Virus record (IMG/VR): IMGVR_UViG_3300013006_002399
Span: 1-29,090 of that record
Reading direction: 5' to 3' (one strand)
Source of the DNA: a virus
Length of the DNA stretch: 29,090 nt
The notes under the pieces are model-generated. The model was not told where the DNA came from, did not search any database, and saw nothing but the letters and a program-made list of their open reading frames with translations. The position numbers and the translations under genes are program-made. This document shows positions 1 to 29,090 of this stretch, piece after piece. The first letter of the stretch is position 1, and each line of letters begins with the position of its first letter.

Positions 1-1113
1 ATGTCGATTTCGGTGTATCAGTTGCCGTCTGGCAAGTGGCGTGCAGATGTGAGTGTCAAGACACTCAGACGATCCAAAGTTGAAAGGTTGAAGTCCAAGG
101 CCAATGCCTGGGCGAGGATGACCGAGGCAGATCTTACTCGGGAACTGGCCACGATCAATGCGATGCGACCAGGTAATCAGGTGGTATGTCTCGATTATGC
201 CATTGAGCGGTATTCAATCGAAAGATCGCCAAAAAAAGCGACCTATGAAAATGAGCTTAAAAAGATCAAGGTCTTGAGGGAACGATTACCTCATCCTGAT
301 TGGCCAGTCGATCGGATCACCGGTGATCATTTATCAGCATGGCGGGATGATATGGTGGCGCATCATGCATGGACTCCCGGAACCGTGCTTCGCTATTTTA
401 GTCTGCTGTCGGCTATCTTTGAGTGGGCACGTAAGGATAAAAAGTGGGTCACGTACAATCCTTGCAAGGATGTCGAAAAGCCGCCTAAACCTGAGCATCG
501 TGATCGCCGGATCATTGGTGATGAGATTGAGGCGATCCTGGCTGCAGGAAAGTACCGGCTTGGATCGATACCGACGACGATGATGCATGAGGTTGTGCTT
601 GCATGGCTTATAGGGATCTCATGTGGGATGCGTGTAAGTGAGATCATCAGGCGCAAGCGAGGCGAAGTCGATGTCGTAAACTGTAGTGTCAGAATCCCGA
701 ACACCAAAAACGGTTTTCCTCGGCTGGTGCCGATCGATGGTGTAGCTGTGAAGCTCTGGACTATTGCGTTGATGATGCATCCCAAGAGCGATAAGGTATT
801 CAGCGTGAGTGAGACAACGAGATACGCGACCTGGTATAGAATTCGGGAAGATGCTGGTCTTGGAAATGCTGATCTTAAATTCCATGATTCACGGCACGAA
901 GCCGCGAGCCAGTTGGCCAAGAAGATGGGCGCGTTGCCGTTGGCCAAGGTCTTCGGCTGGCGAGATCTGAATTTTGCGCTTACTTACTACAATCCGACTC
1001 ATGACGAGTTGCTGGATTATTTATATGGCCGTGTGGATTCTACTCAAGTGAATGATGGTCATGTCAGGCCGAAGGGAATGGAGCGTGTAAGAGATACTAT
1101 GATCCGGGGATAA
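1..1113 (+). CDS. int: Phage tyrosine integrase
   Basis: Site-specific recombinase that would integrate and, with an excisionase, excise the prophage. An N-terminal Arm/core-binding part (about residues 60-155) is followed by the catalytic domain. Visible catalytic residues are R211 (GMRVSEI), K236 (TKNG), H295 and R298 (HDSRHEA), W320 in the His/Trp position (FGW), and the nucleophile Y329 or Y330 (TYYNPT). At 370 aa it has a normal length for P2-like integrases. The ATG is at the first base of the window, so an upstream start and the ribosome site cannot be checked, and attL should lie just outside. It converges on the early operon and ends in a terminator. The family is certain; the attachment site is unknown. 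Confidence 0.93.
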   Translation: MSISVYQLPSGKWRADVSVKTLRRSKVERLKSKANAWARMTEADLTRELATINAMRPGNQVVCLDYAIERYSIERSPKKATYENELKKIKVLRERLPHPDWPVDRITGDHLSAWRDDMVAHHAWTPGTVLRYFSLLSAIFEWARKDKKWVTYNPCKDVEKPPKPEHRDRRIIGDEIEAILAAGKYRLGSIPTTMMHEVVLAWLIGISCGMRVSEIIRRKRGEVDVVNCSVRIPNTKNGFPRLVPIDGVAVKLWTIALMMHPKSDKVFSVSETTRYATWYRIREDAGLGNADLKFHDSRHEAASQLAKKMGALPLAKVFGWRDLNFALTYYNPTHDELLDYLYGRVDSTQVNDGHVRPKGMERVRDTMIRG

Positions 1114-1149
1114 AACAAAGCGTCACAACATGTGGCGCTTTTGTTTTTA
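1112..1149 (+). terminator. Rho-independent terminator of int
   Basis: Just after the int stop, AAAGCGTCAC and GTGGCGCTTT form a 10-bp stem (one G-U wobble when read as + strand RNA) around the loop AACAT, followed by TTGTTTTTAT. The upstream AAAAC also allows some termination of the opposing early operon. Confidence 0.8.
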
Positions 1150-1156
1150 TCATTGC

Positions 1157-1486
1157 TTAGTGTTTAGGTGGGGATGGTGATCGGGTGATTACGGGTTTGG
1201 TTGGGTCAAAGGTGGATTTGTCGATGGACATGGCCCACTCGATGACCTCGCTGGCTCGCCAGCGCTGTGCATAGCGTTCACCGGATTTGTCTGTGGGTAT
1301 TGGACGCACAGGCGGGAAATGGGTGTTTGTAATAACATTTTTTCGGACGTATTCGGGTGCGAGTCTAAGGTAGTCGGCGATCTGATCGTGTGTCCATAGC
1401 TGCATGGAGACTGGAAGGTCTGTCGCTGCGGATTTAGATTTCATTTCCTTGAGCAGATCTTTCATGAGCGTGGCAAATTCGTTCAT
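1157..1486 (-). CDS. Excisionase-like helix-turn-helix protein
   Basis: A 109-aa protein starting at the ATG that overlaps the stop of the primase gene (ATGA). GGAGA lies 6 bases upstream, which favours this start over a longer frame from 1522. The N-terminal part is a charged helix. Residues about 32-90 look like a winged helix-turn-helix of the excisionase/AlpA kind: a hinge (HDQIADYLRL, then PEYVRKNV), a basic wing and a closing tryptophan helix (WRASEVIEWAMS). It is the last gene of the early operon and faces the integrase, which fits a recombination directionality factor. The role is inferred from position and fold. Other HTH roles are possible. Confidence 0.6.
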   Translation of the reverse strand: MNEFATLMKDLLKEMKSKSAATDLPVSMQLWTHDQIADYLRLAPEYVRKNVITNTHFPPVRPIPTDKSGERYAQRWRASEVIEWAMSIDKSTFDPTKPVITRSPSPPKH

Positions 1487-4146
1487 GCGCGTTCTCCTTT
1501 TGGCTTCTCGAAGATCCAGCATTTGACGATCTTCTCGTCTACCGTCGTGGATCGGATGGCACTGCGTACGGACTTGTTGGATTCGACAAATTTTCGAGAG
1601 ACGCTGCCGGGCAGTAGTCGCTTCATCAAGGTGATGTCGGGCAACTGCTGGCGGTGGTCGGCGGCGAATTTGTAGAAGTCGTTGAGGTTGATGGCGATAT
1701 TGTTGTGGACTGGCGAGTGATGGTTGATCGGGGTATCGCGCAGCGTGGTGAGATACTCGTAGACGTCCCAGAATTGGCTGACTTGAGGGTGATCAGCACT
1801 CAGACGAGCGACTCGTTCTTGAGCCATACGCTTGAGCAGGTCTGTGGCCTCAATGACGTGATCAAGGTCGATATAGCCATCGAATACATGCTTGGCCAAG
1901 GATTCAACCAAAGCGGCGACCTGTGCGTGGCAGAGCGCGATACGGGTATGGGTGATACCGCTAGCATGGTAGCTGGCCTCGATCTCTCTGATCTTGGCCG
2001 AGTAGGACTCTAGTATGGCGGATTCATGGCGCAGGCAATGAGCCATGAAGGTGCTGGCGCTCTCAAGAGGGATTCGATCAAGCTCATCGACGATGGCCTT
2101 GGTTTCTAGGGTCTGGCCACCTCGATCCATGCTGATATGAAGTGTACGTGTCAGGATGGCTTCACTTGCCTGAATGGTGGAGTTCTGGCTGATGAGGATG
2201 GAGCCGCGAAACGGCGGCTCATAAGTATCGTTACCTGAGTTCTTGTTGCCGCGTGTGCGGATCGGTCGACCGTTGAAAGCGTCTTTCAGAATATCCCAGT
2301 CAAAGCGTTGTTTATCGCCGTCGTCCTCTTTGTCCCCCTCGATCAGTGCAACGGGTAAATTGGATACCTGAGCGAAGTTGCGCCACATGCCGACGGCCGT
2401 GGATTTGTTCGGGTTGAATCCCTCGTAGTCGGAGCGTCCGGACAGACGCCACGCAAACTCGATCAGGCGTGACTTACCGGCTCCGGGCTGACCAACGATC
2501 TCAAGGAAGGGGTAGGAGCTGTCGAGTGCGCGGATCTGCTCGGCAAAATAGCTGCCCATCCACCATGCCAATGTGATGAGGCCCTTGGGGCCACGAACTC
2601 GCCAGTATTTGGGGTACCAAGAGACGTCGAGCTTGCCCGTACTGACATTAATCTCGGGTTTGCTGGCCAGTGACTTGGCCTCGATGCGGCCGAGTTTGAA
2701 ATAGTCGTGCTCGTTGAGCTGGATCGATTGGCCGTTGAAGAAAGCGACCTTGTTGAAGAAATAGGCTTTGTGATCCTTGCTGTAGCCGATGAAGTCGATA
2801 GTCTGGACTTCGCGGAGGCCTTCGATGGAGTTCTTGAGGCAGTAGTCGAGCTGTGCCGGCGAGCCAGTCCAGAGGATGCCGGGGAAGATTGAGAGCAGGC
2901 GCGGCTTGAACTTGCCGACGGATGCGATCTGGTCACCAGTGAACGTGGATTTGGCTTCGCCTGCAGGCGTGGCTACCCGGATGAAGTACCAGGACTCGTC
3001 GGTCGCGGCACTGCGCTGGAAGTACAGCGGCTCGATGTAGGCATTGCAGATCTCAGCTATAGCTGAGCAGTTGCGTAGTGCCTGATGGCGTAGCTCTACT
3101 TCGTCGAGTTTCATATCGTCCTCGAGGCGCTCCATAGCCTTGTGGAATTTGTCCATGTCGAGATTGAACCAGTAGAGCCGCATGCGGTGATAGAACGGAA
3201 AGGATTTGCGCATGCCGTCTTTGTGGTTGTAGATCAGGAGGCCTGCGGCCTCTGCCGATGGTGCGATGAGCAATTGGCCGTAATAGCGGTATAGGTCGAG
3301 ATGGTCTTTATCCAGACGCTTACGCTCGTGTAGGTCGTTCCAGTCGATCTTTGTGGTGGCATTGCGCGGTGGCTGGGCGGCGGTGCTATCCCAGCCGGCT
3401 TTGGTGGCCATGTCATGGAATTTGAGCGTATGGATGTGACCGGCTTTATCGTTGTCAAAGGCCCAGACCAGTCGTGGGCGTATCTCGCCGGCTTTCTTGC
3501 ACTCTTCAAACAGGGCATCTAGGCCAGCAGTGGGGTAATTGGTGCAGGACAGGCAACTGACTGCGCAGATGCCATGCATGGCCAGCCCGATGGCATCAAA
3601 AATACCCTCGGTGATCCAGATCTCGGTGTGATCCATGAGATTGAGCCACGGTGGCACCCACCAGACGCCGATCGTGCCGGCTTTGGCGCCGTAATTGAAT
3701 CGGGCTTTGTCTTTGCCGAATCGCTCCGGACGATCAATCAGGCGCTCCCAGTGGTCGCCATTGGATAGCTTGAATCGGACAGTGGCACTGCTCAAGCCGT
3801 CTTTCTTGTAGACCTCTTGGGTATAGCAGCCTTGTAGCTGTGCCAGATCGAAGCCGCGCCCCATCGCCAGATAGGCGTCTGCGGCGGCGTGAGGGCTTTT
3901 CTCAGTCTGCGGGTGGTATTCGGACCAATTCTTGAAGAGATCTTCGAACAGGTCGCGGACGTGGGCTGAATAGCCGCATTTGTTGATCCGATCACAGGTG
4001 ACAACACGCGGGTTTAGTGCGTGGGTCCAGAGTGATTTTTTGCTGCAGTGAGGGCAGATGCCCTCACGCAGCCACTCGCCGCGCTCCTTGAACGAAAACT
4101 CGGACATGAGTCGACCGTAAATACGGTCGGAGAGACTCTGTAGCAT
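1483..4146 (-). CDS. TOPRIM primase / DUF927-like helicase
   Basis: An 887-aa replication protein likely to prime and unwind phage DNA. The N-terminus has a zinc-binding cluster (C31, C34, C51, C57). A TOPRIM domain follows, with the catalytic Glu in ITEGIFDAIG (E180) and the acidic motif FDNDKAG (231-233). The C-terminal half is a P-loop ATPase with Walker A GQPGAGKS (552-559) and a Walker B-like LIEGDKEDD near 610. This is the layout of P4 alpha-like and DUF927-type phage primase-helicases, and it replaces P2 gene A. The start is an ATG 4 bases after the upstream gene, with GGACG as ribosome site. It overlaps the excisionase-like gene by 4 bases, so translation is probably coupled. No origin was recognised. 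Confidence 0.85.
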   Translation of the reverse strand: MLQSLSDRIYGRLMSEFSFKERGEWLREGICPHCSKKSLWTHALNPRVVTCDRINKCGYSAHVRDLFEDLFKNWSEYHPQTEKSPHAAADAYLAMGRGFDLAQLQGCYTQEVYKKDGLSSATVRFKLSNGDHWERLIDRPERFGKDKARFNYGAKAGTIGVWWVPPWLNLMDHTEIWITEGIFDAIGLAMHGICAVSCLSCTNYPTAGLDALFEECKKAGEIRPRLVWAFDNDKAGHIHTLKFHDMATKAGWDSTAAQPPRNATTKIDWNDLHERKRLDKDHLDLYRYYGQLLIAPSAEAAGLLIYNHKDGMRKSFPFYHRMRLYWFNLDMDKFHKAMERLEDDMKLDEVELRHQALRNCSAIAEICNAYIEPLYFQRSAATDESWYFIRVATPAGEAKSTFTGDQIASVGKFKPRLLSIFPGILWTGSPAQLDYCLKNSIEGLREVQTIDFIGYSKDHKAYFFNKVAFFNGQSIQLNEHDYFKLGRIEAKSLASKPEINVSTGKLDVSWYPKYWRVRGPKGLITLAWWMGSYFAEQIRALDSSYPFLEIVGQPGAGKSRLIEFAWRLSGRSDYEGFNPNKSTAVGMWRNFAQVSNLPVALIEGDKEDDGDKQRFDWDILKDAFNGRPIRTRGNKNSGNDTYEPPFRGSILISQNSTIQASEAILTRTLHISMDRGGQTLETKAIVDELDRIPLESASTFMAHCLRHESAILESYSAKIREIEASYHASGITHTRIALCHAQVAALVESLAKHVFDGYIDLDHVIEATDLLKRMAQERVARLSADHPQVSQFWDVYEYLTTLRDTPINHHSPVHNNIAINLNDFYKFAADHRQQLPDITLMKRLLPGSVSRKFVESNKSVRSAIRSTTVDEKIVKCWIFEKPKGERA

Positions 4147-4149
4147 GAA

Positions 4150-4512
4150 TTAACGTCCTGAGCGGGATTTTGCTGGGAAGTTGGGTACTGGTGATGGCTC
4201 GGCGTAGATGGATGGCACTAGCTGGAGGATGTCCGCTACAGAGAAATAGCGTCTGTGGCGGGTCTTGAGGTCGTGGATCACGATCAGATGGCTATTGGAC
4301 TGGTCGATCTGGACGTGTCCGCAGCCGGTGGTGCTGGCGTCGTACCATGCGACGGCATTGGCGACGTCGATGGGATCCTGATGGGTGTCGTGAGTGACTG
4401 TCTGGACGATATGGCTCTTGGTATTAAGGCCTTCGTCTGTGTGGTCGATCTGATACTGCTCGCGAATCTGTGTGATGACATTGTCGAAGCGGTTTTCGTG
4501 TGGCTGTGGCAT
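4150..4512 (-). CDS. Hypothetical early protein
   Basis: A 120-aa soluble protein with AAGGACC before its ATG, placed between the Ogr-like gene and the primase in one tight operon. It is rich in His, Asp and Thr, with the short motif HDLKTRHRRYFSV in the second half and a basic C-terminal tail. I do not recognise the family. Its position suggests a role in replication or its control, which is only inference. Confidence 0.7.
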   Translation of the reverse strand: MPQPHENRFDNVITQIREQYQIDHTDEGLNTKSHIVQTVTHDTHQDPIDVANAVAWYDASTTGCGHVQIDQSNSHLIVIHDLKTRHRRYFSVADILQLVPSIYAEPSPVPNFPAKSRSGR

Positions 4513-4535
4513 GGCTTTAGGTCCTTCGTGGCGGG

Positions 4536-4760
4536 TTATTGAGGGAGTAATTCCAACTGCTGGGCGATTTCAGGCGCACGCAGTCGGCTGTTAGATCCGA
4601 GCTGATAGGAGATCTCGAGATTCACATGGAATCTGGCACCGCATTGCACGTTGGTGCATTGGGCGTAGAAAGTGGTGAGGAGAGGTGAGCAGGCCTTGCG
4701 GCAGCTCGTGTTAGTCCGTGTATGGCAGTAAGGACATAGAACGCTGATCGACTTGCTCAT
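4536..4760 (-). CDS. ogr: Ogr/Delta-like zinc-finger late activator
   Basis: A 74-aa protein with the zinc-finger signature of the Ogr/Delta family: C9-x2-C12 and C35-x4-C40, with the typical CTNVQCGARFHVNLEIS stretch that resembles P2 Ogr around its second cysteine pair. These proteins bind upstream of late promoters and contact the RNA polymerase alpha subunit to switch on capsid, tail and lysis genes. The start has a clear GGGAGAG ribosome site. In P2, ogr lies behind gene D at the end of the tail operon. Here it sits inside the early operon, so early transcription would directly produce the late activator. The family call is strong; the regulatory consequence is inference. Confidence 0.85.
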   Translation of the reverse strand: MSKSISVLCPYCHTRTNTSCRKACSPLLTTFYAQCTNVQCGARFHVNLEISYQLGSNSRLRAPEIAQQLELLPQ

Positions 4761-4790
4761 GATCTCTCCCTTGATCGGATGGGTGAAAAA

Positions 4791-5003
4791 TCAGTGGTGG
4801 CGCGGGCGAGGGCGGTAGTACGCCTTGCCTCGTCCGTCTCGGCCCATGCGGCGGGCCGATTCCTCTAGAGACTGTGTGACTAGGGTCTGGGCGCAGACAT
4901 CGACAGATGGCTGGCCTAGGTGGATCGTGGCTTGTTCGAGGAGGGCGTACTCGTCTGAGGAGAGGTCGATCTCATACGTGGTCACGCGTGAAGTTATAGG
5001 CAT
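4791..5003 (-). CDS. Small hypothetical early protein
   Basis: A 70-aa protein with a Thr/Glu/Asp N-terminal strand, a helical middle (DEYALLEQATIHLG) and a basic tail rich in Arg and His. The size and the strand-helix-helix pattern resemble ribbon-helix-helix proteins, like its two upstream neighbours, but the match is weak. It starts 10 bases after the upstream stop. The function is unknown. Confidence 0.6.
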   Translation of the reverse strand: MPITSRVTTYEIDLSSDEYALLEQATIHLGQPSVDVCAQTLVTQSLEESARRMGRDGRGKAYYRPRPRHH

Positions 5004-5012
5004 GACAGGGCT

Positions 5013-5234
5013 CTACTGTTGCTTACGCGCTGCTGGGAAAGAGAGCGCGAGCTGAATATCCTGAGCTGGCATCGGCGTGATGGAATCGACGGCTGACTGC
5101 ATGGCGAGCTCGCGCAGGAGTACTGCGGGCTCTATGCCCTTGTAATTGGCTATCGACTGGATCACGTCGTCCTCGTACTGGTCGAGATTGACCGTGATGC
5201 GGTGGATGCGGACGCGGTTTGGGTCAGGATACAT
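5013..5234 (-). CDS. Ribbon-helix-helix-like protein
   Basis: A 73-aa protein with a short basic strand (NRVRIHRITVNL) followed by two helices (QYEDDVIQSIANYKG and PAVLLRELAMQSA), the outline of a MetJ/Arc-type DNA-binding dimer. The ribosome site GGAGAG lies before the ATG, and the start overlaps the end of the upstream gene by 11 bases. It may be a Cox-like early regulator. The fold is inferred from pattern only. Confidence 0.65.
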   Translation of the reverse strand: MYPDPNRVRIHRITVNLDQYEDDVIQSIANYKGIEPAVLLRELAMQSAVDSITPMPAQDIQLALSFPAARKQQ

Positions 5235-5415
5235 GCTGGCTCTCCGCGTGCACTGGCTGCTCTACCCAGCTATCAAATGAGTCTGCAATAAACTGGCGGA
5301 GGATCTCTGCGCTTGAGATCGCGCGCTTGGCGGCCTCTACGCGGACTTTGCGAGCGATTTCAGGCGCTACGCGTGTCTGCAAAAGAGACAATTCGGCATC
5401 ATTTTGTTCGGTCAT
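5224..5415 (-). CDS. Arc-like ribbon-helix-helix protein, first early gene
   Basis: A 63-aa protein and first gene of the minus-strand early operon. LSLLQTRVAPEIARKVRVEAAKRAISSAEILRQF-type sequence (residues about 9-43) has the Arc/TraY pattern: a strand that would contact DNA, a first helix (PEIARKVRVEAAKR) and a second helix (SAEILRQFIADSF). It lies directly behind the predicted early promoter and the 17-bp dyad. It is a good candidate for the Cro/Cox-like counterpart of the repressor, but its target is unknown. Confidence 0.7.
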   Translation of the reverse strand: MTEQNDAELSLLQTRVAPEIARKVRVEAAKRAISSAEILRQFIADSFDSWVEQPVHAESQHVS

Positions 5416-5448
5416 TGGTCGTGGCCTATGGTGAGATGGTGTAAATTA

Positions 5449-5465
5449 ATCAGTACATCACTGAT
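5449..5465. promoter_or_regulatory. Predicted operator dyad in the genetic switch
   Basis: ATCAGT-ACATC-ACTGAT is a perfect 6-5-6 inverted repeat. It covers the predicted start point of the minus-strand early promoter, so a bound repressor would block early transcription. The divergent XRE repressor gene is the natural candidate to bind it. Confidence 0.6.
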
Positions 5466-5471
5466 GAAATG

Positions 5472-5500
5472 ATCATACTTTGCTTTTGAATAGTATGCAA
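5472..5500 (-). promoter_or_regulatory. Predicted early promoter
   Basis: On the minus strand TTGCAT (5500-5495) and TATGAT (5477-5472) are separated by exactly 17 bases, a strong sigma70-type match. It reads into the RHH, Ogr-like and primase operon. The same DNA holds repeated TATGCA words (5493-5498 and 5509-5514), which may be further regulator contacts. Confidence 0.65.
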
Positions 5501-5509
5501 TGGATAACT

Positions 5510-5869
5510 ATGCAAATGAATAGTGAAATTGACGCTTCAGATATCGCTCGCGGGGAAAGACTCAAGCAGGAGCGCATCCGGCTGGGCTGGATACAGAAGG
5601 GAATCGCAGAAAAGGTAGGCCTTAGAGAGCTGGCATGGATCAACTATGAGAAGGGAAGGCGCGCGCCAGATCAGCGACTACTAGAACAGCTGCATGGACT
5701 GGGATTTGATGTGATGTATCTGGTCACTGGCGAGCGCGCTAATGAGTCCACATTGACTGAAGGTGAGCGAGAACTGATCTCAATTTGGCAGATAGTTGAT
5801 GATAAGCATCGTGATGGTTTTATTACTCTTGCTCGTACATATGCAAATATGCATACACGAACACTATAA
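5510..5869 (+). CDS. XRE-family repressor (cI/C-like)
   Basis: About 120 aa with a helix-turn-helix of the Cro/CI type in the first half (RLKQERIRLGWIQKGIAEKVG, then WINYEKGRRAPDQRLLEQL) and a short helical C-terminus that could make the dimer. It lacks a peptidase domain, so control by RecA-style self-cleavage is not expected, as in P2 C. It is divergent from the early operon across the operator region. Three ATGs (5495, 5510, 5516) are possible starts. I chose 5510 because GGA lies 5 bases before it, but no ribosome site is strong. It is the probable lysogeny repressor. Confidence 0.8.
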   Translation: MQMNSEIDASDIARGERLKQERIRLGWIQKGIAEKVGLRELAWINYEKGRRAPDQRLLEQLHGLGFDVMYLVTGERANESTLTEGERELISIWQIVDDKHRDGFITLARTYANMHTRTL

Positions 5870-5893
5870 GCCAGTTTTTAAAAGGAAATTTAT

Positions 5894-7360
5894 ATGTTAA
5901 CTCAGGAAGAATTAGACTCATTCAATCATCGTGTGCTCTTAAAAGCCAAAGAGGTAAGAGACTTAATAGGTGACAATAAAATAGATTCAATAAATTTTGA
6001 ATTTTCGTTTGTGCAGACGAGAATATTTAAACTTTGTAGTTATATATTGAAGTTGATAAGTGATGTGGGGTCATATTTTTCTCCTGATGATTTTATAAGA
6101 ATTTTGTCTGGTTTTGATGATATCATAGATGCATATAATTGGTACGTTGCTGAGTTTTTTGGAGATATTAATTCTGATCGAGTTAATGCGGATCAAATAT
6201 CTTTATTTGGTAGGCATCTTAATGAGGTTTCTCAAAGAGTGCTTGAAGAATTCTATTTTATTGCAATGAAATCACAAAATAGCTTAATTTTTAGTAAGGT
6301 TAGCAATATAGAGGAGTTAAATTCACATCTTAGAAATAAAATGAGTGAATTATTGGCTGAGTCTGAAAAATATCTGAGTTCTAGTGCTTCAAGGATGAAA
6401 GATGAAATTGGAATTTTTGTCGAGCATCATAATAATCTGATGAATAAAAAGTTTCTTGAAAATGAACGGATTTTCGATTCATTCAGTTCAAAATTTTTTA
6501 ACCAAAATGAAGAGTTGGGGAAATTAAAGAAAGATACTGATAAAAGGGTTGAAGAGGTTGTTAATAGTGTTGCTAGTGCAATAAGCCAAGAGACGGAGGT
6601 ACAGTTAACTTACTTAAAGTTAAGCGTATCTGAAGCGGATAGAAATCGGGAAAAGGCTAAAAAAATATTAGGGATTATTGGGAATTTAGGTTTGGCTGGA
6701 AGTTTTAGGAATATTGCTAGTAAAGAAGGACTGTCTGCATTCTTTATGCGTTCTTTAGCCATATTTGTTTTATTTATGGGCGTAATTTTTGCGATGTTGA
6801 ATGTTCTTGATTTCGTATTTCCAGATGTCATGCATCCATGGATAGTACATTTCTTTGAGGTACCATCTACAGTGCCAGGAGTTGTAACACAACCTAAGCC
6901 ATCTTTGACTGTTGCTGCGTCAATTGCTGCTAGTACCCCGAATATATGGGCAATGGTTTTTTTGCGTATCGCAACTGCTTTTATCATCATTGCACCTGCA
7001 CTCTATCTGGCAAAAGAGTCAGCACGTCATCGTCAAAATGCTGATCGAGCAAAGCGCATCGAGGCTGAACTGATATCTTTGCTTGCGTTCATTGAGGATA
7101 TGGATAAATGTGATCGTGACGAGGTACGTAAGAAGCTTAGTGACCGTTACTTTGTAGGGAATACAAATGATACGAAGTCTGATAAAGATACAGGGCTTCC
7201 TATCGAGTTTGTGCAGAAAACGATTGAAAAGATAGTCGATAAGAGTGTAGATGTCTTTGGCGAGGTGGTGAAGAAAAAGGTTGAAGGAAAAAATACTGAA
7301 AATAGTTCTGATGCTACAAGTGATAAAACTACTGAAGGTCAGGAAAGAGGAAATGGCTGA
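5894..7360 (+). CDS. Membrane-anchored coiled-coil protein, cassette gene 1
   Basis: A 488-aa protein I do not recognise. The first 280 residues are helical and charged, with coiled-coil character (about 140-260, for example ESEKYL and DTDKRVEEVVNSV). Two membrane segments follow (about 286-308 and 352-373), separated by a short Pro/Val-rich loop. The C-terminal part (375-488) is again charged and would lie on the same side as the N-terminus. AAAGGAAA is the ribosome site. The gene is much richer in AT than phage genes. It is followed after 89 bases by an alarmone-synthetase-like gene in the same direction, and no terminator separates them. It may be a membrane sensor or effector of a defence cassette, by inference only. 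Confidence 0.8.
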   Translation: MLTQEELDSFNHRVLLKAKEVRDLIGDNKIDSINFEFSFVQTRIFKLCSYILKLISDVGSYFSPDDFIRILSGFDDIIDAYNWYVAEFFGDINSDRVNADQISLFGRHLNEVSQRVLEEFYFIAMKSQNSLIFSKVSNIEELNSHLRNKMSELLAESEKYLSSSASRMKDEIGIFVEHHNNLMNKKFLENERIFDSFSSKFFNQNEELGKLKKDTDKRVEEVVNSVASAISQETEVQLTYLKLSVSEADRNREKAKKILGIIGNLGLAGSFRNIASKEGLSAFFMRSLAIFVLFMGVIFAMLNVLDFVFPDVMHPWIVHFFEVPSTVPGVVTQPKPSLTVAASIAASTPNIWAMVFLRIATAFIIIAPALYLAKESARHRQNADRAKRIEAELISLLAFIEDMDKCDRDEVRKKLSDRYFVGNTNDTKSDKDTGLPIEFVQKTIEKIVDKSVDVFGEVVKKKVEGKNTENSSDATSDKTTEGQERGNG

Positions 7361-7449
7361 ATTTTGTTCGAATTTCTCAGGATGTATCATTAAATCCGTA
7401 TGATGTTTCAACGTCGAGCGATTAACAAAGCTGTGAGGGAGAGTAAGGG

Positions 7450-8517
7450 ATGACTAAGGAAGATTCCAAGGCAAGTGGGGAACTTATAGATCAAACGATC
7501 AAGAAGTTCTTAGATGATAACCTTCTGTCTGAACAAGATTGGATTGATAGTGGATGTATTTGGTCTGAACTAGAGGCGATCAAGTCAGACTATCTTGATC
7601 GGACAGAGGAACTCAACAAGACGGCTGAGTTTTGTGCTGGGATCATCCAGAAAATCCCGGATGTGCATTCAGTTCGATGGCGTGTCAAAGATGTGGATCA
7701 TGTGCTCAAAAAGATCGTACGTAAGAAAGCTGAAAAGAAGCCAAAATATGATGCAATTTCGGTAGCAAACTATCATGAAATCATTACTGATTTGATAGGT
7801 GTGCGGGCTCTACATCTTATCAAGGAGGATTGCTTTAGAATCGATGGTAATATTAGATCACTTTGGCCTTTAAAGGCAGATGAAACTCCTGTCGTCTATC
7901 TTCGAGAAGGAGATTCGGAATTACGTGGGCTTTTTGAGACATTGGATTTTCAAGTAGAAAATCATCTTTCTGGTTATCGCTCAATCCACTATATTTTTCA
8001 GACTAAACCTCTCCTGCGCACTATATCTTTTGAGGTGCAAGTTAGAACAATTTTTGAAGAAGGCTGGAGTGAAATTGATCATAAAGTCAGGTATCCAAAT
8101 TTCTCAAATAACCCCCACATAAATTTCTTTTTATCTATTTTCAATAGACTAGCTGGTAGTGCTGATGAGATGGGTAGCCTTGTTCGACAATTGACGCAAA
8201 TGATTAGTGCTCAAGAAGCAAAATTATTTTCATTGCAGGCAGAGCGTGATCAAGGTATAGCTAAAATAGAGAGTCTAATTGAGGAGTTAAAGCAGAAAGG
8301 AAATACTGTTATTGAAAATCAAGAAACAATTAAAGAGCTTGAGTCTGAGGTCAAAAAGCTGCAATCTGATTATTCATTAGAGAAATTTAAGAATAAATTG
8401 AGTGATTTAAATACAGTCAGCTCAATGAATATTTCTAAATTAAATTCTTATGAAGATAATATCAATTCAATTTTCGATCTTTTAAATAGTAAAGCTTCTA
8501 AATCTGTCAAGAAGTAA
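7450..8517 (+). CDS. RelA/SpoT-domain nucleotide pyrophosphokinase with coiled-coil tail
   Basis: A 355-aa protein with a synthetase domain of the small-alarmone-synthetase type. Visible motifs are RWRVKDVDHVLKKI (76-89), ITDLIGVRAL (112-121), GYRSIH (175-180, the guanine-stacking Tyr), and EVQVRT followed by WSEIDHKVRY (195-215, with the conserved Glu, Trp and His). No HD hydrolase domain precedes it. Residues about 250-340 form a coiled coil. The family makes (p)ppGpp or ppApp, or pyrophosphorylates tRNA (toxSAS), and includes phage-defence proteins such as CapRel. The ribosome site is GAGGGAG. A small antitoxin gene was not seen; the upstream membrane protein may be the partner. The family is certain, the product and role are not. 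Confidence 0.88.
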   Translation: MTKEDSKASGELIDQTIKKFLDDNLLSEQDWIDSGCIWSELEAIKSDYLDRTEELNKTAEFCAGIIQKIPDVHSVRWRVKDVDHVLKKIVRKKAEKKPKYDAISVANYHEIITDLIGVRALHLIKEDCFRIDGNIRSLWPLKADETPVVYLREGDSELRGLFETLDFQVENHLSGYRSIHYIFQTKPLLRTISFEVQVRTIFEEGWSEIDHKVRYPNFSNNPHINFFLSIFNRLAGSADEMGSLVRQLTQMISAQEAKLFSLQAERDQGIAKIESLIEELKQKGNTVIENQETIKELESEVKKLQSDYSLEKFKNKLSDLNTVSSMNISKLNSYEDNINSIFDLLNSKASKSVKK

Positions 8518-8549
8518 CCTAGGATTTCTTATTTTACATATACATAATT

Positions 8550-8576
8550 TTGAGCGATGGCTTAGCCATCGCTCAA
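8550..8576. terminator. Bidirectional terminator
   Basis: TTGAGCGATGGC and GCCATCGCTCAA form a perfect 12-bp stem around TTA. It sits between the end of the alarmone-synthetase gene (+) and the end of the convergent 68-aa gene (-). The U-tract is short on both sides (TCTTT and AATT). Confidence 0.75.
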
Positions 8577-8579
8577 TCT

Positions 8580-8786
8580 TTACTCATTCTCTTGGCGATT
8601 CTGGATCTGAGTGACAATCTTTGATACCTCATCTCTGAACTGAGCCAGCATCGCCATCAAGGCGGCGCGGCTCATGACGATGTCTCCATCTGCATCACAC
8701 AGATCCACTAAGAAGTCCAACCGATCGACGATCATCGAAAGGCTGTGTAGATCCTTGCCCGAGATCTTAAACATTTCTTCTGTCAT
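8580..8786 (-). CDS. Small hypothetical protein
   Basis: A 68-aa acidic helical protein with a clear ribosome site (GGAAAAAG before ATG). It consists of three likely helices, including DLHSLSMIVDRLDFLVDL and AALMAMLAQFRDEVSKI. It is the last of three small genes on the minus strand and ends at the shared terminator. I do not recognise the family. Confidence 0.7.
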   Translation of the reverse strand: MTEEMFKISGKDLHSLSMIVDRLDFLVDLCDADGDIVMSRAALMAMLAQFRDEVSKIVTQIQNRQENE

Positions 8787-8858
8787 GACTTTTTCCTTTT
8801 AGTCAATAAAGTGGGCGGGCCATTCTATTGAGGATTCATGAAATGTGTGTGCAATGCA

Positions 8859-9236
8859 TCACAAATTTGAATGAAATGTGAGGTTGTCTGACAGTAGATG
8901 GAAAACCGCCATACTGCCGGGCCCAGGATGACGAGCCAACACGTTGATCACTGTTGGGATGGTGAGTCGATAGTCGTCCTCTTTCTTTAGAAACCAGATG
9001 TCGTGGCGTTCCCTGTACATACCAATCCGTTGCATGCTGACTACGATCAGGATAAGGCAGTGATAAACCAGTGTCGGATCGTGCTCTGGGGCATATCTGC
9101 AGATCAGGTCGCGCAGATCACGCAGGGTGAGCGTAGGCATCGTGTGACCACGGTAGGTGTATTGGCGGATGCAGGCGAGGGGGCTCTCATCCGGCCAGCT
9201 ATTTTGCACGACCGGAGAGGTAGTGGGCTTGGTCAT
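8859..9236 (-). CDS. Hypothetical protein
   Basis: A 125-aa protein with GGGGGA before its ATG, starting 2 bases after the stop of the small membrane gene upstream. A Cys/Tyr-containing middle (ICRYAPEHDPTLVYHCL) is followed by a hydrophobic helix (LILIVVSM) and a C-terminal helical region. There is no family match that I can name. It is probably expressed with its neighbours. Confidence 0.65.
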   Translation of the reverse strand: MTKPTTSPVVQNSWPDESPLACIRQYTYRGHTMPTLTLRDLRDLICRYAPEHDPTLVYHCLILIVVSMQRIGMYRERHDIWFLKKEDDYRLTIPTVINVLARHPGPGSMAVFHLLSDNLTFHSNL

Positions 9237-9238
9237 GA

Positions 9239-9394
9239 TTATCCCCCGACGATGATATAGGTGAGGATGAGCAGGGCGAACAGCAGCGAGCCGATCAGGC
9301 CGAGGCGCTCTTTAGACTTGCGGGATTTAGGGAATGCGAAATCGCGGGATTTGAGGCGGGCGATGCAGATGGCATCGAGGTTTGCTGGTTTCAT
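9239..9394 (-). CDS. Small membrane protein
   Basis: A 51-aa protein starting at the ATG at 9394 with AAGGAT upstream. It has a basic N-terminal half (ARLKSRDFAFPKSRKSKER) and one C-terminal membrane segment (LGLIGSLLFALLILTYIIVGG). The frame stays open to 9574, but the extra part lies in the folded RNA region, so I reject the longer form. Its function is unknown. Confidence 0.55.
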   Translation of the reverse strand: MKPANLDAICIARLKSRDFAFPKSRKSKERLGLIGSLLFALLILTYIIVGG

Positions 9395-9404
9395 GGTGGC
9401 GATC

Positions 9405-9539
9405 CTTGTAGTGCTTAAGAATTCCACCACCCAGAACTGCGAATTTTGGGTGGTAGACCGAGCAAGGTTCGCAGTACCGTCACTACAAGAAAACGGCGGG
9501 CGCAAGGCCCCCTCACTCGATCTACCATAACGAATGGTA
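9405..9539 (+). ncRNA. C4-antisense-like structured RNA
   Basis: A dense set of helices in a stretch with no gene. CTTGTAGTG (9405-9413) pairs with CACTACAAG (9481-9489) and closes the structure. Inside, ACCACCCAGAA and TTTTGGGTGGT form an 11-bp stem (9426-9454) whose 7-base loop is exactly CTGCGAA, the complement of TTCGCAG at 9468-9474. TGGTAGACCGAG can pair with CTCGATCTACCA (9516-9527), and TACCAT/ATGGTA (9523-9539) is a further hairpin. One G-U pair in the main stem is allowed only in + strand RNA. Layout and words resemble, from memory, the phage P1/P7 C4 antisense RNA family. The 3' part is complementary to DNA 115-135 bases downstream (9603-9626), as expected for C4 and its target. 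Confidence 0.55.
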
Positions 9540-9572
9540 CAACGAGCTATCCAGGTATCCCAGAAAATAGGC

Positions 9573-9595
9573 AAAAAAAAGCCGCCTAGCAGCGG
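9573..9595 (-). terminator. Rho-independent terminator on the minus strand
   Basis: In minus-strand RNA GCTGC-TAG-GCGGC makes a short stem with one U-G wobble, followed by eight T. The wobble would be a mismatch on the other strand, so it acts on the minus strand. No protein gene ends here, so it probably ends a small RNA. Confidence 0.55.
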
Positions 9596-9651
9596 ATACC
9601 TGCTTGTAGTTACTGCGAGCTGCGAAACTCGGTGAAAGATTTTGCTTTCAC
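9573..9651 (-). ncRNA. Candidate small RNA opposite the C4-like target
   Basis: A minus-strand promoter (TTGACT at 9686-9681, 17 bases, AATGAT at 9663-9658) would start RNA near 9651. A perfect hairpin follows at once (GTGAAAG/CTTTCAC, 9632-9651). Then come the words TTCGCAG and ACTACAAG, which also occur in the C4-like RNA, and a terminator with eight T. The length would be about 79 bases. Expression is not shown by sequence alone. Confidence 0.35.
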
Positions 9652-9710
9652 ATATGAATCATTGCATCAATGATTGAAAGAGTCAAGTACGGTGTGATAG
9701 GGTCATGGTG

Positions 9711-9747
9711 TTAAGGAATTATGTATAAATCTTAAGGAATTAGGTGG
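9711..9747 (+). promoter_or_regulatory. Direct repeat upstream of the membrane-protein operon
   Basis: TTAAGGAATTA occurs twice (9711-9721 and 9732-9742), 21 bases apart, which is two turns of DNA, with a TATAAA between the copies. AGGTGG after the second copy is the ribosome site of the gene at 9751. It may be a regulator binding site. Confidence 0.35.
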
Positions 9748-9750
9748 GTT

Positions 9751-10476
9751 ATGTGGTTTATATTATTTTTTGTCGTTATTGCTGTGGCGGCATATGTTAT
9801 CGATCAGAGCAAAAAGTATCCTGAACGTTTCAGCATCAATAAATCAGGTGAGCCGAAAGATTCGAAGAAAAACTCTCATTTGAGCTTCAATATCATGGTC
9901 GTGATAATGGCTGTGATTTTTTATTTTGGGATAGGGTTTTGGATCAATGAGCTATTTTTTGACCATAAATCTGAATCTCATCCTCTCGCGGAAAATCTGC
10001 AAGCTCGATCAAATTTTACACAGTATCTATCTATTCAAGAATTTATTTCCAGAATGAATAAAGCTTTAAAGGATGGTGGAAACGCCGATCTACAAATTGA
10101 GTCACTCGAACCGGAAACTTCACAAGGTTATAGAGTTATACAGATGGCCGTGTCGGATGCGGTCGAAATGATTGGGTTTCTGGATGAGCAGGACCATGTT
10201 AAGGGCGTTACCATAATGCTGCATCACTCTGCTCATCCCGGAATTAATCTTGCACTTGCCCTTGACTACATTTATGCAGTCTCAAAGTCACTAAATCCAG
10301 ATAGCCCAGCAACTGATCGTAGTACAGATGTGATGCAAATGGCAGATCGTGCAAGCACCGAGTACGACAAATCAAGCATTCCAGTAGATAAATCATTCGT
10401 GAATAATGGCTTCAAATATGGCGTGCATGTGGATGACAGCGGGATGATGTTTGGTTTTGGAGCAGTGCAGAAATGA
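9751..10476 (+). CDS. Two-helix membrane protein of unknown function
   Basis: A 241-aa protein. One membrane segment is at the N-terminus (residues 1-16) and a second lies at about 47-70 (IMVVIMAVIFYFGIGFWI). A soluble, probably exported domain of about 165 residues follows. That domain has the pattern of several phage and plasmid accessory proteins with no assigned role, and I do not recognise it. AGGTGG precedes the ATG. The stop overlaps the next start (ATGA), so the two are cotranslated. It lies directly behind the C4-like RNA and its complementary stretch, which may control it. Confidence 0.75.
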   Translation: MWFILFFVVIAVAAYVIDQSKKYPERFSINKSGEPKDSKKNSHLSFNIMVVIMAVIFYFGIGFWINELFFDHKSESHPLAENLQARSNFTQYLSIQEFISRMNKALKDGGNADLQIESLEPETSQGYRVIQMAVSDAVEMIGFLDEQDHVKGVTIMLHHSAHPGINLALALDYIYAVSKSLNPDSPATDRSTDVMQMADRASTEYDKSSIPVDKSFVNNGFKYGVHVDDSGMMFGFGAVQK

Positions 10477-10829
10477 GAGTGCTATTTCCCCTTGGATTAT
10501 GTGTTTTCTACATTAATTTATGTGTTTTCCCCGTCGCCGCTCTGGCTACGCAGCCCGTGAGTACGTCCAATCCATTCAATAGTGGCAATGTCTTGAGCAG
10601 CCCTACGATAGCTGCTCCAACGTCTAAACCAGCCAAGCAAAGCCGACAGTACTTAAGCTCGCCTGAATATGGCGATGAATACTATACCAACGTGGATGGT
10701 CATTATGTGCACCGTCCGGTCGAGTCGAAGGGACGTCCGCCTGGCGCGCACTATCACTGCAGGGATGGGAAGTGGAGCTTTAGCGAGCATAGACGTGGTG
10801 CGTGTAATCGGCATGGGGGAGTGGAGTAA
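10473..10829 (+). CDS. Secreted DUF3761 protein
   Basis: A 118-aa protein with a signal peptide (hydrophobic residues 3-24, cleavage likely after VAALA). A Ser/Thr/Pro linker is followed by a C-terminal domain (about 68-118) with the DUF3761 pattern: YYTNVDGHYVHRP, then CRDGKWSFSEHRRGAC and HGG at the end. The two cysteines could form a disulfide in the periplasm. The role of this family is not known to me. It overlaps the upstream membrane gene by 4 bases. The family call rests on the CRDG...S.HRRG.C...GG signature. Confidence 0.75.
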   Translation: MRVLFPLGLCVFYINLCVFPVAALATQPVSTSNPFNSGNVLSSPTIAAPTSKPAKQSRQYLSSPEYGDEYYTNVDGHYVHRPVESKGRPPGAHYHCRDGKWSFSEHRRGACNRHGGVE

Positions 10830-10862
10830 GTAGTGAATATAAGGTGTTGAAATTTATTGAAA

Positions 10863-10878
10863 GGTACACTTTTGTACC
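10863..10878. repeat. Short inverted repeat in an intergenic region
   Basis: GGTACA-CTTT-TGTACC is a perfect 16-bp dyad in the 217-bp AT-rich gap between the DUF3761 gene and the lipocalin-like gene. It could be an operator or a weak terminator for the upstream pair. The rest of the gap holds nothing else clear. Confidence 0.35.
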
Positions 10879-11046
10879 AAGTTGGGTTAACTGCGTACAT
10901 TGCTGTTAATGGTCCACGCACAAAAGATATTGATTTTCTCATTCAATAGTCTTTGGTTGACTAACCGATACTATGATTGCGTGTTTTAGACGCAGACCTG
11001 CATTTTCCATTTTTACCACACAATAGAATTTTTCGGAGTATTTGAA

Positions 11047-11460
11047 ATGGCATCATCAGATAACCTCTTTGGTACTTGGACGCAAGACATCCAAAAATCG
11101 CTATATGCTCCTGGTCCACAAGCAGAAAGCCATATCCGCGTTTATGAGGTTGCAGAAAGTGGCTTTAAGGTGTCGACCACAGAAACGATTGGAGGAAAGA
11201 CAATATCTTGGAACTACACCGCCCCAGAGTATGATGGCAAAATTTATCCAGTTCACGGCAGAAGTGATTACGATGGAATCAAAAGCTACAAGTTGAACGA
11301 TAGTGAAACACTTGGATTGTTCACTAAAGACGGAGAAGAATTGGCAGCCTATAAGCGCACCCTTTCCAAAGATGGAAAGACACTTACTGTCATCGAATCA
11401 GGCGCAGACAACGGTAAAGGACAACCGTACTGGAATAAGTCGGTCTTTACAAAAAAATAA
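11047..11460 (+). CDS. Lipocalin-like beta-barrel protein
   Basis: A 137-aa protein without a signal peptide. It opens with FGTWTQDIQKS and runs through alternating strands (HIRVYEVAESGFKVSTT, WNYTAPEYDGKIYPVHG, AAYKRTLSKDGKTLTVIE). The GTW start followed by a strand-rich YDGK/YPV pattern resembles small bacterial lipocalin-like proteins of about this size. A ligand is not known. GGAG precedes the ATG, and it stands alone with its own terminator, so it looks like an independently expressed moron. Confidence 0.65.
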   Translation: MASSDNLFGTWTQDIQKSLYAPGPQAESHIRVYEVAESGFKVSTTETIGGKTISWNYTAPEYDGKIYPVHGRSDYDGIKSYKLNDSETLGLFTKDGEELAAYKRTLSKDGKTLTVIESGADNGKGQPYWNKSVFTKK

Positions 11461-11470
11461 GATTGTTCAA

Positions 11471-11499
11471 AAAAAAGCCCCAAAAAAAGGGGCTTTTTT
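11471..11499 (+). terminator. Rho-independent terminator
   Basis: AAAAAAGCCCC and GGGGCTTTTTT form a perfect 11-bp stem around seven A. It follows the lipocalin-like gene by 10 bases. Confidence 0.85.
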
Positions 11500-11535
11500 G
11501 GGGCCCTAGAAAATAAATTTTCGATCCTGAATCAT

Positions 11536-11567
11536 TCGTTTAACGATTTATTGATATGTTTTAGTAT
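11536..11567 (+). promoter_or_regulatory. Predicted promoter and operator of umuDC
   Basis: TTTAAC (11539-11544) and TAGTAT (11562-11567) are 17 bases apart. The palindrome TCGTTTAACGA (11536-11546) covers the -35 element, where an SOS-type repressor could sit. It does not match the LexA box of E. coli. Confidence 0.4.
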
Positions 11568-11625
11568 GGATATAGCTTACTTTTTGCGATAGCATCCGCC
11601 TGATCGAGGTATCGAGGTTATCATC

Positions 11626-12093
11626 ATGGGCAAATACGAACAAAACTTGCCTGAACAACCATCCAAACGAACGGTCAAGCTCTATAACGAAGGCGTCATG
11701 TGCGGCTTTCCACTGCCGTCTGCCGACTACGTACAGGAAAATATCAACGTCCACGAGCTCCTCGTGCCGAACGATGTCTCGTGCTTCATCATGCGTGCCG
11801 TATCGATATCAATGATCTATGCCGGAATTTTGCCGGGAGACTATCTCATCGTGGATATGTCTAAAAAACCCTGCAATCACAGCATCGTTGTGGCCGTAGT
11901 AGACGGTGGCCTGTGCTGCAAGGTTTACCGGAGCGAGAAGGGCCGCGTGTGGCTCGAATCGGCCGAAGCAAAGCCCATATGTGTGACAGGCTGGGAGGGT
12001 CAGATCTGGGGCACCGTGATATCCAGCTTTCGCCGTGTAGACAGGTATCTCGAGCCATGCGTACCGATCGTGCATTCGCACTCTGCGATATAA
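11626..12093 (+). CDS. umuD: UmuD-like SOS mutagenesis protein
   Basis: A 155-aa S24-family self-cleaving protein. The cleavage site C26-G27 (VMCGFPLPSADYV) matches E. coli UmuD, the catalytic Ser is S62 (ISMI) and the Lys is K99 (CCKVY). RecA filaments would trigger cleavage to UmuD', which then joins UmuC as DNA polymerase V for translesion synthesis. The usual GDSM around the Ser is changed to SISM, but the Ser itself is kept. The N-terminus before the cleavage site has no HTH, so this is not a LexA/CI repressor. It overlaps umuC by 37 bases. The C-terminal tail after VISSFRRV is slightly longer than in E. coli. Confidence 0.9.
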   Translation: MGKYEQNLPEQPSKRTVKLYNEGVMCGFPLPSADYVQENINVHELLVPNDVSCFIMRAVSISMIYAGILPGDYLIVDMSKKPCNHSIVVAVVDGGLCCKVYRSEKGRVWLESAEAKPICVTGWEGQIWGTVISSFRRVDRYLEPCVPIVHSHSAI

Positions 12094-13400
12094 ACAATGC
12101 TTACGCCTCGATGGAAACTTTGTTTAACCCATCGCTCCGTGACCGTCCGCTCGTCGTGCTGTCGAATAACGACGGTTGCGTCGTAGCGAGATCGGCGTCC
12201 GCTAAAAAATTGGGTATCAAAATGGGTGCGCCATGGTTTGAGCTCAAAGAGCTGGCCAAAGCGCATGACATCGTCGCGCTGTCGAGTAACTATGTGCTAT
12301 ATGGCGAAATGTCGCGCCGTTTCGTCGCAGTGCTCGAGTCTTGCGTCTGTCCGGACGACGTCGAGCAATACTCGATAGATGAGGTCTTCATAGATCTCAG
12401 CTCGTATCAGGCACTGCATGACCTGACTGAGCTCGGAAAGACGCTCCGGGATCGCGTGGCAGGGCATATCGGCCTGCAGATCTGCGTAGGGATCGGGCAA
12501 AGTAAAACTCGGGCTAAATTGGCGAACCATTGGGCCAAAAAGCATGCTCAGTTCGGCGGTGTGTGTAACTTCCTCGAAATGGATCAAGCAACAGTAGACC
12601 GTCGTATGGCACGTACCGAAGTGGGTGAGGTCTGGAATGTGGGGCGTAAACAGGTCAAGAAGCTCAACTCATTGGGGATCGCGTCAGTGCTGGATCTGGC
12701 GCAGGCAGATCCAGACGAGCTGCTGCACCGCAGTAGCGAGATGACTGACCGGAATGGCCGCGTGCGCAATCAAAAGGCATTCAGCGTGGTGATGGCAAGG
12801 ACAATACGCGAACTCAGGGGCGAGACCTGCTATGAGCTGGAAAAAGACAAGAAACCGCGTAAGCAGATCATCTCCTCGCGTTCTTTCGGCGAGCTGGTGA
12901 CACAGCGGGAGCCGATCGAGCAGGCGCTCCGATACTATGTGGCCAATGCGGTGCGCAAACTGATGGATGATCGGTCTGTCGCCGGCACGATCACTGTCTT
13001 CATCCATACCAACAGATTTCGCACCCAAGACCAGCAGTACTCGAACCACTGCACCATCGATATAGACCCGCCGACCAATGATCTGATTGAGCTGACCAAA
13101 ATGGCTATCTTTGGCCTGAGCCGGATCTTCTATCCGAATTTCAATTACAAAAAGGCCGGCATCATCCTGTCGGATATCCAGCCACAGTCCGGGCTGAATC
13201 TGGATCTCTTTAGCGATCAGGTATGGGATGAAAAAGCCGAGCGTCTGATGACTGCGATGGCAGCGGTGGCAGCCAAATTTGGCCGTGATACGGTGAAGAT
13301 CGGGAATGTAGATCATAAGCTGCCGGACTGGGAACGAAAAAGTGAAAACCAGTCACCGCTCTATCTAGCCGATATCGATCAGGTGCCTATCGTCTACTGA
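12057..13400 (+). CDS. umuC: UmuC-like Y-family DNA polymerase V subunit
   Basis: A 447-aa translesion polymerase. Catalytic residues are D11 (ALCDINNAYAS), D108 and E109 (SIDEVF). It has the typical LSNNDGCVVARS stretch and, in the C-terminal region, GLNLDLF, which looks like a beta-clamp binding motif. The frame is open upstream to 11913, but the true start must be the ATG at 12057 because UmuC begins just before the FALCD motif. With umuD it forms one unit that would be induced by DNA damage. Its end overlaps the convergent SRAP gene by 14 bases. Confidence 0.92.
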   Translation: MRTDRAFALCDINNAYASMETLFNPSLRDRPLVVLSNNDGCVVARSASAKKLGIKMGAPWFELKELAKAHDIVALSSNYVLYGEMSRRFVAVLESCVCPDDVEQYSIDEVFIDLSSYQALHDLTELGKTLRDRVAGHIGLQICVGIGQSKTRAKLANHWAKKHAQFGGVCNFLEMDQATVDRRMARTEVGEVWNVGRKQVKKLNSLGIASVLDLAQADPDELLHRSSEMTDRNGRVRNQKAFSVVMARTIRELRGETCYELEKDKKPRKQIISSRSFGELVTQREPIEQALRYYVANAVRKLMDDRSVAGTITVFIHTNRFRTQDQQYSNHCTIDIDPPTNDLIELTKMAIFGLSRIFYPNFNYKKAGIILSDIQPQSGLNLDLFSDQVWDEKAERLMTAMAAVAAKFGRDTVKIGNVDHKLPDWERKSENQSPLYLADIDQVPIVY

Positions 13401-14045
13401 TGGTAGAGGCCTTCTTGGCTCGCGGTGGTAGCGGGTCTGGCGTGGCCATGTAGTCATCTGCAGGGAACAGATTCAGCAGCTCGCGTGCGTCGCGCTCTGT
13501 CGCATGCAGCCATGCATGCCAATCGGTCTGCGGAATGACCACAATGGAGCGCTTCTCATCATCAGGCTTGTGCATACGGCTCATCAATGGGTGGGTGGCA
13601 GAGTTAACCGTCAACATCGTGAAAGTCCGGACGTGACTGCCGATGACATCATCCTCCCAGATATCCCAGATGCCGGCAATGGTGAAGGGTGCATGGTCTG
13701 TGCGCTCGATGCGCTGACGGACGGCCGTACCTGTCTCGTAGTAAGGCTCAAAAATGGCCTCGACCGGCACTAGGGCAAACTGCTGCTGCCGCCATGCTGA
13801 TCTGAACGAGGGTAGTGCGGCGACTGTCTCCGATAGGGCATTCATGGAGGCATTGGATTTGGAATAGCTCAGGCTGTGGGCCCAGTGCGGAACCAGCCCG
13901 AAGGATGCCTCTCGTAGAAAGAGCTGCTCGGATTCATTGGTGATGATGGGGCTATAGGTGTTTGGCCAGACTTCGACAGGAGAGTCGAAGTTGGCCGGTG
14001 GCAGGCCGAGGGAGGTAGTATTGGCGGTTTGTAATTGACGCACAT
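13387..14045 (-). pseudogene. SRAP (YedK/HMCES-like) gene, frameshifted at codon 7
   Basis: SRAP proteins cross-link abasic sites in single-stranded DNA through Cys2. The body is well kept: FGLVPHWA, ARSETV-like NALSETVAALPSFR, the catalytic Glu in VPVEAIFEPYYETG and the HKPDDEKRSIVV segment. The expected N-terminus MCVNYKP is encoded by the ATG at 14045, but in another frame. From about codon 7 the family sequence (ANTTSLGLPPANF) continues in the frame that starts at GTG 14043. One missing base near 14025 explains this. As read, a 218-aa protein from GTG would lack the catalytic Cys2, so the gene is dead or the base call is wrong. It lies beside umuDC, which fits a DNA-repair cassette. Confidence 0.8.
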
Positions 14046-14116
14046 AGGATTGCTCGAATGCGTGGCTTGAGAGCTAGATCTGACAAATATCGATGATATA
14101 TCGGAGATGTACTAAT

Positions 14117-14371
14117 TCAGGATTTGCTTTTCTTTGGTATAACTGCAGGCTCCATTCTTGCGGCTTGATCATTAATTTGCTTTCTCGCTTGGTCACTAAA
14201 GCAACTATTGCTAGCGAGCCCGAGCAAGAAATTTCGGAGATCCCTGGCGCTAGCTTGCCCCCTCTTATATGTGTACCAGACTGGTATACAGCTAATTACC
14301 GCAGATAAAAGATATGGCACTATAGCTAAAAAATATGGTTCTACAACATCGAAGTACATTTTGATTTCCAT
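14117..14371 (-). CDS. Small single-pass membrane protein
   Basis: About 84 aa. One membrane segment near the N-terminus (YFLAIVPYLLSAVISCIPVWY) is followed by a positively charged stretch (TYKRGQASARDLR) and a helical tail. It shares the layout and the motif FLLGL with the next gene upstream, so the two may be old paralogues. The start is uncertain: ATG 14371, ATG 14359 or a longer TTG form. Holin-like function is possible from size and topology, but nothing proves it. Confidence 0.45.
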   Translation of the reverse strand: MEIKMYFDVVEPYFLAIVPYLLSAVISCIPVWYTYKRGQASARDLRNFLLGLASNSCFSDQARKQINDQAARMEPAVIPKKSKS

Positions 14372-14391
14372 GAAAACTCTCAATGGTTTGC

Positions 14392-14661
14392 TTAGTCTTT
14401 AAATTTTCGGCCGTCGGTTTGATCAAATTCCCGAAAAACTTTATTTTTCTCAAGCTCATTGATTTTGATGTTAATAAGATTCAGTGTGATCGGACTATTA
14501 GCAAGGCCAGGTTCTGCTTTTAAACCCAGCAGAAATCCAATCATCATTTTTCTTTTTAATAAATCTTTGAAGTAAAAAAAAACGGATGTAAACAGTCCAA
14601 TGGTGAGAAACACTATGTGCGGCCAGTATTGGGCTATGTAAACTGCGATTTTAGGGCACAC
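14392..14661 (-). CDS. Small single-pass membrane protein
   Basis: About 89 aa if it starts at the GTG at 14661, with AGGA upstream and one base after the stop of the 34-codon frame. One membrane segment (HIVFLTIGLFTSVFFYF) is followed by KDLLKRK and a soluble helical tail with FLLGLKAEPGL. The same order (membrane helix, basic stretch, FLLGL) occurs in the next gene. The frame is open to 14760, but the added part is compositionally unlike a protein. Lysis or signalling roles are speculative. Confidence 0.5.
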   Translation of the reverse strand: MCPKIAVYIAQYWPHIVFLTIGLFTSVFFYFKDLLKRKMMIGFLLGLKAEPGLANSPITLNLINIKINELEKNKVFREFDQTDGRKFKD

Positions 14662-14662
14662 T

Positions 14663-14767
14663 TTAATTTCCTGAAATGGGAGTTGGCGTGGTCTGGGTGC
14701 TGAAATCAGCCCACGAGCTGCGGCGGTATTCGATATATTCCCAGCCCACCCAGACGACACACATCAT
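14663..14767 (-). CDS. Very small protein after gene D
   Basis: A 34-codon frame beginning MMCVVWVGWEYIEYRRSS. A strong GGAGG lies 7-10 bases upstream, 19 bases after the gpD stop. It has five aromatic or Trp residues near the start. The strong ribosome site is the main reason to call it. I do not recognise it. Confidence 0.4.
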   Translation of the reverse strand: MMCVVWVGWEYIEYRRSSWADFSTQTTPTPISGN

Positions 14768-14785
14768 CTCATAACCTCCAATAGA

Positions 14786-15787
14786 TCACAAACTTGCCTC
14801 AAGCTCCAATTCTGTTGTGATACCGCTTTTCGGATCGAGGCGATGTGTCGCTTTTGACACGATCCAGGACAGTTTATCAACCTGAGGTTTGAATCCCTGT
14901 AAGCCGACCGGTGACTCTGTGCTGATCTGCGGGATGCCGATAGCTTTTGTGATCGTGAAGGTGGCCATATTGCGATTGAGCCTGGCTTTCTCCGCGTTAG
15001 CTGCTGCCTCGGCCTGTGCTTCGCTGGCATAGGTGCCTTTCAAACGCTTCTCCTTTGTGTCTGTGCCGACGTGCGCGCCGGTGCGCTTGGCCTTGCCGTC
15101 CTCCTGATAATAGGCCACCACGCCGGTGTAGTCGTGATCGCGGTCATTCTCGCTGTAGGTGAACTGGTCGCCATCAGCTCGGGTGATCAATATCTTCGGC
15201 AGCGATTTGCCGCTTGCGGTCTGGGCGGTACCGGCTTTGAAGATCAGTATGCGCTTTTGCTTGATGCTGACCTCGGCACCGTAGGCCTTGGCCAGCCGGG
15301 TGAGCATGTGGATGTCGGACTCGTCAGTCTGGTCGACGTGCTCCAGATTGATGCCCTGCAGGGCTGATGTCATGGTGAGTGTGAGGCTATGCCGTTTGGC
15401 AATCAGCGATGCGATCTGCCCGAAAGTCTGCTTGTGATATGACTGCCGGCGACCGACCTTGAGGTTGCTGGTGAAGTCTGCGGCGCGTGCCTTGACCGTA
15501 ATGATGTCGGGCGTGCCGGACCATTCGACCTCATCGACGGTGAACTGGCCCTTGTCATAGAGACCGTCGGCCCATCCGATCGAGATTTGCAGGTTGACCC
15601 CGCGCTTGGGCAGATTGAGTTCCCCGTCGTGGTCGTCCAGCGTGATGTCCAGTTCATCTGCGGTATCGGCTCGATTGTCCGTGATGGTGATGGACATGAT
15701 GCGCTCATCGATGAGCGCATTAAGCGGCTTATCGTCTGCGGTGATGTGCCAGCGGGGAGACGGGAGTTTGATGTCGTCCATGGTCAC
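14786..15787 (-). CDS. D: Tail hub / late control protein D
   Basis: A 333-aa homologue of P2 gpD, the baseplate hub at the tip of the tail tube (equivalent to T4 gp27). Typical features are an N-terminal domain with ITDNRADTADELDITLDDHDG and GVNLQISIGW, the VDEVEWSG strand, a middle with LAKRH and DQTDESDIHMLTRLAKAYGA, and the C-terminal EAEAAANAEKARLNR segment. The start overlaps the stop of U (ATGA). It is the last recognisable tail gene, and no ogr follows it here. Confidence 0.93.
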   Translation of the reverse strand: MTMDDIKLPSPRWHITADDKPLNALIDERIMSITITDNRADTADELDITLDDHDGELNLPKRGVNLQISIGWADGLYDKGQFTVDEVEWSGTPDIITVKARAADFTSNLKVGRRQSYHKQTFGQIASLIAKRHSLTLTMTSALQGINLEHVDQTDESDIHMLTRLAKAYGAEVSIKQKRILIFKAGTAQTASGKSLPKILITRADGDQFTYSENDRDHDYTGVVAYYQEDGKAKRTGAHVGTDTKEKRLKGTYASEAQAEAAANAEKARLNRNMATFTITKAIGIPQISTESPVGLQGFKPQVDKLSWIVSKATHRLDPKSGITTELELEASL

Positions 15788-16197
15788 CCCTGAGATGTCG
15801 TCTGCTGGACAATACGGTCATCGTCGACGCGGGTGAGGGAGATCGAGCAATCGATCTTGCGCGGTACACCGTTGATCAGGAGGATCTGGCGCGTCTCATC
15901 GATGCTGTCGATGGTATAGACACCGTAGATATAGCCGCTGCCGTCACACAGGACGTATCCCATGCCCTGATCGGCCATATCAGCCAGTGTATCGAGCGCA
16001 GCGCGCTTGCCGAGGCCTTTTTCCTCATAGATCAGGCAGGGCAGATGAACCTGGTCATCGCCCGGGCCGATGTACTGACGGCGCTTGCGGCCGGAGGCGA
16101 CCTGATTGTCTGCATAGATCCAATTCCGCTTGCGCTCGATCTGGGTAAAGGCGAGATCCGAGGGCTGGAAAACAAATTGGCCGAGAGCCATGAGCAT
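15784..16197 (-). CDS. U: Tail terminator / completion protein U
   Basis: A 137-aa homologue of P2 gpU, which caps the tail at or near the end of tube assembly. Typical sequences are MALGQFVFQ at the start, ASGRKRRQYIGPGDDQVHLPCLIY in the middle and IDSIDETRQ. GGAG lies before the ATG. A second ATG two codons later (16191) is equally likely. It lies between T and D in the order of P2. Confidence 0.92.
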   Translation of the reverse strand: MLMALGQFVFQPSDLAFTQIERKRNWIYADNQVASGRKRRQYIGPGDDQVHLPCLIYEEKGLGKRAALDTLADMADQGMGYVLCDGSGYIYGVYTIDSIDETRQILLINGVPRKIDCSISLTRVDDDRIVQQTTSQG

Positions 16198-16203
16198 GCT
16201 TTA

Positions 16204-18501
16204 TCACTCCGAATCATGCAGCGCGCTGCGCTGGTTGGATGCTTTCTTGCGTTCGTGCGCGTCTAGGGCTTTCTGTGCCTCGGTACCGGCTTTCTTGGGG
16301 TCGGTCTGGCCATAGAAATTCTGTGTGATGGCGGGTACTGCATGAGAGGCTGCATATGAGGGCTGGCCACGTGTGACGAGCGCCTGAATCGGGGGCTTCT
16401 TCACAGGCTTCGGCAGTCCTTTGGCGTTGTTGATCGTGTTGGTGTCAAGTGCCTCTTGAGCGTCTTTCGATCCGAGATGAGCCATTATGGTGGCGATGGT
16501 GCCACCGATAGAGTCTTTGGTGTCATCGCCCATATTGTCGTAGATATACCCGCCGATTTGTTGACCCACTTCCCATGCAATGAATGCAGCTCCAGCTGCT
16601 TTAAGCGCATTGAGACCACCTGCAACAGATGTCAGCGTACCGCCTACGCCTCCTGATGCCAGACGAAGCATGAACATGGCTCCTCGAATTGCGAGGATTG
16701 GAGCGAGAAGCGTAGTCACCACGATGAGCAGTGCGCCGAATACCAGTGCAAGACCGCCCATGATAGCAATAAACGAGAGTAGGTATTTAGTGATGGTCGG
16801 AAAGCTCTCTGCGAACCATTTAAGTGCATTGACGAATCCGAGCAGCCCCGAAATCACAGCGTTGAGCAGCGGTAGCAGTTGTACCCCCAGCTCGGTCTTG
16901 AGGCTGTCGTATTTGGCCATGAGCTCATCCTGCAGGCCTCCAGATGTGCTAAATGCTGCGTTGTAGCCTTGATCGAGGTTATAAGCACCCCGGTAGCTGA
17001 CGAGCTGGCGCTGGATGTTGCCCCGATCCATGTACATCTGCATGAAGGCTTGGCCAGCCTTGGTATTGGAGAAGGCCTGCGGGATCAGCATCAACATTTC
17101 TTTGTCGGTTGCATCGCGGCCGTGGCCTTTTTTGAAGCCTGCGGATAGACGCGGGACCAGATCCTTCGTGAGCCAGTCGAATGGGTTGTCGGCGAACAAC
17201 TTGGCCTCGGCAAGACCTCCGGCTGTCAGGATGGCTTTGTCGGTTTTTTTGCTGACAGTAACACCAGATTTATCGAGCAGATGATTAGCCTGCAAAAAGT
17301 TGGCGGCTTGCTCAGTCGTACGGCCTAGGGCGAGGTTGGTGAAAGCAGACATGGCACCGGTACCGGCGCGGAAACCGCCAGTCTCCTGAATCATGTGGCC
17401 CAACACATAATAGAACGCCTCATTGCTCATCATTTTGGTCGCGGCACCGCCCGTCTTGATCGCCTCGAGCCAGTCGGATGACTTGAGCACACCGCCAGAT
17501 CCGAGAATGGCCCGCATCATGAAGTCCTGCTGCTCCTGGAATGCGGCCACGCTCTTGGTGCCACCCCGGAGCTCGATGGTCTTGATCATGTCACGCATCT
17601 GCGAGTCGGCCTCTCCGGAGGCGTTCTCGATGCCTTTGGATTTGTACAGTGACTCGAGTGTCGCCTTGGCTTTGAGAATGTTGGGCATGAGCTCCTCGAC
17701 CTCATGCGGATTGCGCATGATGATCTGCGCTTCGGTCATCGACTCAAGCGCTGCGTTCTGGCTGATGCCCTTGATGTCGGTATGTCTGGCCATGTCCTGA
17801 AAATGCTGGACGACAGCCGGGCTGACACCGGTCACCTGCAAGCGCGTGCCGAGCTGCTGCCACTCTTGTCCTGACTCGGTGAGCTTGTGCATCCCATGCA
17901 GCACAGCGCCACCAGCAAGGGCGGATTCAAAGCCAGCAGAGCGGGCGCTGTTGAGCCGGCCCATCGTCTCCTGATGCTTCTCATTGGCTTCGGTGAGCTT
18001 GCGCTGCGCGATGGCCAGCGACGTGATTTTCGCGCGCTGCGCGTCCATCGCCTGACCCGTCGTCTTGATCTTGGCTGCGAGAATGCTCTCGCTCTGCGCC
18101 AGATCCTTGGTCTCGATGCCTGCGGCCTTGAGCCGCTCCTGCATGGTCTGGAGTTTGGAGAGCTGCTCGGATTCGATGGCTTTGAGCTTATCCAGTGCAT
18201 CCCGAGTCTTGGCCAATTGCTCCTGTGCGGCTTTATTGGGAGCGAGGGAGTTCTTGACCTCGCGTGCGTACCGGGTCTCTGCTGCGGTGGCTTCCTTGAG
18301 CTTGGCCGCTGTCTTATCCAGCTCAGACTGGACGCGCTTGTAGGCGGAGACGTCACTCTGGGCGCGCTTGAGCTCATCTAGCTCCTTTTTCATGCCCTTC
18401 ATCGCGTCGCGGGCGGTATTGACGGCCTTGTTGACGCCCTGCAAGGGCTTAGACATGCGGTCGTAGAGCTCGAGGTAGGCTTTGAGGGTCATATTGCCCA
18501 T
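16204..18501 (-). CDS. T: Tail tape measure protein T
   Basis: A 765-aa tape measure protein, which sets tail length and later passes through the membrane. The first 190 residues are coiled coil (ELDKTAAKLKEATAAE, AKTRDALDKLKA). A globular part at 200-530 is followed by hydrophobic helices at about 575-660 (YLLSFIAIMGGLALVFGALLIVV and following). AGGAG precedes the ATG. The length agrees with P2 T (about 800). A terminator-like hairpin sits directly upstream, so its expression may be lower than that of the sheath and tube genes. Confidence 0.93.
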   Translation of the reverse strand: MGNMTLKAYLELYDRMSKPLQGVNKAVNTARDAMKGMKKELDELKRAQSDVSAYKRVQSELDKTAAKLKEATAAETRYAREVKNSLAPNKAAQEQLAKTRDALDKLKAIESEQLSKLQTMQERLKAAGIETKDLAQSESILAAKIKTTGQAMDAQRAKITSLAIAQRKLTEANEKHQETMGRLNSARSAGFESALAGGAVLHGMHKLTESGQEWQQLGTRLQVTGVSPAVVQHFQDMARHTDIKGISQNAALESMTEAQIIMRNPHEVEELMPNILKAKATLESLYKSKGIENASGEADSQMRDMIKTIELRGGTKSVAAFQEQQDFMMRAILGSGGVLKSSDWLEAIKTGGAATKMMSNEAFYYVLGHMIQETGGFRAGTGAMSAFTNLALGRTTEQAANFLQANHLLDKSGVTVSKKTDKAILTAGGLAEAKLFADNPFDWLTKDLVPRLSAGFKKGHGRDATDKEMLMLIPQAFSNTKAGQAFMQMYMDRGNIQRQLVSYRGAYNLDQGYNAAFSTSGGLQDELMAKYDSLKTELGVQLLPLLNAVISGLLGFVNALKWFAESFPTITKYLLSFIAIMGGLALVFGALLIVVTTLLAPILAIRGAMFMLRLASGGVGGTLTSVAGGLNALKAAGAAFIAWEVGQQIGGYIYDNMGDDTKDSIGGTIATIMAHLGSKDAQEALDTNTINNAKGLPKPVKKPPIQALVTRGQPSYAASHAVPAITQNFYGQTDPKKAGTEAQKALDAHERKKASNQRSALHDSE

Positions 18502-18525
18502 GAGTGTCTCCTGTTGAATTCTAGA

Positions 18526-18562
18526 AAAAAGCAGCCCGAGAGGTCGTCAGGGGCTGCTTTTT
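18526..18562 (-). terminator. Terminator or attenuator inside the tail operon
   Basis: AAAAAGCAGCCC and GGGCTGCTTTTT form a perfect 12-bp stem with a 13-base loop. In minus-strand RNA it is followed by TTTTTTCTAG. It lies between the 115-aa gene and T, so partial termination would lower T, U and D. Confidence 0.75.
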
Positions 18563-18585
18563 GGGGTTCGTCCTTGACGTCCAGG

Positions 18586-18933
18586 TCATGCCGTCAGTGT
18601 CGCGCCGGCGCTGTCATCCAGTGGTGGCTGATCCGCAGCGGCGTTCTCCTGACCATCGCTGGAAGTGGCAGCAGCGGCACCGCTGGCCAAACCGGCAACA
18701 GAGGCCAAGCCGCCGATGAACTGATTGGCCAGTGCAGTGATCGGAGCGGCACCGGGTACCAGCTCGGAGAGCACAGCCTCGCCTGCCTGAATGGCTGGCA
18801 GATTGGTCTGGATCTCCGTGTTGACGTGTTCAACAACATTGATTGCAGCACCGAAATCCGGATGACGGACAGTCGATACCAGTACAGACAGTGCGCTTGA
18901 GACGGCGCTGAGCAGAATTGCAATTTTCATCAT
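18586..18933 (-). CDS. Small hypothetical protein between E' and T
   Basis: About 115 aa from the ATG at 18933 (GAGGAC upstream). The N-terminus is hydrophobic (MKIAILLSAVSSALSVLVS), then comes a helical region (VVEHVNTEIQTNLPAIQAGEAVLSEL) and an Ala/Gly-rich hydrophobic stretch (about 65-90) before an acidic tail. P2 has no gene at this place. It could assist the tape measure or be a membrane-active moron. The family is unknown. Confidence 0.6.
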   Translation of the reverse strand: MMKIAILLSAVSSALSVLVSTVRHPDFGAAINVVEHVNTEIQTNLPAIQAGEAVLSELVPGAAPITALANQFIGGLASVAGLASGAAAATSSDGQENAAADQPPLDDSAGATLTA

Positions 18934-18964
18934 AGTCCTCGATTCAAAATACGCGCTGGGGGTG

Positions 18965-19437
18965 TCAGTCGTCCTGACCGGAGCGGGCACGTGCGCGATC
19001 ATGCCAGCCCATCAACTCATCGAGATCCATCTCGTCGCAGTCTCGCGGTGTCCAATGGAATATCACCGCGAGATCAGCGATCACGTCGTCTACGCAGTCG
19101 GGGAGCTCAATGCCGGCATCTGCGTAGCGTCTAAAAAAGTCACGATACCCATCTGCAGCTTGACCAGATCCTGTAAATCAAGGTTGCCCACGTCGGCCTC
19201 AGTCAGGCTTGGAAAGCTGATACGGGGAACCAGCTTGATCAACGCATCGACGTCACCCTGCAGCACCGACGTGATGCTCAGGCCGCGCAGGGTTTGACCC
19301 TTGGGTTTGTACAGGATGACCTCGGTGATGGTCTGGCTGCCACGGGCAAAGCCGGCACCGAGGGTGATGAGGGTCTGGTTGGGATCTTGGATCGCGGCGC
19401 GGTTGGCTTCGATCTGTTCTTCAGTCAGTTTTGTCAT
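18965..19437 (-). CDS. E: Tail assembly chaperone E with -1 frameshift product E+E'
   Basis: The zero frame (19437-19090) encodes a 115-aa gpE-like tail assembly protein. Near its end the heptamer T TTT TTA (19138-19132) lies in the correct phase for a -1 slip (ACT TTT TTA). The -1 frame then runs 55 codons to TGA at 18965 and encodes a clear gpE' domain (VIFHWTPRDCDEMDLDELMGW). This is the arrangement known for P2 E/E' and analogous to lambda G/GT. The extended product is thought to bring tube subunits to the tape measure. The E start has GGAG 6 bases upstream. Confidence 0.9.
19132..19138 (-). promoter_or_regulatory. -1 ribosomal frameshift site for E/E'
   Basis: TTTTTTA in phase with the E frame. 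It joins gpE to the E' frame that ends at 18965. Confidence 0.85.
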
Positions 19438-19504
19438 GGTTGGCTCCGTGTTGTCGTGCTTATGAAAACGGTGATGTTAGGTAGTCAGGGGGCAGCGCCC
19501 GATC

Positions 19505-20011
19505 TTAGAGACCGAGTGCCTGCATGATGTTCAACGCGAGATCGTTGTCTCCCCATTTGTCGATGCCATTGACGAGATCGATCTCGAAAATAGGTAGGCC
19601 ATCGACGATGAGGCGTTGGTAGGTGACGTTGTAGTCGAGCTGGTACTGGCTCTTTTCGCCCAGTTTGGCGGTGCTGGGGTCAAAGTTGATGGCCTCACCG
19701 CGCATATACCACTCGGCACTCATGATGGCGCAGGTGTCCTGGCGCTGATATGCACCGACATAGCGCAATGGGAGATCCGAGGCACCGCAAACGGCTAGTT
19801 GGCTGATGATGGATGGATCGAAGCCGGCATATTTGATACTGGCCTCGAACTTCTCATAACCAAAGGTCAGATCAACGTCACCGATCATGCCGGCACCGCG
19901 ATAGGTGTCGGCTTTTTTCTTGATCTTGGGCAGGTCGATGCTTTCGGCCACACCCGCATAGTTGGTCATATTGGCAAAGACGTTAAAGTTTTTAAGTGTG
20001 CGTGGAAGCAT
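19505..20011 (-). CDS. FII: Major tail tube protein FII
   Basis: A 168-aa homologue of P2 FII, which polymerises into the inner tube. MLPRTLKNFNVF at the start, LPKIKKKADTYRGAGMIGDVDL and the C-terminal VDLVNGIDKWGDNDLALNIMQALGL are typical. AGGA lies before the ATG. It sits directly behind the C-terminal sheath half, as in P2 where FI precedes FII. Confidence 0.94.
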   Translation of the reverse strand: MLPRTLKNFNVFANMTNYAGVAESIDLPKIKKKADTYRGAGMIGDVDLTFGYEKFEASIKYAGFDPSIISQLAVCGASDLPLRYVGAYQRQDTCAIMSAEWYMRGEAINFDPSTAKLGEKSQYQLDYNVTYQRLIVDGLPIFEIDLVNGIDKWGDNDLALNIMQALGL

Positions 20012-20048
20012 GTCTTAATCCTCAGTGGATCGGTGCAGGGCCTGCGGA

Positions 20049-20666
20049 TCAGGCAGCGGCAGCGATGAGTTGGGCGAAGTTGACCAGATAGCGGCTCGTG
20101 ATCCGCTGGTTCAGACCGATCTGCTCGAGCGGCGGTACAGGGGTGTAGTCGTAGTCGACCCAGAATTGCCCGGAGGCGAGCAGATCGGCTGGGTTCTCAT
20201 CGGGATCAAACCAGACCGAAGCGCCGATGAATTTGCCGCCCTTGACGAGCTGGCGCAGCACGGCGTTGATCGAGTCGATGATGTCCTTGGCCAGAAAGCC
20301 GGTGAGGGGCTGGTCAACGAAGGGGAAAACACCGTTGACGATGGTATCGAGCAGGAACTGGGCACTCCGGGTATAGACCTCAAATGCAAACTCTGGATCT
20401 GACGAGCAGGTCCGGTTGCCCCAGAATCGGAAGCCGTTATGGTTGATCAGGGTGGTGACGTTGCCACTGTTCAGGGCAGCTGCGTCGGTGTCCTGATCTT
20501 CCAGATCCCACGATACGGGCATGCTGATGCCAGTCGGGCCATTGACCACGACGTTGGACAGGGATTTCTGGAAGCCGATGCGCGTGTCGATATCTGCGCG
20601 CAGCGCGGCTGCAAGTGCGGCTGTAGGCAGGATGCCAGGGCCGTAGGTTGGTGTAGTCGTGGGCAT
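20049..20666 (-). CDS. FI: Tail sheath FI, C-terminal half as a separate gene
   Basis: A 205-aa protein starting at ATG 20666 with GGAG six bases upstream. It corresponds to the second half of P2 FI: ILPTAALAAALRADIDTR, then LSNVVVNGPTGIS, WDLED, TTLINHNGFRFWGNRTCSSDPEFAFEVYTR and the closing DYDYTPVPPLEQ and QRITSRYL. These parts interlock sheath subunits and hold the contraction joints. In P2 they belong to one chain of 396 aa. The frame is the same as that of the preceding Ig-like domain, with only one TAA between. A TTG at 20678 is a weaker start. Function would require assembly with the N-terminal half in trans. Confidence 0.88.
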   Translation of the reverse strand: MPTTTPTYGPGILPTAALAAALRADIDTRIGFQKSLSNVVVNGPTGISMPVSWDLEDQDTDAAALNSGNVTTLINHNGFRFWGNRTCSSDPEFAFEVYTRSAQFLLDTIVNGVFPFVDQPLTGFLAKDIIDSINAVLRQLVKGGKFIGASVWFDPDENPADLLASGQFWVDYDYTPVPPLEQIGLNQRITSRYLVNFAQLIAAAA

Positions 20667-20723
20667 GATGGGCTCCAAGTGTGGGGTTGAGCGGTGGCTT
20701 ATGTCATCGCGGACAATCAGTGC

Positions 20724-21140
20724 TTACTTCGGGTAATTCCATGAGGCCGTCTGAACAGTGTCAGTCGTGCCTACAATGTGTAACGAATAGGTGCCTGATG
20801 CGGCAAAGGCACTGCTATCAAGCGGGGCATTGCCGTTCGGGGTATAGGCCAATAGAGCAAATGTCCACGTCGCTCCGTCTGGAGATACAACCAGTGCCGC
20901 AGGCTCAAGATTGCTATCGATGAAGGTCGTTGGATTACCTCCGCCCGGCGGGATGAAGGACACATAAAATTGCAAGGGCAGACCTGGTGTCGGTGGGTCG
21001 ATCGTGCCGCTATAGACCCCGTCTGATGGCAAATAGCCTTTGTCGTCCAGATACACTTTTGCTGTGAATGTTGGCGTCGGCGTTGGTGCTGGTCCCGGAG
21101 CCGGCGTAGGAGTTGGTCCTACGCCGGGGTCGGTTGAGAC
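20724..21140 (-). CDS. Ig-like domain frame reached by -1 frameshift from the sheath N-half
   Basis: Read from the slip site, this 138-codon frame begins VSTDPGVGPTPTPAPGPAP, a Pro/Thr linker. A beta-rich domain of about 105 residues follows (FTAKVYLDDKGYL, GLPLQFYVSFIPPG, ALVVSPDGATWTFALLAY, SGTYSLHIVG, TASWNYPK). The strand pattern and SGTYSLHIV near the end suggest an Ig-like fold. No ribosome site or good start precedes it in its own frame (only GTG at 21056 inside the fold), so it is probably made only as a fusion. The full product would be 195 sheath residues plus 138, or 333 aa. Ig-like domains added by frameshift are known from other phage virion proteins. Confidence 0.7.
   Translation of the reverse strand, partial: VSTDPGVGPTPTPAPGPAPTPTPTFTAKVYLDDKGYLPSDGVYSGTIDPPTPGLPLQFYVSFIPPGGGNPTTFIDSNLEPAALVVSPDGATWTFALLAYTPNGNAPLDSSAFAASGTYSLHIVGTTDTVQTASWNYPK
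21101..21127 (-). promoter_or_regulatory. Perfect hairpin downstream of the sheath slip site
   Basis: In minus-strand RNA CCGGCGTAGGA-CCAAC-TCCTACGCCGG is an 11-bp stem with a 5-base loop. It starts 12 bases after the slippery heptamer and contains the zero-frame TAG. It lacks a U-tract, so it is not a terminator. It fits a frameshift stimulator, although the spacer is longer than the usual 5-9 bases. Confidence 0.65.
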
Positions 21141-21724
21141 TTTCCCAGCACGTTACCTCCTGTGAACTCTGGCCAGATCAGCTCGATCTCGCGGTCACCG
21201 AGCGACGCGGCATAGGTATTTACAAGCTCTACGGTTGCCAGTGCATTGCCCTGAGCATCACGCGGGGTGGCGTAATACATCCCGCGCAGCTTCTTGGCCA
21301 CACTGATCATGGCCTGATCGACGTCTGGATTCTCAAGCTCTGGGGCAACGAGGATCTTGGGTGTGACGCTGGTGATCGATTTGGCATTGAGTAGTGCCAT
21401 CAGCCCGGTACGAGCGCCGGATTCATTGACACCCCCAATGACGCTGGTCTTGTCGCCACCGGATGCGCGAACCACGACCATCATGGGATTACCGATCAAC
21501 TGCATGGTCTCAAGCGCACGGCGCAAACTGCCGTCATAGCCGGCTTTACTGATGGCCTTGCTGATACTGGTCACCAGCACCGGTGTGTCGACTGGAAAGA
21601 AGGTTGCGTCGGCATCTGAGGCATACGCGACGAGGCCAATAATGGCGGTATTGGTTGCCTGAATCGGGATCGCGCCTGAACTTTGCTCTTGGGCGGTGAC
21701 GCCGTGGACGATGGTCGTTGACAT
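21119..21724 (-). CDS. FI: Tail sheath FI, N-terminal half
   Basis: A 201-aa protein that matches only the first half of P2-type sheath proteins: HGVTAQEQ, AIIGLVAYASDADATFFP, VLVTSISKAISKAGYDGSL, PKILVAPELENPDV and RGMYYATPRDAQG, ending with REIELIWPEFTGGNVL. In P2 FI the WPDF stretch is followed in the same chain by the ALGLRAKID helix. Here six residues follow the slip site and translation stops. GGAG lies 9 bases before the ATG. With the frameshift it becomes the N-sheath-Ig fusion. The split point falls in a loop, so the halves could still assemble. Confidence 0.88.
   Translation of the reverse strand: MSTTIVHGVTAQEQSSGAIPIQATNTAIIGLVAYASDADATFFPVDTPVLVTSISKAISKAGYDGSLRRALETMQLIGNPMMVVVRASGGDKTSVIGGVNESGARTGLMALLNAKSITSVTPKILVAPELENPDVDQAMISVAKKLRGMYYATPRDAQGNALATVELVNTYAASLGDREIELIWPEFTGGNVLGKSQPTPA
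21140..21146 (-). promoter_or_regulatory. GGGAAAG -1 slippery heptamer in the sheath gene
   Basis: G GGA AAG lies in the right phase (CTG GGA AAG TCT) six codons before the stop. This is the same heptamer as the lambda G/GT site. Slipping by -1 enters the open linker and Ig-like frame. Confidence 0.7.
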
Positions 21725-21753
21725 GGTTTATTGCTCCGGTTGTTTGGGGGGTG

Positions 21754-22878
21754 CTATGCAGTGAGCTGAATCACTTCCCACGAAAAATAGATGCCGTTGG
21801 TCATATAGTTTGGAGGTGACGCGCTGATCGTCCCGATAGTGCTGAAATCCAGCGTAAAACCGCTGGCATTTGGGGACGGGATAGGGTGCGACACGACAAC
21901 CTGAGAGCTGGAGTCACCGAAGGGAACTGAGGTGGCACAGTAACCAGTGGCTCGGATGAGGTATTTGTTATTGGTCAAGTCGATGGCTGGAGAGCAATTC
22001 ACTGCGGCAGACCCCGCAGGGCCTGTGCCATTCAAGTTGATGCTGCTGACATCATGAGACCAGCCTGATGACGATGCCTTCGAGGGTGTCTGGTTGGATA
22101 TAGACGCGTAATATCCGGCCGCAATCTGCCGTGGATATGCACCTCCTAAAGCGGCTATCTCATCCTGCAGATTCTGGAACTTGGTCGCGTCATCCTGCAT
22201 GTGGTTGGTGACTGTGGTGGCCAATGTTTGACGCAGGGCTGTCTCATTATCAAGCGAGGTCTGCAGGGCAGCTGCAAGGGCTACGTCCTCGTTATGCGAA
22301 TAATTTTCCGCATCAGACTTTGCTTGATCGGTATAGGCTTCTGCGTCCGATTTGGCCTGAGCAATCGCCGTATTCACTGCCGTTTGATTGGCATTGAACG
22401 TCGGGATAGTGACGAAATTTTCGTTCACCCATGCTTCGGTGGCGTAGACGATGTTCGGGTTGACCTGAAGGATGATTGTACCCAGACCCGTCGTGGCGAG
22501 ATCCATCTCCAGCGTGGTGACGCCACTTGCACCCTCACCGATGGCCGGCCGATAGCCGCCGTGGAAATTGCCCAGATAGACCAGTTGGCCAGTCTCATCG
22601 AGCAGGCCGATCTCTTGCTGGTTGAATCCACCGACATCTGCCGGGATGGTGACCATGACCTTGACCAGATTTGGCGATACCGGGATCACGCTATCGACGG
22701 GCAGCCGGGCACGTTCATTTACCAGAGCAGTCGCGTCGATGCGGGAGTCGGGCAGATAGGGCTGGCCATTGGCATCACCCATCACAAAAGAGGTGATCTG
22801 AAAAGGCGTACCGGCCTGTGCCTGCGCGAGCTTGGTGCTACCGTGAGAAGTCAGGACGATGTAGTAACTGGTGGCCAT
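21754..22878 (-). CDS. H: Tail fibre protein H
   Basis: A 374-aa fibre. The first 160 residues are the P2 H-like attachment domain (MATSYYIVLTSHGSTKLAQA, GQPYLPDSRIDATALVNERAR, PADVGGFNQQEIGLLDE). A shaft at 165-245 has coiled-coil repeats (AQAKSDAEAYTDQAKSDAE), and the tip domain (250-374) is beta-rich with Gly/Ser and probably binds the receptor. It is short compared with P2 H (669 aa), and no gpG-like fibre chaperone follows. Its start overlaps the stop of I (TAATG). Confidence 0.9.
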   Translation of the reverse strand: MATSYYIVLTSHGSTKLAQAQAGTPFQITSFVMGDANGQPYLPDSRIDATALVNERARLPVDSVIPVSPNLVKVMVTIPADVGGFNQQEIGLLDETGQLVYLGNFHGGYRPAIGEGASGVTTLEMDLATTGLGTIILQVNPNIVYATEAWVNENFVTIPTFNANQTAVNTAIAQAKSDAEAYTDQAKSDAENYSHNEDVALAAALQTSLDNETALRQTLATTVTNHMQDDATKFQNLQDEIAALGGAYPRQIAAGYYASISNQTPSKASSSGWSHDVSSINLNGTGPAGSAAVNCSPAIDLTNNKYLIRATGYCATSVPFGDSSSQVVVSHPIPSPNASGFTLDFSTIGTISASPPNYMTNGIYFSWEVIQLTA

Positions 22879-23414
22879 TAGACATCCTTAGTCGCAATCT
22901 GGATGGAATCGAAGGTGTGTGCTGCCCCGATCACGAGGAACGTCGCTTGAGTCGTGATGGTGGCCTGAATCTGGTAGAAGTCGCGGGCGCTCTTGGTGGC
23001 GTCTAGCAAGGTGTTGAGGTTCTGCACATCGTCGATGGTCAGACTCGCTGATCCGGGATTGCTGACAACAAAAGTAAAGGGTGCGCCCTTGGGGGTGAGC
23101 TCATGCCAGGCATGGATCTGCCAGCCCGGGCCGAACTGATCGAGTGCGTACTGCAAGGATGCCCGGGTGCCCCGCTGCTGGTTATAGGTCTTGCTCTGGC
23201 GGATCGCGTCGCGCTTCTGATCTTCGGTCCATGAGGTCGACCAGAATTCGACACGGCGAGACCAAGCGAGCCAGGGTAAGAATGGGACCGGACATTCATC
23301 GATGCTGTACAGCGCCGTAAACGGTGCCGGGATAGCGGAGATCTGGGCCGTGAGCTGCGAGAGATTGCGCTCGAGCGGGCTGGCATTGGGCGGGAGCAGG
23401 CTGGCATCAGACAT
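22878..23414 (-). CDS. I: Baseplate protein I
   Basis: A 178-aa homologue of P2 gpI, a baseplate wedge part. MSDASLLPPNASPLERNLSQ at the start, VPFLPWLAWSRRVEFWSTSW and RDAIRQSKTYNQQRGTRASL are characteristic. The start overlaps the end of J by 8 bases. Confidence 0.94.
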   Translation of the reverse strand: MSDASLLPPNASPLERNLSQLTAQISAIPAPFTALYSIDECPVPFLPWLAWSRRVEFWSTSWTEDQKRDAIRQSKTYNQQRGTRASLQYALDQFGPGWQIHAWHELTPKGAPFTFVVSNPGSASLTIDDVQNLNTLLDATKSARDFYQIQATITTQATFLVIGAAHTFDSIQIATKDV

Positions 23415-24309
23415 CGCGGTACTCCAGCGTCGTGATGTTGACGCTCGTACAGCGTGCGTACTGACTACGGGGCAGGACGATGTCTGCGGCCGGGCTGATC
23501 AGATTCACCCGCTGGACGCCGGGCTGATGCAGTGCAGCGTAGAGCCCGGACTGGACGACGTCATAACCCAGATAGGAGACGGTGTTGGTATAGGCCTGCT
23601 CGGCAGTATTGGCCGCAGCAAGGACAACGTCCGGATCTGGACCGGGGAACAGGGTAAGCTCGGCCTCAATGGTGAAATCGGTGGGGGTCGCAGCATGGAT
23701 CGTGACGGAGTCTGTGAGTGGGCGTCGTGTGCTTGGATCAAGTGCCGTATTCACGGCATCGAGCAGCGACTGAGGAGCGACAGCAGCGCTGCGACTCTGC
23801 ACCCAGATCTGCACCTCACCGGCATCGGTGACGATGACGCCGATATCCCTCACATCAGGATCTGCCGACAGCCCCCAGTAGGTATACGCGCCCTCACTGC
23901 CGGCAGCATCGCGCTCCGGAGCAAGCTGGATACGACGCCGGAATGCATCATCCGGCTCCATCACGACATCGGTCGGTGGATTGGCGTTTGGGTCTGCCGG
24001 CACGATAGTCATGCGATAGACATCAGCATTGGCACCGAGCTGATCCAGATCGCTGCCGATGGCATAGGCCAGCATCAGGGCTTTGGCTTTCTCGTTCGTG
24101 AGATTGGTCTGCAACATGATGCGATAGGCGATCACCTCGACCAGCATGGTGAGCGGCTCAGATTCGAGATTTAGTACAGCGGCCAGAACATTGTTCGTGT
24201 CTTTGGCGATCAGATCCGACTTACAGTCCGCGACGATTTGCTCATAGTCGATGCTGGTCACGGCATCCGGAAAAGGCAGATCAGAGAGATCAATACGTGT
24301 CGTGCTCAT
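23407..24309 (-). CDS. J: Baseplate assembly protein J
   Basis: A 300-aa homologue of P2 gpJ (T4 gp6-like), the wedge protein that forms the baseplate ring. Typical sequences are IDLSDLPFPDAVTSIDYEQI, the NLESEPLTMLVEVIAYR helix, AYAIGSDLDQLGA and FRRRIQLAPERDAAGSEGAY. It overlaps W by 4 bases and I by 8, so the V-W-J-I genes are coupled. Confidence 0.95.
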   Translation of the reverse strand: MSTTRIDLSDLPFPDAVTSIDYEQIVADCKSDLIAKDTNNVLAAVLNLESEPLTMLVEVIAYRIMLQTNLTNEKAKALMLAYAIGSDLDQLGANADVYRMTIVPADPNANPPTDVVMEPDDAFRRRIQLAPERDAAGSEGAYTYWGLSADPDVRDIGVIVTDAGEVQIWVQSRSAAVAPQSLLDAVNTALDPSTRRPLTDSVTIHAATPTDFTIEAELTLFPGPDPDVVLAAANTAEQAYTNTVSYLGYDVVQSGLYAALHQPGVQRVNLISPAADIVLPRSQYARCTSVNITTLEYRDV

Positions 24310-24656
24310 GCTGCCGCTCCAAACTGAACCGGTACCGATATAGCCGCGTCGGTGTCGGTGGATGTGCCGTCAATCAGCACACTCCAAAAGTTGCCGATGG
24401 TCGTATCCGCTGTGATCGATACACGTGTGATCTTGATGCGTGGCTCCCAGCGGATCAGGGCTGTGGCAGTCGCTGCAATGACCTGCAGGCGAGTCCCCAT
24501 CGAGCAGGGCTGATCAATCAGCTCCATCACCAATGAGCCATATTCGCGCCGGCATATGCGGGTGCCGACTAGCGTAGTCAGTATGTCCTCAATGCTCTGG
24601 GCGAGGTGGTCGTCGGGTGAGAGCAGGGTGCCATCGATACGGGACATGCCTTGCAT
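24306..24656 (-). CDS. W: Baseplate assembly protein W (gp25-like)
   Basis: A 116-aa homologue of P2 gpW/T4 gp25, which joins the wedge to the sheath. The gp25 motif TRICRREYGSLV is present, with HLAQSIEDILTTLVG before it. The first ATG overlaps the V stop (TAATG). ATG at 24647 (MSRIDG) is the other candidate start. Confidence 0.94.
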   Translation of the reverse strand: MQGMSRIDGTLLSPDDHLAQSIEDILTTLVGTRICRREYGSLVMELIDQPCSMGTRLQVIAATATALIRWEPRIKITRVSITADTTIGNFWSVLIDGTSTDTDAAISVPVQFGAAA

Positions 24657-25168
24657 TACTGCGGCCCTCCGGAGAGGTCGCCACCGGCCTTAACGCCTGT
24701 TGTCTTGTGGTTCTTGAGGCTGATGCTGTCGGCCAGCACGTCTGTGAGGGATTTGATGATGTCCTGCGCTGTTAGAGACCCAGTGAGCTGGATCTCGCCA
24801 ATATCGAGGGTGAGTTTGCCGATCTTGAACGTGGCCTGAGATGACTCTGTGTTGATGCTCAGGAAGTCGGTGTCGTTGAAGCTGATATGGACTTCATTTG
24901 GATCATTGGAGGGGGCTGTAAACTCATCGCTCGGCAGGGCACAGATAGGACGGGCATTGCGGTGGTCGCCGGACGGCGAGACGATGACGAATTGCTCACC
25001 GACAGTCGGGCAGCGCCATACTTTTACGTTGCCGGCAGCCATCGCTGGGATCGTGACCCAGTCAGTTTCGTTTTCACCGATCGCAAGGCGCATCTTTGGA
25101 GGATTGACCTCAAGGACGGTGCCTACGGTGGCGATGTTGTGCAGGAGGCGTAAGTGTTCGGCATTCAT
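24656..25168 (-). CDS. V: Baseplate spike protein V
   Basis: A 170-aa homologue of P2 gpV, the membrane-piercing spike. An OB-fold part (VGTVLEVNPPKMRLAIGENETDWVT, CPTVGEQFVIVSPSGDHRNA) is followed by a beta-helix region (ATFKIGKLTLDIGEI) and a His/Gly tail (KNHKTTGVKAGGDLSGGPQ). The tail is shorter than in P2 V (211 aa), and the HxH iron-binding motif of the P2 tip is not obvious. No strong ribosome site is visible. Confidence 0.93.
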   Translation of the reverse strand: MNAEHLRLLHNIATVGTVLEVNPPKMRLAIGENETDWVTIPAMAAGNVKVWRCPTVGEQFVIVSPSGDHRNARPICALPSDEFTAPSNDPNEVHISFNDTDFLSINTESSQATFKIGKLTLDIGEIQLTGSLTAQDIIKSLTDVLADSISLKNHKTTGVKAGGDLSGGPQ

Positions 25169-25212
25169 GCACTCATGATGATGAGCGCATGTGGGATTTG
25201 CATCTGGGAGGT

Positions 25213-25235
25213 TTACGGATAGGGGCTATCCGTAA
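25213..25235. terminator. Strong hairpin before gene V
   Basis: TTACGGATAG-GGG-CTATCCGTAA is a perfect 10-bp stem with a 3-base loop in the gap between the 251-aa gene and V. There is no clear U-tract on the minus strand. It may be a weak terminator, an RNA processing site or a boundary between two transcription units. Confidence 0.45.
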
Positions 25236-25270
25236 TTGTTGTGCAGCGGAGAGATACCAGCATAGCGGAA

Positions 25271-26026
25271 TCAAGGTGGCGTGACAATGAATGAAGGGCG
25301 AGACAGACCACGTCCCAAATAGTCAATCCGTATCATTTCGAAGGCTGTAGTACCGGAACTGAGCGCAATCGCTCCGCAATAGCCTTGCGGGTTATATGAG
25401 CCACCCGTAGTCAAAATGCTGTTCGCTACAGTCACTGTCTGGTCGTAATATTTGGCATTCGATGCAAGATCAAACACACAGAACCGGCAAGTCGTCGCTG
25501 ATGTCCACTCAATATCCAGCACCATCCATGTACCGGTTGGGAGGGTGCTTGAGGAGGCTGAGGTCGTACCTCCTGCACTGGAGATAATCTTTGCCTGAGC
25601 TGTAACGCCAGATATCGAGAGGAAAGATCCGGATGTCGCAGGATTGGTAGTCGCTGGGCTAGACCAGCCCAGATTGAGTGTGGCTGATGCGTTGTTTGCA
25701 GGAATAAGGAAAATGCACCGAAAAATATTTCCGACTTTAAGATTTGGACTGGCATTGCTGTTCGCAAGGATATAGCCGCCAGAGTTTGCAGTCGTGCTGG
25801 ATGAAATATTGACGATACCGAAAACATTAGCGGTCATATCAACGGGATAACCAAATACCCCGGTGTTGATATTAAACCCTGAAAAGCCATTGCTGCTAAT
25901 GATGTCCATATCATTATGCGTCCAGCGGCTTTGTGAAAACGATTCAAATCCAGCAAGTGTATCGCCAGACTGGAGCTGCTGTAGGGTGCCGTCGTTGCCG
26001 ACGACTACTGGAGGTCTAGCGGCCAT
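25271..26026 (-). CDS. Putative virion decoration or receptor-binding protein
   Basis: A 251-aa protein. The first 23 residues (MAARPPVVVGNDGTLQQLQS) form a tag also present in the next gene upstream and are probably the virion attachment part. The remaining 220 residues are Ser/Thr/Gly/Asn-rich with strands such as GTWMVLDIEWTSATTCRFCVF, which resembles a lectin-like jelly roll. GGGGA lies before the ATG. It lies directly upstream of the baseplate genes. The exact function is unknown. Confidence 0.7.
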   Translation of the reverse strand: MAARPPVVVGNDGTLQQLQSGDTLAGFESFSQSRWTHNDMDIISSNGFSGFNINTGVFGYPVDMTANVFGIVNISSSTTANSGGYILANSNASPNLKVGNIFRCIFLIPANNASATLNLGWSSPATTNPATSGSFLSISGVTAQAKIISSAGGTTSASSSTLPTGTWMVLDIEWTSATTCRFCVFDLASNAKYYDQTVTVANSILTTGGSYNPQGYCGAIALSSGTTAFEMIRIDYLGRGLSRPSFIVTPP

Positions 26027-26038
26027 GTTTTCCCCAGC

Positions 26039-26527
26039 TTACAACAGGATGGGTTGCTGAGTTTGTAGCTCCAATTCAGTTGGGCTAAGTGCAGTACCTA
26101 TCAAAACATTACACTGACCGACCATTGTCGGCACCACAGATGTGATCTTGCCGACGTTGGCAGGGTCTAGGAAATACAGCGTGCCGAAGGTCAAACCGCC
26201 TGTTGTACCCGCGACAGCATCCCACTGTGCCGTCGTACCGACCAATACACCCGACTGGGCAATATTGCCGGATGCGCCAGCCGCTACTGTAGGGTCATAG
26301 ACCAAACCTGCGAGCCGAGACGTGCTCTTGGCGTTTGCTTGAGCCCGTTTGACTGAGTCTGCACCACTTGAATATACGGGCATACCAAAACTCAATGATG
26401 CCGATGACTCCGCATTGGTTACAGTACGGATTGAAGGGGTGTTTGTCGGGGAATTCAAGCTGTCATTGGATTGAAGTTGCTGAATCGTCCCATCATCGGC
26501 TAGGACTAGAGGTTTGCGAATTGCCAT
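26039..26527 (-). CDS. Putative virion protein with QQLQ tag
   Basis: A 162-aa protein with the N-terminal tag MAIRKPLVLADDGTIQQLQS shared with the 251-aa gene. Residues 40-160 are a beta-rich domain (GMPVYSSGADSVKRAQAN, LTFGTLYFLDPANVGKIT, PTMVGQCNVLIGTALS) of the kind seen in phage decoration and fibre proteins. It ends LQTQQPILL. GGAG precedes the ATG. It also resembles the C-terminal layout of the 165-aa neighbour (QPVYIS, PYFLNGPGTLST), so the two may be related. Confidence 0.7.
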   Translation of the reverse strand: MAIRKPLVLADDGTIQQLQSNDSLNSPTNTPSIRTVTNAESSASLSFGMPVYSSGADSVKRAQANAKSTSRLAGLVYDPTVAAGASGNIAQSGVLVGTTAQWDAVAGTTGGLTFGTLYFLDPANVGKITSVVPTMVGQCNVLIGTALSPTELELQTQQPILL

Positions 26528-26548
26528 TAGTGTTCTCCTTGGTAAGGG

Positions 26549-27046
26549 TCAAAGTTGAATAGGGAAGGTCGGTTTAAACAACAAGCTCTGAGATGAAGTC
26601 GCTTCACCGATGCTGATAAAGCCACCTGAAATGGGCGGTGATGTCGAAAGGGTGCCGGGACCATTCAAAAAATAGGGAAATCCGGGCTGCAATGCTGATG
26701 CCCCGGTAAGCGCGGTCCAGTCGGATAAAGTAAAAACACCTTTTTTGACATCACCAGCAAAGCCCGACGGGATATCCGCTACCGCGAATCCGATCACAAA
26801 AGCACTCAGGTACGTGCTGGAGTCGGCCACCATGAGCAGGCGATTCTGCCGTGAGATATAAACTGGCTGTCCTGCCGCGATGTCCTGTCCCGCGACAAAT
26901 GTGCCGACGAAATCATTGATACCTGGATCGCCTTTGGGCCCTTGTACGACGACGCCTATAGGTAGAGTGAAATTCAGCGGCTGAGCTGCCGTGGTGGCCA
27001 TATCTATGGGCAGTGATTGGTAGCGGACACGGAAGGCCAGATTCAT
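26549..27046 (-). CDS. Putative virion protein with short collagen-like motif
   Basis: A 165-aa protein. The ATG overlaps the upstream stop (ATGA), so coupling supports this start. MATTAAQ at 27001 is the other choice but has no ribosome site. Residues 32-43 read VVQGPKGDPGIN, a collagen-like Gly-x-y piece as in fibre shafts. The rest is beta-rich (AGQPVYISRQNRLLMV, FPYFLNGPGTLSTS, FISIGEATSS). It is likely part of the adhesion apparatus with the next two genes. Confidence 0.7.
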   Translation of the reverse strand: MNLAFRVRYQSLPIDMATTAAQPLNFTLPIGVVVQGPKGDPGINDFVGTFVAGQDIAAGQPVYISRQNRLLMVADSSTYLSAFVIGFAVADIPSGFAGDVKKGVFTLSDWTALTGASALQPGFPYFLNGPGTLSTSPPISGGFISIGEATSSQSLLFKPTFPIQL

Positions 27047-27393
27047 GGTGTGACGCTCGAGATGATCTGGATTTGCTGGCTATGTGTCCGCTTAACGATG
27101 CCGTCTTGTGTGAGCTTGATATCCCAAGTCGCAACGCCAGCTTTCCATGTCGAGGTATCGGTACCGGGTGGAGTCGTCAACAAAAACCAGCCTGTATTGG
27201 CTACGTCGCTCTGATCTGGATAGGGGGCGTATACCAGATCGCAAATGGCATGACCAAAGCGGTCATTTAATCGTGCAGCGACTTGGATAATTGGGGTGAG
27301 GGGAACAGCTTGGCCAGTGTCCTGATCAAAAAGCTGCAAGGCGATACTCAGGGTATCGCCTTGCTTCAGGGTGAGGGCAGGAGTGCAGGTCAT
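27043..27393 (-). CDS. Small beta-rich protein, first gene of the tail-tip cluster
   Basis: A 116-aa protein that begins LTLKQGDTLSIALQLFDQDTGQAVPLT and ends with paired strands (AGVATWDIKLTQDG, RTHSQQIQIISSV). The pattern is that of small Ig-like proteins that occur beside phage fibre genes. It is cotranslated with the 165-aa gene. Family uncertain. Confidence 0.65.
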   Translation of the reverse strand: MTCTPALTLKQGDTLSIALQLFDQDTGQAVPLTPIIQVAARLNDRFGHAICDLVYAPYPDQSDVANTGWFLLTTPPGTDTSTWKAGVATWDIKLTQDGIVKRTHSQQIQIISSVTP

Positions 27394-27460
27394 GAAGGTT
27401 CAGGCTTGGATCAGAGCTTTCATGATGCATAAAGCTGGACAATGTTTCTTTGGCTAAACT

Positions 27461-27476
27461 TACGATTAAGATCGTA
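27461..27476. promoter_or_regulatory. Inverted repeat upstream of the tail-tip cluster
   Basis: TACGAT-TAAG-ATCGTA is a perfect 16-bp dyad in the 129-bp gap before the 116-aa gene. The position suits an activator site for a late promoter, possibly for the Ogr-like protein, but it does not follow the P2 consensus clearly. Confidence 0.35.
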
Positions 27477-27522
27477 TACGTAATAATGGGAAAAATCACT
27501 AAGTGTTTTAAGGGTTTATAAG

Positions 27523-28527
27523 TTAATTATCTGGAGGAGCGAGATCAAGTAGTGGCTGAACTTTTTCCTCAAATTCCTTCATATCCTTAGAGGATGAAAA
27601 ATCTTTGTCATCTTTCATCATTTTCATGACCAATTTTAGAGACTGCTGCATTGTTTTGAAGTTGTGTTCAAATCTTCTAGCTACTGGAGAGTGGTCATCA
27701 AATCGAGACATATAGAGTGACGATAAATAGAATTGAAATAAAATTAGATTAGCTGTCGTCTGATCTTCAATTTCGCTAAACCTTTTGAGAGCATATTTGT
27801 CAGCTTCAAGTTCTTGTTCGACAGAAAATTCAATATTTGTGTGGTGGTGATATAATATGTGAGCATATTCATGAAGTACTAAATAGGTTAATAAATATTT
27901 ATCTATGTCTGTACTTAATTTAATATAAGTTGCTATATTTTTTTGATTGTCGTTTATGTTTGAGTTGATCTTATCTCTATACCAGATTATGTAGTCATTC
28001 GTCCATGAAATGTTGCAATTTAGATCTTTGATCTTTTTGGAGTATTCGTAGAAAAGGGCAAGGTTGGAACATATTTGAGAAGGCTTGTCTTTTACAAGAA
28101 CTTCTCTTCGATATTTTCTGACTGCTTTTTCTTGGTAATCGGATACAAATGTAATAAAGTCGCTGTGATTATTTTTTGGATCATTTGTAGATAAATAATT
28201 ATACCATATCTCATATGTGGCAATTTGCTCATATATAAGAAAGTTCTGTAGGCATAGATCTATTTCAGAGGCTGTTGAGAAAGCTGGACGACCATGTGAG
28301 CAGTCTATGTTATCCGACTTTAGTAGTACAATTTTAATGCTTTTATCAGGAATCAGTGAGTCTAGATATGCGCTGTGGCTTGATTTATACCATGCTTCAT
28401 TCACGCTATCAGGAAATATAACACCAAAAAAAGGTGGGTTTTTGTAAGTGTTTCTATATGCATCCAACTCAGAGTCAGCTAGAGCTTGAGTACAAAACAA
28501 AAGTAAGCAAAAGAATATGGTTTTCAC
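27523..28527 (-). CDS. Secreted HEXXH metallopeptidase
   Basis: A 334-aa protein with a signal peptide (MKTIFFCLLLFCTQALADS, cleavage likely after ALA-18). The zinc-binding motif HEYAH (219-223) is followed about 16 residues later by EQELEADKYA (E239/E241, D243), the third-ligand motif of M48-like gluzincins. There are several cysteines (about 76, 92, 152, 171) that may form disulfides in the periplasm. The gene is AT-rich, unlike the tail genes, and begins within the stop of the membrane gene upstream (ATGA). A role in the cell envelope or against other phages is inference. The protease family assignment is fairly safe. Confidence 0.8.
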   Translation of the reverse strand: MKTIFFCLLLFCTQALADSELDAYRNTYKNPPFFGVIFPDSVNEAWYKSSHSAYLDSLIPDKSIKIVLLKSDNIDCSHGRPAFSTASEIDLCLQNFLIYEQIATYEIWYNYLSTNDPKNNHSDFITFVSDYQEKAVRKYRREVLVKDKPSQICSNLALFYEYSKKIKDLNCNISWTNDYIIWYRDKINSNINDNQKNIATYIKLSTDIDKYLLTYLVLHEYAHILYHHHTNIEFSVEQELEADKYALKRFSEIEDQTTANLILFQFYLSSLYMSRFDDHSPVARRFEHNFKTMQQSLKLVMKMMKDDKDFSSSKDMKEFEEKVQPLLDLAPPDN

Positions 28528-29090
28528 TGTTGGAATCCATCATCAATTACTAGGAGTCCATTTATAGTTGCCTCAAGCTTTGGATCATCATTATTGCCTT
28601 CGGCATCGAGTTGTTTTTTTAAGGATGAAATGGCATCTGTTAGATAAGCGTGTATTTTAACTTTGTTTGAACGCGGATCACTTTCATCTGCCCATTTTAT
28701 AGCTAATGATCTTTCGTTGAACATACATTTTGCTGTTGGACTCGCCTGTGTGCCAGCAATGGTCATAAAATCTGACGCTTTATAATAGGGTGAATATTGA
28801 AGAGCAGTTTGAGCTGGTGCTTGATTAGATGCTACTTCATGAGATTGAATCTCAACTTTCTGACTCAATACGTAAATTAGAAGGAATATTCCAAAAGCAA
28901 CGAAAAAAAGACCAGGTGCTGCAGATTGAATGACAAATTTGATAGAGCCAGAGTTGATTTCCACTTTCGAGTCCGCTCGAACTGTTTCAAAATATAAGCG
29001 CCAGCCTAAGTAAATAGAAAGACCACCTATAATCGTGTTTAGAATAAGAATAACTGCTCGTGTGGTAAACATAATTATTTGAATTTCCAT
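28524..29090 (-). CDS. Two-helix membrane protein at the window edge
   Basis: A 188-aa protein whose ATG is the last codon of the window, so the true start may lie beyond. Two membrane segments (about 8-30 and 52-72: AVILILNTIIGGLSIYLGW and PGLFFVAFGIFLLIYVL) are followed by a soluble C-terminal domain of 110 residues with VKIHAYLTDAISSLKKQLDAE. It is cotranslated with the metallopeptidase. I do not recognise the family. Confidence 0.65.
   Translation of the reverse strand: MEIQIIMFTTRAVILILNTIIGGLSIYLGWRLYFETVRADSKVEINSGSIKFVIQSAAPGLFFVAFGIFLLIYVLSQKVEIQSHEVASNQAPAQTALQYSPYYKASDFMTIAGTQASPTAKCMFNERSLAIKWADESDPRSNKVKIHAYLTDAISSLKKQLDAEGNNDDPKLEATINGLLVIDDGFQQ

Follow-up and report, generated by a model that had tools for sequence, protein, structure and literature searches.

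A divided contractile tail sheath and a probable programmed −1 frameshift that would add exchangeable domains to it in Acinetobacter phages

Introduction

How is a contractile tail sheath made when its gene is interrupted in the middle of a domain, and what is the role of the reading frame lying between the two parts? The question is raised by an IMG/VR record of 29,090 bases, analyzed here in its entirety and hereafter called the window. From the nucleotide sequence, it was originally predicted that a P2-type sheath gene is split and that a programmed −1 frameshift appends an Ig-like domain to a fraction of the N-terminal halves. We have followed this up with profile searches, a survey of related loci (designated by L numbers), and folding and selection analyses. 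The N- and C-terminal parts of the sheath are called the N-half and C-half, and the domain encoded between them the cargo.

Results

The tail operon and other genes of the window

The window carries a P2-type tail operon on the minus strand in the order V, W, J, I, H-type fibre, sheath, FII tube, E, T, U, and D, the gene names being taken partly from the P2 gene order. The tail genes V to D around the split sheath are full-length open reading frames (ORFs), the GC content of this region reaches 0.58, and the sheath is located between the tail-fibre and tail-tube genes, as in the P2 tail operon:

21754-22878, minus strand: H-type fibre gene, upstream of the sheath (PF12571)
19505-20011, minus strand: FII tube gene, downstream of the sheath (PF04985)
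19132..19138, minus strand: T TTT TTA in gpE, the P2-type E/E+E' tail-chaperone −1 frameshift site

The P2-type E/E+E' frameshift site is TTTTTTG (PMC3091744), the form also found in L005, L050, and L051; the gpE site was used as a control for frameshifting within the same tail operon. Since the gpE/E' site is retained in the window and in these three relatives, frameshifting already belongs to this operon.

Several other features of the window are recorded here in their own right. A C4 antisense RNA (Rfam RF01695, 70.6 bits), also found in L050 and L002, and an isrK-like RNA (RF01394), scoring barely over its cut-off, are arranged in tandem at 9446-9651 on the minus strand. The region 7450-8517, in a low-GC island (GC 0.37), encodes a RelA/SpoT-domain protein (PF04607; E 7e-17) that adjoins a 488-residue protein without an assigned family and is possibly an alarmone-synthetase accessory or defence gene. 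An SOS-type block at 11626-14043 comprises a UmuD-like S24 peptidase, a UmuC-like Y-family polymerase, and an SRAP protein. At the edge of the tail module (27523-28527), a metallopeptidase-like protein with weak PADLOC matches to peptidase U41 and Lit is a candidate defence or exclusion gene.

Two adjacent genes together encode one complete sheath

The sheath region consists of two genes, the second with its own ribosome site:

21119..21724 including the stop codon, minus strand: sheath N-half gene, 201 residues; N-terminal arm and domain, and first part of the subtilisin-like domain
20049..20666, minus strand: sheath C-half gene, 205 residues from ATG; remaining subtilisin-like domain and sheath C-terminal domain
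20673..20676, minus strand: GGAG ribosome site of the C-half, followed after a short spacer by the ATG at 20666

The N-half matched Pfam PF22671 (Gp18 domain III N-terminal region; E 1.4e-6), aligned to residues 3-174 of the pyocin R2 sheath (3j9q; E 6.5e-12), and covered positions 19-273 of the PHROG 23 tail sheath profile. The C-half matched PF04984 (profile positions 98-168) and PF17482, aligned to residues 198-381 of 3j9q (E 3.7e-31), and covered PHROG 23 positions 285-474 (E 2e-70). Homology to the P2/pyocin-type sheath (PF04984/PF17482, PHROG 23) spans the N-terminal arm to the C-terminal domain. Instead of the single uninterrupted chain, which is the usual state of a sheath though not essential to homology, the window and about 30 relatives have two genes. 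These Pfam, PHROG, and pyocin-sheath alignments bear out the predicted mid-gene break of a P2-type sheath, and the GGAG and ATG proposed for the C-half are likewise present. The break interrupts the PF04984 domain at the loop that connects the IWPEF strand to the ALRA helix; in 110 of 122 intact relatives, this loop measures 21 residues. Beyond the break, the C-half opens with a YGxGIxTA motif found in alignments to be specific to the clade.

The split is common to one clade of Acinetobacter phages

Each half, as well as the C-half start that is specific to split sheaths, served as a query against IMG/VR and GTDB genomes, and split loci were further sought in Acinetobacter, family, and order genomes. 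All scans together yielded about 30 distinct split loci, as compared with 142 intact ones, so that the homologues with the same split for which the original prediction had proposed a search do exist. About 30 distinct phages and prophages of Acinetobacter have the break at the same residue, the known host being Acinetobacter in every case. Within the family, 12 of 349 genomes have the split (the identical 12 were recovered among 176 Acinetobacter genomes), and none was found in 390 other genomes of the order. Among the named phage matches inspected, the sole split member is MF417929 (Bracchivirus, human skin), in whose record both halves are annotated as distinct genes and the middle is also called as a separate gene.

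In a maximum-likelihood tree of 57 representatives, all 19 split sheaths are placed on one side of a branch with a support of 100/100, the window being the deepest branch of the split group, and intact relatives occupy the other side; at this support, the split has a single origin. A dN/dS of 0.01-0.10 shows strong purifying selection on the N-half and C-half alike. On these comparisons, the sheath split is close to certainly real.

Junction of the two genes in the window

The N-half terminates in IWPEFTGGNV LGK SQPTPA*, in which the codons from the leucine onward are CTG GGA AAG TCT CAA CCG ACC CCG GCG TAG. The following elements are found around this end:

21156..21161, minus strand: AGGAGG, an internal Shine-Dalgarno-like sequence that precedes the heptamer by 9 nt
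21140..21146, minus strand: slippery heptamer G GGA AAG, in phase, six codons ahead of the N-half stop
21101..21127, minus strand: hairpin, predicted stimulator, with a perfect 11-bp stem and a 5-nt loop, the N-half stop TAG inside
20724..21146, minus strand: −1 frame extension (about 130 codons), comprising a Pro/Thr linker and, beyond it, a beta-rich domain (about 110 residues), and ending at TAA

The in-phase heptamer six codons before the stop and the perfect 11-bp hairpin enclosing it are as originally predicted. The heptamer, also that of lambda G/GT, is the sole in-phase GGGAAAG among the 9,968 codons of the window ORFs. The hairpin has an outer 3-bp extension that begins 6 nt after the heptamer; its fold is more stable than those of dinucleotide shuffles (z -4.25) and of recodings that keep the same −1 protein (z -2.45), of which 987 of 1000 are weaker and only 13 as stable. 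Neither this extension nor the AGGAGG figured in the original prediction. The AGGAGG is a possible stimulator of the shift, and the same place is taken by GGAGGT in L031 and by AGGGAG in L005/L021. An upstream Shine-Dalgarno-like sequence, a slippery heptamer, and a downstream hairpin make up the dnaX arrangement, which the window junction resembles. Reading in −1 is uninterrupted from the heptamer past the N-half stop to the TAA at 20724, and the earliest possible start codon of this frame lies 30 codons in, without a ribosome site.

Frameshift signals across the relatives

In 11 non-redundant members (the window, L002, L027, L031, L003, L005/L021, L050/L053, L051/L134, L055, L141, and L217), the cargo is open over 118-650 codons in the −1 frame and never in +1, which has a chance of 2^-11 = 0.0005 provided that the members are independent. 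Where the 0 and −1 frames overlap, there is an in-phase slippery heptamer, G GGA AAG in four members at the same place (the window, L002, L027, and L031), and G GGG GAG in the other out-of-frame members (ten loci); prophages of A. courvalinii CCM 8635 and A. dispersus NCCP 16014 are examples of G GGG GAG cases. The latter is not a canonical XXXYYYZ heptamer, which counts against the frameshift model. In the approximately 57,000 ORF codons of 16 relatives, in-phase GGGGGAG occurs nine times, all nine at the N-half end, even though GGG (10%) and GAG (25%) are both minority codons there.

Most members have a stem such as CCCCCTCACA/TGTGAGGGGG located 5-7 nt downstream of the heptamer. Because the register of the stem differs between phages, RNAalifold, run on a MAFFT alignment, did not find a consensus hairpin, and folding of each sequence with a recoding test (1000 recodings per sequence, the same −1 protein being kept) replaced the alignment consensus. 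The stem surpassed the same-protein recodings in 11 of 14 sequences (z -2.5 to -6.2), pointing to a stimulatory structure selected at the nucleotide level: z ranged from -3.4 to -6.2 for L005, L021, L050, L053, L051, L134, L055, L141, and L217, and was about -2.5 for the window and L027. The excess was not significant in L002, which has a weak hairpin, or in L003 and L031, which have no supported hairpin. Between L051 and L134, whose cargo proteins are 98% identical, a paired C-G/U-A change and a change of register have left the stem intact. The recurring peptide SCEGAT opens otherwise dissimilar cargos because its codons form the 3' arm of the stem.

A Shine-Dalgarno sequence plus start ahead of the cargo was found in none of the members checked except for a partial case, L217, in which the −1 frame contains, 6 codons in, an ATG preceded by GGAG; this counts against the frameshift model, and independent initiation of the cargo is possible in L217. 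The conserved cargo start, SC[EAV]GA[TS], precedes most of the start codons. Coding constraint on the −1 frame was found in the relatives' cargos (dN/dS 0.13-0.39, for three pairs of frameshift cargos and one cargo common to a different phage); the window cargo has no relative with which to be compared. Taken together, the conserved break, heptamers in every out-of-frame lineage, the hairpins, the missing starts in most members, and purifying selection in both frames strongly support a programmed −1 frameshift at the N-half end, kept by most subclades, and the original interpretation that it would append a domain to a fraction of the N-halves of a split sheath is upheld by this comparative evidence.

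Other arrangements of the middle region

Frameshifting is not obligatory, since some members have in-frame cargo fusions: a domain of about 140 residues is joined in frame to the N-half in L004, L008-L010, L034-L038, and L062. The cargo is also in frame, with G GGA AAG kept, in L023, in L052:6014-6976, and in the second N-halves of L024 (L024:3941-4987) and L026 (L026:3917-4987). In these four loci the −1 frame shuts within a few codons, so that a shift there would give a short N-half, an inverted logic. The heptamer is missing in L025. Two tandem N-half genes precede one C-half in L024 (L024:2755-4987), L025, and L026, the first with an in-frame BspA-type leucine-rich repeat (LRR) domain and the second with a different domain; judged from the gene order, such tandem N-halves would constitute a gene-duplication route to a mixed sheath. 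A bare N-half adjoins the C-half in L007, L013, and L210, with an LRR coding remnant upstream; in L007 and L013, no insert separates the halves, which lie about 28 nt apart and differ in frame. A similar indifference to the mode of attachment has been noted in a review for Ig-like extensions of other phage proteins (PMC5009743), in which in-frame and out-of-frame versions coexist as in the split-sheath clade.

Cargo domains

The cargos of the relatives are quite unlike that of the window in domain type. Pfam searches identified BspA-type leucine-rich repeats in L003, L005, L055, and L024, DUF285 in L003, a LamG-like lectin in L217, and a weak beta-propeller signal in L002, and the L031 cargo is similar to parts of tail proteins from crAss-like and jumbo phages. 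L005 and L021 are 96% identical over the first 130 residues, and their ends beyond are unrelated. A 516-residue protein (L222:2293-3843) encoded beside the lysis genes in another Acinetobacter phage belongs to PHROG 5283 (function not assigned); the adaptor plus cargo of L141 recurs as its C-terminal part with 83% identity, and would, from this match, be an exchanged module shared between phages. The AlphaFold model of the shared adaptor, built from 10 sequences, had low confidence and no significant Foldseek match.

For the window cargo, no Pfam match was found even at E<=10, and no relatives in named phages, PDB, or IMG/VR. An AlphaFold model from the single sequence was of low confidence (pLDDT 54), beta-rich with strands predominating, and its best Foldseek match had E = 0.18, the matches listed being mostly Ig folds. 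Of what had been predicted for the extension, the open −1 frame, the Pro/Thr linker, the beta-rich character, and the lack of a ribosome site stand, while the Ig-like identity is unproven. The exchange of cargos and their family membership suggest a role in surface recognition, and accessory binding to the host surface is their likely function.

Weighing of alternative explanations

Might the pieces be debris of a defective prophage, in which the sheath gene was broken by mutation or by an assembly error? The window is a metagenomic contig, and L210/L223 does lie in a visibly decayed prophage, where the −1 frame containing its C-half closes early. Such an origin is very improbable for a break common to about 30 distinct loci of one well-supported clade, in which the halves evolve under the low dN/dS given above, the C-half keeps its conserved new start and YGxGIxTA motif, and the surrounding V to D genes are full-length with the gpE/E' site kept; the clade-wide break and the constraint on the halves exclude decay as a general explanation. 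We regard it as scarcely conceivable that the middle is a mobile element, intron, or intein that is later spliced. One fixed insertion site with variable content would suit such an element, but the N-half has its own stop, the C-half has its own ribosome site and ATG, and the insert-free halves of L007 and L013 stand in different frames about 28 nt apart. A search for Rfam intron families in the window and five relatives found none, and this candidate was rejected.

A real split in which the middle ORF is a gene in its own right, expressed from a start codon of its own or by termination-reinitiation, is unlikely, though L217 has GGAG and ATG near the start of the −1 frame, the annotators of MF417929 called the middle separately, and in L225 (L225:9228-10052) a 274-residue ORF with its own ATG immediately follows the N-half stop, an exception to the frameshift layout. 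Against it, the other members lack a Shine-Dalgarno sequence plus start ahead of the domain, every out-of-frame case is phased −1 with an in-phase heptamer and a selected hairpin at the overlap, the SC[EAV]GA[TS] cargo start lies upstream of most start codons, and the in-frame fusions of sister phages show that such domains can serve as an extension of the N-half. P2-type tails already shift −1 for the chaperone E/E+E' (PMC3091744), and the shift might mainly set the ratio of N-half to C-half or aid assembly, the added domain not being a binding module. We consider this quite unlikely: a shared assembly job would favour one conserved domain, whereas the cargos are unrelated in sequence and size (118-650 residues), belong to adhesion-type families, and are exchanged, and L007 and L013 have a bare N-half beside the C-half. 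The explanation that we prefer, and hold to be very probable from the comparison of sequences, is a two-chain sheath in which programmed −1 frameshifting would place an adhesion-type domain on a minority of the N-halves.

Discussion

By homology, the N-half and C-half of this two-chain sheath are expected to co-fold into one ordinary subunit of the P2/pyocin type. At the end of the N-half, a minority of ribosomes would shift to the −1 frame at the heptamer, usually assisted by the hairpin and sometimes by the upstream Shine-Dalgarno-like element. On G GGG GAG, the Gly-tRNA could re-pair from GGG to GGG, and the Glu-tRNA could move from GAG onto GGA, where its middle base pair would be G-U. The shift product would consist of the N-half, a Pro-rich hinge, and the added domain, which could exit without interrupting the sheath core because the break is placed in a loop, ahead of the helix with which the second half opens. 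Mixed sheaths would then bear a few copies of the added domain on the tail exterior, where these modular, adhesion- or lectin-like domains, swapped among phages, may assist host attachment. We lean slightly toward a more general view, that the sheath serves as a modular display scaffold of two complementing chains with a mid-fold free end carrying exchangeable receptor-binding modules that would aid host recognition, the copy number being set by frameshifting, in-frame fusion, or duplication of the N-half.

Ig-like or carbohydrate-binding extensions added by frameshifting are known for T3 gp10B, Lactobacillus phage A2, SPP1 gp17.1*, and TpeX of the 936 group (PMC5009743, PMC6669499, PMC9022992). 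As proposed for the present case, a minority of a polymeric virion protein gains a C-terminal surface domain by a frameshift near the stop, and the domains are exchangeable, with in-frame and out-of-frame versions coexisting. Those proteins are capsid or tail-tube proteins made as single intact chains, whereas here a contractile sheath is cut mid-domain into two chains and the added domain would emerge mid-fold. The sheath is not among the five classes of Ig-bearing virion proteins named in one review. Type 2 tail sheath proteins (Evseev et al. 2022; PMC9230969) have additional lateral domains, often Ig-like, proposed as adhesion aids, and the XM1 sheath has an insertion domain (PMC10457771); these likewise are extra sheath domains with a proposed adhesive role, but they are in frame in one chain and hence on every subunit. 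A text search of PMC9230969 found no occurrence of split sheaths or frameshifting. The −1 shift is shared with the P2 E/E+E' and lambda G/GT chaperones; tail chaperones leave the finished tail (PMC5009743), whereas the sheath product would stay in the virion as a structural component.

No report of a split phage sheath or of sheath frameshifting was found in the open-access literature, an absence that is weak evidence. In the type VI secretion system, the contractile sheath subunit is formed by two polypeptides, VipA/VipB (TssB/TssC). The originally predicted novelty of a two-chain sheath therefore holds for phages, as far as reports could be found, but not in general. VipA/VipB lies outside the P2/pyocin sheath branch, whereas the present break is inside PF04984 and has its own single origin; to our knowledge, VipA/VipB has no frameshift cargo. 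What would be new is the two-chain sheath in a phage, the site of the break, and the decoration by frameshifting, a combination that is unreported as far as we found.

Such loci are recorded as separate or hypothetical genes, which is a warning for annotation. The break offers a natural split site for studying a contractile sheath subunit built from two chains, and the clade a concrete system in which to ask why phage virions repeatedly carry decorations dosed by frameshifting. By the usual view, the tail sheath does nothing but contract and has an invariant single-chain subunit; in the present case, a whole lineage has a divided sheath that would carry swappable binding-type modules, their dose being set by translation.
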